A stretch of 64,000 nucleotides of DNA, taken from positions 62,001 through 126,000 of the forward strand of contig NZ_JAILWM010000003.1 in NCBI RefSeq assembly GCF_025698945.1. The letters are read 5' to 3'. The notes beneath the pieces were generated by a model. It did no database searches. It was not told the origin of the DNA and was given only the letters and a program-made list of their open reading frames with translations. Shown here piece by piece: positions 1 through 64,000 of the stretch. The position numbers and the translations under genes were made by a program. Positions within the stretch are counted from its first letter, which is position 1, and each line of letters starts with the position of its first letter. Source of the stretch: Nitrosopumilus sp. (GTDB lineage Archaea > Thermoproteota > Nitrososphaeria > Nitrososphaerales > Nitrosopumilaceae).

Positions 1-129
1 GAGTAGCAGGTTCATGTGTTGGTCAAACCCTAAGAGATTACCTCTGATGGTCTTTCCACCTTTGAGTTTTATCAATACAACTTGATTGATACTCTCATCC
101 AATACTTTTACTGCCATATCAACGGACAT
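1..129 (-). CDS. LSm/Sm-like archaeal RNA-binding protein (3' part outside window)
   Basis: The reverse strand reads from an ATG at 129 for 43 codons to the window edge. The peptide has the Sm1 pattern: an N-terminal helix ([13 protein letters not shown]), then [20 protein letters not shown] and HMNLLL. Archaeal LSm proteins form heptameric or hexameric rings that bind U-rich RNA. The C-terminal Sm2 motif lies outside the window, so the full length is unknown. The start fits because Sm proteins begin 10-15 residues before this motif. Confidence 0.85.
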
Positions 130-186
130 CTATTTCACTTATTGGCTTTGATATTGAGGGATTATATTAAAATTTCATTGGTGTAA

Positions 187-909
187 CTATGAGCTATGCC
201 CAGTAAGGCAAGTTTGACACTTTTTTGCAAGATTTTCAATGATTTCAGCTAAAAATCGATTACCTTGACTCTTTGTTGCATCTCTTGGATCACCCCAAAC
301 TCCGTTTTTAGTTACTTTTGGAAATGATTTACTAGCTAGTTTTCCTAGTTTTGCAACTTCTTGTTTTGACATAGAATCAGTGATTAGTCCTTTTTGAGCA
401 AATTTCATTTTGACATTCTTTGATATTGCAAGCATTAGAGACGTTTCTACAAATCCTGCATGATCAAAATCTCTTTTCATAAAATGCCAATAAGATAATG
501 GAAAAACTTTGAGTTTGTTTTTTGATAATTTTCCAAGTTTTACATCAATATCCTTTATTGCATTTTGATTTCCATGATGTCCATTAATTATGAAAACAGT
601 TTTGATATTATTTTTCAACAATGATTCACACAAATCAATTAGAATTTTTTGCAGAGTTGATTTTGATATACTCAATTGAAAATATGGGGCATGCTCATAT
701 GAGACTCCGTACGAAATAGTTGGCAAAAGTAGGTAGCCATTCTTTTCTGCTAGTCTTTTTGAGACTTCAGTCACGATATCTGTATCAGTTGAAATTGGTA
801 GATGTGCTCCGTGCTGCTCAATTGAGCCGACAGGAATGATTGCAATTTGTTTTTTCTTGACAATTGATTCTCTTATAATGGGATCAAATTGGTCTTGGAT
901 TTTTGTCAT
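187..909 (-). CDS. Creatininase-family amidohydrolase
   Basis: This 240-aa protein has the creatininase-family metal-site signatures: PVGSIEQHGAHLPISTDTD near the N-terminus, INGHHGNQNAI in the middle and GDPRDATKSQGNRFL near the C-terminus. The Glu, His and Asp residues of these motifs normally hold two divalent metals. In archaea such enzymes include a formamide hydrolase of flavin/F420 synthesis (ArfB), but the true substrate cannot be read here. An upstream TTG at 945 would overlap purU by 31 nt, so I prefer the ATG at 909, which clears the purU stop. The gene lies just downstream of purU on the same strand and is probably cotranscribed with it. Confidence 0.8.
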   Translation of the reverse strand: MTKIQDQFDPIIRESIVKKKQIAIIPVGSIEQHGAHLPISTDTDIVTEVSKRLAEKNGYLLLPTISYGVSYEHAPYFQLSISKSTLQKILIDLCESLLKNNIKTVFIINGHHGNQNAIKDIDVKLGKLSKNKLKVFPLSYWHFMKRDFDHAGFVETSLMLAISKNVKMKFAQKGLITDSMSKQEVAKLGKLASKSFPKVTKNGVWGDPRDATKSQGNRFLAEIIENLAKKCQTCLTGHSS

Positions 910-914
910 TTGAT

Positions 915-1784
915 TCACTTGGATTTTATGTGAACCTTTCTCCAACGAACTTCTAGCTTGTTATCAAGATGCATCTTCATTGCTTTGACTAGTGTGTCTG
1001 CTTCAAGCTTCTGTCCCTTTGTTTTTATTTTCTCTAGTGTATCATTTGGATCTACTTTAAAGGAGTCCTGAAAAATAATTGGTCCTTGGTCTAAGTTTTC
1101 AGTTACATAGTGAGATGTTACTCCCACAATTTTTGTTCCTCTCTCATATGCTTGTGCATATGCCAAAGCCCCTGGAAATGCCGGAAGCAATGAGGGATGA
1201 ATGTTAATTATTCTATTTGGATATCTCCAAACAAAGTTAGGACTAAGTATTCTCATGTATCTAGCTAGTGCGATCAAATCAATATCATACTTTTTGCAGA
1301 TCTGAATTATTTTCTCTTCTGCTTTTTGCTGGTCCTTATCATCAACTAAAACAAATGGGATCTTTGCTTTCTTTGCCAATAACTCTAGCGTCTTTTCAGT
1401 TCCAACAATTACTGATATTCTTCCTTTCAGTGATTTTGAGTTTGCAAGTATTGTTTGAAGACAAAGTGGCTCTTTTGTAACAAACACTGCAATATTTTTC
1501 TGCGAATTTGTCTCATGATGTGTACTTACATCCATCTTTTCTTTTTTAGCTAAGCTTTGAATCTCTGAATCAAATTTCTTTATATCGAATGATTTTGTAA
1601 ATGATACTTCTAGATACATTCCAAAAAGTCCTTTAATGACATTTTGATTTACTTTCTCAATATTTCCACCCTTTGAGAATGCAAAGTTAGTAAATGCAGC
1701 TACGATTCCCTCTCTGTCTTTACCTACTACTGTAATTCCAACAACTGTTTTTTTCATGACTTTGTTTGCTGAAGATTTTCTCAT
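915..1784 (-). CDS. purU: Formyltetrahydrofolate deformylase
   Basis: The 289-aa protein has an N-terminal ACT domain (about residues 13-90) and a C-terminal formyltransferase fold (about 95-280). The catalytic block IINIHPSLLPAFPGA lies near residues 192-206, and the conserved Asp sits in ENLDQGPIIF near 232. PurU hydrolyses 10-formyl-THF to formate and THF. In organisms lacking PurN it can supply formate to PurT, which I cannot test here. Length matches the family. ATGs exist at 1784 and 1757; the second begins the ACT strand directly, so the first nine residues are uncertain. Confidence 0.88.
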   Translation of the reverse strand: MRKSSANKVMKKTVVGITVVGKDREGIVAAFTNFAFSKGGNIEKVNQNVIKGLFGMYLEVSFTKSFDIKKFDSEIQSLAKKEKMDVSTHHETNSQKNIAVFVTKEPLCLQTILANSKSLKGRISVIVGTEKTLELLAKKAKIPFVLVDDKDQQKAEEKIIQICKKYDIDLIALARYMRILSPNFVWRYPNRIINIHPSLLPAFPGALAYAQAYERGTKIVGVTSHYVTENLDQGPIIFQDSFKVDPNDTLEKIKTKGQKLEADTLVKAMKMHLDNKLEVRWRKVHIKSK

Positions 1785-1814
1785 TATTAATCATTCACAG
1801 AAAAATCAAAATGG

Positions 1815-1899
1815 TGCGGGAGGTGGGATTTGAACCCACGAACTCCTAAGAGATAGGGTCCTAAGCCCTACGCCTTTGACCAGGCTGGGCGACTCCCGC
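1815..1899 (-). tRNA. tRNA-Leu (TAG anticodon)
   Basis: The reverse strand folds as an 85-nt class II tRNA. The acceptor GCGGGAG pairs with CTCCCGC and the discriminator is A. The anticodon stem TAGGG/CCCTA carries the loop CTTAGGA, giving anticodon TAG (reads CUA). A long variable arm is present, as expected for leucine. The T arm is GTGGG/CCCAC with TTCAAAT. No CCA is encoded and no intron is seen. Confidence 0.95.
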
Positions 1900-1946
1900 A
1901 ACGACCTTGCCATTAAACACAAATTTATCTATTATTGCATAATGAT

Positions 1947-3293
1947 GTGGCGAAATATTTTGGAACAAATGGAATTCGTGGTGTATTTGATGAAGACTTT
2001 ACATTAGAATTCATTCATGATATGACATTAGCTATTGGAACATATTTTCAAAAAGGACCGATATTGATTGGATATGATGGACGAGATTCAAGTCCAATAA
2101 TTTGCAAAGTAATAACATCAGCTCTTAATTCAATTGGAATTGATTGCAATGTTGCTGGACTAGTTCCAACACCATGTTTAGAATTTGCAGTAAAGACACT
2201 TGGATATTCAGGTGGAATTATGATTACAGCATCTCACAATCCTCCACAATACAATGGAATCAAACCTGTTGCAAAAGATGGGGTAGAGATTTCACGTGAA
2301 GATGAATTGGTAATTGAGGATATTTACTTTAAAAAAAGTTGGTTAACACATCCTACAAAGTGGGGAATTACAGGAAAAGAAGATCAAGCAATTGAGACAT
2401 ATCTTAAAGGGATTTCATCTCAAGTTGATTCTACATTGATAGAATCAAAGCATTTCAAAGTTGTTTTAGATTTAGGTAATGGTGCACAAGCTGTTACTGC
2501 TCCAGAGTTTTGTAACATGTTACAATGTGAAACATTTCTAATTAACGAAGAGATTGATGGTAATTTTCCAGGACGTGGATCAGAGCCAACACCAGAAAAT
2601 TTATCAAAATTATCAAAAGCAGTTAAAAAAAATAATGCTAACTTGGGAATTGCATTTGATGGTGATGGTGATAGAAGTATCTTCTGTGATGAAAAAGGTG
2701 AGATACTTACTGGAGACAAGTCTGCTCTTGTATTAGCACAGCACATCTTAAGACAAAATCCAAACTCTACAGTAGTTACTTGTTTGAATTCAGGTTCCAA
2801 CATTGAAATGCTGGCAGAAAAATTTTCATCTAAAGTTATTCGCACCAAGGTAGGAAGTGTTGAGGTATCAAGGAAGATGGTTCCAACTGATGCGCTAATT
2901 GGATATGAAGAAAATGGTGGTTTCATGTATGGAAAACACAACCAAGTACGAGATGGGTGCATGACCTTGGCATTGATGCTTGAAGTCTTAACAACTGGGC
3001 GAAGTCTTTCAGCAGAGGTTGCCAGCTTGCCGCCGTCTTTTACAACAAAAGATAAGGTCGAATGTCCTGCAGATAAGGTTGTTCAACTTATTGCCGCACT
3101 AAAAGAAGAGTTTCCAGACTCTGATACAACTGATGGCATCAAAGTTTCTATAGATACAAAAAACTGGGTAATGATTAGACCCAGTGGAACCGAACCCATT
3201 GTTAGAGTATATGCTGAATCTGAAAGTCAGGAAAAACTAGATGAATCAATGTCCGAATATCTCAAAAAGGTAAAGACAATCATTTCCCGATAA
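1947..3293 (+). CDS. Phosphoglucosamine/phosphohexose mutase
   Basis: This alpha-D-phosphohexomutase family protein (448 aa from the GTG at 1947) starts at the canonical KYFGTNGIRGVF block. It carries the phosphoserine loop TASHNPPQYNGIK, the metal loop DGDGDR and the C-terminal phosphate-binding loop RPSGTEPIVRVYAE. Archaeal members interconvert GlcN-6-P/GlcN-1-P or Man-6-P/Man-1-P for sugar nucleotides, and substrate choice cannot be read with certainty. A TTG at 1935 is in frame, but a TTTATC box near 1923-1928 suits the GTG better. It is divergent from the tRNA-Leu gene. Confidence 0.88.
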   Translation: MAKYFGTNGIRGVFDEDFTLEFIHDMTLAIGTYFQKGPILIGYDGRDSSPIICKVITSALNSIGIDCNVAGLVPTPCLEFAVKTLGYSGGIMITASHNPPQYNGIKPVAKDGVEISREDELVIEDIYFKKSWLTHPTKWGITGKEDQAIETYLKGISSQVDSTLIESKHFKVVLDLGNGAQAVTAPEFCNMLQCETFLINEEIDGNFPGRGSEPTPENLSKLSKAVKKNNANLGIAFDGDGDRSIFCDEKGEILTGDKSALVLAQHILRQNPNSTVVTCLNSGSNIEMLAEKFSSKVIRTKVGSVEVSRKMVPTDALIGYEENGGFMYGKHNQVRDGCMTLALMLEVLTTGRSLSAEVASLPPSFTTKDKVECPADKVVQLIAALKEEFPDSDTTDGIKVSIDTKNWVMIRPSGTEPIVRVYAESESQEKLDESMSEYLKKVKTIISR

Positions 3294-3355
3294 CACTTTT
3301 AAAACCAAACTAAACGATTGAGAGAATGGAGAATGAACCCTAAGGGTGACGAAGT

Positions 3356-3742
3356 ATGGGAAAAGCATATTATGTTAAATTTGAGACGCCAGAAGACCTC
3401 ATAAATCCAATCTTAGAGGCTGTTAGAGTTGCATCTACCAGTGGCAAAGTTAAGAAAGGAACTAACGAAGCAACCAAAGCCATTGAACGTGGTACTAGTA
3501 AACTAATTGTAATTGCTGAAGATGTTGAACCACCTGAGGTAGTTGCACACCTTCCAATACTCTGTGAAGAGCAAGGAGCCGCATTTGCATTTGTTCCAAG
3601 TAAACAAGAATTAGGAAAATCATTAGGAATTGATATTACTTCTGCCGCTGCAGCAATTTTGGATGCTGGTGATGCACAACACATTGTAGATCAAGTTGTA
3701 TCAGCAATTGCTAAAATTAAAGGTGGAAAGACTGATCAATGA
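3356..3742 (+). CDS. rpl7ae: Ribosomal protein L7Ae
   Basis: The 128-aa protein has the L7Ae/L30e kink-turn-binding fold. Motifs are [39 protein letters not shown] and [12 protein letters not shown]. In archaea L7Ae is a 50S protein, the k-turn protein of box C/D and H/ACA RNPs, and a part of RNase P. It is the first gene of a tight operon, and its stop overlaps the rps28e start by 4 nt (ATGA), suggesting translational coupling. Confidence 0.97.
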
Positions 3743-3951
3743 GTTCTACTACTGAAGAAGTAATTCAATCTGAAATTATTCAAATTGTTGGCAGAACTGG
3801 TATTGCTGGTGAAGTAATTCAAGTTAGAGTTAAAGTTCTTACTGGAAAAGATAAAGGAAGAATTCTTACAAGAAATGTAAAAGGTTCTATTAGATTGGGA
3901 GAAATTCTAATGCTGAGAGAAACTGAGCGAGAAGCAAAGAAGATCAAATAG
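3739..3951 (+). CDS. rps28e: Ribosomal protein S28e
   Basis: The 70-aa small-subunit protein is an OB-fold with the S28e signatures [19 protein letters not shown] and the C-terminal [14 protein letters not shown]. Length is normal for archaeal S28e. It overlaps rpl7ae by 4 nt and is followed 9 nt later by rpl24e, the conserved archaeal order L7Ae-S28e-L24e-NDK. Confidence 0.96.
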
Positions 3952-3960
3952 GTGAAATAG

Positions 3961-4161
3961 ATGAGTCTTTTAGTTAAACCCTGTAATTTCTGTGACAGAC
4001 CTGTTGCAAAAGGATCTGGTACAATGCTAGCTAAAAATGACGGAACTGTTCTCTGGTTCTGTTCTGCTAAATGCAAAAAAAACATGCTCGAACTGAAACG
4101 TGATCCAAGAAAACTAAAGTGGACCAAAAAGTACGTGAAGGGCGGAATTAGAAAGAAGTAG
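3961..4161 (+). CDS. rpl24e: Ribosomal protein L24e
   Basis: The 66-aa zinc-finger ribosomal protein has CNFCDRPVAKGSG and FCSAKCKKNM, giving the C-x2-C ... C-x3-C zinc ligand set of L24e, followed by RDPRKLKWTKKY. It belongs to the 50S subunit. The gene lies between rps28e and ndk with only 2-9 nt gaps. Confidence 0.96.
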   Translation: MSLLVKPCNFCDRPVAKGSGTMLAKNDGTVLWFCSAKCKKNMLELKRDPRKLKWTKKYVKGGIRKK

Positions 4162-4163
4162 AA

Positions 4164-4565
4164 TTGACTGAAAAAACTTTATTCATTGTAAAGCCTGATG
4201 CAGTAGCTAGAAACCTAGTTGGTGAAGTAATTACTAGATTTGAGAAGAAAGGATTCAAAATACTGAAACTAAAGATGTTTACATTTACACAATCACAAGC
4301 AGAAAAATTCTATGATGTGCACAAAGACAAACCATTCTTTGGTGAGCTTACATCATTTATTACATCAGGACCTGTAGTTGCTGCAATTATTGAAGGAAAT
4401 AATGCAATTGCAACAACAAGAATTATGATTGGTTCGACAAAATCATTTGAAGCAGACCCAGGTTCTATTAGAGGCGACTTTGGATTAGGATTTAGTGAAA
4501 ACATTATTCATGCATCAGATTCACAAGAAAGTTTTGATCACGAATCGAGGGTAGCATTTGAGTGA
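4164..4565 (+). CDS. ndk: Nucleoside diphosphate kinase
   Basis: The 133-aa protein begins TEKTLFIVKPDAVARNL, the family N-terminus, and has the active-site histidine in NIIHASDS near its end. It transfers phosphate between NTPs and NDPs through a phosphohistidine. Start is a TTG 2 nt after the rpl24e stop; no ATG lies nearby, and the KPDAV block fixes this start. It is six nucleotides upstream of infB. Confidence 0.95.
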   Translation: MTEKTLFIVKPDAVARNLVGEVITRFEKKGFKILKLKMFTFTQSQAEKFYDVHKDKPFFGELTSFITSGPVVAAIIEGNNAIATTRIMIGSTKSFEADPGSIRGDFGLGFSENIIHASDSQESFDHESRVAFE

Positions 4566-4571
4566 TCTGAT

Positions 4572-6353
4572 TTGCATATTCGTCAGCCCATAGTGGCAGT
4601 TCTTGGTCACGTAGACTCTGGAAAAACTTCACTATTAGATAAAATTCGTGGAACAGGAGTTCAAGGCAGAGAGGCAGGAGGAATTACGCAGCACATTGGT
4701 GCCAGTTTTCTTCCAACTGAAACAATCAAAGAGACATGTGGGATTTTATACAAGAAACTTGAGCAATCAGAAAATAAAGTTCCCGGAATTTTAGTCATCG
4801 ATACTCCAGGACACGAAGTTTTTACAAATCTTCGTTCAAGAGGCGGATCAGCTGCTGACATTGCAATTCTTGTAGTTGATGTTAACCGTGGATTCCAACC
4901 CCAAACAAATGAGAGTTTGAAAATTCTACAGAGCAGAAAAGTGCCATTTGTTGTTGCACTAAACAAATGTGATCAGATTTCTGGATGGAGAAAATCAGAT
5001 ACAAAATTCATCTCACAGGCAATAAAGGAGCAAGACGCATCTATTCAAGCAGATCTTGATCAAAAGATCTATGATGTTGTAGGAACTCTGTCTATTCTTG
5101 GATATCAATCAGAGGCATTTTATCGTGTTAAGGACTTTAAATCTGAAATTGCAATTGTTCCAATATCAGCAAGATCTGGAGTTGGAATTCCTGAGCTTCT
5201 CAGTGTTTTAGTTGGGCTAACACAGCAATATCTCAAAAAGAGACTAGATCAAGATGAGAAAGAGCCACGTGGAATTGTATTGGAAGTAAATGATGAGGTT
5301 GGATTAGGACCTACTGCAAATATCATCTTAATTGATGGGATAATAAAAAAAGAAAATAGCATAGTTGTTGCAAAAAGAGATTCTGTTCTAGTTGTTAAAC
5401 CAAAGGCCATATTATTGCCAAAACCACTTGATGAGATGCGTGATCCACGAGACAAGTTCAAACCAGTTCAACAAGTAGAAGCAGCAGCTGGACTCAAAAT
5501 TGCATCAGCTGAGCTTGATGGCGTGCTTCCAGGTAGTACTCTTTATGTTGCATCAAATGATGAGGAGATTGCAAAATTTACTAAACTCATCGAAGCTGAA
5601 ATGAAATCTGTTTTTGTAGATACTGAGACTGATGGAATTATTCTAAAATGTGATACCATAGGCTCACTTGAGGCAATAGTTGAGATGCTAAGACGCTCCC
5701 AAGTGCCAGTAGCAAAGGCAGACATTGGGCCCGTTAATCGTCGTGATGTTATGGAGGCAAAAGCAATAAAAGAAAACAACAGACATCTTGGAATAATTTT
5801 ATCATTTAATGTCAAGGTACTTCCTGATGCAAGAGAAGAATCAGAGACTAGTCATATCAAAATTTTTGAGGACAAAGTAATCTACAGTTTAATTGATAAC
5901 TATAATGCTTGGGTTGAAGAAGATACTGCAAACGAAGAGGATGCAATATTTTCAGAACTAACACCAATCTCAAAGTTTACTTTTCTAAAAGGTATGGTTT
6001 TCAGAAATAACAATCCTGCAGTCTTTGGAATAAGAATAGATGTTGGAACATTAAGACACAAAATTCCATTTATGAATGCCGAAGGACGAAAGGTTGGCTA
6101 TATTCACCAACTGCAACTAGACAAGAAAACTGTAACATCAGCAAAAGCTGGAGATGAGGTTGCATGCTCTGTTAAAGATGTAACAATAGGAAGACAAATC
6201 TTTGAAGAAGAAGTATACTATACTTTTCCGCCATCACATGAAGCAAAACAAATTTTGAAAAAATTCATGCACAAGCTAAACCCTGAAGAACAAGAAGTGT
6301 TTAATGAAATAGTTAGAATTCAAAGAGAAAAAGAACCAGTTTATGGTTATTAG
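4572..6353 (+). CDS. infB: Translation initiation factor aIF5B (IF2-like)
   Basis: The 593-aa GTPase promotes subunit joining. G-domain motifs are GHVDSGKTSLLDKIRG (P-loop), TQHIGA (switch I), DTPGHE (G3) and NKCD (G4). These are followed by domain II, the long helix and the C-terminal domains IV and V (GYIHQLQLDKKTV, CSVKDVTIGRQI). Length matches archaeal aIF5B, which lacks the bacterial IF2 N-terminal extension. Starts with TTG and ends the ribosomal operon. No intein is seen in the G domain. Confidence 0.96.
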   Translation: MHIRQPIVAVLGHVDSGKTSLLDKIRGTGVQGREAGGITQHIGASFLPTETIKETCGILYKKLEQSENKVPGILVIDTPGHEVFTNLRSRGGSAADIAILVVDVNRGFQPQTNESLKILQSRKVPFVVALNKCDQISGWRKSDTKFISQAIKEQDASIQADLDQKIYDVVGTLSILGYQSEAFYRVKDFKSEIAIVPISARSGVGIPELLSVLVGLTQQYLKKRLDQDEKEPRGIVLEVNDEVGLGPTANIILIDGIIKKENSIVVAKRDSVLVVKPKAILLPKPLDEMRDPRDKFKPVQQVEAAAGLKIASAELDGVLPGSTLYVASNDEEIAKFTKLIEAEMKSVFVDTETDGIILKCDTIGSLEAIVEMLRRSQVPVAKADIGPVNRRDVMEAKAIKENNRHLGIILSFNVKVLPDAREESETSHIKIFEDKVIYSLIDNYNAWVEEDTANEEDAIFSELTPISKFTFLKGMVFRNNNPAVFGIRIDVGTLRHKIPFMNAEGRKVGYIHQLQLDKKTVTSAKAGDEVACSVKDVTIGRQIFEEEVYYTFPPSHEAKQILKKFMHKLNPEEQEVFNEIVRIQREKEPVYGY

Positions 6354-6386
6354 ATTAAAAAAAGAAAAAAAGAATGATGTTATCTT

Positions 6387-6743
6387 TTATGCTGTTGGTT
6401 CTGTAACTGGTGGTTCTGGTTCAGCAACTACATTTCTTGCTAAACAATCCTCAACTGTGAAACCATCAGAGATTTTTTCATCAAAGTTTTCTCCATCAGT
6501 ATGTTTTCCAACATGTGCTTTCTCAGCATTTCCACTGATATTGATAACTTTCCATTCTGCTGGAATTACTTCCTCAGTTTCTGGAATGCCATCACCATCT
6601 AGATCAACTAGAATTATTTCTTCTTCTGAGAAGTGACAAACATCAATTTTGTCCGCTTTTGCAGCCATTGCTGGTGCAAGAGCACTCATTCCCAAAATAA
6701 CTGCAAACATTGCGATTGCAGCGATTGATAATGTTGTTTTCAT
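6387..6743 (-). CDS. Secreted small protein with CH...H motif
   Basis: From the ATG at 6743 this is a 118-aa protein with a clear signal peptide (TLSIAAIAMFAVILGMSALA, cleavage after AMA). The mature part has VCHFSEEE, an acidic DLDGDGIPETEE segment that resembles a Ca-binding loop, and VINISGNAEKAHVGKHTDGE. The Cys-His at the front with His residues in a later AHxxKH block recalls the short CH...AHxxHGD secreted domain of unknown function. The tail is Pro/Glu-rich. Three in-frame ATGs lie upstream, but the signal peptide fixes the start. Function unknown. Confidence 0.7.
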   Translation of the reverse strand: MKTTLSIAAIAMFAVILGMSALAPAMAAKADKIDVCHFSEEEIILVDLDGDGIPETEEVIPAEWKVINISGNAEKAHVGKHTDGENFDEKISDGFTVEDCLARNVVAEPEPPVTEPTA

Positions 6744-6857
6744 TGAATATCTATTCTGGGTTTTAATCATAATCTTAATGCTGTATACTTTGAACATTTT
6801 TTAGAAAATCAAATGATAAAAAATGAAAAAAAATGAATTTAAATGAACAAAGTGATG

Positions 6858-7109
6858 TTATTGGAAATCGTATTCTAATTTTACATTGCTTAGTGACTCT
6901 TTCATCTCAGATGAACCAGTTGATGCTCTTTTGTTAATTCTTGCAAGAACTCTGTTTGCAATGTCTTCTCCGTACTGAGAACGCAAATGTTTCATCATAC
7001 TAGTACGAACCCTGCCAAATCTTTGCTTGTCTGAAATAATTGCATCCTCACAGGCAAGATCAGCTTCTGCTTCATTATCCAAATTTTTTATGTTTCCTGA
7101 CCTTTTCAA
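6858..7109 (-). CDS. Conserved small hypothetical protein
   Basis: This 83-aa soluble, charged protein has a predicted helical core (EAEADLACEDAIIS, then MMKHLRSQYGEDIANRVLAR). I see no signal peptide, membrane segment or known motif. The start is TTG at 7109. It sits between the small secreted gene and the thioredoxin gene, all leftward. Coding character (charged helices, no stops) supports a real gene, but I do not recognise the family. Confidence 0.6.
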   Translation of the reverse strand: MKRSGNIKNLDNEAEADLACEDAIISDKQRFGRVRTSMMKHLRSQYGEDIANRVLARINKRASTGSSEMKESLSNVKLEYDFQ

Positions 7110-7175
7110 CTATTCTTTTAGAAAAAATTTGAAGAAATACACTTAGTTGTTCAAATTGAACTACAAAAAAATGTC

Positions 7176-7577
7176 TCATTTAGAATATTTTTTACAGATC
7201 ATATGGATTCCAGGTGCTCCTACTGCTCCCATCATCTTATCTACCACTTGTCCTGCCTTGAACATGATAAATGTTGGAATAGATTGTACTGCAAATCTCA
7301 TTGAGATATTTTGATTGTTATCAACATTTACTCTGGCAAATTTTATTTTAGGATATTTTTTTGATAGACTCTCAAATACTGGATGCATAATTTTGCATGG
7401 ACCGCACCATTCTGCCCAAAAATCAACTAGTGTTGGATTCTCAGAAGATATCACACTATCAAAATTAGACTCATTCAAATCAATAATTCCAGGCTCAATT
7501 CTAGGCTGATTTTGCTGCTTGAGCATCTCTTCGAGTTTTCTCTGCTTTATCTTTTCAATCTCAGGATCATCAGACAA
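7176..7577 (-). CDS. trxA: Thioredoxin
   Basis: The 133-aa thioredoxin fold has the WAEWCGPCKIMHP redox motif, SIPTFIMFKAGQ with the conserved cis-proline, and a closing VGAPG segment. It has about 30 extra charged residues at the N-terminus (SDDPEIEKIKQRKLEEMLKQ) before the core, which may be a helical extension or a start-site error. Start codon is TTG at 7577. It acts as a cytoplasmic protein disulfide reductase. Confidence 0.9.
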   Translation of the reverse strand: MSDDPEIEKIKQRKLEEMLKQQNQPRIEPGIIDLNESNFDSVISSENPTLVDFWAEWCGPCKIMHPVFESLSKKYPKIKFARVNVDNNQNISMRFAVQSIPTFIMFKAGQVVDKMMGAVGAPGIHMICKKYSK

Positions 7578-7619
7578 TAATTAATGAAAATTTTACTCCT
7601 CTAAAAAATCTATACAGAA

Positions 7620-7766
7620 TTAATCATCTTTGGATCTTATTGGAACTGCCTCAAATCTTCTAGATTTACAAATTGGGCACTGATCAATGTAGTGAGTAAA
7701 ACTCACAGAAGTGTATGCAATACCACACTCTCCGCAAATTCTAAGATTTCTGCTCAGTTTTCCCAT
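7620..7766 (-). CDS. 48-aa zinc-ribbon protein
   Basis: The reverse strand reads from ATG 7766 to TAA 7620. The peptide has two CxxC knuckles, CGECGIAYTS and CPICKSRRF, and is basic (GKLSRNLR at the front, PIRSKDD at the end). This is a rubredoxin-like/zinc-ribbon fold of the kind found in many archaeal microproteins. It lies between the thioredoxin gene and the large surface-protein gene on the same strand. Function is unknown, with nucleic-acid binding or metal storage possible. Confidence 0.7.
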   Translation of the reverse strand: MGKLSRNLRICGECGIAYTSVSFTHYIDQCPICKSRRFEAVPIRSKDD

Positions 7767-7808
7767 GTATGATATGTACAGCTATTATGATTAAAACCTA
7801 ACTTTTGA

Positions 7809-10571
7809 TTACCAGAATTGCCACCAAGGCTTTACAACTGGTTTTTTGATTATAGTACATACACCATCAATTAGTTTTGTTCCAGGACCGCAAATTCCAT
7901 ATTTTTTTTCTTTTGGTTTTGGTTCATCAATAATTGGTTCTTCTAGTCCAACTGCTTGGTAAATTGACTCATACTCTGGATATGTCTTATCAAACCAATC
8001 CTTGTAGACCTTCTCGTTATTGTATCTGTCCACATAACTCTGCGGATCTTTTGTTTTATCAACAAATGGTGCAGGAATCTCTAATGGTTCTTCTAGTCCA
8101 ACTGCTTGGTAAATTGACTCATACTCTGGATATGTCTTATCAAACCAATCCTTGTAGACCTTCTCGTTATTGTATCTGTCCACATAACTCTGCGGATCTT
8201 TTGTTTCATCTACAAATGGTGCAAGTCCTAAAATTGTTGGTTCATCTTCTGGTTCTGGTTCAGATTCTGGTTCAGATGAATCTATTACATCATTAACTGT
8301 AATTATGATCTCTTTTTTGTCAGTATTCCCATCTTTTTTTGCAATAATATCAAAGACGAATGTTTTTCCACCATCAGATGCTGTTGGTGTCCATATGAAC
8401 ATTCCTGTATTTGATATTATTTTAGAGCCCTCTGGATTCCTCTCTAATGAAAAAATTACATCCTTTACAGAAGTATCCACTAATTTTACTGAAAATGATA
8501 CTAGTTTACCTTCATCAATTGTCAGTTTTCCTATAGGACTAATCTGAACATTGTTTGCTTTTGGTGTTGCTGAAAATTCATTTGATGCATCACTTGTTCC
8601 TGCTGCATTGATCGCAAAAACTTTGTAGGTATACTTTGAGTTTGTTGTAAGATTTTTGTGTAAATATGTTCTAGATGTACTCTCTGAATCTGCAACTAGT
8701 GTTGTAAAGTCACCCTCATCTTTTTTTACCTGAATCTTATAACCTGTAATCTCAGAGTTCCCATCATCTGCTGGTGGACTCCATGCCAAATTGATCTGTG
8801 TTGCAGATACAACTGTTGCAGTTAGTTTTATTGGAGGTGTTGATTTTGTAATTTCTACTTCAGTTGATGTGACTGGTTCTTCAGTTGTATCAACAGAGTC
8901 ATCCCGTGGAGTAGCTGATGCTGATTCTGATTCCTGAGTTGAACCATATCCAATAAATGCACTCACTGCAAAAGAGTATGTTTTGTCTGTTTGAAGATTT
9001 GAGACCACAAATGTTGTAACATCATCATCTACATTTCCTATTGTATCATATACGCCTGAGATTACCTCACGTTTTATCTCATAACCACTAATCTCTTGTC
9101 CAAATGTCTCTGATGGTGGCAACCAACTAAGTTTGATCTGAGTAGGTGAAATTGCAGTTGCAGTTAGCGCTGCAGGAGTTGTTGTATGTTTTGGTTTCTC
9201 TGAAACAATTGATGATGATGCACTTATTCCCTCCGAATTAATTGCATAAACACGATAAGAGTAAGTATTCTCTGAATTGAGACTCTTGTGGATAAATGAT
9301 GTTGATTTGCTTCCAGTATTTTGAGTAATTACAATATAGTTTCCAGTTCCAGTTTTGTATTCTATTTTATACCCTGTAATCTCTGGAACTCCTTGAGCAA
9401 GCTCTGGTTTGTCCCATGTTAAGATAATCGAGGTGGCAGATACTGGTGATGCGTCAAGATTAACAGGTGGAGTCGGCGCAAGTGATGGTGGCTCCACATC
9501 TACATTAAATGCCTGAACTCTGTCATTGTCTGAATCTGCAACAAATAACAGACCATTTACTGCATCAAATGCAATTCCCATTGGAGAATCAAACTCTCCA
9601 TCATTAGAGCCAACACTTCCAAACTCATCAACAAAGCAGATACCATCTACTATCTCTTGAGTTGTTCCAGGACAAGTTGTTCCACTAATAATATTGAAAA
9701 TCTGAATTCTGTTATTGTCAGTATCTGAAACATAAAGCAAGTCATTTGTTTCATCAAATGCTAGTCCTGTTGGATCATCAAATTCTCCTTCATCAGAACC
9801 AGTTGTCCCAAATTCCTTTACATAACAAATTCCATCTACTGATTCTACTGTTCCTGATGGGCATGTAGTACCAGTAACTAACTTAAAGACTACAATTCTG
9901 TCATTACCTGAATCAACTACATACAGCATATCATTATCATTATCAATTATCAATCCAGTTGGATTTTGAAAATCATCATTTCCATCAAAAGAGTCAAAAC
10001 TAGTTACAAAGTTCTCAGATGAATCAAATACCGATATTGAATCCCTTTCAATATCTGATACAAAGATCTTTCTTGTACCCTCTTGAATCACAACACTATT
10101 TGCAATGCCTAAATATTCATCATCACCACTATCTGATGATCCGAACTTTGATTGGAATTCTCCATCATCATCAAAGACTTGAATTCTCTCATTGCCTGAG
10201 TCAACTACATAGAATTTACCAAGTGCATCAATTGCAATGCTGATTGGATTGTTAAATTGTCCATCCCCGTCATCATTTGCACCATCTGCATTACTGTTAC
10301 AATTTTGAACTGCTGCCATATCACAAAATGAACCATATTGAAAATCATAATCGCCATCATCATCAAAGACATTGATTCTGTTGTTGTTATTATCAACGAC
10401 ATAGATGTTCTTGGAATTGATATCTAAAATCACATCCGTTGGATTATCAAATTCCGTGTTACCATTTCCTGTATCTCCAAATTTAAATGAGAATTCTGGT
10501 TCAGCATTTGCTATTTGAGTAAATGCTATACAAATCACAAATGATAAACTAACTATAATTTTTTTATCCAA
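7809..10571 (-). CDS. Secreted NHL-repeat/fibronectin-III surface protein
   Basis: The 920-aa protein begins with a signal peptide (VSLSFVICIAFTQIANA). Residues about 30-370 are NHL propeller repeats (NPTDVILDINSKNIYVVD, repeated VFDDDG and RIQVF strands). Three fibronectin-III domains follow (about 370-465, 465-560, 585-680), then one Ig/cadherin-like domain (LTIDEGKLVSFSVKL ... FIWTPT). An acidic SEPESEPEPEDEP linker precedes two 50-aa repeats. It ends with CGPGTKLIDGVCTI and PWWQFW. Start is TTG. It is probably an extracellular adhesion or scaffold protein; the two C-terminal repeats are shared with the neighbouring gene. Confidence 0.85.
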   Translation of the reverse strand: MDKKIIVSLSFVICIAFTQIANAEPEFSFKFGDTGNGNTEFDNPTDVILDINSKNIYVVDNNNNRINVFDDDGDYDFQYGSFCDMAAVQNCNSNADGANDDGDGQFNNPISIAIDALGKFYVVDSGNERIQVFDDDGEFQSKFGSSDSGDDEYLGIANSVVIQEGTRKIFVSDIERDSISVFDSSENFVTSFDSFDGNDDFQNPTGLIIDNDNDMLYVVDSGNDRIVVFKLVTGTTCPSGTVESVDGICYVKEFGTTGSDEGEFDDPTGLAFDETNDLLYVSDTDNNRIQIFNIISGTTCPGTTQEIVDGICFVDEFGSVGSNDGEFDSPMGIAFDAVNGLLFVADSDNDRVQAFNVDVEPPSLAPTPPVNLDASPVSATSIILTWDKPELAQGVPEITGYKIEYKTGTGNYIVITQNTGSKSTSFIHKSLNSENTYSYRVYAINSEGISASSSIVSEKPKHTTTPAALTATAISPTQIKLSWLPPSETFGQEISGYEIKREVISGVYDTIGNVDDDVTTFVVSNLQTDKTYSFAVSAFIGYGSTQESESASATPRDDSVDTTEEPVTSTEVEITKSTPPIKLTATVVSATQINLAWSPPADDGNSEITGYKIQVKKDEGDFTTLVADSESTSRTYLHKNLTTNSKYTYKVFAINAAGTSDASNEFSATPKANNVQISPIGKLTIDEGKLVSFSVKLVDTSVKDVIFSLERNPEGSKIISNTGMFIWTPTASDGGKTFVFDIIAKKDGNTDKKEIIITVNDVIDSSEPESEPEPEDEPTILGLAPFVDETKDPQSYVDRYNNEKVYKDWFDKTYPEYESIYQAVGLEEPLEIPAPFVDKTKDPQSYVDRYNNEKVYKDWFDKTYPEYESIYQAVGLEEPIIDEPKPKEKKYGICGPGTKLIDGVCTIIKKPVVKPWWQFW
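7936..8223 (-). repeat. Copy 1 of 288-bp block shared with neighbouring gene (two 150-bp units)
   Basis: Two tandem units with a 150-bp period encode the C-terminal 50-aa repeats of the upstream surface protein (units begin at 7936 and 8086). Read against 11267-11554 I find no difference across the block, including the K/E variation between the two units (DKTKDP versus DETKDP). Exact nucleotide identity across separate genes implies recent duplication or gene conversion. Confidence 0.9.
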
Positions 10572-10650
10572 TATTGATTATTCCTGCCTATTTTTAATAA
10601 CTGAAATAATAAATTTCACTACTCATTTGCTTAATTGCACTTAACTTGAT

Positions 10651-12276
10651 CTAAATTCTGATGAATTTTCTGGTTTTTATGATTAGTATTGCAGGTAATC
10701 CTACATACATTCCAATGTTGAGCAGTATTACTCCAATTCCTAATGATACAATTTCAAATTCTGAATCGGCAAGTGACATTATTGATAGTGATGATAGCAT
10801 TGGTGTGATTCCAATCTTTACCATTTCCTTGAATGCTGGATTTTCTCGCTCCAAATCTGCAATGTATGGTGAGAATGAATAATACAATTGGTTAAAGCCG
10901 CTCATAAATGAAGATCCAGATTCTGTACTCATTAATTGATTGTCTCTGATTTCTCTGAGGAATTGCACTTGTGGTGCCATCTCAGAGCCATATGTTGCAG
11001 TTGCAATTAGACAACCTCCGCCCTTTGAATTATCAACTATCATGCAAATTCCATTAACTAACTCTGTTCCTTCTCCACATTCTCCAAACTCTTCTTCTTC
11101 CACTTTGGGTTCTTCAGTTGTTGGCTCGTCTAGTCCAACTGCTTCATAAATTGTCATATCTGGATATGTCTTATCAAACCAATTCTTGTATGTGATTTCG
11201 TTATTGTATCTATCAATGTAGTATTGTGGATCCAAGTTTGGATCAACAAATGGTGCTAATACTTTTGGTTCTTCTAGTCCAACTGCTTGGTAAATTGACT
11301 CATACTCTGGATATGTCTTATCAAACCAATCCTTGTAGACCTTCTCGTTATTGTATCTGTCCACATAACTCTGCGGATCTTTTGTTTTATCAACAAATGG
11401 TGCAGGAATCTCTAATGGTTCTTCTAGTCCAACTGCTTGGTAAATTGACTCATACTCTGGATATGTCTTATCAAACCAATCCTTGTAGACCTTCTCGTTA
11501 TTGTATCTGTCCACATAACTCTGCGGATCTTTTGTTTCATCTACAAATGGTGCAGGAATTTTCAACTCTTCAGATTTTGGTTCTGGCTCTGGTTCATCTT
11601 TTGGTTCTGGCTCTGGTTGAGGTTGTGGTATAGTTTTTTCCGTAACTGTTACTTTGATTGACTCTCTGTCACTTTGTGCACCTTTTGTAGCTACTATATC
11701 AAATAGATATGATGCTGGACCTTGTGATGTAGTGGGAGTCCAAACAAATTTTCCTGTCTCTGCGTTTATTGTTGCACCTGTTGGTGGATTCTTCTCCAAA
11801 CTAAACACTACTCCTTCTACTGATTCAGATAACGTTACAGTAAAAGTCAAAGTCTTCCCCTCTTCAATTGTTTTATCATCAATTGATTTTAGTTGTAATA
11901 CTACACTAGAAAATTCAAAAACTTGATCTCCATCATATTGTAATTGAATCGTGGTTCCATTTTCAATTTTTTCTACAAATGCGGTTGCATTGTAGATTCC
12001 TTCAAGTGAAAAAATATTGTCTACTGATTGTGGAATTGTTTCAAACTCCCCATCAGGATCTGAAAAACCACCAAGTAATTTTGATTTACCATTAGGATCT
12101 TTTACTATTACATTTACAAGTACACTTCCTTCATTTTCTGTTCCAACAAATGAGATTTTTTCTGCATTGGTGTAGAAGCTTTTCCCCATTGAAATACTAG
12201 TTACTTCCGCAAAGGCTGGAATCATCATTATCATAAATAATGAAAAAACTGCAAATAATCCTAAATTTCTTAGCAC
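10651..12276 (-). CDS. Surface protein with Ig-like domain, 50-aa repeats and CFI-box C-terminus
   Basis: The 541-aa protein starts with a signal peptide (LFAVFSLFMIMMIPAFA). Residues about 30-125 form a beta-rich domain and about 130-215 an Ig-like domain (TIEEGKTLTFTV ... FVWTPT) paralogous to the one in the NHL protein. A PEPEPKDEPEPEPK linker precedes three 50-aa repeats (APFVDxxxDPQ ... DWFDKTYP ... AVGLEEP), the third diverged. Then come CGEGTELVNGICM and a CFI-box-like GGGCLIATATYGSEMAPQV, with a C-terminal membrane helix (VSLGIGVILLNIGMYVGLP) and a basic KTRKFIRI tail. Start is GTG. It is likely envelope-anchored. Confidence 0.82.
   Translation of the reverse strand: MLRNLGLFAVFSLFMIMMIPAFAEVTSISMGKSFYTNAEKISFVGTENEGSVLVNVIVKDPNGKSKLLGGFSDPDGEFETIPQSVDNIFSLEGIYNATAFVEKIENGTTIQLQYDGDQVFEFSSVVLQLKSIDDKTIEEGKTLTFTVTLSESVEGVVFSLEKNPPTGATINAETGKFVWTPTTSQGPASYLFDIVATKGAQSDRESIKVTVTEKTIPQPQPEPEPKDEPEPEPKSEELKIPAPFVDETKDPQSYVDRYNNEKVYKDWFDKTYPEYESIYQAVGLEEPLEIPAPFVDKTKDPQSYVDRYNNEKVYKDWFDKTYPEYESIYQAVGLEEPKVLAPFVDPNLDPQYYIDRYNNEITYKNWFDKTYPDMTIYEAVGLDEPTTEEPKVEEEEFGECGEGTELVNGICMIVDNSKGGGCLIATATYGSEMAPQVQFLREIRDNQLMSTESGSSFMSGFNQLYYSFSPYIADLERENPAFKEMVKIGITPMLSSLSIMSLADSEFEIVSLGIGVILLNIGMYVGLPAILIIKTRKFIRI
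11267..11554 (-). repeat. Copy 2 of 288-bp block (two 150-bp units)
   Basis: Units begin at 11267 and 11417 and match the block at 7936-8223 base for base as far as I can read. A third, clearly diverged unit lies immediately downstream in the gene (about 11119-11266). Direct orientation with the other copy makes recombinational deletion of the intervening 3 kb possible. Confidence 0.9.
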
Positions 12277-12354
12277 AATACTGTTTTGCTGAGTTGATTT
12301 TTAAAAAACGCGTATAACTTCTTCTTGCATATGGCGAATTATTATTCACTAATA

Positions 12355-12771
12355 TCACAAATCAAGCAAAAATCTCATGTAAATCCCCTCCTCTTCTTTG
12401 ATTTCCATGTCATAAAACGTAGGGGCCTTTATCTCTACCTTGAAGTTGTGTTTTTTAAAATCAAGTGATTCTCCAAATGCCTTTGCCTTTATTTGGTAGC
12501 CATCTAATTTTATAATTTCAAACTCTAGTCTTTTGATGGCAAATCCCTCTGTAATTAGAACAAAAACAATCTCTTCAACCCAGCTATAAAGAAGATAACG
12601 CAAGTCTTTGCCTTGAGCTGAGAATTCCATGTTGTCTTTTTCTTCAACAGTATCCTGATCTAATGTCAAATTAATCACTGCATCAGCAGTTACTGTAAAT
12701 GCTTCTTTGAGATCCTTTGCGGTAACTTCAATAATTGCATCAGTTGCATGATCTAAAAACTTGTAGCTCAA
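12355..12771 (-). CDS. Archease (RtcB ligase cofactor protein)
   Basis: The 138-aa archease begins YKFLDHATDAIIEVTAKDL, the family signature with the metal-binding Asp-His pair. It has LRYLLYSWVEEIVFVL in the middle and ends with GIYMRFLLDL, whose terminal Asp contributes to the metal site. Archease accelerates guanylylation of the tRNA ligase RtcB. The start is TTG at 12771. RtcB itself is not in the window. Length is normal for the family. Confidence 0.9.
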   Translation of the reverse strand: MSYKFLDHATDAIIEVTAKDLKEAFTVTADAVINLTLDQDTVEEKDNMEFSAQGKDLRYLLYSWVEEIVFVLITEGFAIKRLEFEIIKLDGYQIKAKAFGESLDFKKHNFKVEIKAPTFYDMEIKEEEGIYMRFLLDL

Positions 12772-12803
12772 TTGTAGAGTAGAAGAATTTTCTAACTATT
12801 AAT

Positions 12804-13175
12804 TTAGGTGGTAGCTGCTTTCTTGTCCATCTGAATTATTCCAAAGATATTACCTTCTGTGTCAGTGCATTGTGCAAACCAACCAATTCCTGGTATTGGC
12901 ATCTTTTGAGTAATTAACTGTCCTCCATTGTCTACAATCTTTTTTGTGAATTCATCAACTGATGGAACTGTAATTGTATTTGTAATCCCCATTTGACCTG
13001 GCATTCTTTTTGCTAATCCTCCGTTAATTCCTGGTTCTTCCTTCCCAGTATCTGCCATATAGTACTCCATTGGTCCATCCCATTTGTCAAACTTCCAATC
13101 AAAAACATCTTTGTAGAATTTTTGTGCTCTTTGTAGATCATCTGCAGGAATGTCAAACCATGAAACTCTTGGCAT
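12804..13175 (-). CDS. VOC-family (glyoxalase/bleomycin-resistance fold) protein
   Basis: The 123-aa protein has two beta-alpha-beta-beta-beta modules of the vicinal-oxygen-chelate fold. It begins VSWFDIPADDLQRAQKFYKD, with WKFDKWDGPMEYYM and GGLAKR, and the second module ends with FAQCTDTEGNIFGIIQM. The substrate is unknown; similar proteins are annotated as glyoxalases or putative lyases without assay. It is transcribed leftward from an ATG with a divergent small membrane gene upstream. Confidence 0.85.
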   Translation of the reverse strand: MPRVSWFDIPADDLQRAQKFYKDVFDWKFDKWDGPMEYYMADTGKEEPGINGGLAKRMPGQMGITNTITVPSVDEFTKKIVDNGGQLITQKMPIPGIGWFAQCTDTEGNIFGIIQMDKKAATT

Positions 13176-13311
13176 GATAAACTATAATTTTTAAATTATT
13201 TAAAACTAAGTTTCTCAATAAATTTTAACATCATTTTACATGTCTCCAAAACTAGTACTAATTTACTATAATTGTGATAACAATGAAATAGCTACATGAC
13301 TATCATACATC

Positions 13312-13605
13312 ATGGTATCAGTTATAGTAATTCCAATAATTATTGTTGCAATAGTTGGACTAAGTGCATATTTGGTTTATCGATTTATTCTCTTTGATAT
13401 GTTATGTAAAAGGTCAGTTGATAACACTCTAAAGAAATACAACATTGCAAAAACCCCGTCTCAAATTATCAAAGAATATTATGAAAACAAAGGAGAAAAG
13501 ATTTCACACAAGGAAATTCAGTTAATTGAGAAAAATTACAGGCAAAACGAACCAGAACAATTTCTTGCAATGTATGATGCAATTAGGGATTCTGAGAAAG
13601 TATAA
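13312..13605 (+). CDS. Small single-helix membrane protein
   Basis: The 97-aa protein has an N-terminal transmembrane helix (VIVIPIIIVAIVGLSAYLVY) and a soluble charged tail (NTLKKYNIAKTPSQIIKEYY, GEKISHKEIQLIEKNY). It converges with the SPFH gene with a 2-nt gap, and its upstream region is shared with the divergent VOC gene. I do not recognise the family. An association with the neighbouring SPFH membrane scaffold is only suggested by position. Confidence 0.65.
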   Translation: MVSVIVIPIIIVAIVGLSAYLVYRFILFDMLCKRSVDNTLKKYNIAKTPSQIIKEYYENKGEKISHKEIQLIEKNYRQNEPEQFLAMYDAIRDSEKV

Positions 13606-13607
13606 TA

Positions 13608-14468
13608 CTATTTTACTGGAATCTGAATAAATGGAGTTCCGCCTTCTCCAACAACTAGTGGTAGTTTACCATCCCATGCTTGTGTTTTAAGCCAATCCAA
13701 GTAATTTGGATTCTCAGCTAGGGCTTTGTTAATAATTGCAATTGCCTCTGCTTCACCTTTGGCTTCAGCAATGTTTGCATTTGCTTTACCAATAGCTTGA
13801 GCTTCAATCTGTCTTGCCTCTACTTCGATTCTTTTCAAATCATTTTCTGCTCTTAGGGCATATTGTTCTGCCTCTACTTTGGATTCGATGGCTTGTGCAA
13901 ATAATGGTGAGAATTCAAAATCTGTAATTGAGATTACTTCTGTCACAACTTCAAATTGATTCAATCTTTCTGTAATTGCAGCTTCAATGTCATCTTTGAC
14001 TAGTGGTCTTTTTGTAATTAATTCCTCAGCATTGTATTTTGCAGTTACCTGCTTTACTGTCTCTTCAATTGCTGGTTGAATTACTCTATTTTCATAATCA
14101 AGTCCTAAATTCTTGTATAATCTATGTACAGCTTCTCTGTCTGGGTGATAGTTTACTGTAACTGTAGTCTCTACAGTCTGAAGATCTCTTGATGCACTTC
14201 TTGCTTCACTAGCATATTTTAGTGTACGAACCTCTATGTTTACTACTTCATCTTGAAATGGTATAACAAAATGCAATCCTTCCTCTAATGGTGGCTTTGT
14301 AAGATCAACTGCATCCCAATGTAGTAATACTCCTCTGTGTCCTGCATCAACAATTTTTACTGATGCTGAAGCCACAACTCCAATTAAAATTAGAATAATA
14401 ATACCAATTACAACTCCCTTTGCTGCACTCATATTCACATTAACTTTGGGACTTTGATACTTTGACAA
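13608..14468 (-). CDS. Prohibitin/SPFH (Band 7) protein
   Basis: The 286-aa protein has an N-terminal membrane anchor (GVVIGIIILILIGVVASASV) and the prohibitin-type Band 7 domain (DAGHRGVLLHWDAVDL, EGLHFVIPFQDEV). A long alpha-helical segment follows, with the hallmark EARQIEAQAIGKANANIAEA and IAIINKALAENPNYL. Prohibitins form large rings in the membrane that modulate proteases and membrane organisation. Start is TTG. Length and order match archaeal prohibitin homologues. Confidence 0.9.
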   Translation of the reverse strand: MSKYQSPKVNVNMSAAKGVVIGIIILILIGVVASASVKIVDAGHRGVLLHWDAVDLTKPPLEEGLHFVIPFQDEVVNIEVRTLKYASEARSASRDLQTVETTVTVNYHPDREAVHRLYKNLGLDYENRVIQPAIEETVKQVTAKYNAEELITKRPLVKDDIEAAITERLNQFEVVTEVISITDFEFSPLFAQAIESKVEAEQYALRAENDLKRIEVEARQIEAQAIGKANANIAEAKGEAEAIAIINKALAENPNYLDWLKTQAWDGKLPLVVGEGGTPFIQIPVK

Positions 14469-14578
14469 TTACATAATATGGCTATTTTCTACTATTATAC
14501 CATTGTAATGAAGAATTCCTTTAGGCATCATAATTTGTAACACTCAACAAATTTATCATATCTATTTGCAGTATATTC

Positions 14579-14995
14579 ATGGAACCCAACTATTCTTGGA
14601 TTTATCTAGTGATATTTTTGGCAATTCCACTAGCTAGAATTATTCCTAGAGTAATTCAAAAAATGAGGGGAAAAGAAATTCCCACCCCTAGAAAAATTCA
14701 AGATAATCCATTTCGTCCAAGTTTTACAAATCCTCAAACTCAGAATCAACCAACTCAAAGTGAACCTAAAAAACCACAAACAAAGGATATGCTTGTCCTT
14801 GGAGAACTGAATCGTGGTGCTCACTCTTTTGATAAAATTCAAAAAAATACTGGATTTACAAATCAAGAATTAGAAGGAATTTTAGAAAAATTAGAAAATG
14901 ATGGATTGCTCAAAGTGGTTCACAAACAAGGAATTCTTGGTCCAAAAGTTGAGCTATACCCTACTGACAAAGGATTCAAAGAATACTATACATGA
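14579..14995 (+). CDS. Membrane-anchored winged-helix protein
   Basis: The 138-aa protein has an N-terminal hydrophobic helix (WIYLVIFLAIPLARIIPRVI), a Pro/Gln/Asn-rich linker (about residues 40-65), and a C-terminal winged helix (MLVLGELNRGAHSFDKIQ, NQELEGILEKLENDGLLKVV). This suggests a membrane-tethered DNA-binding regulator or a wHTH protein-interaction domain. It is divergent from the SPFH gene. The family is not recognised by name. Confidence 0.65.
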   Translation: MEPNYSWIYLVIFLAIPLARIIPRVIQKMRGKEIPTPRKIQDNPFRPSFTNPQTQNQPTQSEPKKPQTKDMLVLGELNRGAHSFDKIQKNTGFTNQELEGILEKLENDGLLKVVHKQGILGPKVELYPTDKGFKEYYT

Positions 14996-15178
14996 CAATC
15001 ACAACTGCAGCTACTTGGGATACATCGATGTGTGATACAATCTCTGCAACCCTTACTTCTTCCACTCTTTACTCTTAATCGTTCCTTGTCCACTCACTAA
15101 CATGACTATTCTCACTCTTAATCTTTATTGAATAACAAAATAGATATTATTGATTATTTTATACTGTATAACAATTTC

Positions 15179-16840
15179 ATGAAATCTTCTGATCTGTTTG
15201 TCAAATGCCTTGAAAGTGAAGGTGTTGAGTATATCTTTGGTCTTCCCGGAGAAGAAAACTCTGACTTTTGTTTATCGCTGTTAAATTCTAAAATTAAATT
15301 TATTCTAGTTAGACATGAGCAATCTGCTGCATTCATGGCAGATGTTTATGGAAGAATAACTCCAAAAGTTGGAGTCTGCCTTGCAACACTTGGACCCGGA
15401 GCTACAAACCTTACAACAGGAATTGCAAATGCAAACATGGATAGATCACGTGTCCTTGCAATCACTGGACAAACTGATTCTCATCTTTTACACAAAGAGT
15501 CCCATCAAAACATGGATGCAATTACTTTATTCAAACCAATTACAAAATGGAATTGGTCAATTAGAAATAGTGATAACATTCCAGAAATTGTTAGACGTGC
15601 ATTCAAAATTTCTCTTGAAGAAAAAAGTGGTGCAACCCACATTGAACTTCCTCAAGACATTGCAAAAAAAGAATCTACTATTCTTCCAATTAGGCAATCA
15701 TTATCTATTCGCTCAAAACCTCATGCATCACTTGTAAATTTGGCTGCAAAACTTATCCTTGATTCAAAAAAGCCTTTGATTTTGGTAGGTAATGGTTGTA
15801 TTCGTGAAGATGCCAGTTCTCGTATTCGACAATTTGCAGAAAAGACTGGAATTTGCTCCATGAACACATTCATGGCAAAGGGCGTGATCTCTGATAAATC
15901 AGAAAGACATCTTCAAACCATTGGAATCAAACAGGCAGATCATGCATTGATTGCAATGAAGGATGCTGACTTGGTAATTGCAATTGGATATGATCTAGTA
16001 GAATATAGTCCAAAAAACTGGAACAGTGATTTAAGTAAAAAGATTATTCACATTGATTTTACTCCGGCTGAGATTGACACTTACTATCCTCCTGATGTGG
16101 AAATTGACGCAGATGTAGAGTATACAATTGATGCAATACTAGAAGAACTTGAAAAAGAAAAGAAGGAAAACCCATCAATTGATTATCCTAAAAAAGAGTT
16201 TCCTGAATTATTTAAAAAAATCAAACAACAGGTAGTAGATAGAATAGAGCGCCACAAAAATCATACGTCTTATCCAATAGAGCCAGAAAAACTAGTAACT
16301 GATGTCAGAACTGCTCTTGATGATAATGACATAGTGTTATCTGATGTTGGTGCACACAAGATGTGGATTGCAAAAACCTACAATACCTATGTTCCAAATA
16401 CTTGTCTTATACCTAATGGATTTTGTTCAATGGGGTTCTCAGTTCCTGGAGCAATAGCATCTCAATTAATTCATCCTCAGAGAAAGGTTGTTGCCATGTG
16501 TGGGGATGGTGCATTTTTGATGAGTGTTCATGAGATAGAGACAGCTGTTAGACTGAAACTTCCAATTATTGTTGTAGTTTGGGTTGATGGTGGATATGGT
16601 TTGATATCTCTAAAAGAAATGGATGAATATGGTAGAGATGCATACACTAGATTTAACAACCCAGATTTTGTAAAACTTGCAGAAAGTTTTGGCGCAATTG
16701 GATACCACATTAAATCTTCAGAGGAATTTCCAAAAATCCTCGAGGAGGCTAAAAAATCAAAAGACAAGCCTGTAATTATTGCAGTAGATGTTGATTATTC
16801 TAGAAATAAACTTCTACTTCATGATGACTTTGAAAGTTAG
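15179..16840 (+). CDS. ThDP-dependent enzyme, acetolactate synthase large-subunit-like
   Basis: From the ATG at 15179 this is 553 aa; an in-frame TTG at 15128 adds a non-homologous leader. The N-terminal PYR domain has VEYIFGLPGEENSDF (catalytic Glu), and a central FAD-type domain follows. The C-terminal PP domain has GDGAFLMSVHEIETAV followed by VVWVDGGYGL, with Asp-Gly-Gly where the ThDP motif often ends in Asn-Asn. This resembles the acetolactate synthase branch with catabolic-like features. No small regulatory subunit is adjacent, so a role in branched-chain synthesis or another 2-oxoacid reaction stays open. Confidence 0.75.
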   Translation: MKSSDLFVKCLESEGVEYIFGLPGEENSDFCLSLLNSKIKFILVRHEQSAAFMADVYGRITPKVGVCLATLGPGATNLTTGIANANMDRSRVLAITGQTDSHLLHKESHQNMDAITLFKPITKWNWSIRNSDNIPEIVRRAFKISLEEKSGATHIELPQDIAKKESTILPIRQSLSIRSKPHASLVNLAAKLILDSKKPLILVGNGCIREDASSRIRQFAEKTGICSMNTFMAKGVISDKSERHLQTIGIKQADHALIAMKDADLVIAIGYDLVEYSPKNWNSDLSKKIIHIDFTPAEIDTYYPPDVEIDADVEYTIDAILEELEKEKKENPSIDYPKKEFPELFKKIKQQVVDRIERHKNHTSYPIEPEKLVTDVRTALDDNDIVLSDVGAHKMWIAKTYNTYVPNTCLIPNGFCSMGFSVPGAIASQLIHPQRKVVAMCGDGAFLMSVHEIETAVRLKLPIIVVVWVDGGYGLISLKEMDEYGRDAYTRFNNPDFVKLAESFGAIGYHIKSSEEFPKILEEAKKSKDKPVIIAVDVDYSRNKLLLHDDFES

Positions 16841-16841
16841 A

Positions 16842-17867
16842 TTATATGCAAATAGTCGAAGCTTGCAATTTTACTGATTTTTCAGAAATTGTAGAGTATG
16901 TGTTTGATAGTACGATATAGTAATCACCTGGCTTGAGTAAGATGTCAAATTCTCCTGATTCTACCTTGTCACTATTATATATTGAGAAAATTCCTTGACT
17001 ATTTTGGAATTTCAGATAATTATGCTCATCAAAAACATACAAGAAAATGTTATTTCCTAGTGGGGAACTTGCAGAAAATGCAACATGAAGATTTGCATTA
17101 CAATCAACTGATATTGGAATACTCTGATATTTTCCTGGACTAACCATGTATGTAGAATCTATTATTGGTTCTCCAAGAAATGATGATTCCTCATCATCTG
17201 TTCCAAAGATTTGAGCAACAATGGAATCAATTACATTTCCAATGGTTTTCCCAAGTGAATCAACTGCTGATGATGTTTCTACTTGATTTTTTTGAATTTC
17301 TGCAGCTAACTTGTTTCTAATCTCAGTGTACACTGATACTTCCTTTGATGATTCAAATGGAATTGGAACATCAATCCAAAGTATATTAAAAATTGCAACT
17401 CCTCGTATCTTTAATTCCATTATTCCTTGAGATTCAACAATAGATTTTATTGCAGGTTCTAGTCCACTCTTTTGTAAATTCTGAAATGAGACAATCTCAA
17501 TTGTCTGACCTGGATAAATTATTGTGTTGATCTTGCTTTCTCCAGTTCCAATATGAATATCATTAATTATGACATCATATGTCAAATTTGGAATGTGTAC
17601 TGGCAAAAATCCGTTGTTTGTGAGGCTAAAAATTAGATTTAGGTTAATTGCTTCAATCAAACCAAATGCTGCATCAAGCCAATTTCCGGTAAGCGCATCA
17701 AGACCCACACTACTCAGAATATCCCAAGATAGTGTCTTCCAATCAATGCTGAGCAGTTTTACGTCATTGAGTTCAACAAAAAGATTGATGTAAGAATAAG
17801 CAAATAGCCCCCCAAATACTATGAATATAGAAATTATGATTATAGTTATTGCAATTTTTTTGCTCAT
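16842..17867 (-). CDS. Membrane-anchored LEA14-like (WHy domain) protein
   Basis: The 341-aa protein has an N-terminal membrane helix (IAITIIIISIFIVFGGLFAYSY) and a beta-rich LEA-type-2 domain (about 75-185: NLIFSLTNNGFLPVHIPNL ... TIIYPGQTIEIV). A helical stretch around 190-215 leads to a C-terminal beta-sandwich (about 235-341, ending FDILLKPGDYYIVLSNTYS) that resembles pre-peptidase C-terminal folds. It is probably extracytoplasmic. It converges with the ThDP enzyme gene with one base between stops. Confidence 0.65.
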   Translation of the reverse strand: MSKKIAITIIIISIFIVFGGLFAYSYINLFVELNDVKLLSIDWKTLSWDILSSVGLDALTGNWLDAAFGLIEAINLNLIFSLTNNGFLPVHIPNLTYDVIINDIHIGTGESKINTIIYPGQTIEIVSFQNLQKSGLEPAIKSIVESQGIMELKIRGVAIFNILWIDVPIPFESSKEVSVYTEIRNKLAAEIQKNQVETSSAVDSLGKTIGNVIDSIVAQIFGTDDEESSFLGEPIIDSTYMVSPGKYQSIPISVDCNANLHVAFSASSPLGNNIFLYVFDEHNYLKFQNSQGIFSIYNSDKVESGEFDILLKPGDYYIVLSNTYSTISEKSVKLQASTICI

Positions 17868-17915
17868 GATTCTAAAATTACTACATAGAATTTAGACCTT
17901 ATCTGCAAATGACTA

Positions 17916-18218
17916 TTATCTTCTTGTAATCCAAACCAAAACTGATAGTCCTGTTGTTTGGATTATGTTGATTGCAAACAAGTAATGAGATACCATATCA
18001 GCTGACATCATCAAGGATTTATCATCCATGTATAGAGTAGACCAGAATAGTACAATCACTATATTTTGAATCATTAAAAGAACTGCAACAAGTACTAGAC
18101 CCGATGTATAATACGATCTTATCACTCTCATGTTTTGAACATATGTTGTAATAGTTACAAGGAGTAATGCAATGTTTAGAAATGCAGATATGACTGCAGC
18201 AAGCATAAAGTCTACCAT
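17916..18218 (-). CDS. Small polytopic membrane protein
   Basis: The 100-aa protein has three hydrophobic segments: FMLAAVISAFLNIALLLVTI, GLVLVAVLLMIQNIVIVLFW and YLFAINIIQTTGLSVLVWIT. It carries the short charged link NMRVIRSYYT. No catalytic motif is seen. A downstream member of a leftward cluster with the regulator at 18246-18638. Family unknown to me; similar three-helix proteins beside winged-helix regulators are common in these archaea. Confidence 0.65.
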   Translation of the reverse strand: MVDFMLAAVISAFLNIALLLVTITTYVQNMRVIRSYYTSGLVLVAVLLMIQNIVIVLFWSTLYMDDKSLMMSADMVSHYLFAINIIQTTGLSVLVWITRR

Positions 18219-18245
18219 GATGCATATTTCCTAAAATTTGTTAAT

Positions 18246-18638
18246 TTACTTTGTTCCAATTTTTTGCATAATCTCCTCTAGTGCACTCTGATTGTCTTTC
18301 ATAATCTGCGTTAAATGAAATTCTGCCCCGTATTCTTTTTCAGCCTTTACAACAAGTTCATTTTTTGATAAAATTTTTACATGATGTACTACTGTTTTGT
18401 GATCCAAATTCAAAACTGTAGCTATTTTGTTTGCATTCATTGGGGTGTCTTTGATTAGATTGAGAATCTTTGCTCTGTTGATTCCTCCTCTTGTACCTGC
18501 AATTATTGACCATAGTATCATTTTGAACCTAGGATTGGGCATGGATTGGCCAATATCTGTCCCTGAAAAAGAGAATAGATTCTTGGGAATAATATTTGAA
18601 AATGAAAAACTTGGTAAAACTAGAGTTTGTGTAAACAC
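18246..18638 (-). CDS. Winged-helix transcriptional regulator (ArsR-like)
   Basis: The C-terminal half is a clear winged helix: GTRGGINRAKILNLIKDTPM, NANKIATVLNLDHKTVVHHV (recognition helix), KILSKNELVVKAEKEYGAEF. The frame stays open upstream to 18734, inside the DM13 gene. I choose GTG 18638 (130 aa) because a TATATCCC-type box lies at 18662-18672, 24 nt upstream, the spacing seen at other starts here. An ATG at 18542 would leave the wHTH alone. It probably regulates the adjacent membrane or DM13 gene. Confidence 0.7.
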   Translation of the reverse strand: MFTQTLVLPSFSFSNIIPKNLFSFSGTDIGQSMPNPRFKMILWSIIAGTRGGINRAKILNLIKDTPMNANKIATVLNLDHKTVVHHVKILSKNELVVKAEKEYGAEFHLTQIMKDNQSALEEIMQKIGTK

Positions 18639-18693
18639 TGATTGCTCAGAATCAGTATGGGATATAAAAAATTCCTTTTGAGATTTAAAAAAA

Positions 18694-19263
18694 TTATTGG
18701 GAAGATAACTCTGCACTTCCAAACAAAACACCAAATGATTTGCACCAGATCAGAACATTACTGTATTTGCTAAGATCAGTTCCATCAGGAATCTCATAAT
18801 TTTGATTCCCTTTGTTTGCTTTGAGTTCTCCAAGATTTACAAACTCGGATGCCTTCTCATCAGTTGACAAATAAACAAACAAGTCAGGCCCATTAGTTGA
18901 CTTAAAGTTCTCTAATCTCAGAACACTAGTACCATCTTCTAATGAAATTGTATATGTGTCCCCCTGTGCATCATGGATTCCATCTCCAACACCTACAAAT
19001 GTCCCTCTGTACATAATTGGTATCTTATCTTCCATCATAGTTTCTTCCATCATAGTTTCTTCCATCATGGATTCATCTTCCATCATAGTTTCTTCCATCA
19101 TAGTTTCTTCCATCATAGTTTCTTCCATCATGATTTTTTGATTTATCGCTCCAGCTGGAATTGCTTCATCAATAGTTGATTCAGTAAAATATGGTGATAT
19201 TGCATATGCTGATACTGAACCAACTATAATTACCACTATTGCTGCAAGCAAAGATTTGTTCAT
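18694..19263 (-). CDS. Secreted DM13-domain protein with MMEET repeats
   Basis: From the ATG at 19263 this is 189 aa; a signal anchor (LLAAIVVIIVGSVSAYA) fixes this start over the one at 19326. Residues about 45-80 are seven Met-Met-Glu-Glu/Asp repeats. The DM13 domain follows (YRGTFVGVGDGIHDAQGDTY, NGPDLFVYLS, KYSNVLIWCKSFGVLFGSA), including the conserved Cys of this domain, proposed to be redox-active. It is likely a surface redox or metal-binding protein; the Met-rich stretch could bind copper, which is inference. Confidence 0.8.
   Translation of the reverse strand: MNKSLLAAIVVIIVGSVSAYAISPYFTESTIDEAIPAGAINQKIMMEETMMEETMMEETMMEDESMMEETMMEETMMEDKIPIMYRGTFVGVGDGIHDAQGDTYTISLEDGTSVLRLENFKSTNGPDLFVYLSTDEKASEFVNLGELKANKGNQNYEIPDGTDLSKYSNVLIWCKSFGVLFGSAELSSQ
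19030..19131 (-). repeat. Tandem 15-bp repeat encoding MMEET
   Basis: Seven near-identical units of 15 bp (core TTCTTCCATCATAGT on the + strand), one of them interrupted by a Ser codon (MMEDES MMEET). The units encode Met-Met-Glu-Glu-Thr/Asp in the DM13 protein. Their near-identity suggests recent slippage and length polymorphism between strains. Confidence 0.9.
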
Positions 19264-19393
19264 GATAAAATGATTGATTTTTGGTATAAATCCAATTTTC
19301 CATTTTTGACCCCAATCTTTAGGCATAAAATGACCAAATTATGTGAAAAGATACTCGTAAAGTAATTTAGTTAGATTTTATTGCCAGAATCAA

Positions 19394-19942
19394 ATGGAAC
19401 CATTTGATTCATTTCTAATTTGGGTCACTGAATTTCTGGGTCAGCATCTCTATGAGGGCATTTTTCTAGCTGCATTACTTGAGACAATAGTTCCTCCAAT
19501 TCCAACACTTGCCGTATTTCCCACAGCAGGATTTTTAGCATCACAACAAGGAATTCCATTAATTGGATTAATCCCTATGATTATTCTTGGTGCAATTGGT
19601 GCAACTATAGGGACATCGGCAATCTATCTGATAGCATTGAAGCTTGGAAGAGTTGTTTTACTTCGTTATCTAAAATACGTCAAAGTTTCTGAGAAAAAAT
19701 TAGAACGTGTTGAAGTCTGGTTTGAAAAGTATGGTGACAAGGCAGTGTTTTTGGGAAGGATGGTTCCAGTGATGAGGGAAATGATTTCAGTTCCTGCCGG
19801 TTTGCTAAAGATGAGAATTCCAAAATTTGTGATCTATACATTTGCAGGATCTTGTGTTTGGTCTACTGGAACTATATTGTCTGGGTATTATTTTGGAGAG
19901 GCAATAGGTCTTGGCACTAGTAATTTAGCATCATTGCCTTAA
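19394..19942 (+). CDS. DedA-family membrane protein
   Basis: The 182-aa DedA/VTT-domain protein has the amphipathic N-terminal segment FLGQHLYEGIFLAALLETIV, the PPIPTLAVFPTAGFL re-entrant motif, VFLGRMVPVMREMISVPAG (the conserved FxGRxxPxxR block) and KFVIYTFAGSCVWSTGTILS. DedA proteins are implicated in lipid scrambling and proton-linked membrane homeostasis. Length is slightly short at the C-terminus but complete in motifs. Divergent from the DM13 gene. Confidence 0.9.
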   Translation: MEPFDSFLIWVTEFLGQHLYEGIFLAALLETIVPPIPTLAVFPTAGFLASQQGIPLIGLIPMIILGAIGATIGTSAIYLIALKLGRVVLLRYLKYVKVSEKKLERVEVWFEKYGDKAVFLGRMVPVMREMISVPAGLLKMRIPKFVIYTFAGSCVWSTGTILSGYYFGEAIGLGTSNLASLP

Positions 19943-20111
19943 ATACTGAAAACTATCTATGAACATTATTCGTCCAATTGTTTGGCTGGATGTTGACAGG
20001 GATTCTTCAATGCTCCCCTAAATCATTGGAGATCTCTGAAATGATAAATTGGTTTTTAAGAAATTTTTATAATCTAACATTAAAGTTTAGACATTCATAA
20101 ATTCATAATCT

Positions 20112-20120
20112 TTTTAACTT
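20112..20120 (+). promoter_or_regulatory. TATA box of the 20143 gene
   Basis: TTTTAACTT ends 23 nt before the ATG at 20143, the spacing expected for leaderless transcription. It lies at the downstream end of a 200-nt intergenic stretch in which I see nothing else. Confidence 0.45.
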
Positions 20121-20142
20121 ATCCTAAACTAAACTTCGTGAA

Positions 20143-20382
20143 ATGAGTTCTACCTCATTATTAGTAAAATTTAGATTTGAGGGTGATAAAAAATCAGAAG
20201 TTGCAAATCTTTCTTATGAACAATATTCTAACCTAAAGGAACTTCCAATGACGGTAGAATGTAAAATAGTAAAAAACCAAAAACCAACCCTATCAAAAGC
20301 AGATACAGAGGCACTAAACAAGAAAATAGCCCAAGCATTCAAAAAATCTAAATCTCACACTAGAACTTTAACTGAAAATTAA
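20143..20382 (+). CDS. Small hypothetical protein
   Basis: The 79-aa protein starts with a beta-like segment (SLLVKFRFEGDKKSEVANLS) and ends in a basic helix (TEALNKKIAQAFKKSKSHTR). There is no signal, membrane span or known motif. A TATA-like CTTTTTAACTT lies about 24 nt upstream of the ATG. It stands alone between dedA and a convergent membrane-protein gene. Confidence 0.6.
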   Translation: MSSTSLLVKFRFEGDKKSEVANLSYEQYSNLKELPMTVECKIVKNQKPTLSKADTEALNKKIAQAFKKSKSHTRTLTEN

Positions 20383-20429
20383 ATTTATGTTGAATTAGCT
20401 TTTTATTATTTTAAAAAAATTCTGCAAAT

Positions 20430-21215
20430 TTATAATGACGATTTATGTTTGTATAATGAGTATAAAATCAAAATATATCCACCATACCAAAAAAGATTTA
20501 CTGGATGAGATAATGTATACCCTTCAAATAATTCAATATAGTAATACCAAGTATCACCTCCTACTATCACCAAAATTCCTATAACTAGAATTAGCCATGA
20601 AGTTCCAAGTATCCCTCCTCTGAAAATACTTGCTGCATAAACTGCTATTCCTAATGCTAATGACGTAGCTGAAATAAAGACCATGCCATAGTAAAAATCA
20701 AAACTTAATTCATTTGATAATGTTATTGCTAAATAGATAGTAGTAATCGTAACTGGAATAATTCCAATACTGATTTTTTTTGCAATGTGTGTGTTTGGCG
20801 AAAAAAACTTGATGTTACGAATCAAGTAAATTATAATCATCGGATAAAACAGGAAAAAGAAAACATCTGCAATAGATGGATATGGATCTAAATCTAAGAA
20901 CTGTTCATAAATTAAATAAGTAATCTCTCCAAAAAATATTCCCAAAAAACCTATTCCTAATGCTACATATGCTTTAGAAAATATTTCTGCCCCTGTGTAT
21001 CTTTTTGCAGCCAGAAAACTAAAAACTGCTACAGCTCCTGGAATCCCAATCGAGAAAGCATAGATAATTTCATCCGAATTTTCTAAATAATTTACAAGAA
21101 CGTGAAACCCAATAATTCCTGCAATAATTAATCCAACAACCTTGAAATTAATTGGATTTTTCAGATTTTCAGGAACTATGCTTACTTTAGATATGATTAT
21201 CGCCTCTGTAAATGA
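20430..21215 (-). CDS. Polytopic membrane protein, start codon not found
   Basis: The reading frame is open on the reverse strand from 21215 to 20430 (262 codons). It reads as one coherent membrane protein: FKVVGLIIAGIIGFHVLV, IPGAVAVFSFLAAKRYTG, then EITYLIYEQF with LDPYPSIADVFFFLFYPMII, and further helices to WYGGYILILYSLYKHKSSL. The PYPSIAD...FYP motif occurs in N-terminal sensor/membrane modules. The only standard start is a TTG at 20945 inside a helix. No ATG, GTG or TTG lies in frame between 20946 and 21215, so either a rare start is used or the true N-terminus has been lost. Confidence 0.55.
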   Translation of the reverse strand, partial: SFTEAIIISKVSIVPENLKNPINFKVVGLIIAGIIGFHVLVNYLENSDEIIYAFSIGIPGAVAVFSFLAAKRYTGAEIFSKAYVALGIGFLGIFFGEITYLIYEQFLDLDPYPSIADVFFFLFYPMIIIYLIRNIKFFSPNTHIAKKISIGIIPVTITTIYLAITLSNELSFDFYYGMVFISATSLALGIAVYAASIFRGGILGTSWLILVIGILVIVGGDTWYYYIELFEGYTLSHPVNLFWYGGYILILYSLYKHKSSL

Positions 21216-21231
21216 TCATGATCTATTATAT

Positions 21232-21729
21232 TCATATGTTGCTAGGTAAACGAACTTGTCTTAGAATTTTATATTCATATGATTTATCTGATTTTTCTAG
21301 TCTTCCTAAATCCGTAAATGCTTCTAGATGTTTAATTACATCATCTGTGAATAAATCTCTCTCCATTGTTTCCAATATTTTTTCAGACCACGTCCAATCT
21401 GTATCCTGATTACAAGAATATACAATCCAAGTATATTTTCCATCAATTTTGTAAATATCAAAGGGAAATACCTTGCAATCAAATGGTCTTTCTGAATAAA
21501 CAGTACATCCTTTTTCAGTATCCCAAAAAACACACTGATCTGATCCCTCTTTTTTATCTAATTCATAACCTGAAATGTTGTTTATTTTTATTTTTTTAGC
21601 GAAATTACCTTTTCCTAATTTTTGAATACTCAAAAATTCTTTTGGAGATAAAAATGGTGTTACATAATCATTACAACATGATTTATGCTTACATTTATCA
21701 CAAAGATTTGCCCATATGTTAGAACTCAT
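21232..21729 (-). CDS. YkgJ-family zinc/iron-chelating Cys-cluster protein
   Basis: The 165-aa protein has the N-terminal cluster CDKCKHKSCCNDY and the downstream CVFWDTEKGCTVYSERPFDC block, the CxxCxxxCC ... C...C pattern of the CxxCxxCC (YkgJ) family. Such proteins chelate Zn or Fe and are mostly uncharacterised. A paralogue with the same spacing lies at 35017-35574. It starts at ATG 21729. Confidence 0.85.
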   Translation of the reverse strand: MSSNIWANLCDKCKHKSCCNDYVTPFLSPKEFLSIQKLGKGNFAKKIKINNISGYELDKKEGSDQCVFWDTEKGCTVYSERPFDCKVFPFDIYKIDGKYTWIVYSCNQDTDWTWSEKILETMERDLFTDDVIKHLEAFTDLGRLEKSDKSYEYKILRQVRLPSNI

Positions 21730-21781
21730 TTTTCAATTACACCAATAACATTGAGAATTTATTAAAAAAATTGACATTATA

Positions 21782-22300
21782 TTACAAATATTGTGAAGGT
21801 TTGTATTCTCCTGAACCTTGGAGTCTTGCAAATCTTTTTAAAACAAACTGAGCTGTTTCTCTGACATCTTTGCTTGGATCATTTAATGATTTTCTGATGA
21901 GTTCCTTTACCTCAAATGCCCTCATTAATCCAAGCGCTTCAATTGCTTCATGTTTTGATAAAATACTATCGTCATTTAATGAGATGTCAACTAAAACAGG
22001 AATCTTATCTCTTAGATTTCTAGCAGCAATTTGAAAACTTGCCTCATGTTTTACAACACCATTTTCATCATTTCGAAGAGTCCATTCTAACAAGTCCGCA
22101 ATTTTTTGCTTCATCTCTTTGTTGATGTCGCGCTCTTCTATCATTTCACCTACTAACCATACTGCATCCCAGCGTTTTGATTCGTCAGGATCATTTTTCA
22201 AAGTATTTTCACAATACACAAATCTTTCTAAATCTGACATTTCTCTGACATTGTTTTCATCAATGAGTTGTACTGGCAAATTACCAAATTTGGGACTCAC
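21782..22300 (-). CDS. HEAT-repeat protein
   Basis: The 172-aa all-helical protein has tandem HEAT-like units (SKRWDAVWLVGEMIEE, HEASFQIAARNLRDKIPVLV, SKHEAIEALGLMRAFEVKEL, SKDVRETAQFVLKRFARLQG). It is likely a protein-protein scaffold. The start is GTG at 22300, and the ATG-rich 62-bp gap to the divergent regulator holds both promoters. A second HEAT protein is at 54863-55402. Confidence 0.8.
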   Translation of the reverse strand: MSPKFGNLPVQLIDENNVREMSDLERFVYCENTLKNDPDESKRWDAVWLVGEMIEERDINKEMKQKIADLLEWTLRNDENGVVKHEASFQIAARNLRDKIPVLVDISLNDDSILSKHEAIEALGLMRAFEVKELIRKSLNDPSKDVRETAQFVLKRFARLQGSGEYKPSQYL

Positions 22301-22362
22301 ATGTTAATAAAAATAGCTCTAATTCCCAAAATATTAATAAATATGAAATTCTTAATAATAAC

Positions 22363-22968
22363 ATGCCTGGATTAGATCATTTACTAGCAAAGTCTCTAAA
22401 TGATGTTATTGAAAAAAATCTTGGCGCAAAAACTGCTAAAAAAATTGATGATAGATTATTTGAAAAATTTGGAATTTCTCTAACTCAGGCAATGGAAGAA
22501 TTTGACAAACTTGATTTGGTGTTAAGAGAATTTTTTGGAAAAGGTGCAGATGGTATTGAAAGAAAGTTCTTTGAAAATGTCTTTCAGACAAAATCTAAAA
22601 AATCAAATGATAATTGGTATACTTTATCTGATTCTGCAATAAACTCAATCATACTTCAAACATATGGTGATCCTGAAAAGAAAAAAATCCTAGAATCAGT
22701 TTCAGATGACGCAAAAATTATTGCTGACATCTTAAAAGAATGTAATTTGCCAAGAACATCTGGTTATAGAAAAATTAACAATTTGATTGATGAAGGACTA
22801 TTATCAGTAGACGGGCAAATTATAGTTGATAATAAAAAAATAAACAAGTATGTTTGTGTATTTAAAAATCTTAGAATTAATATTATTAAAAATAAAGTTC
22901 AAGTTGACATTCAACTAAATAATTCTGATAAACTACAGAGTACCATTCTTCATACTCTTCAAATTTAA
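22363..22968 (+). CDS. Winged-helix transcriptional regulator
   Basis: The 201-aa protein has an N-terminal helical domain (DHLLAKSLNDVIEKNLGAKT, DDRLFEKFGISLTQAMEEFD) and a central winged helix (AKIIADILKECNLPRTSGYR, KINNLIDEGLLSVDGQIIVD). It ends with a short beta/helical tail that could bind a ligand or dimerise. A TTAATAA box lies 23 nt before the ATG. It may regulate itself and the DMT transporter downstream; both have CCCAAA-type palindromic sequences near their starts. Confidence 0.7.
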   Translation: MPGLDHLLAKSLNDVIEKNLGAKTAKKIDDRLFEKFGISLTQAMEEFDKLDLVLREFFGKGADGIERKFFENVFQTKSKKSNDNWYTLSDSAINSIILQTYGDPEKKKILESVSDDAKIIADILKECNLPRTSGYRKINNLIDEGLLSVDGQIIVDNKKINKYVCVFKNLRINIIKNKVQVDIQLNNSDKLQSTILHTLQI

Positions 22969-23001
22969 TAATAATTTAAGATCATATTCATAAAGCATAA
23001 C

Positions 23002-24021
23002 ATGATCCCAAATATGGGATCCATGAATCTGCAAATTTCTAAATCAAAATCCTATTTGGGATGTATTTTTATTATTTTAGCAGCAATTCTCTCCTCTCTA
23101 CTACATGTTGTATCAAAACCCATGTTGGGATTAGAAGGTATGATGGAGATTAATCCAATTCTGCTTACCTTTCTGATTTACATGATTTGTACGGCCTTTT
23201 TTACTCCTATAGCCAGAAAAACTGATCCAATTAGAAAATTCTCTCAAAGAGACTTGATGTTTATGTTTTTGATTGGTGCATCTGAAGTAGCAGCACTTGC
23301 TACTTACTTTTTTGGATTGCAAACAGCTTCAGCAGTTAATGCATCTATTTTTAGCAACAGTGAAATTATTTTCTCTCTAGTTATTGCAATGACTGTTTTT
23401 AAGGAAAGACTGAACATCAAAGAATGCATTCCATTTTCAATGATTATTGTTGGCATGATGATTATTCCTATAGGAAATGATTTGTATCAAAATGGTATGA
23501 GTATTGAGCATATTGCATCAGGAGATATCCTGATTATTCTTGCTGGATTTTTTTATGCAGTAGACATTACACTTTGCAAATACATTGGAGACAGATACAA
23601 TCCTAGAAGAGTTACACAGATTACATCATTTTTTTGTGCTATAGTTGCATTAGCATTACTAGTACTACTTGGTATTCCAATACAGTTTGATCTAAACTAT
23701 GTTCCTAACCTAGTAGTTCTATCTGTCTTTGGAACTGGAATGTCTACTTTGTTATTTCTTGCTGGCTTGAAGTTAATTGGTGCAGTTAGAACTATTTTGC
23801 TTTATTCTACAACTTCTATTTTTGGGATTCTTTTTGCAGGAATATTTCTTGCCGAAGAAATTACATCACTAGATATCATATGTCTTGTAATTACATTAAC
23901 TGGTATTTTCTTTTTGCGTAACAAATTGGCAGAATCTGAATCAGAGCCAGAAAATTCTAAAGAACACATTTGCAGTATTGATGAGAAACAAGGGGTTAAA
24001 GTGACTACGATGAAATTCTGA
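23002..24021 (+). CDS. EamA/DMT-family drug-metabolite transporter
   Basis: The 339-aa protein has ten predicted membrane helices in two EamA repeats. The first starts YLGCIFIILAAILSSLLHVV with AVNASIFSNSEIIFSLVIA and TVFKERL. The second has GDILIILAGFFYAVDITLCK and TILLYSTTSIFGILFAGIFL followed by AEEIT. The C-terminal tail is hydrophilic. Substrate is unknown. In-frame ATGs lie at 23002, 23014 and 23023; the TTTAAG box favours the first. Confidence 0.85.
   Translation: MIPNMGSMNLQISKSKSYLGCIFIILAAILSSLLHVVSKPMLGLEGMMEINPILLTFLIYMICTAFFTPIARKTDPIRKFSQRDLMFMFLIGASEVAALATYFFGLQTASAVNASIFSNSEIIFSLVIAMTVFKERLNIKECIPFSMIIVGMMIIPIGNDLYQNGMSIEHIASGDILIILAGFFYAVDITLCKYIGDRYNPRRVTQITSFFCAIVALALLVLLGIPIQFDLNYVPNLVVLSVFGTGMSTLLFLAGLKLIGAVRTILLYSTTSIFGILFAGIFLAEEITSLDIICLVITLTGIFFLRNKLAESESEPENSKEHICSIDEKQGVKVTTMKF
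23004..23021. promoter_or_regulatory. Inverted repeat at the DMT-transporter start
   Basis: GATCCCA, a 4-nt spacer, then TGGGATC form perfect 7-bp arms directly at the first codons of the transporter gene. A TTTAAG box at 22975-22980 puts the likely transcription start within or beside the palindrome, a position expected for a repressor site. Operator function is inference. Confidence 0.45.
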
Positions 24022-24147
24022 TAGTCATATTATAATATGACTAAATTGCGTAATTTTAAGAATATTTTAATATTATACATCAATACCAAAATTGGGATTA
24101 ATGTTGATTAGTGTAAATTCCAAATTCCATATTGGGGGTACCTTTCT

Positions 24148-24534
24148 GTGATTGAAAAGACTGCAATAATTATTGATGATGATGAGGCAATAAACTCACT
24201 TTTGGGCGAACTCTTGACTCTATATGGATATGATGTTGTTGGAAGTGGATTTGATGGAAATGATGCGATCTCACTATACACGAAACACAATCCAAGTATT
24301 GTTTTACTTGATGTAAGAATGCCTAAAAAAAATGGATTTGAAGCACTAGGTGAAATCAAAAAAATTGATCCATCATCTACTGTAATAATGATTACTGGCG
24401 AAGTTGAGTCTCAAACTAATGACAGGTTACAATCACTTGGTGCATCAGCTATAGTCTACAAACCATTTGAAGTTGAAAAACTGATCAAAGTTATCAACAA
24501 AGCCATAAAATCCAATAAAATGATAGTTCAATAA
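24148..24534 (+). CDS. CheY-like response-regulator receiver protein
   Basis: The 128-aa single-domain receiver has IIIDDDEAINS (acidic pocket), VLLDVRMPKKNGFEAL (phospho-acceptor Asp), MITGEV (Thr switch) and the KPF lysine motif at SAIVYKPFEVEKL. It has no output domain. The start is GTG. It probably takes phosphate from one of the two nearby sensor kinases (25717, 30125). The archaeal flagellar/chemotaxis set is not in the window. Confidence 0.9.
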   Translation: MIEKTAIIIDDDEAINSLLGELLTLYGYDVVGSGFDGNDAISLYTKHNPSIVLLDVRMPKKNGFEALGEIKKIDPSSTVIMITGEVESQTNDRLQSLGASAIVYKPFEVEKLIKVINKAIKSNKMIVQ

Positions 24535-24539
24535 TTGTT

Positions 24540-25331
24540 TTAAAAATTACCTAGTGTATTTTGCTTTTTTTCTTCCCAAATTAATTCTCTTAATCCTAGT
24601 TCCATCCTTAATGAATTTGCAGTTGCTGGTCCAAACCCTTCATAGTGATTGTTAGTCATTACCATAGCTAATGGAATGTCTTGAATGTCTTTTAGTTTAT
24701 TTGCCCAATCTTTTATCATGTTTAATCTGTCTTTTGATACCTTGCCAAATTCTGAATCAGCAATTGAGCGATCCCCTATTAATCTAACATAAAGATAGTT
24801 TGTTGTAATTGGCATTGGATTGTTTACTCCTGCAATATCATTCCAAACAAGACAGTGTTTGTTTTGTTTTAGATATGATATTGCATCTTCAGAGAACCAC
24901 GATTCATGTCTTCCCTCTATTGGATAAACAAAATCGTCTGGTAGAATTTCAAATAGTTCCTGCAATCTTGGCTTTGCTTCTTCAAATGATAATGATGGTG
25001 GTAATTGCAAAACTAGTGCCGAGATTTTTTCATAAATTGGAGATAATGATGAGAGAAAAGAGAATACTTCGGAATTTACTTTTTCAAGTCTCTTTTCATG
25101 TGTGATTGATGATGGAAATTTTGCTGTAAATCTAAAATGTCGTGGGGTATCAGCATCCCATCGCCTCACTATTTCCTGGGTAGGAATTCGATAAAAAGTG
25201 GAATTTATCTCTGTGATATCAAAAATCTGGGCATAATATTTGAGCCATTCAGAACTCTTTATGCTCTTTGGATAAAATGTGCCAGACCAACCATGATAGC
25301 TCCAGCCAGTACATCCTATCTTGATATTCAT
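24540..25331 (-). CDS. DUF72 family protein
   Basis: The 263-aa protein carries the DUF72/YecE signatures: KIGCTGWSYHGWSGTFYP at the N-terminus, EINSTFYRIPTQEIVRRW, FRFTAKFPSSITHEKRL, a central PIEGRHESWF, and the terminal MTNNHYEGFGPATANSLR. It adopts a TIM-barrel-like fold of unknown function, and the conserved His/Glu/Asn residues suggest a hydrolase or isomerase. It converges with the receiver gene. Confidence 0.9.
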   Translation of the reverse strand: MNIKIGCTGWSYHGWSGTFYPKSIKSSEWLKYYAQIFDITEINSTFYRIPTQEIVRRWDADTPRHFRFTAKFPSSITHEKRLEKVNSEVFSFLSSLSPIYEKISALVLQLPPSLSFEEAKPRLQELFEILPDDFVYPIEGRHESWFSEDAISYLKQNKHCLVWNDIAGVNNPMPITTNYLYVRLIGDRSIADSEFGKVSKDRLNMIKDWANKLKDIQDIPLAMVMTNNHYEGFGPATANSLRMELGLRELIWEEKKQNTLGNF

Positions 25332-25365
25332 AATAAATTAGGAATTGTTGTTGTCTTAAAAATTT

Positions 25366-25466
25366 GAAAGCTGACTATTGCGGTTCAACCTTTACACAGT
25401 CCTGCTTGTATGCTCAGACAGGTAAACAATCGCCTGCATTGACAATAGGGCATTGTGTCAGCTTTC
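25366..25466 (-). ncRNA. Candidate 101-nt hairpin RNA
   Basis: Perfect terminal arms GAAAGCTGAC (25366-25375) and GTCAGCTTTC (25457-25466) are extended by TATTG/CAATA, and internal CCTG/CAGG pairs allow further hairpins. The element is GC-richer than its AT-rich surroundings and has no ORF. On the minus strand a CTTTTTAT box lies about 25 nt before 25466 and a T-run (AAATTTTTAAG) follows the other end, so I favour minus-strand transcription. I do not recognise the family, and a small mobile remnant is the alternative. The rest of the 25332-25716 gap shows only the kinase promoter. Confidence 0.45.
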
Positions 25467-25716
25467 TATTCATAATACGCGTTTCTCAGATAAAAAGAAC
25501 ACCGATATTTTCTTCTAGTTTTATTTTTTTGCGATCAGAAATAGTCTGATGGATAAGTCCTACTTGATGTTTATATCAAAAATATTTAAATTCACTCTAT
25601 GTTCCGCTTTAGAAAGAAAAAAGAATTCGTGTATATCTATATCCCTCCAATTCCCAAAAGAGAATCCTCAGACTAATTTTTATTAAATACAAAAAGAGAG
25701 ATTTGTGATTTTCATC

Positions 25717-26973
25717 ATGTCTCCAAAACAAAAAATATCGATAATTGTGGGTTTTCAAATTCTGCTAATTGCTGGAAGTTTTATGACAATGGTATATCTA
25801 GAATCTAAATGGACAACTCTTGGAAACACAATTGATCAAGCAGGACTAAACAGATTACTAACACTTAGAACTATATTAGAAATTCATAACTTTGAAGATC
25901 GTGGATTAAATTTTGACACTCAAACTATGCCAAAAGTTGTATCACTAGAGTCTCTTAAAGAAAATCTGTATTTGATTAAAGAAGGAGGAATTAAAGATGG
26001 CATTTCACTAGTAAAACTTCCTGAAAAACTCCAAGACACATGGTATCTTGTGGAACAAGACTATGTTATTTTTGAAAGCAGCATTAAAAATTATTTTAAT
26101 TCTGATTCCAACGAACGTCATGAATTACTAATTCAAATTGATACATATGGTGAAAATCTTATTCAAAGTTCAGATAATCTAGTCTCTGATATTGCATTGT
26201 TCCAAGTTGAAATAGAGTTTTTGATAATTAGTCTTCAAATAATTTTCTTGATTGTTAATGTAATTGCACATGTGCTACTAGTGTATCTTATCTTTAAAAT
26301 TCTTAATAATTTTTCAAATGAGAAAATAAAGTTAGAAAAATTTGCAGTAATTGGGGAGATTGGTGCAAACATTGCACATGACCTTAGAAATCCATTAGCT
26401 GCAATCAAAGGATCCTTTGATATACTAAAAATGAAAAAGAAAGATCTTGATGATGAATTTGCAGAAAAACAATTTAAAAAGATTGAAACTTCAATTAACA
26501 AGATACAGTACTTAACAAGAGATATTTTGGATTTTGCAAGAAACCAAGAAATTCAAAAAGAGGAATTTAGTCTTTTAGAATCAATTAAAGACACAATGAA
26601 TGAAATTCCTATCTCCAAACAAGTACAAATCAAATTACCAGAAAATGATTATAAAATTATTGGAGATAAAGTCAAGATTGGTTCAGTGATTTCAAATTTA
26701 ATAAAAAATTCTGTTGATGAAGTAGGAAATACTGGAAGTATTCGAATTGATCTAAAGGAGAATCCACAAAGTGTAGTCATTACAATTGAGGACTCTGGAA
26801 AAAGACTAACAGAAAAGGATGTAAAGAAAATTTTTGATCCTCTATATACGACAAAACAACACGGTACTGGTTTGGGACTTACAATATGTCAAAAAATCAT
26901 AGAGCAGCATGAAGGTACTATTAATGTAAAGGTTAATCCTACCAGATTCATAATTTCATTACCCAAAAAATAG
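25717..26973 (+). CDS. Sensor histidine kinase (PilJ-like sensor part)
   Basis: From ATG 25717 this is 418 aa. TM1 is ISIIVGFQILLIAGSFMTMV; the extracytoplasmic helical bundle starts with DQAGLNRLLTLRTILEI, resembling the PilJ/NarX-type motif. TM2 is around residues 170-195. HisKA has the phosphohistidine in ANIAHDLRNPLAAIKG (about His221). The ATPase domain has NLIKNSVDEVG (N box) and GTGLGLTICQKI (G2 box). No HAMP motif is obvious. A GTG at 25705 is in frame, but a TTAAAT box at 25683-25688 suits 25717 better. Confidence 0.88.
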   Translation: MSPKQKISIIVGFQILLIAGSFMTMVYLESKWTTLGNTIDQAGLNRLLTLRTILEIHNFEDRGLNFDTQTMPKVVSLESLKENLYLIKEGGIKDGISLVKLPEKLQDTWYLVEQDYVIFESSIKNYFNSDSNERHELLIQIDTYGENLIQSSDNLVSDIALFQVEIEFLIISLQIIFLIVNVIAHVLLVYLIFKILNNFSNEKIKLEKFAVIGEIGANIAHDLRNPLAAIKGSFDILKMKKKDLDDEFAEKQFKKIETSINKIQYLTRDILDFARNQEIQKEEFSLLESIKDTMNEIPISKQVQIKLPENDYKIIGDKVKIGSVISNLIKNSVDEVGNTGSIRIDLKENPQSVVITIEDSGKRLTEKDVKKIFDPLYTTKQHGTGLGLTICQKIIEQHEGTINVKVNPTRFIISLPKK

Positions 26974-26975
26974 GA

Positions 26976-27344
26976 TTATTTTTTTGGATAGAATTTTTTT
27001 GCAAGTTCTCTTAGCTTTTCTGCTGAGAAGGGTTTTTCGATTAATTCTAAGGCTTTTTTAGCCTTGACTTCCTTCCATTTTGTGTAATCTGCATGTGCTG
27101 TCATGAAAATTATCTTTGACATTGAAAATCTCTTTTCAAGCTCAAAAAAAGTTTCATATCCATCGAGTTTTGGCATTTTGATATCAAGGAAAATTAATCT
27201 TGGTTTATACTCTTTGTATTTTGCAATGGCGTCAAGTCCATCTTTTGCTTGAATCACATCATATCCAAACAACTCCAACAAAGTACTTACAGTATCTAGT
27301 ACTTCAGAGTCATCATCTGCTACCATTATTGTTTTTTTATTCAT
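26976..27344 (-). CDS. CheY-like response-regulator receiver protein
   Basis: The 122-aa receiver has MVADDDSEVLDTV, LIFLDIKMPKLDGYETF (phospho-Asp), FMTAHADYTKW and LELIEKPFSAEKLREL (switch Lys). It has no output domain. It converges with the upstream sensor kinase with 2 nt between stops, so the kinase and receiver are likely partners even though they are on opposite strands. Starts at ATG 27344. Confidence 0.9.
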   Translation of the reverse strand: MNKKTIMVADDDSEVLDTVSTLLELFGYDVIQAKDGLDAIAKYKEYKPRLIFLDIKMPKLDGYETFFELEKRFSMSKIIFMTAHADYTKWKEVKAKKALELIEKPFSAEKLRELAKKFYPKK

Positions 27345-27370
27345 TAATTATCATCTTAACATACATAAAA

Positions 27371-28213
27371 TTAAGTAATTGAAATTCTCTCAATTGTTCT
27401 TAGACGATCTTTGTAAAATTCTTGTGCTTCTGTCATGAAATCTGAAAACCATTTTTTTAGTTTGGGATCATTGTCTAACACTTTTTTTAGATAATTTTGA
27501 CTTCTTTTTATTTTTTTCAACAAAATGGGAAAATACAGTAATGTAATAAAAAACCATAATGAAATCATCTCTCCAATTTTTTCCTCATTAAATGAATGTG
27601 ATAGTGTATTTGATTTGATGTTAAAAAAAGAAATAAGCTCGTAAAACTCTTTGTTTTCAATTTTTAATATGTTCAAATTATCAAATAGTAATCCTTTTCC
27701 TAACAATGAAATATTGTAAACAGAATCTCTGATTTGTGATTTTAACATTTCCCAGTTCCCAAAAACTAAAGGAAGTAAATTCTCATAGTTTCTTACCAAT
27801 GTATCAATTTGCTTTTCTGTAAAATCCATCACATCTAAACAGTACAAAATGCCATAAAGCGACAAACGATATTTGTTACCTGGATTTCTTTTTGTGGATA
27901 TACTGTCAACTACAACAAGATGCAGATCTAAAATTCCCTCTGAACGTTTTCCCTTGTCAACTCTGCCAACTAATAATCTACGATATTCTTTTTCCTTTGT
28001 GCGAATCTTATCCATTTCTGATGAAAATCTTACTTTTGCCATTTCCCATGTAGTCATTGGTCCATTTAATGCAAGAATTTTGAGAATTCTCTGAACATTT
28101 TCTTGATGCTTTGATTTTAGGCTCGATTTTCCGTATAATTGATGGGCTATTGGTCTAATGTAATACTTGTATGAAAGCAACCCTGGAATTTTTTTCTCTC
28201 TAAAAATAACCAT
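27371..28213 (-). CDS. Hypothetical protein with N-terminal winged-helix-like region
   Basis: The 280-aa protein has a helix-rich N-terminal region (HQENVQRILKILALNGPMTT, WEMAKVRFSS) with winged-helix character, then a mixed region (YRLSLYGILYCLDVMDFTEK) and a C-terminal segment with one hydrophobic stretch (SLWFFITLLYFPILLKKIKR). No enzymatic motif is seen. It is divergent from the small ribbon-helix-helix gene at 28277. Family not recognised; the wHTH call is by pattern only. Confidence 0.6.
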   Translation of the reverse strand: MVIFREKKIPGLLSYKYYIRPIAHQLYGKSSLKSKHQENVQRILKILALNGPMTTWEMAKVRFSSEMDKIRTKEKEYRRLLVGRVDKGKRSEGILDLHLVVVDSISTKRNPGNKYRLSLYGILYCLDVMDFTEKQIDTLVRNYENLLPLVFGNWEMLKSQIRDSVYNISLLGKGLLFDNLNILKIENKEFYELISFFNIKSNTLSHSFNEEKIGEMISLWFFITLLYFPILLKKIKRSQNYLKKVLDNDPKLKKWFSDFMTEAQEFYKDRLRTIERISIT

Positions 28214-28276
28214 ACCGTAACTGGTATGTTACATTAATATAAAAATTCGTATCTGAGTAAGTTAGGTAGTTAAGAA

Positions 28277-28426
28277 ATGGTTGAACGAATAACAATAATG
28301 CTTGATGATGATCTGCTAAAAAAGCTTAGATTAAAGCAATCACAAATCATTCAAAAGTCTTTATCTAGTGTGAGTTTCTCACGTGTTGTAAATGATTCAC
28401 TTCGAACTTGTTTGAAGATAAAATAA
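28277..28426 (+). CDS. 49-aa ribbon-helix-helix (CopG-like) DNA-binding protein
   Basis: An ORF from ATG 28277 to TAA 28426 encodes a beta strand RITIMLDDDLLKKLR, then a helix QSQIIQKSLSSVS and FSRVVNDSLRTCLK, the strand-helix-helix pattern of MetJ/CopG proteins. Such dimers act as small repressors, sometimes in toxin-antitoxin pairs, though no toxin gene is adjacent. It is divergent from the 28213 gene across a 63-bp promoter region, so it may regulate that gene. Confidence 0.65.
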   Translation: MVERITIMLDDDLLKKLRLKQSQIIQKSLSSVSFSRVVNDSLRTCLKIK

Positions 28427-28436
28427 TTATTTTATG

Positions 28437-29897
28437 TTATTGTTGAATTTTTAAAAATCCTTTATCTATCATCCACTGAATGCTTTGAACAAAAGTTACA
28501 TTGTTAATTTGATCTGTTGTCCACCATTTGACAGTATTTTTAATCCATTTGGGAATTTTATTTTCTGAATCTGGTTGTGAATTCTTTAAAATTTCACTAT
28601 TTACTAGTTCATTTAATATCTCCACAAATGTTTCATCACCAATTACATCGTTAGACCACAGTATTGCTGAGTCTTTTATCCATTGTGGAATAATTATAAT
28701 ATGCTCAACAAAGTTTTTACCATCTTTTGTTCTGCACTGTCTTGGATATGACTCCATAATTGGTAATTCTGCTGCAAGACAATCCTCAAAACTATTAATT
28801 TCATTTAATGGAATAATTCGTAAAATTTTGTCATCATTGAGTTGAGGTGATCCCCTTCCGTCTTGATTGCTAGTTAAAATGTACAGATATCCATCAGGAC
28901 CAGTTGCAACATCTCTTAATCTGCCAAAACTATCCTGGAATAATTTTTCATGTGCAACCACTTTGTTTTGTTTCAAGTCAAAATCAATCATGTGAAGGTG
29001 TTCTCCCCTCAATGTTGCAACAAAATATTTTCCACTCCATTGCGGAATTTTATCTCCACTGTAAAATTCTGCGCCTGATGGTGCCCACGTATCATCACCA
29101 GAATGCAAGATTGGATTTTGCATTCCTTGCATTGTCTCATCGCCAATTATATCGGGCCAACCATAATTTGTGCCTGGAGTAATTACATTAATCTCATCAT
29201 GTGCTATCCCTCTCCATCCTGAAGGTCCATGCTCAGTGGCTACTAAATTTCCAAAATCATCCCAATCCATTCCCTGTGGATTTCTATGACCTATGCTGTA
29301 AATTGCAGAATTCTTCCATGGATTATCTTCTGGTATTGTTCCGTCTGAATTAATTCTGAGTATCTTTCCACCAAGTGAGTCTAAATCTTGGGAGAATGGT
29401 GGATTTCCAGCTTCACCTGTTGTTATGTAGAGTTTTCCATCTGGCCCAAACTTTATTCTTCCACCATCATGAAATGGACCTCCTGGAATTCCATCTAATA
29501 GTACTTTGTCTTCTGTGACTTTGTCTTCAGATATTACATATCGAACTATTTTGTTAGTTGTGCTAAGAAATTCATTGTAAGTATAATAGAGATAGATGTA
29601 ATGGTTTTCATCATAATTTGGATCAACTGCAATCCCTAATAACCCCCCTTCAACACCACCGACACCAATAGTCAGTAAGGGCGCTTGCAAAACACCATTC
29701 TCAATTAATCGAAGGTTTCCAGTTCTTTCTGTAAAAAAGATTTTTCCGTCTGAAGTCCAATCAATACTCCAAGGAATCTTGAGATTATCAGCTACTACTT
29801 CAACTTTGACATTATACTCGGGAAACTCTTGAGCAGAAACTATTGGTATTAACCCAAGTAAAATTATGCTAATAATGATCTCTTTCACAAAATACAA
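28437..29897 (-). CDS. Secreted PQQ-type sugar (aldose/sorbosone) dehydrogenase
   Basis: The 486-aa protein has a signal peptide (EIIISIILLGLIPIVSAQ). Its six-bladed soluble GDH propeller has LKIPWSIDWTSDGKIFFTER, GLLGIAVDPNYDENHYIYLY, FHDGGRIKFGPDGKLYITTG, IYSIGHRNPQGMDWD and VATGPDGYLYILTSNQDGRG, closely matching the glucose/sorbosone dehydrogenase family. Two C-terminal repeats of a Trp-Ile-Lys type (PQWIKDSAILWSND, PKWIKNTVKWWTTD) follow and may bind the cell surface. Start TTG. Substrate unknown; it could also be a non-enzymatic propeller. Confidence 0.85.
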   Translation of the reverse strand: MYFVKEIIISIILLGLIPIVSAQEFPEYNVKVEVVADNLKIPWSIDWTSDGKIFFTERTGNLRLIENGVLQAPLLTIGVGGVEGGLLGIAVDPNYDENHYIYLYYTYNEFLSTTNKIVRYVISEDKVTEDKVLLDGIPGGPFHDGGRIKFGPDGKLYITTGEAGNPPFSQDLDSLGGKILRINSDGTIPEDNPWKNSAIYSIGHRNPQGMDWDDFGNLVATEHGPSGWRGIAHDEINVITPGTNYGWPDIIGDETMQGMQNPILHSGDDTWAPSGAEFYSGDKIPQWSGKYFVATLRGEHLHMIDFDLKQNKVVAHEKLFQDSFGRLRDVATGPDGYLYILTSNQDGRGSPQLNDDKILRIIPLNEINSFEDCLAAELPIMESYPRQCRTKDGKNFVEHIIIIPQWIKDSAILWSNDVIGDETFVEILNELVNSEILKNSQPDSENKIPKWIKNTVKWWTTDQINNVTFVQSIQWMIDKGFLKIQQ

Positions 29898-30124
29898 TCT
29901 ACCTTTTTAGAATTAAGTATTGTTCATAAAAATTAATATTGGAACTTAAGACCAATAACGATTTGTTATTTGGTGACAATTCCAATTGAATATAATTTTG
30001 CAATTTAGTATTTAGAACATACTGATGATTTCTACGTGTTGGTTATATTCAAAACATTTTCTGATCCCACCATTGAGAAACGTGTAGGCGCTTTTGATGG
30101 TTTAAAGTCCGTTTATTATAACAT

Positions 30125-31579
30125 CTAGTCTTTTTTTGGAATATGTGGTAATTCAATCACAAACCTCTTTGGATTATTATAAGCTGAAATTGTTCCGTGA
30201 TGCTGTTCAACTATTGATTTACAACTAGCCAGTCCAAGTCCAGTCCCCTCTTGCTTTGTTGTATATAATGGCTCAAAGATATTTTCAATATCTGAATCGG
30301 GAATTTTTGGTCCGCTGTCATACACTGTAATAATTACCTTGTCATCTTTTACTTCTGAAGAAATAATGATTACTCCATTATTTTCAATTGATTGTATTGC
30401 ATTAACCACTAAATTAATCAGAACAATTTTCATAGCCTCTACATCACATTCTATCTCAATATCTGTATTCTTTGATTCAATGATAATGTTCTCTGGCTTT
30501 GAAATATCCAGGAGTGCAGAATCGATAATTTCTTGTAACGGCTGACTTGATAATTTCAATGGCTTTCCTTTGATAAAATCTAAAATATTGTCAATTTGAT
30601 GCGTCATTCTATATATTGCATTATCGATTCTATCAAATTTCTCAATATCTTCACGAGTCAAATTCTGGTTTTTCATCTTGATAAAATCTAGCGTTCCTTT
30701 GATTACAGTTAGAGGATTCCTAATATCATGTGCAAGTCTTGATGATAACTCTCCAATAGATGATAGTTTTTCTTGTTTAAGAATTTTTGATTTATATTTT
30801 TCCAAGTTTTCAGACATCATGTTTAGTGATTCTAAAATTTGATTGACATCAGAATTACTATGTCTCTTTTCAAGTCTTACAAAATCTCCTTTTGAAATTT
30901 TATTTGTCATATCTATTAACTCATTGATTGGTTTTGAAACAAATCTTGAGATTAAAATTACTACTATTACTGCAATAACAATTGCAAAAATTGTTGATAC
31001 GATAAAGACACTTCTAATTTTTTCCTCGATATCTGTAATGTTATTTTGAATATTTTCAATTCCTTTAATCTCCATAATTGTATTTTCTTCTATAATCTGA
31101 TGGAAGTTTTTTTCAAGTAATTCAAGCTTCTCAAAGGCCTCTTTTTTTGAAATTTCTTCATTTTTGACTTGTTGGTAAACTTTGTCATGATTCTCAATTG
31201 CTTTTTTGTATAATACAACATAATTTCGCATTTGTTCTTGCATCATTTGTGGTGCAAGAAAGATATCTGAAACTTTTACAAATGCCAAAGAATTATACTC
31301 TTCAAGATGAACGTACAGTTTTTCTAATTGTTTTTGGTATTTTGCATCTAGTTCTTGATTTTTAATTTCGTTTTGTAGACTCTGAATTACTGTAAAATGC
31401 ATTATTTGATAATCTGATTTGATTTCCTGAAGATACGTGATTACTGGAATGCTCATATGTTTATGATATTGAGAAATATGTTCAATATCTTGAGATAATT
31501 GCCATTGCATGATACTTGCGACTCCAAACACAGATAATAATATGATAAATCCAACTATTATTACAGATGTGGTCTTCAT
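30125..31579 (-). CDS. Sensor histidine kinase with HAMP domain
   Basis: The 484-aa membrane kinase has TM1 (SVIIVGFIILLSVFGVASIM), an extracytoplasmic helical bundle (about 30-190), TM2 (about 192-212) and HAMP (SRFVSKPINELIDMTNKISK onward). A coiled linker is followed by HisKA with RLAHDIRNPLTVIKG (about His284) and the ATPase with NLVVNAIQSIENNG and GTGLGLASCKSI. It is paralogous in its kinase half to the one at 25717. Starts at ATG 31579. It likely signals to one of the two nearby CheY-like proteins. Confidence 0.9.
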   Translation of the reverse strand: MKTTSVIIVGFIILLSVFGVASIMQWQLSQDIEHISQYHKHMSIPVITYLQEIKSDYQIMHFTVIQSLQNEIKNQELDAKYQKQLEKLYVHLEEYNSLAFVKVSDIFLAPQMMQEQMRNYVVLYKKAIENHDKVYQQVKNEEISKKEAFEKLELLEKNFHQIIEENTIMEIKGIENIQNNITDIEEKIRSVFIVSTIFAIVIAVIVVILISRFVSKPINELIDMTNKISKGDFVRLEKRHSNSDVNQILESLNMMSENLEKYKSKILKQEKLSSIGELSSRLAHDIRNPLTVIKGTLDFIKMKNQNLTREDIEKFDRIDNAIYRMTHQIDNILDFIKGKPLKLSSQPLQEIIDSALLDISKPENIIIESKNTDIEIECDVEAMKIVLINLVVNAIQSIENNGVIIISSEVKDDKVIITVYDSGPKIPDSDIENIFEPLYTTKQEGTGLGLASCKSIVEQHHGTISAYNNPKRFVIELPHIPKKD

Positions 31580-31643
31580 TTGATTTTTTTTGAGATTGTG
31601 GGATTAAAGCACTTCTTCTACACTTAATGTGACAAAACAGAAA

Positions 31644-32303
31644 TTATTTTATGATCTTCTTGGCTTTTGCAAATACTGCTGACCACTGAGCCCATGTGAG
31701 CCTACCTGTTTGGGTGTTTTGCTTTGATGGATGGTACGATGTGAGAATCATGATGTTGTCATATTTGAATAACTTGTTGTGACCAAACTTTTCAGGCTTG
31801 ATTCCATATAATTTGCAAGCCGCATCATAGGCAATCCTTCCTAGACATAGTACTATTTTGATATTTTTTAGAATGTTACGCTCTTGCTCTAGAAATCCAA
31901 AACATTGCTTCATCTCCTCTTTAGATGGTTTGTTTTGAGGTGGGGCACATCTTACTGCTGCTGTGATGTAGGCATTATTTAACACAAGTCCATCGTCTTT
32001 AGTTTGACTAGTTGGAATTGATGCAAATCCATTTTTGTGCATTACTTTTGCAACCCAGTCACCAGATGAATCCCCTGTAAACATTCTTCCTGTTCTGTTT
32101 CCTCCATGAGCTGCTGGAGCTAAACCTACAATGAGTAATTCTGCATTAACATCACCAAATCCTGAGAGTGGTTTGCCGTAATAGTTTTGATCTCTAAACC
32201 TTCTGACCTTATTTTTTGCAACGTCTCGTATATACGCTGCAAGTCTTGGACATTTTTTACATCTTGTGATCTTTTTGTTTAGAGATTCAATTGATCTCAA
32301 CAA
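31644..32303 (-). CDS. Family 5 uracil-DNA glycosylase (UDGb)
   Basis: The 219-aa protein has CKKCPRLAAYIR (first Fe-S Cys pair), the family-5 motif A GLAPAAHGGNRTGRMFTGD, later Cys residues (CAPP and CLGRIAYDAAC) completing the 4Fe-4S site, and motif B SYHPSKQNTQTGRLT. The UDGb motif lacks the polar catalytic residue of family 4, as known for this family. It removes uracil and other deaminated bases. Start TTG. Confidence 0.92.
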   Translation of the reverse strand: MLRSIESLNKKITRCKKCPRLAAYIRDVAKNKVRRFRDQNYYGKPLSGFGDVNAELLIVGLAPAAHGGNRTGRMFTGDSSGDWVAKVMHKNGFASIPTSQTKDDGLVLNNAYITAAVRCAPPQNKPSKEEMKQCFGFLEQERNILKNIKIVLCLGRIAYDAACKLYGIKPEKFGHNKLFKYDNIMILTSYHPSKQNTQTGRLTWAQWSAVFAKAKKIIK

Positions 32304-32434
32304 ATGCTTTGCTTTTTTGTCTCAATAAAAATACTCTTTTCTTCTTCAACAAAGTTAGATTCTATGTTTCCACAACTATTCATGTAATGGAAGACTGTTC
32401 CATGTAGTAGTTTTGTTTGTCCGATGTATTTCAT
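32297..32434 (-). CDS. 45-aa ORF overlapping the UDG start
   Basis: An ATG at 32434 opens a 45-codon frame (KYIGQTKLLHGTVFHYMNSC, then an acidic EEEKSIFIETK stretch) ending 7 nt inside the UDG gene, an arrangement typical of translational coupling. The composition is protein-like but I know no homologue. It could be a real leader peptide/microprotein or chance. Confidence 0.35.
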   Translation of the reverse strand: MKYIGQTKLLHGTVFHYMNSCGNIESNFVEEEKSIFIETKKQSIC

Positions 32435-32480
32435 GATTTGCCTCTCTGATTTTTTACTTAATACAATGTGTGTTCAAAAA

Positions 32481-32576
32481 CTACACCTGCTCAGGATCTC
32501 TATCTAGGTTAATCCCAATTGATTGTGCCCATCTGGCAAACTCTTCTATTATCTTGTTATCTTTTTGTGTAAACAT
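32481..32576 (-). CDS. 31-aa ORF
   Basis: ATG 32576 to TAG 32481 encodes TQKDNKIIEEFARWAQSIGI followed by NLDRDPEQV, an amphipathic helix plus acidic tail. It shares the leftward direction of the UDG cluster. The 32304-32671 interval otherwise shows only this and the 45-aa ORF, plus the promoter of the plus-strand gene at 32672. Function unknown. Confidence 0.35.
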   Translation of the reverse strand: MFTQKDNKIIEEFARWAQSIGINLDRDPEQV

Positions 32577-32671
32577 GATACCATGACATAATTTGCAATA
32601 AAAGCAATTACTAATCACTTATCTTTTATCCACAAGTTAAGTCTAATAGAGAGAACTTTCACATATCAATA

Positions 32672-33031
32672 ATGCCATCTACTGGAAAGGTAAGTTTGAC
32701 TAGACAGACAATCTATTGCTTTATTCCAATTCTAGATTTGTATTCAGCTTACAAAATTAAAAAACTTCGTTGGTTTCTACTAATTATACTTGGGCTAGGA
32801 TTGACATTAAGTACAATCTTTGGAAATCTAAATCCCATTGAAGATGATGAAGAGTATGCAAAAAAATTACTTACACCGAAGATGGAGATAAACTGGGAGT
32901 ATGCAATTTTAGGTGAGAATCCACTGTTATCTATAATATCTATAATTATAATGGATGGGGCAATCTATGGCACTAAGGTGTATGTGATTAGACGCTGGTC
33001 TAAATCATGGAATGCCAACTTTGAGATATAA
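32672..33031 (+). CDS. Small membrane protein
   Basis: The 119-aa protein has a first hydrophobic helix (FLLIILGLGLTLSTIFGNL), a charged middle (PIEDDEEYAKKLLTPKMEIN) and a second helix (LLSIISIIIMDGAIYGTKVY), ending in VIRRWSKSWNANFEI. No known motif. It is divergent from the UDG cluster and followed by the secreted Cys-repeat gene. Confidence 0.6.
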   Translation: MPSTGKVSLTRQTIYCFIPILDLYSAYKIKKLRWFLLIILGLGLTLSTIFGNLNPIEDDEEYAKKLLTPKMEINWEYAILGENPLLSIISIIIMDGAIYGTKVYVIRRWSKSWNANFEI

Positions 33032-33107
33032 TCGTGCCTCCAGGCGTGAAATTTACTAAAAATTGTCTCATTTGATATAATACTTACGATGATCTTGACC
33101 GATATTC

Positions 33108-33114
33108 TTTATAT
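33108..33114 (+). promoter_or_regulatory. TATA box of the Cys-repeat protein gene
   Basis: TTTATAT ends 23 nt before the ATG at 33137, which places the transcription start at that codon. It lies inside the longer ORF that begins at 33089, so it argues for the signal-peptide start instead. Confidence 0.5.
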
Positions 33115-33136
33115 TCAAATTTCAAAAATGCATGCA

Positions 33137-34672
33137 ATGAAAAACAAACAACTTCTAAGCGTTGTATTTTCGCTGATTCTGGTAATGGGCCTATCTGCAG
33201 GTTCTGCATTTGCCCAGACAGATGATGACATTGATGATACATCAATGGAAGACGAAAGTGTAGATGCTCAAAACACTGAAGCAAAAGAAGAAGAATATGA
33301 TGATTTTGACGATTACGATGATGACACAGAAGAAGATGATGATATTTGGGATGGTAAACATTACGATCTTGATGATAGACTAGAATTTTTCTGTGACATG
33401 ACTGATGTCGAGAAACGTCAACTATATGCAGATCATCCAAGACTAACTCAATTCAAAGACAGATTGATGAAGTTCTGTGAGTTAGATGACGATGAAAGAG
33501 AAGATGCAATTGATGAATTTATCGAGAGACATTTTCCTGAAATAGAATATGACGAAGATCATCGTAAGATGCTAGATAGATACTGTGCAATGTCTGATGA
33601 GGACAAGCGAGTCTATATAGCAAAACATGACAAGACATCAGACAGTGTTGATAAAATGAATCGTTATTGTTCATTAGATGAAGACCAAAGACGTGACTTT
33701 ATCATAGAATACAGAGACGAATACATTGCAAACATGAAAGACAAAATCAAAGATCATATGGGTGATGTAAAAGATCACATGAAAGACAAAGTCCGAGACC
33801 ATATGACTGATAGATTCTCAACAATGGAATTTGATAGATTTTGTGCAATGACTGACACTGAATTATCTGTTGCAACATTTGAAATGGATTTTGTAGAGCG
33901 AGCCTCTAAATGGTGTGATATGACACCTGATGAGAGAAAGTCCTACATCAAAGACCACATGAAAGATATTGTAATTGACAAAGTCAAAGATCACATGAAG
34001 GATAGATTATCTCATATGGATTATGATAGATATTGTGCTCTAACTGATGCAGAATTGGCTGCCTCTACCTTTGATGCAGAATTTGTAGCAAAGGCATCTT
34101 TGTGGTGTGATATGACACCTGAAGAGAGAAAGGCATCCATGATGGAACGCATGAAAGATATGGTTCATGATAAAGTGAGTGATGCTTCTCCACGTCTCAA
34201 AGCAATGATTATGGCAGATTCTCTCACCAATGAGGAGAAAATGGAGATTAAAGCAAAATTCATGGAAAAGTTTGGAGACAAAGCTGACAAGATAAAATCT
34301 GATCTTAAAATGAAGTACAAGAACCATGTTGATAAAGTCAAATCTAAAATTTCTGATGAGCGAAGATCTGCCATTCATGACAGACTAGCTGAGATGAAGG
34401 CCTTCAAGGCAGAGCTTCGCACAAGTGCAGCAGACTTGAGTGTTGAGGAAAAACAACTACTTAGAGCAGATTTCATTGAAAAGGCAAAAGACATGCAGCT
34501 TGCATGGATTTCCCCACGCGCTCAGATGAATGCAGGTGTTGACATTGGAGAAATTGAATGTCGTGAAGGATTTAGCCTTGTAATGAAAGCAACAAATGGA
34601 GTTGCAATGTGTCTCAAATCAGATACTGCACTCAAATTGATTGACAAAGGTATTGTAGTTCCTGCAAACTAA
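33137..34672 (+). CDS. Secreted acidic protein with repeated Cys-helix units
   Basis: From ATG 33137 this is 511 aa with a signal peptide (LLSVVFSLILVMGLSAGSAF). Eight units of aromatic-Cys-x-[MLE]-[TSD]-D followed by charged helices run from about residue 75 to 330 (FCDMTDVEKRQ, FCELDDDER, YCAMSDEDKR, YCSLDEDQRR, FCAMTDTELS, WCDMTPDERK, YCALTDAELA, WCDMTPEERK). Lys/Asp/His/Met-rich KDHMKDK blocks separate them. The C-terminus is ECREGFSLVMKATNGVAMC followed by LKSDTALKLIDKGIVV, a domain I recall from other thaumarchaeal secreted proteins. Function unknown; metal binding is possible. Confidence 0.8.
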   Translation: MKNKQLLSVVFSLILVMGLSAGSAFAQTDDDIDDTSMEDESVDAQNTEAKEEEYDDFDDYDDDTEEDDDIWDGKHYDLDDRLEFFCDMTDVEKRQLYADHPRLTQFKDRLMKFCELDDDEREDAIDEFIERHFPEIEYDEDHRKMLDRYCAMSDEDKRVYIAKHDKTSDSVDKMNRYCSLDEDQRRDFIIEYRDEYIANMKDKIKDHMGDVKDHMKDKVRDHMTDRFSTMEFDRFCAMTDTELSVATFEMDFVERASKWCDMTPDERKSYIKDHMKDIVIDKVKDHMKDRLSHMDYDRYCALTDAELAASTFDAEFVAKASLWCDMTPEERKASMMERMKDMVHDKVSDASPRLKAMIMADSLTNEEKMEIKAKFMEKFGDKADKIKSDLKMKYKNHVDKVKSKISDERRSAIHDRLAEMKAFKAELRTSAADLSVEEKQLLRADFIEKAKDMQLAWISPRAQMNAGVDIGEIECREGFSLVMKATNGVAMCLKSDTALKLIDKGIVVPAN

Positions 34673-34705
34673 CCCTTTTTCTTCTTTTTATTTTATATTT
34701 TCAAT
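34673..34705 (+). terminator. T-rich terminator after the Cys-repeat gene
   Basis: The + strand right after the TAA is CCCTTTTTCTTCTTTTTATTTT, a T-run typical of archaeal intrinsic termination, without a strong stem. Confidence 0.55.
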
Positions 34706-34738
34706 AATACTTCATCTAAAATCTGAGTTCTAAAATTA

Positions 34739-34957
34739 CTATTCTTCTAATTCCTTAATGATTGATTCACGTTTTTTCTGAAGTTTCTCCAAATTTTTCT
34801 CTAATCTTCTCAAAGTCTCATTAGTGGAATCATCATTTGATTTACAGTCTTTTAGCTCTTTTGTAACTGAATCTTTATGTTCTTGTAGTTTTTTGATTCT
34901 ATTTTCTGTATCCTCTAATGTCTCTCTTAGTGCGTGTATGTCTTTTTCAAATTCCAA
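34739..34957 (-). CDS. Coiled-coil microprotein
   Basis: The 72-aa protein is almost entirely predicted coiled coil (EFEKDIHALRETLEDTENRI, KKLQEHKDSVTKELKD, then SNETLRR and LEKNLEKLQKKRESIIKELE), with one Cys. Start TTG at 34957; a CTTTAAG box lies about 29 nt upstream. It is the first of a run of very small leftward genes. Function unknown, perhaps a dimeric adaptor. Confidence 0.6.
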   Translation of the reverse strand: MEFEKDIHALRETLEDTENRIKKLQEHKDSVTKELKDCKSNDDSTNETLRRLEKNLEKLQKKRESIIKELEE

Positions 34958-35016
34958 AATTCAAATATTCTGAATTAATAATTAACTTAAAGATTTTGAG
35001 TTAGAATGATTTATTC

Positions 35017-35574
35017 TCATAAGACTGCAAACTCTAAAGATACTCTATCAATTATAAATTTCAAAAATGAAGATAATGGTTTTTCCTTCCTATTTGCATT
35101 CCATTCCTCTACAAGTTTATCATAAAACTTCCATTCATATTCATCTTTTTTGAGATGCTTACTCATCATAGCTTCAAATTCTCCACTATCCCAATCTACA
35201 GGACACATCTTGCTGTCTATCTGGATTAATCTTCCATTTTTCATTTGGAATGGATATGATTTGCAAACGCTTGGCTTGAAATCATTTACAGTACATCTGA
35301 AAACATCTTTTGATTCTTCAAGAAATATACATGCGTCATCTTTTTGTTTTAAGGCAAGATCTATCAATCCTTCTTTCACCTTTATTCCAAGATCATAATC
35401 CTTTGCACCAATAATTTGCAGAAAACTCTTTGGTAACAAATTTAGTCCAACTGAGAGTCGGTAAATATCATGAGCATTAAGAAATATCACATATTCTTTA
35501 CAGCAGTTTGTATGACAAGAGTCACAAGGAAATTCTCCGATATTTGAATTCTCTGGGATTACTTTTAGTGTCAT
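35017..35574 (-). CDS. YkgJ-family Cys-cluster protein (paralogue)
   Basis: The 185-aa protein has CDSCHTNCCKEYVIF at the front and a second cysteine set (DACIFLEESKDVFRCTVNDF, KPSVCKSYPFQMKNGR, KMCPVDWDSGEF), the same architecture as the protein at 21232-21729. Likely chelates Zn/Fe. Starts at ATG 35574. Confidence 0.85.
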   Translation of the reverse strand: MTLKVIPENSNIGEFPCDSCHTNCCKEYVIFLNAHDIYRLSVGLNLLPKSFLQIIGAKDYDLGIKVKEGLIDLALKQKDDACIFLEESKDVFRCTVNDFKPSVCKSYPFQMKNGRLIQIDSKMCPVDWDSGEFEAMMSKHLKKDEYEWKFYDKLVEEWNANRKEKPLSSFLKFIIDRVSLEFAVL

Positions 35575-35617
35575 AAATCATTAACTGGATTTTAGCTATA
35601 AGTAGTCTCTAGAATTT

Positions 35618-35758
35618 TTACAATCCTTCTTCATTAACATCGGGTTCAGCATTTATCTTCTCAAAAATCATATCTGATTTTTGACAAGACTCGCATTTCT
35701 CCATTATTCCAAACTGATTTTTGTAATGGCCTTTTCCATCACATCTAAAGCAAACCAT
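35618..35758 (-). CDS. 46-aa zinc-finger microprotein
   Basis: ATG 35758 to TAA 35618 encodes VCFRCDGKGHYKNQFG then KCESCQKSDM, two CxxC knuckles with a DnaJ-like CxGKG turn, and an acidic tail. The CTTAAG box at 35782-35787 lies 24 nt from the ATG, supporting a real leaderless gene. Probably a small zinc-binding regulator; partner unknown. Confidence 0.65.
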   Translation of the reverse strand: MVCFRCDGKGHYKNQFGIMEKCESCQKSDMIFEKINAEPDVNEEGL

Positions 35759-35781
35759 GAACTTTCTACACTAATTTTGAA

Positions 35782-35787
35782 CTTAAG
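35782..35787 (-). promoter_or_regulatory. CTTAAG TATA-like box
   Basis: CTTAAG at 35782-35787 lies 24 nt before the ATG of the zinc-finger gene at 35758. The same motif and spacing recur before the genes starting at 36967 and 38326. Confidence 0.5.
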
Positions 35788-35804
35788 AGTTTTGTAATTT
35801 AGAA

Positions 35805-36026
35805 CTAAGATTCCTTGTCTTCGATTTTTTTAATTTCTTTTTCTATTTTTTGAATATTCTTGGTCCAAATTCCAATATATTTTTCAAGTTTTTCAATCTC
35901 TTGTTTAGAGTCAGAATTTGAATTAATCAAGCAATCTCTTTTTTCTACATGCTGATTCAATCTCTTTTTAGAATCCTCTAACTTTTTGTATTGAAATTCC
36001 AAGACTTTTTTTGTGATAAAATTCAT
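35805..36026 (-). CDS. Coiled-coil microprotein
   Basis: The 73-aa protein is predicted coiled coil (FQYKKLEDSKKRLNQHVEKR, DCLINSNSDSKQEIEKLEKY, NIQKIEKEIKKIEDKES) with a basic front and charged body. It resembles the 72-aa coiled-coil gene at 34739 in size and charge but not in sequence. ATG 36026. Function unknown. Confidence 0.6.
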   Translation of the reverse strand: MNFITKKVLEFQYKKLEDSKKRLNQHVEKRDCLINSNSDSKQEIEKLEKYIGIWTKNIQKIEKEIKKIEDKES

Positions 36027-36084
36027 AAATATTCAAGTATTCTTTAAATTAGAATTTGAACTTTAGCATATTGCAGTTTAGAAT

Positions 36085-36168
36085 CTAACGGTAATACATT
36101 CCCATTAAAACTAAAAAGCCTAAAAGTACGGAAAGACCAATTACTCTAATTAGTATTGATTTTATCAT
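36085..36168 (-). CDS. 27-aa membrane micropeptide
   Basis: ATG 36168 to TAG 36085 encodes one membrane helix (SILIRVIGLSVLLGFLVLMG, with a basic MYYR end). It starts 7 nt after the stop of the 81-aa membrane gene (36176), so it is probably cotranslated with it. A 28-aa peptide of the same design lies at 36584-36670. Confidence 0.5.
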   Translation of the reverse strand: MIKSILIRVIGLSVLLGFLVLMGMYYR

Positions 36169-36175
36169 TTAGATT

Positions 36176-36421
36176 CTAAGGATGAGAATACCTCATTTCC
36201 CATTGCCGTTTTTGCTCATCAGTGCCAAATGTATTAATTGATTTACCAATACATTCATCACGTTCTGATCCTTCTGAGAATAGTCTTTTACAATCATCAA
36301 TGGTGATCTGTAGATTCCTATGATCTCGGGCTTTGTATATCTCGTCATAGTTTGAACTTCCCATTATTCCAACAACGATAGCTACTACAATTACAACTGA
36401 AACAATAATGAGATTATTCAT
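36176..36421 (-). CDS. Single-helix membrane microprotein
   Basis: The 81-aa protein has an N-terminal helix (NLIIVSVVIVVAIVVGIMGS) and an exposed domain with two Cys (DDCKRLFSEGSERDECIGKS) and a Trp/Arg-rich end (QKRQWEMRYSHP in the tail). The two cysteines could form a disulfide outside the cell. It is followed by the 27-aa membrane peptide. Confidence 0.6.
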   Translation of the reverse strand: MNNLIIVSVVIVVAIVVGIMGSSNYDEIYKARDHRNLQITIDDCKRLFSEGSERDECIGKSINTFGTDEQKRQWEMRYSHP

Positions 36422-36440
36422 TTATGGAAATTAAATTCGT

Positions 36441-36551
36441 CTAGAGTCCTTGAGTGCCGATGGCCTCTTCATTGTTGTGAATTTTATCAATATGTTTTGA
36501 TAGCTCCTCATTGTCTTTGAATTCTGAACCACAATAAGCGCATTTTGCCAT
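36441..36551 (-). CDS. 36-aa C2H2 zinc-finger protein
   Basis: ATG 36551 to TAG 36441 encodes AKCAYCGSEFKDNEELSKHI and DKIHNNEEAIGTQGL, a single C-x2-C-x12-H-x4-H finger, i.e. a whole protein that is one C2H2 finger. A TTAAAT box at about 36574-36579 lies 23 nt upstream. Single-finger proteins of this kind are known in archaea but mostly uncharacterised. Confidence 0.7.
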   Translation of the reverse strand: MAKCAYCGSEFKDNEELSKHIDKIHNNEEAIGTQGL

Positions 36552-36583
36552 AATCTTATCTGTTATCCAATCTATTTAATCAT

Positions 36584-36670
36584 TCATAATTGCCACAGCA
36601 AACTCATTGTTCCATAAAATACAGCTATGGCAATTGCAATAACTATCACACCTATTGTAGATCTTTTCAT
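36584..36670 (-). CDS. 28-aa membrane micropeptide
   Basis: ATG 36670 to TGA 36584 encodes one helix (RSTIGVIVIAIAIAVFYGTM) with a basic front. It starts 3 nt after the stop of the Lys-rich gene at 36674, indicating one transcript. Its partner-like sibling is at 36085-36168. Confidence 0.5.
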   Translation of the reverse strand: MKRSTIGVIVIAIAIAVFYGTMSLLWQL

Positions 36671-36673
36671 TTT

Positions 36674-36967
36674 CTATCTACCTGGACGTTTGAATCCTGG
36701 TTTTATCAACCCTTTTTTCTTTGATGCATTTTGAAATTGCTTTCCTGTCTCTTCTTTTGATTTTACAGAATTGTTTTCTTTTATTTTGAAAATTGTTTTT
36801 ACAGGTTTTTTTACTTTGATCTTCTTAGGAACTCGAGTTGGAGGTGGAGTCTTTTTTGCCTTTTTTGGTTTTGAAGTGATGTTTTGTCTCTTCTTTGTCC
36901 ATCTAATATTATTAATATCTGCAGTTGATGATTGCTCAATGTTATATTCTCCTAGAGATTTTTTCAT
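36674..36967 (-). CDS. Lysine-rich basic microprotein
   Basis: The 97-aa protein is extremely basic in its middle (NITSKPKKAKKTPPPTRVPK, KIKVKKPVKTIFKIKE) and ends KKKGLIKPGFKRPGR. This resembles disordered nucleic-acid-binding tails. ATG 36967 with CTTAAG at 36991-36996. It may be a nucleoid or ribosome-associated protein; this is a guess from charge. Confidence 0.6.
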   Translation of the reverse strand: MKKSLGEYNIEQSSTADINNIRWTKKRQNITSKPKKAKKTPPPTRVPKKIKVKKPVKTIFKIKENNSVKSKEETGKQFQNASKKKGLIKPGFKRPGR

Positions 36968-36990
36968 AATCTGAATTTACGTACAGTCAA

Positions 36991-36996
36991 CTTAAG
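36991..36996 (-). promoter_or_regulatory. CTTAAG TATA-like box
   Basis: CTTAAG at 36991-36996, 24 nt before the ATG at 36967, the same spacing as in the genes at 35758 and 38326. Confidence 0.5.
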
Positions 36997-37070
36997 GGTT
37001 TTAATTTTGAATTCAAAATTATTGCTTCAAAGATGCGAAATTCAAGGCTAGCAATGCAGTTAAAAATTCC

Positions 37071-37757
37071 ATGTATGAAGAAAATTTAGAAATGTCCCAG
37101 TTCAATCACATCCCAATCCCATTTGAGCCAGCCCGACTAATCGAAAAAGAAGATGGACATTACTACCAGACACCAAAGGGAAACATCTACCCTTCAATTA
37201 CCACAATGCTTCACAAAACAATGCCGCTTGAAAAATTGCAAAGCCTTGAGAACTGGAAGATCCAAGAAGTAGCAGCTGATTACATTACCCAAGAATCAGC
37301 AACGATTGGAACTCAAACTCACGAGATGATTGAGAACTATCTTAATGGAGTTCCATTTACAGAGCAGTACCGATTACTATCAGTTGCACATTTTAACAAT
37401 CTCTTGCCCTTTATTCAGAAAATAAATGACATTCATGGGACTGAGCTTAGATTGTACAGTGATGCAATGAAGCTAGCTGGAACATCTGACTGTATTGCAA
37501 AATATGATGGAGAACTCTCAATTATCGACTACAAGACAAAGAGAAGCAATCAGCAAGAAGAATGGATGACTGATCACTTTATTCAAGGAACTGCATATGC
37601 CCAGATGTTCAAAGAGATTACTGGAATTGAGATTAAACAAGTTGTGATTTTAGTTAGCAGTGAGAAAAATACTAGAATGGAATTTGTCAAAAACACTGAT
37701 GATTACATTGATCCACTAGTTGAGCGATTAACAAAATTCTACGATACACTGCCGTAG
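37071..37757 (+). CDS. PD-(D/E)XK nuclease (RecB/Cas4-like fold)
   Basis: The 228-aa protein has an N-terminal SITTMLHKTMPLEKLQSLEN region and GTQTHEMIENYL, an early acidic/His site. The core motif is KLAGTSDCIAKYDGELSIID followed by YKTKR, the D...D-x-K nuclease centre, and then FIQGTAYAQMF with the QxxxY motif common in RecB-like nucleases. It resembles phage-type exonucleases and MGME1. ATGs at 37071 and 37092 are possible starts. It is the only plus-strand enzyme inside the microprotein island. Confidence 0.75.
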   Translation: MYEENLEMSQFNHIPIPFEPARLIEKEDGHYYQTPKGNIYPSITTMLHKTMPLEKLQSLENWKIQEVAADYITQESATIGTQTHEMIENYLNGVPFTEQYRLLSVAHFNNLLPFIQKINDIHGTELRLYSDAMKLAGTSDCIAKYDGELSIIDYKTKRSNQQEEWMTDHFIQGTAYAQMFKEITGIEIKQVVILVSSEKNTRMEFVKNTDDYIDPLVERLTKFYDTLP

Positions 37758-37929
37758 TAATTTACTTCTAACCTTTCCATTTCCTGTTAAACTAAATCTA
37801 ATTGATCTTTTCATCTATTTTGGTTAGTTGTTTAATTACAGCATCTAGTTCATCGATTATTTTAGAAATTTAATCCAATTCTAAACTTAAGCATATTAGT
37901 TTTTTTACTTCTTTTCTCAAATTATATCA
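37758..37929. other. Short gap before the 63-aa zinc-finger gene
   Basis: I see only a CTTAAG box at 37886-37891 pointing right and a leftward 23-codon open frame without a start codon. No RNA structure is evident. Confidence 0.4.
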
Positions 37930-38121
37930 TTGAACTTCAACTGTGTATTTCCCACTTGTAATTTTAAAAAAAATGACATTGAAGAAGAGCAGTTCCTAAA
38001 ACATCTCAAAGAGAATCATAATGATGAGATGATAGAGATTTCAAAAAAAGAGAACATGTCAATAAATGCAGTAGAGATGATAACCATATCAAACTCCAAA
38101 GTATTCATCAATTCTGGCTAA
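37930..38121 (+). CDS. 63-aa C2H2-like zinc-finger protein
   Basis: The N-terminus has CVFPTCNFKKND then QFLKHLKENHNDEM, a C-x4-C-x13-H-x4-H finger variant, followed by an acidic helix (IEISKKENMSINAVEMI). The start is TTG at 37930 with a short leader after the CTTAAG box at 37886. Its finger is related in layout to the 36-aa protein at 36441. Function unknown. Confidence 0.65.
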   Translation: MNFNCVFPTCNFKKNDIEEEQFLKHLKENHNDEMIEISKKENMSINAVEMITISNSKVFINSG

Positions 38122-38128
38122 TCCTAAT

Positions 38129-38326
38129 CTACTCTAATCCTTTTTCAAGCTTTATCTTTCTGATTACTTCTTGTACTAGTTGCTCATCTTTTATTACTAG
38201 TTCTTGTAGTTTTTTCTTATATTCTTCATCGCCCCACTTATCAAGCCTAAACATCTCTTTGACCAGATTTACAATATCTGATTTATTTTTCTGATGATCT
38301 CTTTTTGCAATATCTGCACCTTCCAT
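38129..38326 (-). CDS. Conserved-looking 65-aa hypothetical protein
   Basis: The 65-aa helical, charged protein reads EGADIAKRDHQKNKSDIVNL, VKEMFRLDKWGDEEYKKKLQ, with a basic C-terminal helix. ATG 38326 with a CTTAAG box at 38350-38355. No known motif; could be a small adaptor. Convergent with the zinc-finger gene at 37930. Confidence 0.6.
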   Translation of the reverse strand: MEGADIAKRDHQKNKSDIVNLVKEMFRLDKWGDEEYKKKLQELVIKDEQLVQEVIRKIKLEKGLE

Positions 38327-38349
38327 GAATTTTCTAAAATAATTTTAAA

Positions 38350-38355
38350 CTTAAG
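38350..38355 (-). promoter_or_regulatory. CTTAAG TATA-like box
   Basis: CTTAAG at 38350-38355 is 24 nt before the ATG at 38326 and overlaps the stop codon of the 34-aa gene at 38351-38455. Confidence 0.5.
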
Positions 38356-38455
38356 CGTTTACTGTTTTTGCTGCTCTATCTCGTTTACAGAAACTACAAT
38401 ATTCTTCTTTTGAATTGCTATTAATTGGAGTAAGACAATCATGACAATACTTCAT
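38351..38455 (-). CDS. 34-aa zinc-ribbon microprotein
   Basis: ATG 38455 to TAA 38351 encodes KYCHDCLTPINSNS then YCSFCKRDRAAK, two CxxC knuckles in 34 residues. A TATA-like AATATA lies about 22 nt upstream. It is followed by the 65-aa gene. One of the smallest zinc proteins here; function unknown. Confidence 0.6.
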   Translation of the reverse strand: MKYCHDCLTPINSNSKEEYCSFCKRDRAAKTVNA

Positions 38456-38511
38456 ACCTATTAAAATTGAACCAAGTATATTAGGAAACTATTGGAGAAT
38501 CTAGTCTACTC

Positions 38512-38613
38512 ATGTGGATACAACCATTGTTTTTTAAAAATAATCAAAACAATTCAAAAACATTAATCCGATTGTATGCTGATTTCACAGATTTTGATTC
38601 TTTTGATGACTAG
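38512..38613 (+). CDS. 33-aa micro-ORF
   Basis: ATG 38512 to TAG 38613 encodes WIQPLFFKNNQNNSKTLIRL and an acidic YADFTDFDSFDD tail. A GTATATTA box lies about 30 nt upstream. It lies just before the first structured RNA. Support is only start/stop and promoter spacing. Confidence 0.3.
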   Translation: MWIQPLFFKNNQNNSKTLIRLYADFTDFDSFDD

Positions 38614-38667
38614 TTACCACTATTAGGAATTGAAGATCATTGTTAAATATCATTTTAACATAATAGA

Positions 38668-38771
38668 TATAACGAGAAAGCCGTTGTTTTGCGTAGTAAA
38701 ATGATGGTATGGAAAACACCTCATGTTAGAGAAAACGTCCTAGAGTCATGTTTTCCATGTGTCTCGTTATA
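38668..38771 (+). ncRNA. Structured RNA candidate A (twin of 39112-39238)
   Basis: Outer stem P1 pairs 38668-38677 with 38762-38771 (ATAACGAGA with TCTCGTTAT, 10 bp). P2 is a hairpin CCGTTGTTTT ... AAAATGATGG with G-U pairs (38681-38707). P3 pairs 38709-38718 with 38749-38758 (ATGGAAAACA/TGTTTTCCAT, 10 bp perfect), and a smaller inner CTC/GAG hairpin is possible. The GTTAAAT box at 38642-38648 fits a plus-strand start. It ends 36 nt before the DUF1059 ATG, so it could be an independent RNA or a leader element of that gene. No coding frame explains it. Confidence 0.6.
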
Positions 38772-38806
38772 AAAAAATAAAAATACTATTGTTACCAATC
38801 ATTATC

Positions 38807-38983
38807 ATGACTAAAAGTATCAGCTGTGCAGACGCAGGCAAGGATTGTGGTTGGTCTGCTACGGCAAATACGGAAGATGAATTACTTGCCAAAGTTACAG
38901 AGCATGTCAAGGCAGATCACAAAGAGATTGAACTAAATGATAAGAATATCTCAAACATCAAATCCCTGATAAAAGAAATTTAA
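38807..38983 (+). CDS. DUF1059 small protein
   Basis: From ATG 38807 this is 58 aa, matching DUF1059: KSISCADAGKDCGWSATANT and EDELLAKVTEHVKADHKEIE, with Cys-His residues that could bind zinc (C...C...H...H). The frame extends upstream to a GTG at 38759 inside the structured RNA, which I reject: a TTATAAAA box at 38768-38775 lies about 30 nt before the ATG. The family is widespread in bacteria and archaea and uncharacterised. Confidence 0.85.
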   Translation: MTKSISCADAGKDCGWSATANTEDELLAKVTEHVKADHKEIELNDKNISNIKSLIKEI

Positions 38984-39111
38984 TATCTTTTTTTATTGTA
39001 TATAAAATTAATTCATTTCATTTTACATTTGTCACATTAATAGAAATATTTTAAATGAATTTTTAGAATCTAATCATATCGACTTAAATTTCATTTTGCC
39101 ATATAATGTAT

Positions 39112-39238
39112 GACGAGGCGCTATCATACCAACTAAATCAAAGAATTGTTTTGAGGAAGTTGACAGATAGATAGGAAAACACGAAGAAAGATGGAAACAT
39201 CTAACGATTCGTTTCATAGTTTTCCACTATACCTCGTC
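39112..39238 (+). ncRNA. Structured RNA candidate B (twin of 38668-38771)
   Basis: P1 pairs 39112-39118 with 39232-39238 (GACGAGG/CCTCGTC). P2 is a long hairpin: CTATC/GATAG (39121-39125 with 39166-39170), CAACT/AGTTG (39130-39134 with 39158-39162), TCAAA/TTTGA (39138-39142 with 39150-39154). P3 pairs GGAAAAC (39174-39180) with GTTTTCC (39219-39225), continued by ACGAA/TTCGT (39181-39185 with 39208-39212) and a GATG-GAAA-CATC tetraloop hairpin (39190-39201). An ACTTAAATT box near 39082 fits a plus-strand start. The gap from 38984 to 39111 shows nothing else. Confidence 0.6.
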
Positions 39239-39249
39239 TCCTAATTCGT

Positions 39250-39435
39250 TTATACACCAAAGGATTGGGATTTTTTTTCACATTTAGGACATCTAAGACC
39301 TCGAGTCTCAGTACCACATCTTTTGCAAAACGAATCAATGCCTACAACCTCTCTAGAACCTGTTCTTTTTGCCTTTACAATAAGTATAGCAACAATTAGT
39401 ATTCCTACTGCTATTCCAATCCATAAAAGTACCAT
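39250..39435 (-). CDS. Membrane-anchored zinc-ribbon microprotein
   Basis: The 61-aa protein has an N-terminal helix (LLWIGIAVGILIVAILIVKA) and a zinc ribbon at the C-terminus (FCKRCGTETRGLRCPKCEKK). ATG 39435 with a CTATATACA box about 26 nt upstream. The zinc ribbon would face the cytoplasm or outside depending on topology. Function unknown. Confidence 0.65.
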   Translation of the reverse strand: MVLLWIGIAVGILIVAILIVKAKRTGSREVVGIDSFCKRCGTETRGLRCPKCEKKSQSFGV

Positions 39436-39588
39436 GTGGATTAACTACGACTCCATTGTATATAGACTATCGATGATCTGGGCTTAAATACAATTTTTGC
39501 AATACGGCTCATGGGAAATTTCATCGATAAATTCCTTGACTTTATTACATCTCTTTTAGGATAATCACAATTATCCAAATTTCCTTTT

Positions 39589-39885
39589 TTATTTTCTACG
39601 TCTTTTAGGATTCTTTTCATAGAACTTTTCTATGTTTTCAATCCATTGTTTTGATTCTGAAAGTCTAGAGCGAGCATGTGGTCTTTTACCATTTCTTGAT
39701 AGAACATCACTATTATCCTCATAGAATCTATCAATCTCATTTACTAGGACATCTAAAAATTCTGAAGCATCTTTTGCCTCTTGGCTCTTTGGATCTCTGT
39801 GTCTGATTATTGAATTTGCCAGCGTATCAACTTTAGCAACTTTTAGTCTGAATTCACTTAGGACTCTGTGCTCAAAAGAAATCAT
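39589..39885 (-). CDS. Small hypothetical protein
   Basis: The 98-aa soluble helical protein (FRLKVAKVDTLANSIIRHRD, EFLDVLVNEIDRFYEDNS, then KQWIENIEKFYEKNPKRRRK) has a basic tail. ATG 39885. Family not recognised. It is divergent from hisS. Confidence 0.55.
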   Translation of the reverse strand: MISFEHRVLSEFRLKVAKVDTLANSIIRHRDPKSQEAKDASEFLDVLVNEIDRFYEDNSDVLSRNGKRPHARSRLSESKQWIENIEKFYEKNPKRRRK

Positions 39886-39973
39886 AATCTAAATCCATTG
39901 AATCCACTAATGTATGTTCATATTGATTTCTCACAGAAATATCTAAATCACAACTATTCTTCAAGTAATTAAC

Positions 39974-41254
39974 TTGGAATTACCTCGAGGAATGAAGGAC
40001 TTTGAAGAGCAAGAGAATGCAAACATTGAGCATATACGATACCACTTTAAGAAACTATCAAATCTGTATGGTTTCTCATTTATGGATCCATCCCCAATTG
40101 AATTGCTTTCAGTTCTGGAAACAAAGTCTGGTCCTGCAATCAAAGATGAGATTTATTATTTCAAAGACAAAGGAGACAGAGAAGTTGCACTGCGATTTGA
40201 TTTTACAGTTGGACTAACAAGATACATCTCATCACAAAAATCAATTAAGCTTCCTGCAAAGATTTCTAGTTTTGGAGGTGTATTTAGATACGATGAACCA
40301 CAAAAGGGCAGATATCGATACTTTCACCAATGGGATATAGAAGTCTATGGCAAGGCAAATCTAGAATCAGAGGCCGAAATCATTGAATTAACATCTAGAC
40401 TGTTTGATTCACTACTACTCAAAGATATCACAGTTGATATCAATCACAGAAATCTTGTAGAGTCTTATATCAACCAATTATTTGACTCAAAGGATCCACA
40501 ACTGGTAGGGGATATTCTAAGGGCAGTAGATAAGATTGCAAAAAAATCAAAACAAGAAATCATTGAGGAATTTAAAGACAGATACGATACTGAAAAACTC
40601 GAAAAGATTCTAGAGTTCTCGCAAATCAAAGGAACAATAGCAGAAGTTGAAAAACAATTTGACACATCAACACTTGCATCTTGGGATGATCTAAAGAAAT
40701 TATTTGAATCCCTTGAGAATAGAGGAGTATCAAATATTAGAATTAATTTTGGAATTGTAAGAGGATTAGATTACTATTCTGGAATGGTCTTTGAAGTTTT
40801 TGATAAAAATTCTACACTTGGTGCACTTGCAGGTGGGGGTCGTTATGATTCGCTGACCAAAGCATTTGGTAGAGAAGACTTGGGAGCTGCTGGCGTTGCA
40901 GGTGGTGTTGAAAGAATAATTCTTACAATGCAAGAGCAAAAAATTCTTGCAGAAGCAAAACCAAACAGAGTTGCAGTACTTTACATAAATGATGAAATGC
41001 AAAAAGTTGCAATGTCTATCGCATCACTGTTAAGACTAAACAACATTCCAACTGATATTGATTTAGCAGGACGTAATCTAAAAAAACAGATGGATATTGC
41101 AAACAATGCAAGAATCTCAATTATTGTTGGACCACAAGAGCTTGAAGAAGGAAATGTTGTGATGCGAGATATGCAAAATGGAACTGAAGGAACTATTTCA
41201 CTTGAAAAACTAACCGAAGATCCAAACTCTGTTCTTAATTTAGAAAAGCTCTAG
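39974..41254 (+). CDS. hisS: Histidyl-tRNA synthetase
   Basis: The 426-aa class II synthetase begins LPRGMKDFEEQENANIEHIR. Motif 2 lies around KISSFGGVFRYDEPQKGRYR and YFHQWDIEVYG. The HisA motif is RGLDYYSGMVFEVF, with GGGRYDSLTKAFGREDLGAA in motif 3, and an anticodon-binding domain closes the chain (VAVLYINDEMQKVAMSIASL). It charges tRNA-His. Start TTG. Its 3' end overlaps the aIF6 gene convergently by 20 nt. Confidence 0.95.
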   Translation: MELPRGMKDFEEQENANIEHIRYHFKKLSNLYGFSFMDPSPIELLSVLETKSGPAIKDEIYYFKDKGDREVALRFDFTVGLTRYISSQKSIKLPAKISSFGGVFRYDEPQKGRYRYFHQWDIEVYGKANLESEAEIIELTSRLFDSLLLKDITVDINHRNLVESYINQLFDSKDPQLVGDILRAVDKIAKKSKQEIIEEFKDRYDTEKLEKILEFSQIKGTIAEVEKQFDTSTLASWDDLKKLFESLENRGVSNIRINFGIVRGLDYYSGMVFEVFDKNSTLGALAGGGRYDSLTKAFGREDLGAAGVAGGVERIILTMQEQKILAEAKPNRVAVLYINDEMQKVAMSIASLLRLNNIPTDIDLAGRNLKKQMDIANNARISIIVGPQELEEGNVVMRDMQNGTEGTISLEKLTEDPNSVLNLEKL

Positions 41255-41900
41255 TTAGCATCATAATCTCAGGGCCAGTAGTTAATGATCCAACTACTAC
41301 GCTGTGATTATTTACCAAAATTCCAGATGTGACATATGGAACTCCGTTATTAATTGAACACTGCTCTATTTTTACGCCTAAAAGATTGGCAAATGTCTTC
41401 ATATCTTCCTCATCAGCTTCTGGATGAATTGCAGCACCTGAATTGTTGGCAACCATTACTACTCCTGTCTGATTATAACCTGCAATCTTTTTCTGAATGA
41501 CTTCCACTCCCAAAACATCTCTAACGGTTTGACAGTCCTGTGGTGATAACCAAGGTGACACTACTGCTCCTTTGTCATTTGCACAAATAATGTTTCCAAG
41601 TGCAGATAGTTTAGAATCTAAAACTCCAACCTCTAAATCCGTTTCTTGTTTTAGAATTTCATATTCATTTTCGTATGCTGTCTTTGGAAGTAAGATTCCT
41701 TTGTTGTTCATTACAGATAGTGCACCAATCAATCTAGTGTTTGCCATTGATGTGTAAATATAATCAACTTCAAGATATTTTGAAAGTTTTTCAGCTTTGG
41801 TTTTTGCAAAACCCATTGGAAGTAAAACTACGCTATCGTTTACACTAAGGTATACTCCTAGGTTTGGACCTCTATACACGTCATACTTGAAAATATCCAT
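41235..41900 (-). CDS. eif6: Translation initiation factor aIF6
   Basis: The protein (221 aa from ATG 41900) is a pentein-fold anti-association factor of the large subunit. Repeats include YRGPNLGVYLSVNDSVVLLP, SMANTRLIGALSVMNNKGIL, GALGNIICANDKG-type segments (LSALGNIICANDKGAVVSPW) and NNSGAAIHPEADEEDMK. Length matches archaeal aIF6. In-frame GTG 41906 and TTG 41909 are alternative starts. Its 3' end overlaps hisS by 20 nt. Confidence 0.94.
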   Translation of the reverse strand: MDIFKYDVYRGPNLGVYLSVNDSVVLLPMGFAKTKAEKLSKYLEVDYIYTSMANTRLIGALSVMNNKGILLPKTAYENEYEILKQETDLEVGVLDSKLSALGNIICANDKGAVVSPWLSPQDCQTVRDVLGVEVIQKKIAGYNQTGVVMVANNSGAAIHPEADEEDMKTFANLLGVKIEQCSINNGVPYVTSGILVNNHSVVVGSLTTGPEIMMLTRAFLN

Positions 41901-41997
41901 ATCCACCAATTTGATCCTTGATCGTTATGAACGTAAGGAAATTACTCATTCCTATTTGATTCAAAAAACTACTTTATTCGTATTCTATTCTATCTAT

Positions 41998-42006
41998 CTT
42001 TAAATA
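41998..42006 (+). promoter_or_regulatory. TATA box of ferredoxin gene 1
   Basis: CTTTAAATA ends 23 nt before the ATG at 42029; the same nonamer precedes the second ferredoxin gene at the same distance. Leaderless transcription is implied. Confidence 0.6.
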
Positions 42007-42007
42007 A

Positions 42008-42579
<572 letters not shown>

Positions 42580-42580
<1 letters not shown>

Positions 42581-42622
42581 AAAATTATTTTCTTTTCTTT
42601 ATTTATTGCAAATTTTTTTGTT
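42580..42622 (+). terminator. T-rich terminator between the ferredoxin genes
   Basis: After the first ferredoxin stop come TTATTTTCTTTTCTTTATTT and a later run of T residues, typical of archaeal termination. With its own promoter downstream, the second ferredoxin is a separate unit. Confidence 0.5.
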
Positions 42623-42669
42623 CCCAAATCAACGATCTATTTTGTTTAGTCGTGACTAATTTTGTTTAG

Positions 42670-42678
42670 CTTTAAATA
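42670..42678 (+). promoter_or_regulatory. TATA box of ferredoxin gene 2
   Basis: CTTTAAATA ends 22 nt before the ATG at 42700, matching the box of the first ferredoxin gene. Confidence 0.6.
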
Positions 42679-42699
42679 TTATTTGAAACTAGTTCCAAC

Positions 42700-43236
42700 A
42701 TGCCAATAGATGAGAAATTTGTTGAAAATCTAGAAGTTGTTGGAAAAACAAGCCACAGTGACGGTGAAAATAAACACTTTATCTGGGGTAAAGGCAGAAC
42801 CGATGGTAATGCATTTTCAAATGCTGAAGTAAAAGCAGCATATGAGGCACGCGGTGAAGAACAAGTTCCACTTGGAATTCACGGAACAACTGTCGCAGTA
42901 GACTGGGATGATTGTACCGCACAAGGTTCTTGCATGAGTGTTTGTCCAGTACAAACTTTCCAATGGTATAGAACAGAAAAAGACATTCCAGCAGCAGACT
43001 GCTTGAATGCAACTTTTGATGGAACTGGAAAGACTGAACAAGACGAACGTCTAGATTATACAGATAAGTCACAACCAATTAGAGAACACGATTGTACACA
43101 ATGTATGGCTTGCCAAGAGGCATGTCCTGAAAAGGCAATCTTGATTGAACCATCTTACTTAGAGTACCACGAAAAAGCAGATGGTAGCTATGTAAAAATG
43201 GAATCTGGTTCTGCAAATCCACACGCACACGATTAA
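42700..43236 (+). CDS. Dicluster ferredoxin (zinc-ferredoxin-like) 2
   Basis: The 178-aa paralogue shares the histidine-containing N-terminal extension (SHSDGENKHFIWGKGRTDGN) and the motifs CTAQGSCMSVCPVQTF and CTQCMACQEACPEKAI. It differs from ferredoxin 1 mainly in the cluster-flanking residues, which could shift redox potential. Both end in PHAHD after ESGSAN or EAGSEN. A T-rich run follows the stop. Confidence 0.92.
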   Translation: MPIDEKFVENLEVVGKTSHSDGENKHFIWGKGRTDGNAFSNAEVKAAYEARGEEQVPLGIHGTTVAVDWDDCTAQGSCMSVCPVQTFQWYRTEKDIPAADCLNATFDGTGKTEQDERLDYTDKSQPIREHDCTQCMACQEACPEKAILIEPSYLEYHEKADGSYVKMESGSANPHAHD

Positions 43237-43280
43237 AGAAATTTTTTCTTTTTTCTTCTTTTTAATTTTTTATTTAGGGA
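43237..43280 (+). terminator. T-rich terminator after ferredoxin 2
   Basis: The region after the stop is dominated by T (AATTTTTTCTTTTTTCTTCT and TTTTAATTTTTT), separating the ferredoxin from tRNA-Ser. Confidence 0.5.
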
Positions 43281-43320
43281 ATCCTCAACAAATTTTAATC
43301 AGTTATCTTCAACAATTTTC

Positions 43321-43404
43321 GCAGAGGTCGCCTAGCTCGGTAGGGCGCGGGCCTTGAGAGCCTGTGTGCGCAAGCATACGGGGGTTCAAATCCCTCTCTC
43401 TGCG
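43321..43404 (+). tRNA. tRNA-Ser (TGA anticodon)
   Basis: The 84-nt class II tRNA has acceptor GCAGAGG/TCTCTGC (one G-U) and discriminator G. The anticodon stem CGGGC/GCCTG holds CTTGAGA with anticodon TGA. The long variable arm (GTGCGCAAGCATAC) is typical of serine. The T arm is GGGGG/CCCTC. No CCA is encoded. Confidence 0.95.
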
Positions 43405-43407
43405 CTT

Positions 43408-44358
43408 TTACTTTTCTATTCTTGCTAATTCTGCTAACATTGCAGATAGTTGAATTTCTGAATTTGCTCCAACTAAAATTCTATAATCATATTTTGCAAT
43501 TATTTCTAAAATATCAGCTAGTTTTTCATGCTTTGATTTGAAAACTGCAGAATTGATGTATTTGAGAAAATCTGATTCTGACATTCCATATACTTTGATT
43601 AGTTCTATCATCTTCTCTCTTGCTTCTGGAACTTTTCCAGCTAGTGCTATCTTTAGAACTTCATCAACATCGCTAGTTTTTGTAAGCCCAGCTGATGCTT
43701 TGACATGCTCTTCTGTGATAGCACCAAGACTTGCAGTTGCTTGCAATAAATTAATGGCATGTCTCAAATCTCCTTCTGAATAATCATAAATTGCCTTCAA
43801 TCCCTTTTTATCTGACTTTACTTTCTCTTTTTTTGCAATCTCTTCTAGTCTGGTAATGACATCCTCTTGAGGAATTGATGTAAATTTGAAGGTTGCACAC
43901 CTACTCTGAATAGGATCTATTATTTTTGAGATATTGTTTGCAATTAAAATAAATCTGCAAATCTTTGCAGTGTCTTCAATAATTCTTCTTAATGCAGTCT
44001 GCGCGTCTGCAGTCATCTCGTCGGCTTCATCTAAAATTATAATCTTAAATGGAACATCACCCATTCCTGCAAATCTTGAAAATTTCTTTACTTTTTCTCT
44101 GACCATTCCGATTCCCCTCTCATCAGATGCATTTAGCTCAAGTGTGTAGTCCTTGGCATTCTCACCAAGAATCTGCCTTGAAATACACATTGCTGCAGTT
44201 GTCTTTCCAACTCCTGCAGATCCTGAAAACATAAGATGAGGCATATCTGTTGGATCTTTTATCAAAGATTCTAAACTTCCAATAATTTCTGTTTGATTAA
44301 CGATCTCAGAAAGTTTTGTTGGTCGATACTTTTCTACCCACATACCTGTTACAGACAT
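43408..44358 (-). CDS. rfcS: Replication factor C small subunit
   Basis: The 316-aa AAA+ clamp-loader subunit has KYRPTKLSEIVNQTEII, Walker A GSAGVGKTT, Walker B IILDEADEMTADAQTALRR, the SRC motif in PIQSRCATFKFTSI, and the C-terminal collar. It loads PCNA with the large RFC subunit. The first residues before WVEKYRP may start at an internal ATG (44340). The gene faces the gins23-mcm operon across a 194-bp intergenic region. Confidence 0.95.
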   Translation of the reverse strand: MSVTGMWVEKYRPTKLSEIVNQTEIIGSLESLIKDPTDMPHLMFSGSAGVGKTTAAMCISRQILGENAKDYTLELNASDERGIGMVREKVKKFSRFAGMGDVPFKIIILDEADEMTADAQTALRRIIEDTAKICRFILIANNISKIIDPIQSRCATFKFTSIPQEDVITRLEEIAKKEKVKSDKKGLKAIYDYSEGDLRHAINLLQATASLGAITEEHVKASAGLTKTSDVDEVLKIALAGKVPEAREKMIELIKVYGMSESDFLKYINSAVFKSKHEKLADILEIIAKYDYRILVGANSEIQLSAMLAELARIEK

Positions 44359-44452
44359 GAGTACCTAAGGCTCAATCCCCATTAATAAATCCGAATTGGT
44401 TATTGTGCAATACCTAGTAGTACATAACAGAAATTATCGTAATCTTATTAGC

Positions 44453-44548
44453 GATCAGCCTGAAATTAATTAGGATCAATTGATCTCACTAAATGGTTAA
44501 CAGAATTGATCGATCCGATACTTGTGGATCTAATGAAAAAAAGTGATC
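44453..44548. other. GATC-dense intergenic segment upstream of gins23-mcm
   Basis: Seven GATC tetramers occur at 44453, 44474, 44482, 44508, 44512, 44527 and 44545, among them the perfect 12-bp palindrome GATCAATTGATC (44474-44485) and a GATCGATC double site. The segment lies between divergent rfcS and gins23 and contains no recognisable TATA box close to gins23. A regulatory or methylation-sensitive role is inference. Confidence 0.5.
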
Positions 44549-44552
44549 TCGA

Positions 44553-45071
44553 ATGGAAATTGACAAAGTAGAAAAAGTGCATTCTATAGGATACCGTCTA
44601 AAGGATGCTAAAGTCACCTTAAAACAAGATATCAAATTCAATGTTGCTGGAGTCAAGACTGAAGGTACGCAAGGTGAGGTAAATAATGTGCCTCAATATG
44701 TCGGAAAAATTTTAGCTGATAATGATTTAGGAATTTTGGATTCGCCTGATATGGTTACAGAACTAAAACAGGCATTATCAAAAGAGAAGATGGTTGGAGA
44801 ATATCAAATCTCAACACTTGATCCACATTTTTACATTAAACTAAAAGAGTCAATCAGAGAATTAGAGGGAAATGATTTTGATAAAGTAGAAAGCATGATG
44901 CTAGAATTATTTAGAATGAGAAGAGGAAAACTGGTAAAACTTGCAGACTCTATCAAACTAAATTCAGAATTATATAACAAACTAACAGTTGAAGAAGTAA
45001 TTTTCTACAAAACGATTTATGAAAACAGTGTGGAGTTTGAAAAACAAATTAGAGGAGATCTAAATGAGTAA
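44553..45071 (+). CDS. GINS complex subunit (Gins23 type)
   Basis: The 172-aa protein has an N-terminal beta-rich B domain (VTLKQDIKFNVAGVKTEGTQ, GEVNNVPQYVGKILADND) followed by a helical A domain (HFYIKLKESIRELEGNDFDK, VESMMLELFRMRRGKLVKLA). The B-then-A order marks the archaeal Gins23 (PSF2/PSF3-like) subunit. GINS links MCM to primase or Cdc45/RecJ at the fork. Its end overlaps the mcm start by 8 nt. Confidence 0.85.
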   Translation: MEIDKVEKVHSIGYRLKDAKVTLKQDIKFNVAGVKTEGTQGEVNNVPQYVGKILADNDLGILDSPDMVTELKQALSKEKMVGEYQISTLDPHFYIKLKESIRELEGNDFDKVESMMLELFRMRRGKLVKLADSIKLNSELYNKLTVEEVIFYKTIYENSVEFEKQIRGDLNE

Positions 45072-47151
45072 CGCTCAAACAAGTACATTTACAGATTCAG
45101 CATTATCTGATAGAGTAAAGGATTTTCTAACTAGATTCAAAAACAAAGAAGGCGTCTACAAATATGTAGAAGCAATCGATGAGATGATGCCCAAGAATAC
45201 CAAATTCATTAACGTTGATTACAATGACTTGGTAGTAGAACCAGAAATTACAGTAATATTTGCTCAGAATCCAGATAGAATCTTTGATGCATTTGCTAGA
45301 GCAATCAAGGAAGCACTCCAAACAAGGTTTCCTGATTATGCAGAGAAAATAAAAGATGAAGTAAGAGTCAGATTAGTTAATTTTCCATTAGAACGAAGTC
45401 TCAGACAAATCAATGCCGAAACAATTGGACATCTTACAAGTGTTTCAGGAATGGTTGTTAGAGCTTCAGAAGTAAAACCGCTTGCAAAAGAGCTTGTCTT
45501 TGTATGTCCTGATGAACATCCAACTAAAGTAATTCAACTAAAAGGTATGGATGTAAAAATTCCAGTTGTATGTGATAATCCAAATTGTAAACATAGAGAC
45601 TTTGAGCTAAAACCAGAAGCTAGTAAGTTTATTGATTTTCAAATTCTAAGATTGCAAGAATTGCCTGAGGATTTGCCTCCAGGACAATTACCTCATTATA
45701 TTGATGTCACAATTAGGCAGGATTTAGTAGATAATGCAAGGCCAGGAGATAGAATTATTCTTACTGGTATTGTAAGAATTGAGCAAGAATCAGTTGCTGG
45801 AATTCAGAGAGGCCATAGTGGATTATACCGATTAAGAATTGAAGGAAATAATATTGAATTTTTGGGTGGACGTGGAAACAAGTCTGATAGAAAAATTGAG
45901 AGGGAAGAAATTTCTCCTGATGAAGAAAAGATGATCAAAGCATTAGCTCAGACCTCAGATGTTTATCAGAGATTAATTGATTCATTTGCACCACATATTC
46001 AGGGTCAATCATTAATCAAAGAAGCTATCTTGTTACTAATTGTAGGTTCAAACCAAAGATTGCTTGGTGATGGGAGTAAGATTAGAGGAGACATCAATGT
46101 CTTTCTAGTTGGAGATCCTGGTACTGCAAAAAGTGAAATGCTAAAGTTTTGTGCAAGAATTGCACCAAGAGGTTTGTATACATCTGGTAGAGGTTCTACT
46201 GCTGCAGGTTTGACTGCTGCTGTAGTTAGAGATAAAACTGGAATAATGATGCTCGAAGCTGGCGCTGTTGTTTTAGGTGATCAAGGACTAGTCAGTATAG
46301 ACGAATTTGACAAGATGAAACCTGAAGACAGAAGTGCATTACACGAAGTTATGGAACAACAGTCTGCAAGTATTGCAAAAGGTGGAATTGTTGCAACACT
46401 TAATGCTAGAACATCCATCTTGGCTGCTGCAAACCCCATGTACGGAAAATATGATCCATTCAAAAATATTACAGAAAATGTAAACTTGCCAATCCCATTA
46501 CTTACAAGATTTGACTTGATATTTGTTGTAAGAGATATTCCAACTAAAGAAAAAGATGAAAAGATTGCAAGACACATCATTCAATTACACACCCCGCAAG
46601 GAACTGACAAACGTTCTGTAATTGATGTTGATTTACTTACAAAATATCTTGCATATGCAAAACGTTCAGCTCCAGATTTAACAAAAGAAGCAGAAGAGAA
46701 AATTCTATCTTATTATCTTCAGATGAGAAACGTAGAATCTGAAGAAATGATTACAGTTACGCCTAGACAATTAGAGGGAATCATCAGATTATCTACTGCT
46801 AGAGCAAGATTGCTCATGAAAGACAAGGTAGAAGAGGAAGACGCAGATCGTGCCATTTTCCTAATTGAGAGTATGCTCCAGGATGCTGGCGTTGATGTTA
46901 ATACTGGTAAAGTCGATCTTGGAGTTCTCCAAGGAAGACCAAGAAGTGAAGTATCAAAGATGCAACTATTCATGGATATACTCAAAGGACTAGAAGGAGA
47001 CAACAAAGTGCCAGTAGAAGAGAAGACATTTGTCAAAGAACTAGAAAAGAGCGAGAAATTCACTGAAGAAGAGGCAAGAAATTACATTAGAAGAATGCTC
47101 AGAGAAGCATCTATTTATGAATCAAAACCCGGTCACTATAACCGAGTATGA
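45064..47151 (+). CDS. mcm: MCM replicative helicase
   Basis: The 695-aa protein has an N-terminal domain with a zinc motif (FVCPDEHP ... CDNPNCKH) and OB fold. The AAA+ core has Walker A VGDPGTAKSEMLKF (about residue 350), Walker B LVSIDEFDKM (about 410), the arginine finger region LLTRFDLIFVVRD and the sensor helix EVMEQQSASIAKGG. A winged helix closes the chain (EEARNYIRRMLREASIYESK). Overlaps gins23 by 8 nt and hel308 by 4 nt. Confidence 0.96.
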   Translation: MSNAQTSTFTDSALSDRVKDFLTRFKNKEGVYKYVEAIDEMMPKNTKFINVDYNDLVVEPEITVIFAQNPDRIFDAFARAIKEALQTRFPDYAEKIKDEVRVRLVNFPLERSLRQINAETIGHLTSVSGMVVRASEVKPLAKELVFVCPDEHPTKVIQLKGMDVKIPVVCDNPNCKHRDFELKPEASKFIDFQILRLQELPEDLPPGQLPHYIDVTIRQDLVDNARPGDRIILTGIVRIEQESVAGIQRGHSGLYRLRIEGNNIEFLGGRGNKSDRKIEREEISPDEEKMIKALAQTSDVYQRLIDSFAPHIQGQSLIKEAILLLIVGSNQRLLGDGSKIRGDINVFLVGDPGTAKSEMLKFCARIAPRGLYTSGRGSTAAGLTAAVVRDKTGIMMLEAGAVVLGDQGLVSIDEFDKMKPEDRSALHEVMEQQSASIAKGGIVATLNARTSILAAANPMYGKYDPFKNITENVNLPIPLLTRFDLIFVVRDIPTKEKDEKIARHIIQLHTPQGTDKRSVIDVDLLTKYLAYAKRSAPDLTKEAEEKILSYYLQMRNVESEEMITVTPRQLEGIIRLSTARARLLMKDKVEEEDADRAIFLIESMLQDAGVDVNTGKVDLGVLQGRPRSEVSKMQLFMDILKGLEGDNKVPVEEKTFVKELEKSEKFTEEEARNYIRRMLREASIYESKPGHYNRV

Positions 47152-49277
47152 AGATAGAGAAACTAAAACTTCCTGAATCAGCAATTGAATTTCTAAAATC
47201 TCAAGGTTTTGAAAAACTATATCCACCACAAGAAGATAGTGTAAAGTCTGGATTATTAGATGGAAAAAGCATTCTGGTTTCTGCACCAACTGCAAGTGGT
47301 AAGACACTCATTGCAATGATTGGCATTCTTAATTATCTGTCAAAGAATACTGGTAAAGTAATCTACCTTAGTCCCTTGCGAGCATTAGCTGCTGAAAAGT
47401 TTTCAGAATTTAAAAAATTAGAAAAAGTCACACTAGGAAAAAAAATCAAAGTAAGTATCTCTACAGGAGATTTTGAAAATATTGAAAAGAATCTGGAGAA
47501 AAGTGATGTCCTAGTTTTAACAAATGAAAAAATGGATTCAATTATTCGTCACGGAGCTGAATGGGTTGACGAGATTGGATTGGTGATTGCCGATGAAGTT
47601 CATTTGATTGGAGATGAAAGTCGAGGACCAACACTGGAGATGATATTAACACAACTAAAACTATTAGAATCAAAACCACAAATTGTTGGACTCTCTGCAA
47701 CTATTACTAATTCTGATGAGCTTGCAGATTGGCTTGGATGCAAACTAGTCAAAAATGACTGGAGACCTGTTCCACTAACTGAAGGAGTATGTGATGGAGG
47801 CAAGGTAATAATGAATAATGGAAAATCTTTTGAAGTTGAGCGTAGTTTGTGTGGAACACCCATTGATTTAGGCGTGCAATCAGTAAAACAAGGGGGACAA
47901 TCCCTAGTATTTGCTGAAACTAGAACTCGCTCAAAATCACTTGCAACGAAGGCAGCAGATATCATCTCTGAAATGCTACAGAAAAAAGAAATTACAGAAT
48001 TAGAAAGAATATCAAAAAAAATTCTATCAGAGAATGAACATACTGAACTAGTCAAAACCTTAGCATTTTTGGTAAAAAAAGGAGTTGCATTTCATCATGC
48101 AGGACTCAATCAGAATTGCAGAGAAGCAGTAGAGACAGAATTTCGAAAAGGAACAATAAAACTATTATCATCTACCCCAACACTAGCTGCAGGAGTTAAT
48201 CTTCCAGCAAGACGAGTAGTGATATCTAATATCAATAGGTATAATGCTAAAGTTGGTGCAAACAGACCAATTAGTATATTGGAATACAAACAACTCTGCG
48301 GTAGAGCAGGAAGACCTCAGTATGATGATTTTGGTGAATCAATAATTGTTGGAAATGGTAACGCTGAAGATCTAACTGATTACTACATTTATGGAGAACC
48401 AGAACCAATTATCTCAAAAATTACTGAAGACAAATCACTACGAACTCACATACTTGCTGTAATTGTGACTCATCCAGGAATTAAAAAAGAAGAAATTCTG
48501 GAATTTTTTATGCAGACACTTGGTGGTTTGCAATCACGAAAATTAACAATAAAGTTTGCCTTAGATATCTCTTTGAGATTTTTATCAAGTGAATTTTTGG
48601 TTGTAAAGAAAGGTGAGAGGTATGCTGCAACAGAGTTTGGCAAAAAGACATCGATGCTTTACATTGATCCTCTTACTGCAACTTATTTCAGAGATGCAAT
48701 TGAAAATGTATCTCAAGACCGAACTCATACATTTGGATTTTTACATCTAATTACAAACTGTGAGGAATTTTTCCCAAAGTTTGGAATGCGTAACAAGGAT
48801 TACGAAACTGCAAGTTTGGAAATTGAAAACCACAAATCTGAATTACTAGAGCCAATTTCAGAATATGATTGCTCTAGAAGTCTTTTGGCACTTCAAGCCT
48901 GGATTACTGAATCATCAGAGTTGAGCCTATCTGATAATCTGGGAATAGAGTCAGGCGACATGCATAGAATGGTTGAGAATGGAAACTGGTTATGTTATTG
49001 CCTCAGGGAGATTTCAAAGCACGTGGAGAGAGTAGATTTGCTTGAAGAACTGGATAATTTGGCAAAAAGAATTGTTTATGGAATTAGAGAGGAGTTACTT
49101 GAGCTTGTTAAAGTCAAGGGAATTGGTCGTGTTAGGGCCAGAACTCTCTACAAACACAATATTAAGAATTTAGATGATTTGGCAAAGATTCCTGTGAATA
49201 AATTAGCAGAGATAGATAAAATTGGTTCAACCCTTGCAGATAACATAAAGTCTGAATTACGAAAGGTAAGATATTGA
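47148..49277 (+). CDS. hel308: Hel308-type Ski2-family DNA helicase
   Basis: The 709-aa protein has the Q-motif region (FEKLYPPQEDSVKSGLLDGK), Walker A SAPTASGKTLIA, DEVHLIGDESRGPTLEMIL (DExH), LSATITN (motif III), FHHAGLNQNCREAVE (motif IV/V region) and QLCGRAGRPQYD (motif VI). The C-terminal ratchet is followed by a helix-hairpin-helix (VKVKGIGRVRARTLY). Hel308 unwinds lagging-strand substrates at stalled forks. It overlaps mcm (ATGA) and the downstream glycosyltransferase start, suggesting cotranscription with the replisome. Confidence 0.93.
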   Translation: MKIEKLKLPESAIEFLKSQGFEKLYPPQEDSVKSGLLDGKSILVSAPTASGKTLIAMIGILNYLSKNTGKVIYLSPLRALAAEKFSEFKKLEKVTLGKKIKVSISTGDFENIEKNLEKSDVLVLTNEKMDSIIRHGAEWVDEIGLVIADEVHLIGDESRGPTLEMILTQLKLLESKPQIVGLSATITNSDELADWLGCKLVKNDWRPVPLTEGVCDGGKVIMNNGKSFEVERSLCGTPIDLGVQSVKQGGQSLVFAETRTRSKSLATKAADIISEMLQKKEITELERISKKILSENEHTELVKTLAFLVKKGVAFHHAGLNQNCREAVETEFRKGTIKLLSSTPTLAAGVNLPARRVVISNINRYNAKVGANRPISILEYKQLCGRAGRPQYDDFGESIIVGNGNAEDLTDYYIYGEPEPIISKITEDKSLRTHILAVIVTHPGIKKEEILEFFMQTLGGLQSRKLTIKFALDISLRFLSSEFLVVKKGERYAATEFGKKTSMLYIDPLTATYFRDAIENVSQDRTHTFGFLHLITNCEEFFPKFGMRNKDYETASLEIENHKSELLEPISEYDCSRSLLALQAWITESSELSLSDNLGIESGDMHRMVENGNWLCYCLREISKHVERVDLLEELDNLAKRIVYGIREELLELVKVKGIGRVRARTLYKHNIKNLDDLAKIPVNKLAEIDKIGSTLADNIKSELRKVRY

Positions 49278-50266
49278 TTGACTTAATAGTTCCAGCAGTT
49301 GTTTCATGCATCATTGCATTTGTTGTTGTTTTTGCATTAACTCCGCCTCTGATAAAATTTCTAGAAAAAAGAAATCTTGCAGTCAAAGACATGAACAAAA
49401 AAGAAGAGGTCATGGTAGTTCGACCTGGTGGACCATCAATAATTATTGGAATCATTGCATCTGAGATTGTTATTTATGCATTTTTACAACTAAATGAAAT
49501 ACTTGCACTAGTTTTTACAACAACTGCTGCATTTGTAATTGGGTATGTAGATGATAGAAAAGTAATGGGAGGTTGGTTCAAACCAGTAGCATTAGCAGTT
49601 GCAGCAATTCCAATAATTACACTTGGTGCATATGATTCTAATTTGGCATTTCCGTTATTTGGAACTGTTCAAATTCCAGTATTGTATTTGGTCTTGATAA
49701 TTTTTATGATTCCGATTACTGGTAATACTATTAACTCCATTGATGTTCTAAATGGTGTTGCAAGCGGCTTTATGGTAATTGCAAGCTTTTCTCTTTCTAT
49801 CTGCTTATTCATTGTACAAAATTATGAAATTGCAATTGTTAGTTTGCCGTTGGGATTTGTATCATTGGCATTTTACAAATACCACAAAATTCCAAGTAAA
49901 ATATTTCCTGGAGACTCTGGTGCACTAACCCTTGGTGCAATGTATGGTTCTATAGCAATTATTGGAGGTGTCGAAATCATTGCTGCAGTAGCATTATTAC
50001 CTGCAATAATCAATTCATTTCTATTTCTTTCAAGTGTCAAGAGAATTGTTGAACACAGAGAGGTAAAAGGCAAGCCTGTAGATCATACTGATGATTTCAA
50101 ATTACAGGCTACAACTGATAAAACTGCACCTGTAACTCTAGTGAGATTAATTCTTGCAGGAGGACCAATGTCGGAAAAACAAGTAGGGTTTGCAATCTTC
50201 AAGTTAGCAGTATTCTCAGGAGTTTTAGCAGTGATTACTGCGTTCATGATGGGAGTAAAGATATGA
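49274..50266 (+). CDS. Glycosyl-1-phosphate transferase (ALG7/AglH-like, GT4)
   Basis: The 330-aa polytopic membrane enzyme has VVFALTPPLIKFLEKRNLAV, VGYVDDRKVMGGW-type segment (VIGYVDDRKVMGGW with the catalytic Asp pair), TINSIDVLNGVASGF and FPGDSGALTLGAMYGSIAII. These are motifs of UDP-GlcNAc:dolichyl-phosphate transferases that start N-glycan assembly on a polyprenyl lipid. The start is TTG at 49274, overlapping the hel308 stop. Its linkage to replication genes is probably positional. Confidence 0.85.
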   Translation: MIDLIVPAVVSCIIAFVVVFALTPPLIKFLEKRNLAVKDMNKKEEVMVVRPGGPSIIIGIIASEIVIYAFLQLNEILALVFTTTAAFVIGYVDDRKVMGGWFKPVALAVAAIPIITLGAYDSNLAFPLFGTVQIPVLYLVLIIFMIPITGNTINSIDVLNGVASGFMVIASFSLSICLFIVQNYEIAIVSLPLGFVSLAFYKYHKIPSKIFPGDSGALTLGAMYGSIAIIGGVEIIAAVALLPAIINSFLFLSSVKRIVEHREVKGKPVDHTDDFKLQATTDKTAPVTLVRLILAGGPMSEKQVGFAIFKLAVFSGVLAVITAFMMGVKI

Positions 50267-50493
50267 AGTTTGGTCTTTTTGGATTCTTGTTTATAATGTG
50301 GCTTTTGATACTTGCAGGTGGTGCAATTGTTGTGACAATTTTAGGACCAATCTCTGTTTCAGGTTATGGGGATCTTGATTGGTTTATCTCATCAGTAATT
50401 AAAGCAGTAATTGCAATCCTTCTAGTCGTTATTTGGATACTGATTTTATCAAAAGTAAAGAATTGGATTTTTAGAAAAGAGATTAACTCCTAG
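50263..50493 (+). CDS. Small two-helix membrane protein
   Basis: The 76-aa protein overlaps the GT4 gene by 4 nt (ATGA). Two hydrophobic segments (FGFLFIMWLLILAGGAIVVT and VIKAVIAILLVVIWILILSK) flank a polar loop with GYGDLDWF. It may be a partner of the glycosyltransferase; no motif identifies it. It converges with the hexapeptide acetyltransferase gene, overlapping by 4 nt. Confidence 0.65.
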   Translation: MKFGLFGFLFIMWLLILAGGAIVVTILGPISVSGYGDLDWFISSVIKAVIAILLVVIWILILSKVKNWIFRKEINS

Positions 50494-50966
50494 CTTTCTT
50501 TCCATTCTCTTTGTTTCTTGTCGTATTCTTCTCTTGTATATCTGATGGTAGCAGGTGAACCAATTACTACTGTATTCTCAGGAACATCTCTAGTAACTAC
50601 TGCCCCCATTGCAACAACACTGTTCTTGCCTACTGTAACTCCTGCCTTGATTACTGCACGTGCACCAATAATTGCATTATCCTCAATTGTTACTCCTATC
50701 ATTTTATCACACATTGGATAAGGATCGTTTGTTAATGCAGCTGCTGGTCCAATGAAAACATTTTTTCCAATTCTAGAAAGTGGTGGAATGTATGCTTGTC
50801 CTTCTATCTTTGTGTTTTCACCAATCTTTACATTATAATCAATGTGTGCAAGGGATCCTATCTTGACATTATTGCCAATCTCTACATCATCTCCAACATA
50901 TGTAAAATGCCAGATCTGAACGTTTTGTCCAATTTTTGCTTTCTCAGAAATATAGTTAGTAACCAT
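50490..50966 (-). CDS. Left-handed beta-helix acyltransferase (WbpD/WlbB-like)
   Basis: The 158-aa hexapeptide-repeat protein (SEKAKIGQNVQIWHFTYVGD, VEIGNNVKIGSLAHIDYNVK, KNVFIGPAAALTND, GVTVGKNSVVAMGAVVTRDV) is of the UDP-2-acetamido-3-amino-sugar N-acetyltransferase type. It works downstream of a sugar oxidoreductase such as the neighbouring Gfo/Idh protein. ATG 50966, 4 nt after the Trm112-like gene. Likely in synthesis of a diacetamido-uronic acid for surface glycans. Confidence 0.85.
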   Translation of the reverse strand: MVTNYISEKAKIGQNVQIWHFTYVGDDVEIGNNVKIGSLAHIDYNVKIGENTKIEGQAYIPPLSRIGKNVFIGPAAALTNDPYPMCDKMIGVTIEDNAIIGARAVIKAGVTVGKNSVVAMGAVVTRDVPENTVVIGSPATIRYTREEYDKKQREWKES

Positions 50967-50970
50967 TATC

Positions 50971-51240
50971 TCACAAGTGCCATGGGTTTGCCTGTGTAAT
51001 AATTTTTTCAGGAAGTTTGTCTTTGTTGTTTTTTAGAAATTCTATCTCTTGTTTTTTATCTCTTAGCTCATCAGGAAGCATAATTGGAATCTCTTCAATT
51101 ATTGGATAAAATCTAGAACATTTTGGGCAAAATATTGCCCCTTCAGAAACTATGCTATCTTTTTGCTTTATCTCAAATAATTCCAAAGGGTGGGTTTTGT
51201 CAATTGGACAAGCCAAAATATCCATCATTGTTTTGTTCAT
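50971..51240 (-). CDS. Trm112-like zinc-ribbon protein
   Basis: The 89-aa protein has MMDILACPIDKTHPLELFEI and GAIFCPKCSRFYPIIEEIPI then MLPDEL, the CP(I/V)xK ... FCPxCxRxYPI pattern of Trm112 family proteins. Trm112 activates several SAM methyltransferases in archaea and eukaryotes. ATG 51240 overlaps the Gfo/Idh stop by 4 nt. Its placement in a sugar operon may indicate an independent Trm112p-like adaptor role. Confidence 0.88.
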   Translation of the reverse strand: MNKTMMDILACPIDKTHPLELFEIKQKDSIVSEGAIFCPKCSRFYPIIEEIPIMLPDELRDKKQEIEFLKNNKDKLPEKIITQANPWHL

Positions 51241-52172
51241 TTTAGATCCAGATAGATTGGTATTCCTTTTTGACTAGATAAAAGTGCAGCTTCGGCAATC
51301 ATAGTAACATTAACTGCCTGCTGAGATGTAACAATGTGTTCATTTTTTCCTTCAATAGCTCCAAGAAAACTTTTGATCTCCAATGATAGTGGTTCTTCTT
51401 TTTCATTTTGAACAGTTTGTGTATCATCATCTCTCTCAACAATAATTTCTTGTGTGATGAAATCTGATGAGATAATTGCATCAGTACAGACTGCATTGAA
51501 TTTTCTTACTCTTTTTGGAGTTATCCAGTTTGATGAAATAATTGCTATTTTGTCATTTTTGTATCCTAGCATTATACTTGCAAAGTCTTCATGTTCATGC
51601 TTGATTTTTCCTGCTCTTGCAAATACGACATTTGGCATCTCATCAAATAGCCAATTAGCCGTATCAATATCATGAACTGAAGTATCATAAATTATTCCGA
51701 CATCTTTGATATGAAGAGGCATTCTGTTTTCACGATGAAATTCAAGCATTACTAATTCGCCATATTTTTTTTCTCTGACTAGTTTTTTTACAACGTCAAC
51801 TGCTGGATTGAATCTCTCAATATATCCACATGTTAGAATTACTTTATTTTTTTCTGCTAGTCTTACAAGTGCTTCACCATCTTCGGATTTGTATGTCATT
51901 GGTTTTTCTACAAAGACATGTTTTTTTGCTTGCAATAGTTTTGTTGCAATTTTTGCATGTGTTGATGTTGGAGTTACAACAAATGCTCCATCAAATTCTT
52001 CAGACTCTAGTAAATTATCTAATGAATCATAATGATTGACAGAATATTTTTCTCCATATTCCTTGCTTTTCTGAGAATCAGCATCACATACGGCAGTAAG
52101 TACACCTAATTGTGATAAAATTCTGGTGTGGTTTTTACCCCAACCACCGGTTCCAATTTGTACAATTTTCAT
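51237..52172 (-). CDS. Gfo/Idh/MocA-family oxidoreductase (WbpB-like)
   Basis: The 311-aa NAD-dependent sugar oxidoreductase has a Rossmann start (KIVQIGTGGWGKNHTRILSQ), FVVTPTSTHAKIATKLLQAK, KKHVFVEKPMTYKSEDGEAL (the EKP motif), and CGYIERFNPAVDVVKKL, VHDIDTANWLFDEMPN in the C-terminal domain. With the acetyltransferase at 50490 it fits the WbpB/WlbA-WbpD route of UDP-GlcNAc(3NAc)A. Adjacent to ilvE with no gap. Confidence 0.88.
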   Translation of the reverse strand: MKIVQIGTGGWGKNHTRILSQLGVLTAVCDADSQKSKEYGEKYSVNHYDSLDNLLESEEFDGAFVVTPTSTHAKIATKLLQAKKHVFVEKPMTYKSEDGEALVRLAEKNKVILTCGYIERFNPAVDVVKKLVREKKYGELVMLEFHRENRMPLHIKDVGIIYDTSVHDIDTANWLFDEMPNVVFARAGKIKHEHEDFASIMLGYKNDKIAIISSNWITPKRVRKFNAVCTDAIISSDFITQEIIVERDDDTQTVQNEKEEPLSLEIKSFLGAIEGKNEHIVTSQQAVNVTMIAEAALLSSQKGIPIYLDLK

Positions 52173-53090
52173 CTAGTATACCTCAGTTAACCAATGAGAA
52201 TAATCATTATTTTTGTTCATTACTATATCTGTATACTCTTGCATCATCTTTTTAGTAATATCCCCTGGTTTTCCATCTCCAATCTTCTTTGAATCTATTG
52301 AAATGATTGGAGTGATCTCTGCTGCAGTTCCTGTAAGAAAGATCTCATCTGAAATTGCTAATTCACTTCTTGTAACATCTCTTTCCACAACATCTAGATC
52401 CAAATCTCTTGCAATTCTAATTATTGCATCTCGTGTAATCCCCTCAAGTGCTGATGATGCTAATGATGGTGTTACTAGCTGACCATTTCTAACAATAAAA
52501 ATATTCTCACCTGGTGCCTCACTTACATTTCCATTTTGATCAAGTAAGATTGCCTCGTCAAATCCATTTCTCTTTGCTTCCTGAGTTGCTATGATGGAAT
52601 TGAGATAGTTGCCACCCATTTTGGCTTGTGGAGGTGTTGACATATCTGAAAATTTTCTCCATGATACCACCCCTGCTGTTATACCATTTTTGTTAAATAA
52701 ATCTCCAAAAGGAAAAGTAAAGATTGCAACTCTTGTTGGAGCCTTTTCTGTTACATGAAGATTTATTCCATAATCGCCAATAAAATAAAATGGTCTTATG
52801 TAACATGATTTTTTTAAATTATTTTTCTTACAAATTCCAGTAATTGCATTTGTAATTTCCTTGTCTGTAAAGTTTAATGATATGTTATAAAACTGACCAG
52901 ATCTTCTAAATCGCTTTACGTGTTCATCTAATCTGAATACATTAAGATTTTTTCCATTCCAATATGCTCTAATTCCTTCAAAGATCGATGTTCCGTAATG
53001 AATTGCATGTGTTGTAATTGGGACCTGAGCTTTTTCAGTTAGTACATACTTTCCATCAAACCAAACATATTTTGAGAGTGGAAGCTTCAT
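52173..53090 (-). CDS. ilvE: Branched-chain amino acid aminotransferase
   Basis: The 305-aa class IV PLP transaminase has YGTSIFEGIRAYWNGKNLNV, a catalytic-Lys region (AKMGGNYLNSIIATQEAKRN), AILLDQNGNVSEAPGENIFI and LEGITRDAIIRIARDLDLDV, the hallmark BCAT motifs. It transfers amino groups from Glu to branched-chain 2-oxoacids. ATG 53090. It heads the leftward set with the sugar genes; the mixed functions suggest only shared transcription. Confidence 0.93.
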   Translation of the reverse strand: MKLPLSKYVWFDGKYVLTEKAQVPITTHAIHYGTSIFEGIRAYWNGKNLNVFRLDEHVKRFRRSGQFYNISLNFTDKEITNAITGICKKNNLKKSCYIRPFYFIGDYGINLHVTEKAPTRVAIFTFPFGDLFNKNGITAGVVSWRKFSDMSTPPQAKMGGNYLNSIIATQEAKRNGFDEAILLDQNGNVSEAPGENIFIVRNGQLVTPSLASSALEGITRDAIIRIARDLDLDVVERDVTRSELAISDEIFLTGTAAEITPIISIDSKKIGDGKPGDITKKMMQEYTDIVMNKNNDYSHWLTEVY

Positions 53091-53164
53091 AGAAAAATTC
53101 CAGCATGTGTGTATTAATTTATTTTCAATTCACTGTTTTAACTAGTCTTATCGAAAACCAATAA

Positions 53165-53767
53165 TTATTTTGACCATCCTTCTTTAGGGAATTTCATTCC
53201 TGCAACCCTTGTAGTCAAATCCTCTGAATTTGCAAATTTCTCTATTGTTTTCCATTCATTTTGAATTATCTCGGCAATGCTTTCTGGAACGTCTTCTCTC
53301 CATGAAGTTTCCTTCCCAAGTGCAGCTTCATACAATTTCTCTTTAACTGCAGTAGCAGAGATTTTCCTTCTTTGCCCGACTTTTGGTTTTAATCGATAAA
53401 TTCTTAACATTATTCCTTCAGCTTTATCCCCTGTGTATGAAAAATAATCCCCCTGAACCCCTCGTAGTACTTGCTTTCGCAGTTCCCATGATTTTGGTGC
53501 CAAAAGTGGTGGCATGTATTTTTTAAATGGAGCAAAGAATGCATAGTCTTCTGTAATTTGAATAGAATCTCCAAATATCGATTCTAACATTTTTTTTCTT
53601 GTTTGAAAATTAAACGGAAAACTTTTACTATTGATCTCAGTATCAGCATCCTTGAAAACCACAGGCATGACTTTAACAACATCTGCTTGTTTTTGCAAAT
53701 CTAAAATTATTTCAACATGAGCTTTAGTTACAGGATTTAGATGTGCAAGATATAGTGCAGTAATCAA
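53165..53767 (-). CDS. Nucleotidyltransferase of the HxGH class
   Basis: The 200-aa protein has the cytidylyltransferase start ALYLAHLNPVTKAHVEIILD, a variant of HxGH (HLNP...KAH), and a C-terminal KISATAVKEKLYEAALGKE resembling the ISSTxVR motif. The middle has the FPFNFQTRKKMLESIFG substrate segment. Adenylyl or cytidylyl transfer is likely; the substrate is unknown (NMN, pantetheine-phosphate or FMN types are possible). Start TTG. Confidence 0.72.
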   Translation of the reverse strand: MITALYLAHLNPVTKAHVEIILDLQKQADVVKVMPVVFKDADTEINSKSFPFNFQTRKKMLESIFGDSIQITEDYAFFAPFKKYMPPLLAPKSWELRKQVLRGVQGDYFSYTGDKAEGIMLRIYRLKPKVGQRRKISATAVKEKLYEAALGKETSWREDVPESIAEIIQNEWKTIEKFANSEDLTTRVAGMKFPKEGWSK

Positions 53768-53818
53768 TTAGATCCTCTAGATAAATCTCATATTTCAATG
53801 ATTGATTCTTGAAAAATT

Positions 53819-54664
53819 CTAACCGTATGATTCGTATTTGACTTCAAAGCTTCCATCTTCACGTTTGTCATGTTCAGTGACAAAGCCTTTTGGATTCAAG
53901 AAGTCCATAACACCATCAATTGTTCCTTGCCATCCACAAACATAGAATATGGTATTTTCTTTGGTGATTTTATCTCCAATTAGTTCTTCTAGTGGTGACA
54001 AACCATTTTCTCTTGGTCTTAGGAACGTTTCAACTCTTCCTACCTGACCTGCCCATGATCTGTTAAACCATTCTTGAGGTCTACTAATTGCTGCTCTATA
54101 TCTAAAGTTCCATTCTTCCTTTCCTCTTTTGATACTCTCATTTTCAAGATTGGTTAGCAAGTCTTTGTAGCTAAGCTCGTCAACATAACTGGCTCCATGT
54201 AGAACAATTATCTCCCGTTTATCTCCTGTATCATGGAGGTGTTGTGCAAAGCTTACAAATGGTGCAAGACCTGTACCTCCTCCAATACAAATAATTCTTC
54301 TGTTATCTTTTTGTCCATTAGGAAGTTCTTCATTAATTAATAAAGCACGCCCTGTTGGTTTTAACCAAAGTATCTCGTCACCTTCTTTTGCGTTAAACAA
54401 TTGTGTTGTTAATCTTCCAGGAAGTGGTTTTCTTACCCATCTAATTACAAGTTCAATGTAATCTCTATTCTCTGGATGAGATGCAATAGAATAAGCTCTT
54501 CTTACAATCTTTCCACCTTCAGCGGGATTTGGTAATCCTAATGTGATGAATTGACCAGCTTGATATTCTGGAACTGGACCATCTTTAGGAACTATTCTGA
54601 TAATAACTAAATCTTCTTTTAATAATTGAACATATGTCACTGTTGCCTTGTTATCTACTACCAT
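53819..54664 (-). CDS. Ferredoxin-NADP+ reductase-like flavoprotein
   Basis: The 281-aa FNR-fold protein has RRAYSIASHPENRDYIELVI (FAD-binding RxYS), PGRLTTQLFNAKEGDEILWL, RRIICIGGGTGLAPFVSFAQ (NADP site) and YVCGWQGTIDGVMDFLNPKG near the end. It probably transfers electrons between NAD(P)H and ferredoxin. The two dicluster ferredoxins at 42-43 kb are plausible partners. ATG 54664, faced by tRNA-Ala upstream. Confidence 0.88.
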   Translation of the reverse strand: MVVDNKATVTYVQLLKEDLVIIRIVPKDGPVPEYQAGQFITLGLPNPAEGGKIVRRAYSIASHPENRDYIELVIRWVRKPLPGRLTTQLFNAKEGDEILWLKPTGRALLINEELPNGQKDNRRIICIGGGTGLAPFVSFAQHLHDTGDKREIIVLHGASYVDELSYKDLLTNLENESIKRGKEEWNFRYRAAISRPQEWFNRSWAGQVGRVETFLRPRENGLSPLEELIGDKITKENTIFYVCGWQGTIDGVMDFLNPKGFVTEHDKREDGSFEVKYESYG

Positions 54665-54787
54665 AACGATTCAATCATATTTTTCACGGTTAAATATATT
54701 GTGTTAATTCTATTGTTGGATTACAATTTTACCGCTAAACGTTAATAACCAATTTGAAAAATGTTATTCAATCAGATTTCTGATTAA

Positions 54788-54862
54788 TGGGCCGGTCGTC
54801 TAGCCTGGTAGGATAGGTGCATGGCATGCATCGGATCAAGGGTTCAAATCCCTTCCGGTCCA
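54788..54862 (+). tRNA. tRNA-Ala (GGC anticodon)
   Basis: The 75-nt tRNA has acceptor GGGCCGG/CCGGTCC (G-T at one pair) and discriminator A. The anticodon stem GGTGC/GCATC carries ATGGCAT with anticodon GGC. The T arm is AAGGG/CCCTT with TTCAAAT. The acceptor third pair is G-U at G3-U70, the alanine identity element. The next gene's stop begins at 54863. Confidence 0.95.
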
Positions 54863-55402
54863 CTATTTTTTCTTTATCTTCAAGAGTAGTTTTTCAATTT
54901 CAAGATCGTTCTCAGTATTGATCTCTCTGATTTTCTCATCAGACAATGAAACATTTAGATTAATTATTGATTGCAAGGCACTCTTTCTAACTTCTAAATT
55001 GGAATCAGATAGTGATTTTAGAAAAATTTCTTGAGCTTCCTGTGCTCTAAGATGACCAAGTGCACCAATTACACATGATCTAACCATAGAACTTTCGTCG
55101 TTTGCAAGTTTAATTATTTCATGAATTGCAGACATTTCTTTTCTGTTTGCTAAAACAAGTACTGCGTATCCTCTGATATTTTTACTTGTAGATTTTAAAC
55201 TATCGATTAAGAAATTTGAAATTTTATTTTTATTTAATACTAATGCACTAAATGCTTCTCCTCTTACCTGAATATCATCATCATTTAATTTTGAAATTAT
55301 TTTTTCTAAAATTTCTGGATTGTCAACTGTATCTAATCTTTCTAAAATTTTGATTTTCTCTTTACTGTTATCTGATTCTAGAATCTCCACTATGTTTTCC
55401 AA
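54863..55402 (-). CDS. HEAT-repeat protein
   Basis: The 179-aa protein has repeated helix pairs (DDIQVRGEAFSALVLNKNKI, STSKNIRGYAVLVLANRKEM, SSMVRSCVIGALGHLRAQEA, SNLEVRKSALQSIINLNVSL). This is the HEAT pattern of scaffold proteins. Start TTG at 55402. It ends exactly at the 3' end of convergent tRNA-Ala, with no spacer. Confidence 0.82.
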   Translation of the reverse strand: MENIVEILESDNSKEKIKILERLDTVDNPEILEKIISKLNDDDIQVRGEAFSALVLNKNKISNFLIDSLKSTSKNIRGYAVLVLANRKEMSAIHEIIKLANDESSMVRSCVIGALGHLRAQEAQEIFLKSLSDSNLEVRKSALQSIINLNVSLSDEKIREINTENDLEIEKLLLKIKKK

Positions 55403-55484
55403 CTTTGAATGAAATCGCTAATTCTTCTTAATAATGGTTAAAATTTTTCAAATTTTTTATCTGATTCGAAAAAAATCCTTTTAG

Positions 55485-55493
55485 CTTTAAATT
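55485..55493 (+). promoter_or_regulatory. TATA box of alba
   Basis: CTTTAAATT lies about 24 nt before the ATG at 55516, close to the box sequence used by the ferredoxin genes. Confidence 0.5.
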
Positions 55494-55515
55494 ATCCTTA
55501 AATAGCAATTTTCTC

Positions 55516-55803
55516 ATGTCAAACGAAGCCAGAGACACCATATTCATTGGTAAGAAACCATTGATGGCATATGTTACATCAACATTAATTCAATTGGCAA
55601 ACTTACCTGCCGTCAACATCAAAGCTAGGGGACTCAGCATAGGTCGTGCTGTCGATGTAGCTCAAATCATTGCACGAAAGACAGAAAATGCAGGATACTC
55701 TATCGGAAATATCAAAATTGGCTCAGAATCTTTAGAGTCACAAGATGGTAGAACCAGAAACGTTTCAACAATAGAAATTGAAGTAAAGAGAAACGCAGCA
55801 TAA
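55516..55803 (+). CDS. albA: Alba DNA/RNA-binding protein
   Basis: The 95-aa chromatin protein has IFIGKKPLMAYVTSTLIQLA, VNIKARGLSIGRAVDVAQII and a C-terminal NVSTIEIEVKRN, the Alba fold with the nucleic-acid loop KARG. Alba coats archaeal DNA and binds RNA. It stands alone with its own CTTTAAATT box and a T-rich run after the stop. Confidence 0.95.
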   Translation: MSNEARDTIFIGKKPLMAYVTSTLIQLANLPAVNIKARGLSIGRAVDVAQIIARKTENAGYSIGNIKIGSESLESQDGRTRNVSTIEIEVKRNAA

Positions 55804-55829
55804 CTGCACTTTACTTGAAATTTTTTCTT

Positions 55830-56696
55830 TTATTCTCGTTTAGAACTACCGTACTTCTTTTCCATTTTTCTGAACTTGGAAAGATCAACTAGTTCATTGA
55901 ATTGATCAAAATTTACAACTTTTTGTTTTGATTTTTTAGTTGTACCTGTCTTCTTTAACTCCTTTAAGATTTCCATTGTTGCAAATGTATTTGCAAACAA
56001 TACTGATAGTGGATAAAGAATAATATTGAATCCCATTTTGTGTAAGGTATCAGTTGAGCTTATTGGAGTTGCACCACCTTCTATCATATTAGCTACAAGT
56101 GGAGCTTTGATTGATTTTCCAATCTTTTTCATCTCATCAATTGATTTTGGAGCTTCAACAAATATCGCATCTGCACCTGTCTTTTTATTTTGTAAACCAC
56201 GTTCAATAGCAGCATCTAATCCTTCTGTTGCTCTAGCATCTGTTCGTGCAACAACGATGAAATCTTTACTTTCTCTAGCATCAATTGCAGCTCCAAGCTT
56301 TTCAGTGTACTCTTCTTGTGAAATTACTTCTTTCCCACTCATATGACCACATCTCTTTGGCCATCTCTGATCTTCAAGAAAAATTCCTGATGCACCTGCT
56401 GTTTCTAATTCTTTTACAAGCTTCCAAACACTTAATGCATTACCATATCCCGTATCTGAATCAACAATTACTGGAACTGAAACTGCTCTACAAATTCTTC
56501 TTGCATTGTCTAGAGTCTCTGTTGCACCAATAAAACCATAGTCTGGCATTCCAAATAGAGTTGCAGATGTTCCATATCCTGTTTGAAACATTGCATCAAA
56601 TCCAACCTTCTCTGCAATTTTAGCTCCAATTGCATCATAAACACCAGGAATAACAAGTGGCTTGTTTGATTTTAGCATACTACGTAAATTTTTCAT
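55830..56696 (-). CDS. Isocitrate lyase/PEP mutase-family enzyme
   Basis: The 288-aa TIM-barrel protein has GVYDAIGAKIAEKVGFDAMF, VIVDSDTGYGNALSVWKLV, FLEDQRWPKRCGHMSGKEVI (the KxCGH catalytic loop) and VARTDARATEGLDAAIERGL. The Cys in KRCGH points to a C-C lyase such as 2-methylisocitrate lyase; PEP mutases have different loop residues. Substrate is not certain. ATG 56696. Confidence 0.88.
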   Translation of the reverse strand: MKNLRSMLKSNKPLVIPGVYDAIGAKIAEKVGFDAMFQTGYGTSATLFGMPDYGFIGATETLDNARRICRAVSVPVIVDSDTGYGNALSVWKLVKELETAGASGIFLEDQRWPKRCGHMSGKEVISQEEYTEKLGAAIDARESKDFIVVARTDARATEGLDAAIERGLQNKKTGADAIFVEAPKSIDEMKKIGKSIKAPLVANMIEGGATPISSTDTLHKMGFNIILYPLSVLFANTFATMEILKELKKTGTTKKSKQKVVNFDQFNELVDLSKFRKMEKKYGSSKRE

Positions 56697-56740
56697 GAAT
56701 CTTCTCTTAATCTGAATTATTTATGATTTTAAAATCTGAC

Positions 56741-57193
56741 TTATTGGGTAATACCCACATCTTTTGTTTCAGGATTAATTTTAGAACCAATTAAGATGAT
56801 AATTGATCCAATGATTACATTAATTCCAAGCAATATGGGAATCAATTCAGCTCCTGCTTATAGCATTGCTATTGCAATTAGTGGTGCCCACGAACCAAAA
56901 ATCAATCCACCGTTGTAAATAAAACCACTAGCACTGTTTCTTATTTCTGTTGGGAATCTCTCAGAAAGAAATACAGGAATTGGACCAAATCCTGTGGTTG
57001 CAATAATCATCAATACAACTGTATATGCTGCAAATGTTGCTAATAGTGAAAATGTTGGATCTTCTGCAGGAAAAAATAGTATACTGATTAATGGAGTTAC
57101 TAATAACATCAAAACTAGATCATAACCATCTAGTGACCATCCAAGCCAAGATCCAAAAACTATGGCTTTTTGTTGCTTTGTTAATCCTGTCAT
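56741..57193 (-). pseudogene. MFS transporter remnant (internal deletion plus in-frame stop)
   Basis: The reading frame starts like an MFS sugar-phosphate/metabolite transporter (SWLGWSLDGYDLVLMLLVTP, first helix) but jumps after about 60 residues to the late helix VVLMIIATTGFGPIPVFLSE and FPTEIRNSASGFIYNGGLIF, normally near residue 330-370. It then meets a TAA, and past that stop the same frame continues into the last helix (LLGINVIIGSIIILIGSKIN ... TKDVGITQ, stop at 56741). About 250 residues of the middle are missing. It is a decayed transporter next to a PadR gene. Confidence 0.8.
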
Positions 57194-57237
57194 AAGAATT
57201 TGTTAAAATACAAATAATTATTGCTTTTTGAAAATAA

Positions 57238-57744
57238 TTAGTCTATTTTGATCTTTTTGCCTTTCTTGGTAGTATTATCATCAATTTTTTTGAGTTCCTC
57301 TTCTAGGAATTTCCTATACTTTTGAGTCTCCTCTTCAGTCATCTTTGTAACATTTGAGCTAAGAATTGATCCCATTGTGAATATTTTCTCTAGCAAATCA
57401 ATTGCAACAAATCTTCCAACATTTCCTAATCTGAATAAAACCTCTAACTGTTTTTTTACAATATCATTTACCTTATCTACATCCTGTGCTGTTTCTGCAC
57501 CTTTTTTTGTTAGTTGATACTTGCCATCCTTTGTCTCATCGATTAGCCCTTCATCTAGTAGTCTTCCCAATAATGGATAGATCAACCCAGGAGATGGTTT
57601 CCAAATTCCATTACTTTGCTCAATTGCATAATCGATAATCTCTTTTCCTGTGTGAGCTTTGTTTTTGAGCAATTCTAAGATGAAATATCTTGAGAATCCT
57701 CTAGGAACTGAACTTCCGACTCTCTGAAACCATTCAGATATCAT
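57238..57744 (-). CDS. PadR-family transcriptional regulator
   Basis: From ATG 57744 this is 168 aa, with the PadR winged helix RYFILELLKNKAHTGKEIID, SPGLIYPLLGRLLDEGLIDE and KYQLTKKGAETAQDV, and a C-terminal helical domain (EETQKYRKFLEEELKKIDDN). An upstream GTG at 57759 would start inside the operator palindromes, so I take the ATG. The adjacent tandem palindrome suggests autoregulation. Its former target may be the broken transporter gene. Confidence 0.9.
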   Translation of the reverse strand: MISEWFQRVGSSVPRGFSRYFILELLKNKAHTGKEIIDYAIEQSNGIWKPSPGLIYPLLGRLLDEGLIDETKDGKYQLTKKGAETAQDVDKVNDIVKKQLEVLFRLGNVGRFVAIDLLEKIFTMGSILSSNVTKMTEEETQKYRKFLEEELKKIDDNTTKKGKKIKID

Positions 57745-57766
57745 CACTAGTGATATCACTAGTGAT
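57743..57766. promoter_or_regulatory. Tandem palindromic operator (two ATCACTAGTGAT units)
   Basis: Two perfect 12-bp palindromes, ATCACTAGTGAT at 57743-57754 and 57755-57766, abut each other right at the PadR start codon, forming one 24-bp dyad. PadR-type dimers bind such inverted repeats. It lies between padR and the divergent sdh operon (ATG 57838) and could affect both; the sdh TATA box (TTTAA at 57806-57810) is 40 nt away. Confidence 0.8.
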
Positions 57767-57837
57767 ATATTTTAATTTTGTGATTTGAGGCTGAATTACT
57801 ACATATTTAACTCACCCCTAGCAAGTTTGTCTGAAAA

Positions 57838-59550
57838 ATGGTAGATTCTCTTGAATACGATCTGATTATTTGTGGTTCTGGGCTTGCTGGGTTAAGAGCA
57901 GCAATTGCTGCAGCAAAAAAAGGCCCTAACCTCAAAATTGGAATTGTATCCAAAGTCCAAGTTATGCGTTCGCACTCAGTATCAGCTGAGGGTGGTACTG
58001 CAGCAGTTCTCTTTGAAGATGAAGGCGATACTATAGAATCTCATATTTATGATACTGTAAAAGGAAGTGACTTTCTTGCAGACCAAGATGTAGCAGAAAG
58101 ACTTTGTGTTGAGATGCCAAAAGAAATTCATCAACTTGATCATTGGGGAATGCCTTGGTCAAGACGAGATGATGGAAGAATTGATCAAAGAAATTTTGGT
58201 GGTTATAGTTTTCCTAGAGCAACTTATGCATCTGATAAAGTTGGCTTTTTTGAGATGCAAACATTGTATGATACATGTCAGAAGTTTGAAAATATTGAAT
58301 ATCTTAACGAGTGGTTTGCAACTGCAATTATTCATGATGGAAAACGATTCATGGGATTAACTGCGATTGAATTATCAACTGGAACATTTTACACAATCAA
58401 AGGCAAAGCGTTAATCATTGCAACAGGTGGAGCTGGAAGATTATACAGCTTTTCAACTTATGCATTATCATCAACACCGGATGGTTTGGATATGGGGCTA
58501 CGAGCTGGAATGGCTCTCAAAGATATGGAGTTTGTACAATTCCATCCCACAGGAATTTTACCGTCTGGAATTTTAATTACAGAAGGTGCTCGTGGTGAAG
58601 GAGGTTATCTCTTAAACAACAAAGGCGAGAGATTTATGAAAAAATATGCAGCAGGGAAAATGGAATTAGCTCCAAGAGATATTGTATCAAGAGCTATCAT
58701 GACAGAGATTCAAGAAGGTAATGGATTCAAACATGAAACAGGAGTTGATTGCATGAAACTTGATTTGAGACATTTAGGTGATGAAAAAATAAAAGAAAAG
58801 TTGGGTGGAATTAGAGAGATATCAATTAAGTTTTCAGGACTTGATCCTGCGACTGATTTGTTAGACATCAGACCAGTATGTCACTATATGATGGGAGGAC
58901 TTCATACTGATATTGATGGGGCAACTGAAATCATGGGAGTTTGGGCAGCAGGTGAGGCTGCGTGCAATAGCGTTCATGGCTCAAACAGACTAGGTGCAAA
59001 TTCAACTTCGGAATGCATAGTTTGGGGCAAAATTACAGGTGAATTAGCAGTAGAGTATATTCAAAAAGGAATTCCATCTAATCCATGGCCACATCATTTG
59101 GTTTCAGCTGAAGAGAAGAGAATCTATGATGGAATCTTTAGGGGAAATGGTGATGTTAATCCATATGAAATTAGACAGGAATTAACTGATACAATGACTG
59201 AGAAAGCATATGTGTATAGAAATGAAACTGATCTTGTTGCGGGTCTCAAAAGAATTCGTGAATTAAAGACAATGACATGGAAACATGTAGATGATAAAGC
59301 AAAAGAGTACAATACTAATTTTGCAAATGTAATGGAGCTTGATTCAATGTTCAGAGTTGCAGAAATTGTTTTGCTTGGAGCAATTAATAGAAAAGAATCA
59401 CGTGGAGCACACTCTAGAACCGATTACACTAAACGTGATGATGCTAATTTCTTGCATCATACACTTGCTTACTATGATCCAACTGAGCCAATCATGAAAA
59501 CATTTCCAGTAACAATTACTAAGTATCAGCCAGTGGAGAGGAAGTATTAG
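57838..59550 (+). CDS. sdhA: Succinate dehydrogenase flavoprotein subunit
   Basis: The 570-aa protein has the FAD Rossmann motif [20 protein letters not shown], the His-bearing [20 protein letters not shown] (covalent FAD), [20 protein letters not shown], and [20 protein letters not shown]. These are the SdhA/FrdA active-site residues. It oxidises succinate and feeds electrons to SdhB. First gene of sdhA-C-D-B. Length matches the family. Confidence 0.96.
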
Positions 59551-59982
59551 ATGGATAACGAGAATAGACGAGAAGGAATATTTGGAATGGCCAATCCAGG
59601 TCGTTTTGGAATTGAACGTGTTGCATATTGGTTAATGAGATTGAGTGGTTTAGGATTATTAGCATATTTTGTAGCTCACATTTATGAAACTAGTACTATT
59701 TTACGTGGAAGAGCTGGATGGGATGATTTTCTAGCATTAACTCAAACCACTGAAGGACACATTGTTTTAGCAATTGTAATTGCAATGTGTGTATTTCACA
59801 CTGTCAATGGAATTAGAGTGATGCTAGGACATGGTGGAGTTGGTGTTGGAAAACCAGCAAGACCTGATTATCCATATGATCCAGCATCACAAAATTACAG
59901 ACACAAAATTGGAATCTACTCGGCTATTATTCTTGCAGCAATTGCAATGATGTATGGTCTGGCAGTTATGTTTGGTGAATGA
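59551..59982 (+). CDS. sdhC: Succinate dehydrogenase membrane subunit (SdhC)
   Basis: The 143-aa protein has three helices: RVAYWLMRLSGLGLLAYFVA (with the heme-b His near HIYETS), GHIVLAIVIAMCVFHTVNGI (second His) and the last IYSAIILAAIAMMYGLAVMF. It follows sdhA directly (1 nt) and is typical of the archaeal cytochrome b subunit. Confidence 0.9.
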   Translation: MDNENRREGIFGMANPGRFGIERVAYWLMRLSGLGLLAYFVAHIYETSTILRGRAGWDDFLALTQTTEGHIVLAIVIAMCVFHTVNGIRVMLGHGGVGVGKPARPDYPYDPASQNYRHKIGIYSAIILAAIAMMYGLAVMFGE

Positions 59983-59983
59983 T

Positions 59984-60328
59984 ATGAGAGAAAGCACAAT
60001 AATGAAAATTCACTACGGGACTGCCTTAGCAGCCGTAGCCTTAGTGGCAGTGCATATTCTTATGCGTCTAACGCAGGGATTTGCAGAATCTCTTGAATTT
60101 GAGAGTGTTTTGGCAAATTACAAGTTCCTACCATATGCTCTAATGCTTGAATTAATTTTGATCTTACTTTCAATTCATGGTTTCAATGGACTTCGTGTAA
60201 TTTTGCTTGAGCTAAAACAAGGACCAACTTATGAAAAAGCAGTATCGTATGGCTGCATTGCTGCAATGGTTGGATTAATAGCCTACGGCTCAAGAACAAT
60301 TATTATGACTAACATGGGGATGGTTTAG
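59984..60328 (+). CDS. sdhD: Succinate dehydrogenase membrane subunit (SdhD)
   Basis: From ATG 59984 the protein is 114 aa with helices HYGTALAAVALVAVHILMRL, LPYALMLELILILLSIHGFN and a third AAMVGLIAYGSRTIIM. A longer upstream frame starts inside sdhC and is rejected. It is the second small anchor subunit. Confidence 0.88.
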   Translation: MRESTIMKIHYGTALAAVALVAVHILMRLTQGFAESLEFESVLANYKFLPYALMLELILILLSIHGFNGLRVILLELKQGPTYEKAVSYGCIAAMVGLIAYGSRTIIMTNMGMV

Positions 60329-60330
60329 AA

Positions 60331-61098
60331 ATGGCACAAGTCTCTAGTATTGCAAACGAGCAAACCTCAACACCATTGTCTTCTCCAAAAACAATTCTTC
60401 TTAGAATCTCAAGGTATAATCCAGAACATGACGAATCAAGTAGATTCATGGAGTTTGATGTTCCATATCAGAGATGGACTACTGTCTTAGAAGCAATTCT
60501 TGAAGTCAAAAAGCACTTTGATCATTCAGTTGCGGTAAGATATTCTTGCAGACAAGCAACATGTGGATCTTGTGGAATGATAATTAATGGAAAACCAAGA
60601 CTTGCATGCTTTACAAAAATTAGTGAACTAAATTCTGAAGTAGTTACAGTCGAACCAATGAATAACTTCCCAATTATTAGAGATTTAGCTGTAAAGTTTG
60701 AAAAATTATTTGAATCCCATCAAAAAATCAAACCATATCTAGTTAGAGATGACACTGAACTAGAAACAGATCAAAAAGAATTCTTACAATCTCCTGAAGA
60801 AGTTGAGCAGTACATCCAGTTTGCAAACTGCATCAAATGTGGCTTATGTAATTCTGCATGTCCTACCATGGCAACTGATTCGTCATTTGTTGGGCCACAA
60901 GCATTGGCTCAAGCCTATCGCTATGTTGCAGATAGCAGAGATAAGGGCAAAGATTCTAGATTAAAAATAATAGATGATTCTCACGGTATTTGGAGATGTC
61001 ATTTTGCTGGATCTTGTAGTCAGGTATGTCCAAAAGGAGTTGATCCTGCTATGGGAATTCAACTACTTCGAGGATATTTACTAGGTTTTAGAAGTTAA
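60331..61098 (+). CDS. sdhB: Succinate dehydrogenase iron-sulfur subunit
   Basis: The 255-aa protein has a [2Fe-2S] site SCRQATCGSCGMIINGKPRL followed by AC. The [4Fe-4S] motif is CIKCGLCNSACPTMA, and the [3Fe-4S] motif is CHFAGSCSQVCPKGVDP with C-x5-C-x3-C. The CGSC in the first site has a Cys where several homologues have Asp. It relays electrons from SdhA to the membrane subunits. Confidence 0.96.
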   Translation: MAQVSSIANEQTSTPLSSPKTILLRISRYNPEHDESSRFMEFDVPYQRWTTVLEAILEVKKHFDHSVAVRYSCRQATCGSCGMIINGKPRLACFTKISELNSEVVTVEPMNNFPIIRDLAVKFEKLFESHQKIKPYLVRDDTELETDQKEFLQSPEEVEQYIQFANCIKCGLCNSACPTMATDSSFVGPQALAQAYRYVADSRDKGKDSRLKIIDDSHGIWRCHFAGSCSQVCPKGVDPAMGIQLLRGYLLGFRS

Positions 61099-61099
61099 C

Positions 61100-61417
61100 C
61101 TACTTTTTTGGGTTTGGGCTATTGTTAACCTGATTGTTAATTTGTTCAGCCATAAAGTGATTTGAAACATTTACTTTAACATCATTTACACCATCTACTT
61201 TCAGTAGGTTGTCATGAATGTCTTGGCAAATTTTAAAACCAAATACTGCTGGACAAAATGGACTTGTTAGATGCAAATCGACTTTAACATCATTGTTGCT
61301 GATATCAACTTCATCAATTAATTCTAATTCCACAATTGATGTGTTAATTTCTGGATCCACAATCTTTGATAATTCATCGAAGATTTTTACTCGAAGCTGT
61401 TTGATATCTTGGCTCAT
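61100..61417 (-). CDS. MIP18/DUF59-type iron-sulfur assembly protein
   Basis: From ATG 61417 this is a 105-aa DUF59 domain protein: VKIFDELSKIVDPEINTSIV, HLTSPFCPAVFGFKICQDIH and a closing VDGVNDVKVNVSNH. The SPFCP Cys matches the catalytic/cluster Cys of the MIP18/PaaD family, used in Fe-S cluster transfer. It is convergent with sdhB, whose Fe-S clusters could be a target, and divergent from argH. Confidence 0.85.
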   Translation of the reverse strand: MSQDIKQLRVKIFDELSKIVDPEINTSIVELELIDEVDISNNDVKVDLHLTSPFCPAVFGFKICQDIHDNLLKVDGVNDVKVNVSNHFMAEQINNQVNNSPNPKK

Positions 61418-61437
61418 GTGGGCAAAAGCGTCGATGC

Positions 61438-61446
61438 TATATATAA
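61438..61446. promoter_or_regulatory. Shared symmetric TATA box for the MIP18-like gene and argH
   Basis: TATATATAA at 61438-61446 lies 21 nt from both start codons (ATG 61417 on the minus strand, ATG 61467 on the plus strand), and no second box is present in the 49-bp gap. A symmetric TATA could load TFB/RNAP in either direction. Confidence 0.65.
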
Positions 61447-61466
61447 CCATTATAGAACCATTGGTG

Positions 61467-62927
61467 ATGTATCGGTCACGTCTTGATACTGATTTGAGTG
61501 ATATCACTTTAGATTATGTTTCATCAATTAATGATGATTCTCAAATTGCACTTTATGATATTATTGGCAGTCAAGCTCACACATTGATGCTTCATCAACA
61601 AAATATTATTACAAAAAATGATGCAAAAAAAATTTTATCAGCACTAGAGAAATTGAAAAAACAAAAATTTGATAGCTCATCAGGTGCAGAAGATATTCAT
61701 GAATTAATTGAATCACTTGTAATCAAAAATGTAGGTATGGCAAGCGGTGGGAAAATGCATACTGCAAGATCAAGAAATGATCAAGTTGTATTAGATATTC
61801 GAATGAAGATTCGAGACGACATTAACATCACTTGTAATTGCCTTCTAGATACTATCGAAGCTCTGGTTTCCGTGGCTAAAAATCACCAAAAAACCATCAT
61901 GCCTTTGTATACTCATCTCCAACAAGCTCAAGCTGGACTGTTTTCTCATTATTTACTTGCACATGCAGATGTTTTATCTCGTGATTTTCAAAGACTTTAC
62001 CAAACATATGATAGGGTTAATCAAAGTCCATTAGGAGCAGGACCTGTTGGTGGAACAAGTATTCCCATTAATCGAGATACAACTGCAAAACTTTTAGGCT
62101 TTGATTCACTAGTTGAAAATTCAATTGATGCAACAAGTACACGTGATTTTGTAGCAGAATACGTATCTGTAATTGCGATTTTGATGACTAATCTAAGTAA
62201 GATAGCAGAAGACTTTGTAATATGGTCTACTTCAGAATTTTCCTTTATTGAACTTGCAGATGAATTTACATCACCATCAAGTGTAATGCCACAAAAGAAA
62301 AATCCAGACATTTTAGAATTAACTCGAGGAAAAACTGCTGAAATTATTGGAACACTTACTGCAATACTAACTACCATCAAAGGTTTAGCTTCAGGTTATG
62401 GAAGAGATCTACAACAAATCAAATCTTCAATCTGGTCTACTTCAAAAACATCTATTAGTGCATTACTGATTTTAAAATCGCTTTTACTAACACTAAAAGT
62501 AAATGAAAAGCAAATGAAAAAAGTTACAGAATCTAGTAATTTAATTGCACTAGACATTGCTGAAAAATTAGTTCAAGAAGGAATTCCATTTAGAGTGACT
62601 CATAAAATTTCAGGAATTTTAGTTCAACTAGCACATCAATCAAAAAAACCGATCTCAAAACTAACATCTGTAGATATAAAAAAATCAGTAAGTGGCACAA
62701 ATGTAGATCCTAAATTAGTCTCAAAAATTATCGGTACGACTACTGTGATATCTTCTCTAAAAGATAGAAATTCTCTTGGATCCTCAGGCTATGATGAGCA
62801 AAAAAGAATGATTTCCGATAGAACCCAAATGATAAACAACTATAGAATCGATGTGTCTTCAAGAGAAAATAAAATTAATTCATCAATTGATGAAATGACA
62901 AAACAAATTCAGAAGATCATAAAATAG
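61467..62927 (+). CDS. argH: Argininosuccinate lyase
   Basis: From ATG 61467 (486 aa) it has the fumarase/lyase superfamily motifs MHTARSRNDQVVLDIRMKIR, MPLYTHLQQAQAGLFSHYLL, NQSPLGAGPVGGTSIPINRD and SPSSVMPQKKNPDILELTRG (the signature loop with catalytic Ser). The frame is open farther upstream into the divergent gene, but homology begins at YRSRLDT. It cleaves argininosuccinate to arginine and fumarate. Confidence 0.95.
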   Translation: MYRSRLDTDLSDITLDYVSSINDDSQIALYDIIGSQAHTLMLHQQNIITKNDAKKILSALEKLKKQKFDSSSGAEDIHELIESLVIKNVGMASGGKMHTARSRNDQVVLDIRMKIRDDINITCNCLLDTIEALVSVAKNHQKTIMPLYTHLQQAQAGLFSHYLLAHADVLSRDFQRLYQTYDRVNQSPLGAGPVGGTSIPINRDTTAKLLGFDSLVENSIDATSTRDFVAEYVSVIAILMTNLSKIAEDFVIWSTSEFSFIELADEFTSPSSVMPQKKNPDILELTRGKTAEIIGTLTAILTTIKGLASGYGRDLQQIKSSIWSTSKTSISALLILKSLLLTLKVNEKQMKKVTESSNLIALDIAEKLVQEGIPFRVTHKISGILVQLAHQSKKPISKLTSVDIKKSVSGTNVDPKLVSKIIGTTTVISSLKDRNSLGSSGYDEQKRMISDRTQMINNYRIDVSSRENKINSSIDEMTKQIQKIIK

Positions 62928-62943
62928 TTAATAAAAAGAGCAG

Positions 62944-63017
62944 CGGGTCTAGTGGGATTCGGACCCACGACAACCGGATTAAAAGTCCGGTGCGCTACCT
63001 GGCTGCGCCATAGACCC
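62944..63017 (-). tRNA. tRNA-Lys (TTT anticodon)
   Basis: The 74-nt reverse-strand tRNA has acceptor GGGTCTA/TAGACCC and discriminator G. The anticodon stem CCGGA/TCCGG carries CTTTTAA with anticodon TTT, and the T arm is GTGGG/CCCAC. No CCA is encoded. It lies 16 nt beyond the argH stop. Confidence 0.95.
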
Positions 63018-63114
63018 CTGATGAAAAATGCTTTTCGTGTATAATTTAGTCTTTTACAAAATTTTTTGTTGTGACAGAAACTTTTAATCTGGCAATTTGA
63101 TTCAAACAACTTGT

Positions 63115-63189
63115 GCCCTTGTAGTATAGCCCGGTCTAGAATTCGGCCCTGTCACGGCTGAGACGCGTGTTCAAATCCCGCCGAGGGCG
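63115..63189 (+). tRNA. tRNA-Asp (GTC anticodon), weak D and T stems
   Basis: The 75-nt tRNA has acceptor GCCCTTG/CGAGGGC with discriminator G, and anticodon stem CGGCC/GGCTG with loop CTGTCAC (anticodon GTC). The T stem GCGTG/CCCGC has one T-C mismatch, and the D stem GTAT/GAAT shows an A-A opposition. It is otherwise standard, with TTCAAAT in the T loop. Confidence 0.9.
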
Positions 63190-63326
63190 CCATTATTTCT
63201 TAATTATTTCATTGAAAATGATTTTTTAACCGATCATACATGATAGATTTCGTTGTTACTGAAATTGAAATTATGATATAATTTCTTACAAGAATATTAA
63301 AATTCAGGCAATTTTAGTAAAAATTG

Positions 63327-64000
63327 ATGTCTGAGGAGAAAAAAGAATCTGAAATTAAATCAGAAGACAAATCAGCATCAGAAAAAGTTACTGCACAAGA
63401 AAATGCAGACGTCAAAGTTAAAGCTGCAGAAGAAGCAAAGGCTGTTGTAGAAGAAAAAACAATAGAAACAACAGAAGCAGCTGAAGAAGCAGCAGAAAAA
63501 ACTAAAGCTGCTGAAAAGGCCGCAGAGTCTACCAAAGCTGCAGATGAAGCAAAAATTGCTGCTGAAGCTGCAGCCAAAGCAATGGCTGCAGCAAAGGCCG
63601 CTGAAGAAGCAGAAGCTGCCGCAAAAGAAGCAATTGCAAAGGCACAAGCAGCAAAGGAAGCCGCAGAGAAAGCAGCTGAAGAAGAATACAAGGCAATTAC
63701 CGCTGAGGTTAAGGCAGATACAGCAAAACCTGTTGAATATACGTTTAAGCGACAAGGCGAAGAGATCTTCCGTCGTGATATGGGTGAGCCAGAATTTTTC
63801 TTAGATAAAAAAGATAGATTTCCACGTCCCATACTATCACAAGAACAGCAAGAATCACTTACAAGAAAAGCAGAAATTCCACAGGATCAAACCCCAAAAT
63901 ATAATCCAGAACATGTTCTTAGTCCAGAATTTGGTGGTTTATCAAACTATGAACGTGGTGTTGATTCATTTTTAGCAGAAGCAAAAGCAACTCTTGCAAA
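63327..64000 (+). CDS. Ala/Glu/Lys-rich coiled-coil protein (3' end outside window)
   Basis: ATG 63327 opens a frame that runs off the window (224 codons seen). The first 130 residues are an Ala-Glu-Lys helix with repeats (TKAAEKAAESTKAADEAKIA, AEAAAKAMAAAKAAEEAEAA). After that comes a less repetitive part with TFKRQGEEIFRRDMGEPEFF, PRPILSQEQQESLTRKAEIP and SNYERGVDSFLAEAKATL. The long helix suggests an extended coiled coil or LEA-like protein. Family not recognised. Confidence 0.75.
   Translation, partial: MSEEKKESEIKSEDKSASEKVTAQENADVKVKAAEEAKAVVEEKTIETTEAAEEAAEKTKAAEKAAESTKAADEAKIAAEAAAKAMAAAKAAEEAEAAAKEAIAKAQAAKEAAEKAAEEEYKAITAEVKADTAKPVEYTFKRQGEEIFRRDMGEPEFFLDKKDRFPRPILSQEQQESLTRKAEIPQDQTPKYNPEHVLSPEFGGLSNYERGVDSFLAEAKATLA

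Follow-up and report, generated by a model that had tools for sequence, protein, structure and literature searches.

Positions 25366-25466 of the 64,000-nt stretch of DNA analysed here (hereafter the window) hold a candidate minus-strand gene, which we call RNA-A, of about 101 nt, with its 5' end at 25466 and its 3' end at 25366, as judged from a covariance model match, covariation and a count of G-U pairs. Downstream of it lies a minus-strand gene for a DUF72 protein (24540-25331; PF01904, E 1.4e-50), and upstream, in divergent orientation, a plus-strand histidine kinase gene with HisKA and HATPase_c domains (25705-26973). The element had been described in an earlier note as a hairpin with perfect 10-bp terminal arms in a 385-bp intergenic gap, and most of that description was confirmed. 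The gap runs from the DUF72 start at 25331 to the kinase start, either a GTG at 25705 or an ATG at 25717, and the figure of 385 bp is reproduced when the ATG is taken. The arms are perfect over 10 bp (25366-25375 and 25457-25466), and the element is indeed richer in GC (0.46) than its flanks (0.18 for 25332-25365 and 0.28 for 25467-25704). The reported minus-strand TATA-like box is present as TTTTTAT at 25490-25496, that is, at -30 to -24 with its last base at -24, and the T-run past the other end is a stretch of five T (25358-25362, minus strand) lying three bases beyond the element.

The window contains 12 perfect inverted repeats that reach 10 bp or more and have an outer span of 60-120, compared with an average of 8.4 (range 4-15) over 20 first-order Markov sequences, so the inverted repeat of RNA-A alone is not unusual. 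Its folding energy is low only to a modest degree (z -2.4 on the plus strand and -2.1 on the minus strand). It is conservation, rather than the inverted repeat, that makes the element real. RNA-A is single-copy in its own genome, and plain blastn found it in 23 of 60 Nitrosopumilus genomes, its own included. A covariance model built from all 25 blastn matches (R1) detected it in 61 of 95 Nitrosopumilus genomes, with up to five copies per genome; at the level of the class it matched 75 of 300 genomes, spread over 6 of 69 genera that all belong to one family. A broader covariance model (R2) matched 92 of 400 class genomes, from 6 of 82 genera, all in the family Nitrosopumilaceae. Searches over more than 40 genomes used stricter filters, so that weak copies may be missed in these counts. 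The R1 search gave no match in 34 of the 95 Nitrosopumilus genomes, some of them incomplete, and RNA-A is thus either not essential everywhere or has diverged in these genomes.

The copies fall into three types. Type I includes the copy in the window. Many type II copies have a P1 helix of the form GAAGCCRAC..GUUGGCUUC, and type III has a different P1 (GAAGRCAGAA/UUCUGUCUUC) together with an insert, retains the ACAAUAUCCUAUUGUC hairpin and the GUGUUAC..GUAAAG arm, and is found beside DUF72, UDG or kinase genes. Three genomes (G042, G078 and G049) contain four or five divergent copies each, nearly all on separate contigs. For the tables of neighbours and flanks we used 116 of 120 matches; the four removed were two that repeated a place already counted, one copy truncated at the end of its locus and one 20-bit match. 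The 116 loci include overlapping contigs and very close genomes and comprise 111 distinct RNA-A sequences.

Alignment of these relatives revealed a fold different from the one that the inverted repeat suggests on its own. The conserved structure is a three-way junction formed by P1 (10 bp), P2 and a long P3 arm with an internal loop and a tip, so that the inverted repeat of the earlier note is real but its fold as a single hairpin is not. P1 is formed on the minus strand by the 5' strand GAAAGCUGAC at 25457-25466 and the 3' strand GUCAGCUUUC at 25366-25375. The P2 hairpin (ACAAU..AUUGU, 25442-25456, minus strand) adjoins P1 without a linker, and the P3 arm occupies 25386-25432 on the same strand, with its internal loop at 25426-25428 opposite 25390-25391 and a small hairpin at its tip (25404-25413). 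The inner TATTG/CAATA pairing proposed earlier falls outside this structure, one side lying in the 3' strand of the P2 hairpin and the other in an unpaired joining stretch.

In a first alignment of 25 sequences, 98.7% of cells were in standard pairs, 8 pairs showed two-sided change, and there were 30 compensated cells compared with 7.7 on shuffling (0/500 shuffles as high). A second alignment (A4) contained 62 non-redundant, more divergent relatives and omitted the 14 type III copies, three irregular copies (L101, L118 and L134) and copies more than 0.93 alike. RNAalifold, run on A4 as a separate prediction, recovered both P1 and P3, and 20 of its 26 pairs showed compensatory change; it misplaced P2 as one single pair, and P2 was added by hand to the structure that we scored. 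With P2 added, 96.0% of cells pair, compared with 29-45% when the structure is slid, and 21 of 31 pairs show two-sided change. Looking for covariation in related genomes had been put forward as a check on the element, and it proved positive, with 209 compensated cells in A4 against 69.3 on shuffling (0/500). Two-sided change affects 8 of 10 pairs in P1 and 12 of 16 pairs in the two helices of P3, and individual column pairs were turned over repeatedly, as at 66-85 (GC 29, CG 21, AU 5) and 53-98 (UA 30, AU 15, GC 2). P2 is the weakest helix, because 91.3% of its cells are paired and only one of its five pairs shows two-sided change.

The same alignments point to the strand from which the element is read. 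The RNA-A alignment contains 250 G-U cells and 30 A-C cells, and because G-U pairs of one strand are mismatches on the other, this excess places RNA-A on the minus strand of the window; the R1 score at the element is 107 bits on the minus strand vs 16.7 on the plus strand. The element is best described, as predicted from its sequence, as a small three-armed RNA with no protein product. Among the unpaired positions, conservation in A4 is highest at the A and G of the P3 internal loop (62/62 and 60/62), the U, A and C of the tip (62/62, 58/62 and 56/62; a near-invariant U-A..C) and two pyrimidines in the loop of P2 (62/62 and 61/62). Unpaired bases conserved to this degree usually mark a binding or docking site. 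A kink-turn was considered for the P3 internal loop and rejected, since by eye the loop does not fit the consensus.

As a feature of the sequence, RNA-A has its own predicted promoter at a fixed distance, and the spacing of the TATA box in the window is that of its relatives. Two of the 116 loci were dropped from the promoter table (short or identical upstream sequence), and the TATA pattern matched 104 of the remaining 114, with no match in 10. The box ends 22-24 nt upstream of RNA-A in 92 of these 104 promoters, and in 81 of them, from several genera, a GATC box stands immediately upstream of it. The GATC box looks like a dedicated promoter element or a regulator site. In the window copy it is replaced by GTTC, and GATC-TTTTAT is not enriched in its own genome (56 sites vs 70 for the reversed control); a genome-wide promoter class defined by the GATC box was rejected on these two grounds. 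Between the TATA box and the start lies a partly conserved GCGTA element (25476-25480, minus strand). The combination TTTTAT-N7-12-GCGTA occurs once in the window, at RNA-A, and comparison by eye found the TATA-GCGTA pair upstream of none of the five tRNAs of the window. At the other end, the T-run at 25358-25362 is a likely U-tract terminator, as predicted from sequence, and a T-rich stretch was seen by eye 3' of most RNA-A copies. The start codon of DUF72 in this genome is 27-31 nt downstream of the T-run, which, we infer, may also serve as TATA box for a leaderless DUF72 mRNA.

A second conserved structured RNA, RNA-B, lies on the plus strand of the window at 39112-39241 (z -5.6) and has no Rfam match. 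It occurs in 36 of 95 Nitrosopumilus genomes, and 25 sequences show compensatory change in 13 of its 31 predicted pairs. The two RNAs are linked: among the 36 genomes, RNA-A lies within 25 kb of RNA-B in 27, within 5 kb in 20 and within 300 bp in 13, on opposite strands in 12 of these 13. In the remaining genomes RNA-A is on a different contig (6), has no match (2) or lies 1.19 Mb away (1). The linkage may stem from a function common to both RNAs or from an old locus that they share. One might go further and propose that RNA-A and RNA-B are partners in a single undescribed two-RNA system particular to the ammonia-oxidising Nitrosopumilaceae, as a regulatory pair or as a two-RNA ribonucleoprotein, which we regard as a tentative and rather doubtful idea. 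A shorter sequence resembling RNA-B was noticed by eye near RNA-A in several loci of one genus (g4). A possible third RNA is found at 38668-38771 on the plus strand (terminal stem TATAACGAGA/TCTCGTTATA, z -4.5), and its inner helix, GGAAAAC..GTTTTCC, resembles that of RNA-B.

We considered whether RNA-A could be a cis-acting leader, a riboswitch or attenuator that would form near the 5' end of the DUF72 mRNA and regulate that gene. Three-way junctions with a closing terminal stem are common among riboswitches, DUF72 follows the type I copy in most Nitrosopumilus cases, and in many genomes these copies lie about 35 nt before it. Across the family, however, the neighbours vary. A DUF72-like sequence is downstream in only 28 of 116 loci, and when ORFs of 90 aa or longer are considered, the closest one downstream is in sense and within 150 nt in 39, in sense and further away in 29, antisense in 42 and absent in 6. 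A conserved sense position before related genes was thus found only in the DUF72 subset of Nitrosopumilus, and among the annotated neighbours (VTT, AsnC/Lrp, glucose/sorbosone dehydrogenase, UDG, histidine kinase, MFS, nitroreductase, SRP54 and FUR), for which one representative of each of 10 clusters out of many was annotated, there was no common theme. Another genus (g3) has RNA-A at 100.6-115.8 bits without DUF72 downstream, the window copy has its T-run directly past P1, and in three loci (L033, L039 and L049) RNA-A is intact while DUF72 is damaged. The DUF72 genes of these three loci are truncated, frameshifted or interrupted by stops, which may point to gene decay or, where the assembly is fragmentary, to errors in the sequence; that of a further locus (L045) also looks irregular. 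The varying neighbours and the survival of RNA-A beside a broken DUF72 make a leader unlikely; a role in cis may hold for the Nitrosopumilus type I copies alone. An unusual modification guide of the C/D, H/ACA or another type that existing models miss is also improbable. Small stable archaeal RNAs are often guides, and RNA-A has paralogues with differing loops. The earlier note recognised no RNA family in the element, and the Rfam scan agrees: at the gathering cut-off, Rfam 15 gave five tRNAs only in the window, a relaxed search (E<=10) of 25300-25540 gave six sub-threshold matches that we regard as noise (best 19.1 bits vs a cut-off of 40), and the loci of 20 relatives had no match at any RNA-A copy. 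RNA-A thus matches no catalogued Rfam family. C/D guides have the consensus boxes RUGAUGA (box C) and CUGA (box D), but no TGATGA box was seen by eye in RNA-A, and the CUGA of the window copy is part of P1, where type II has GCCAAC instead. H/ACA guides have an ACA or ANA box a few bases from the 3' end, a kink-turn and a pseudouridylation pocket, but the 3' end of RNA-A is paired in P1 and ends in CAGCUUUC, with no ACA seen nearby. The conserved bases also lie in the internal loop and tip and not in variable guide stretches. Two further RNAs were rejected as identities for RNA-A, as they are located elsewhere in the genome: RNase P RNA (RF00373) at C1:184998-185278 and archaeal SRP RNA (RF01857) at C5:81086-81397.

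The choice between an RNA gene and a MITE had been left open in the earlier note, and the analysis strongly supports the former, as a minus-strand non-coding RNA that has a promoter and U-tract of its own, through covariation and the conservation of the promoter. A MITE or the remnant of one would account for the terminal inverted repeat and for the several copies, up to five, of some genomes, and an 11-nt direct repeat, TATTCATAATA, does occur near both sides of RNA-A. The left copy of that repeat, however, is 30 bases from the end of the element and spans the DUF72 start codon, the repeat has no counterpart in the flanks of relatives, and the check for flanking direct repeats therefore revealed no duplication abutting both ends. 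There is one RNA-A copy in the genome itself, copies stand at positions common to different species, the changes within the element are compensatory and show the G-U bias, the conserved promoter lies outside it, and the P1-P2 pattern was found in 0 contigs of the viral collection scanned. A mobile origin is accordingly very improbable. The simplest explanation of all, a chance inverted repeat in an AT-rich gap, draws on the near-chance frequency of such repeats in the window and on the modest folding z-scores, but the structure is conserved in relatives, and the covariation already refutes it.

Taken together, a conserved minus-strand three-way junction, a promoter at a fixed distance, occurrence at several loci with paralogues and confinement to one family support a gene at this position. 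From these sequence comparisons, we consider it very probable that RNA-A is an independent RNA gene read on the minus strand, and the reading we prefer, to which we would give a probability of roughly 0.8, is that it is a free-standing small non-coding RNA gene of the Nitrosopumilaceae. RNA polymerase would start at the first nucleotide of P1, or within a base or two of it, and would stop in the U-tract. P1 would hold the two ends of the RNA together and shield them, with P2 stacked on it. The A-G in the internal loop of P3 may serve as a docking site for the loop pyrimidines of P2; a pseudoknot between these two sites would leave no covariation, as both are too conserved. The working surface would then be the near-invariant unpaired bases, the A-G of the internal loop and the U-A..C of the tip, most likely as a protein-binding site. 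With such a site RNA-A would act in trans: it could belong to a small ribonucleoprotein as its RNA component, or it could be a regulator by capturing either a protein or another RNA. That it is both trans-acting and protein-bound is a reasonable proposal for which we would hold slightly less than even odds.

In the ocean, ammonia-oxidising archaea are one of the most abundant archaeal groups, and RNA-A is conserved in many of them; to our knowledge their small RNAs have hardly been charted. A text search of the literature, which covered mostly the opening parts of abstracts and few subscription papers, returned no account of RNA-A. The RNA-A family covaries strongly, has as many as five paralogues in a genome, a promoter signature and a linked RNA-B, which makes it a defined target for further study, and its near-invariant unpaired bases would point to a specific partner.

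Several known systems resemble RNA-A in part. Archaeal C/D and H/ACA guides are likewise small archaeal RNAs in intergenic gaps, but RNA-A differs from them in having no conserved C, D or ACA boxes and no Rfam match. Riboswitch-type leaders share with it a three-way junction with conserved unpaired bases and, in many Nitrosopumilus genomes, a place before one gene; in contrast to them, the gene downstream of RNA-A is not conserved and is often antisense, the RNA has its own T-run right after the stem, and its paralogues lie at unrelated loci. Yfr103 of marine picocyanobacteria has several paralogues per genome, a conserved fold, a conserved promoter-proximal element and no assigned function, as RNA-A does, but it is bacterial, 290-328 nt long and of demonstrated expression, and the two are likened by description (PMC5069720). 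A parallel among archaea is Tan1, which the same source describes as an abundant 229-nt non-coding RNA of marine group II Euryarchaeota whose expression has been shown (PMC5069720). Likened by description, Tan1 (PMC5069720) and RNA-A, as predicted here, share the lack of an assigned function and are both lineage-restricted, structured, free-standing RNAs of marine archaea, but they differ in length, lineage and the demonstration of expression.

Follow-up and report, generated by a model that had tools for sequence, protein, structure and literature searches.

Two paralogous structured RNAs of a probable new class in the archaeal family Nitrosopumilaceae

Y RNAs and 6S-type small RNAs are bound by proteins and have their ends sealed in a helix. 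The two RNAs described here, A and B, resemble them in their helix-sealed ends and in the protein binding that we propose, with no match in sequence or to an Rfam family, as judged by an Rfam search only. The C/D and H/ACA sRNAs of archaea, too, come from small stand-alone genes of about this length; unlike these, the A/B class is without C, D and ACA boxes, and its complementarity to rRNA is not above that of shuffled sequences. Yfr103 of marine Synechococcus and Prochlorococcus is also lineage-restricted, with several paralogues per genome, a strongly conserved structure and an unknown function, but it is cyanobacterial, 290–328 nt long and of very high measured expression, whereas the A/B class is archaeal, with members of 96–139 nt (PMC5069720). 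Tan1 (Thalassoarchaea ncRNA 1), to which A and B are likened by description, is likewise a structured orphan ncRNA from a lineage of marine archaea, though it belongs to marine group II Euryarchaeota, is 229 nt long and has been shown to be expressed (PMC5069720). A literature search of incomplete coverage found no report of A or B.

Both RNAs lie in a 64,000-nt stretch of Nitrosopumilus DNA (the window), taken from a genome of 1.75 Mb (G000, contig C3). The original prediction had described them as twin structured elements that flank a DUF1059 gene and that, by inspection, could be assigned to no known RNA class. Our analysis suggests that A and B very probably represent an undescribed class of small structured RNAs in Nitrosopumilaceae, and the explanation that we favour, at a probability of roughly 0.55, is that they are paralogous stand-alone RNA genes whose products act in trans as protein-bound RNAs.

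Structure and covariation of RNAs A and B

Folded alone, RNA A reaches a minimum free energy of −37.0 kcal/mol and RNA B one of −38.2 kcal/mol, and 0/200 dinucleotide shuffles of either were as good; the minus strands of both, with z of about −4.2, also fold better than their shuffles. The outer stem, the 5' hairpin and the second hairpin of A and B were found by folding where they had been predicted (Table 1). A DNA search with a cut-off of E 0.01 or better detected A in 17 other genomes, one of them by a mere 20-nt match, and B in 14, some of the matches being short, and the aligned homologues of A and of B have three helices in common. Covariance models were built from the aligned homologues of A (R1) and from those of B without any A sequence (R2), and a third model (R3) was made from 32 diverse A-type sequences.

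Table 1. Features of RNAs A and B and of their promoters, in window coordinates
Feature	Position	Strand	Description and basis
Promoter of RNA A	38635–38650	+	GATCA (BRE-like), then TATA box TTAAATAT at 38643–38650
RNA A (A-type member)	38668–38771	+	about 104 nt; outer stem and two hairpins, three-way junction; fold z −6.65, homologues with compensatory pairs, R1 score 91 bits
RNA A outer stem, 5' arm	38668–38677	+	partner 38762–38771
RNA A hairpin 1	38680–38708	+	conserved tip UYUGCGUMGUARA
RNA A hairpin 2	38709–38758	+	GGAAAAC/GUUUUCC stem, conserved unpaired CAUGUUA
RNA A outer stem, 3' arm	38762–38771	+	fold
TATA box of RNA B	39084–39091	+	TTAAATTT
RNA B (B-type member)	39112–39238	+	about 127 nt; outer stem and two hairpins, three-way junction; fold z −5.30, covariation among 12 B-type sequences, R2 score 112.7 bits
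RNA B outer stem, 5' arm	39112–39118	+	partner 39232–39238; 100% paired in 12 sequences
RNA B hairpin 1	39121–39170	+	long form in Nitrosopumilus
RNA B hairpin 2	39174–39225	+	GGAAAAC/GUUUUCC, then CGAA/UUCG, then GAUG-GAAA-CAUC
RNA B outer stem, 3' arm	39232–39238	+	fold

Across 32 diverse A-type members, pairing of the outer helix is complete (100%). In the A-type alignment, hairpin 1 of A carries compensatory changes at six of nine counted pairs, while three tip pairs are invariant (32/32); the tip, UCUGCGUMGUAGA, shows almost no variation, paired positions included. The CAUGUUA of hairpin 2 stays unpaired and conserved in A-type members across several genera. Hairpin 1 of the B type is short (CUGUC/GACAG) in genus g34, putatively Nitrosarchaeum, and four of the five pairs in the apical stem of B hairpin 2 are changed on both sides across members.

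Covariation beyond the two copies of the window was strong in three alignments, evaluated against 500 shuffles and against slid structures, controls that do not remove the relatedness of the sequences. Twelve B-type sequences aligned by MAFFT independently of the structure (A7) pair in 97.5% of cells and have 11 double-changed pairs, compared to a shuffled mean of 5.1 (reached in 0/500 shuffles; slid structures 0–4). The 32 A-type sequences of A10 gave 10 double-changed pairs against a shuffled mean of 4.0 (0/500; slid 1–7), and the 57 sequences of A9, which is fitted to the R2 model structure, gave 30 against 13.8 (0/500; slid 9–15). Counts of further pair types were less decisive, with shuffles doing as well in 142/500 cases on A7 and 35/500 on A10. 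The predicted exchange of A-T for G-C beside the ACGAG/CTCGT core of the outer stem is indeed present and holds generally: of 57 aligned members, 36 have G-C and 18 have A-U as the inner closing pair. The core itself is compensated in one subgroup (ACAAG/CTTGT). Judged from these alignments, the fold of the class is under selection.

Promoters and coding potential

The TATA-like boxes reported upstream of both RNAs are kept in their relatives at a fixed spacing. Such a box stands 29–32 nt before the CGAG core in 60/61 A-type copies (30 nt in 50 of them) and 30–33 nt before the core in 39/39 B-type copies, compared to a chance expectation, at random upstream positions, of about two per set. The 61 A-type copies share the upstream consensus GATCAtt.TTAAATAT.ATTTTgacgTA. 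Given this fixed spacing, A and B appear to be stand-alone RNA genes. A similar promoter precedes apparently leaderless protein genes, in which some 24–27 nt separate the first base of the box from the start. Transcription would accordingly begin at the base of the outer stem, at about 38667–38670 for A and 39108–39111 for B, and the predicted RNAs would be about 105 and 130 nt long with a helix sealing both ends. A shared regulon defined by the promoter motif was considered and rejected, since the same motif stands before ordinary protein genes and therefore seems to be a strong promoter of general use.

None of the reading frames stays open across all members, as expected from the original reading of the two elements as non-coding. 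A small ORF starting from the conserved AUG in hairpin 2 of A was also read by eye and judged to be non-coding because indels in the loop shift its frame.

Paralogues, distribution and gene neighbourhood

A covariance-model search had been set beforehand as a test of the prediction, and it yielded further copies within a single archaeal family, spread over five genera. R1 matched 54/200 and R2 48/200 Nitrosopumilaceae genomes. R2 also matched RNA A of the window at E 3.9e-5, a score that owes part to 13 upstream bases built into the model, and several loci in other genera were matched by both R1 and R2, indicating that A and B belong as paralogues to a single class; R3, although made from A-type sequences only, recovered B-type loci at E about 1e-3. 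By these matches, A and B are part of a larger class of paralogues, so that the 'twin' elements are indeed related but do not stand as a pair of their own.

Across 300 genomes of the order, R3 matched 56, every one of them in Nitrosopumilaceae; outside the family no match was obtained with this A-type model under stricter filters, which distant or B-type relatives could escape. Sampling of the window's own genus (45 genomes) showed A in 34 and B in 23; the two occur together in 19, and seven lack both. This patchy distribution, with A or B in 38/45 genomes, suggests that the RNA is dispensable or has diverged beyond detection in places. Pattern searches of the window's own genome gave no third copy. 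A single match to the A-type pattern, at L220:4908-4934, lies on a contig whose label assigns it to an actinobacterial MAG and may reflect chance, contamination or transfer.

A non-autonomous mobile element (MITE), with the ACGAG/CTCGT arms as terminal inverted repeats, would account for several copies in different places, there being up to four A-type copies per genome (four in G204, three in G071), and for an A-type pair about 2 kb apart (L198:1890-4010), each copy of which has a full promoter. We consider this highly improbable, because the copies are mostly diverged in sequence instead of near-identical, several loci have neighbours common to different species, the conserved promoter lies outside the repeat at a fixed spacing, and the pairs are maintained through double changes. 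The viral, phage and plasmid collections searched, IMG/VR with two patterns and PLSDB and INPHARED by distant blastn, contained no match, and a viral, plasmid or phage origin was rejected on this ground. Insertion linked to tRNA genes was likewise dismissed, with tRNA genes near 3/98 loci.

A-type and B-type copies also occur 2–3 kb apart in divergent orientation on contig C79 of G015 (L044/L083) and contig C16 of G018 (L053/L084), so the linkage of A and B in the window is not unique. Three A-type loci (L106, L107 and L108) have the identical sequence aaaaaaattagagttttgaaatt directly after the RNA.

The gene between A and B does belong to DUF1059 (PF06348, E 3e-19), and the gene upstream, at 37071–37757 of the window, encodes a PD-(D/E)XK nuclease-family protein (PF12705). 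Genes flanking the RNAs vary among locus groups and are common to several species within one group. It was conceivable that the RNAs are cis-acting 5' UTR elements or riboswitches of the downstream gene (DUF1059 in the case of A), given that only about 36 nt separate the end of A from the probable start codon of DUF1059 (38807), which is on the same strand. Against this, the downstream genes differ among loci, many being on the opposite strand, and DUF1059 relatives stand near just two other loci of those examined. The variable neighbours do not suggest a cis element, and the cis-leader reading is largely refuted already and can be given only a very slight chance. The proposed coupling to DUF1059 was consequently not supported and was rejected, the adjacency being regarded as coincidental.

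Known RNA classes and possible modes of action

Rfam 15 holds no family that reaches its gathering score for the A/B region or for ten relative loci, consistent with the original failure to recognise a known class; the best sub-threshold hits were snoU85, with 20.2 of 41 bits (minus strand, 38730–38966), and RAGATH-33, with 13.9 of 120.4 bits. The similar size and two-hairpin layout, together with a CUGA/GAGGA internal loop in hairpin 1 of Nitrosopumilus B copies that is loosely kink-turn-like, could point to a guide RNA for rRNA modification of the C/D or H/ACA type. Such a role is very unlikely: box C/D motifs (the C box, RUGAUGA, towards the 5' terminus and the D box, CUGA, towards the 3' terminus) and an ACA directly following the basal stem, within the final 8 nt, were each absent from all aligned members (A5 0/17, A10 0/32 and A7 0/12 in both cases), and the kink-like loop is missing in short B-type members. 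Moreover, the longest runs of complementarity to a 6.5-kb rRNA operon region (the genome's own 16S gene and downstream sequence) were 13 for A and 14 for B, at the level of shuffles (12–15 and 11–17, respectively).

Alternatively, A and B may act in trans as antisense sRNAs, pairing with mRNAs through their conserved unpaired loops and thereby blocking translation. The antisense loop of A would be UCAUGUUA, whose complement UAACAUGA includes a start codon, and the unpaired conservation of CAUGUUA in several genera, the stand-alone promoters and the multiple paralogues with differing loops all agree with this proposal. However, the complement of the central 11-mer of the A tip was found at the RNA loci only (13 genomes), and CCTAACATGATG, a longer complement to the loop of A hairpin 2, gave no conserved target in 10 Nitrosopumilus genomes; its sole recurrent near-match reads antisense to what looks like a coding sequence. 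Antisense targets of the A tip and of the A hairpin-2 loop were both rejected on these results, which cover the 11-mer and the longer loop complement of the A type, and we regard antisense action overall as unlikely.

The invariance of the A tip where it is paired, combined with the confinement of its complement to the RNA loci, tilts the balance to a protein over base pairing. In the favoured explanation, A and B would therefore be trans-acting RNAs bound by a common protein, which would recognise the invariant paired CGAG/CUCG and GGAAAAC/GUUUUCC and, in A-type members, also the UCUGC/GUAGA tip. Paralogues with different loops could present different surfaces or compete for the common protein, in a mode that would resemble titrating or scaffolding sRNAs. 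Protein binding as the mechanism is a realistic though tentative proposal drawn from conservation patterns, and the gene neighbourhoods offer no conserved candidate for the partner. Possibly, this family-wide sRNA class with its shared recognition core and varied loops is the RNA part of an RNP regulator in ammonia-oxidising archaea, which count among the ocean's most abundant cells and in which RNA-based regulation is little known. The dozens of homologues, two subtypes, covariation and promoter provide a direct handle for transcriptome searches and for the use of the RNA as protein bait.

Within 39199–39255 of the window, ATTCGTTT occurs in hairpin 2 of RNA B and a second time directly past its outer stem. 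The UUUCGU of this 3' tail is kept by many Nitrosopumilus B copies, and it could be a competitor for the UUCG strand of hairpin 2.
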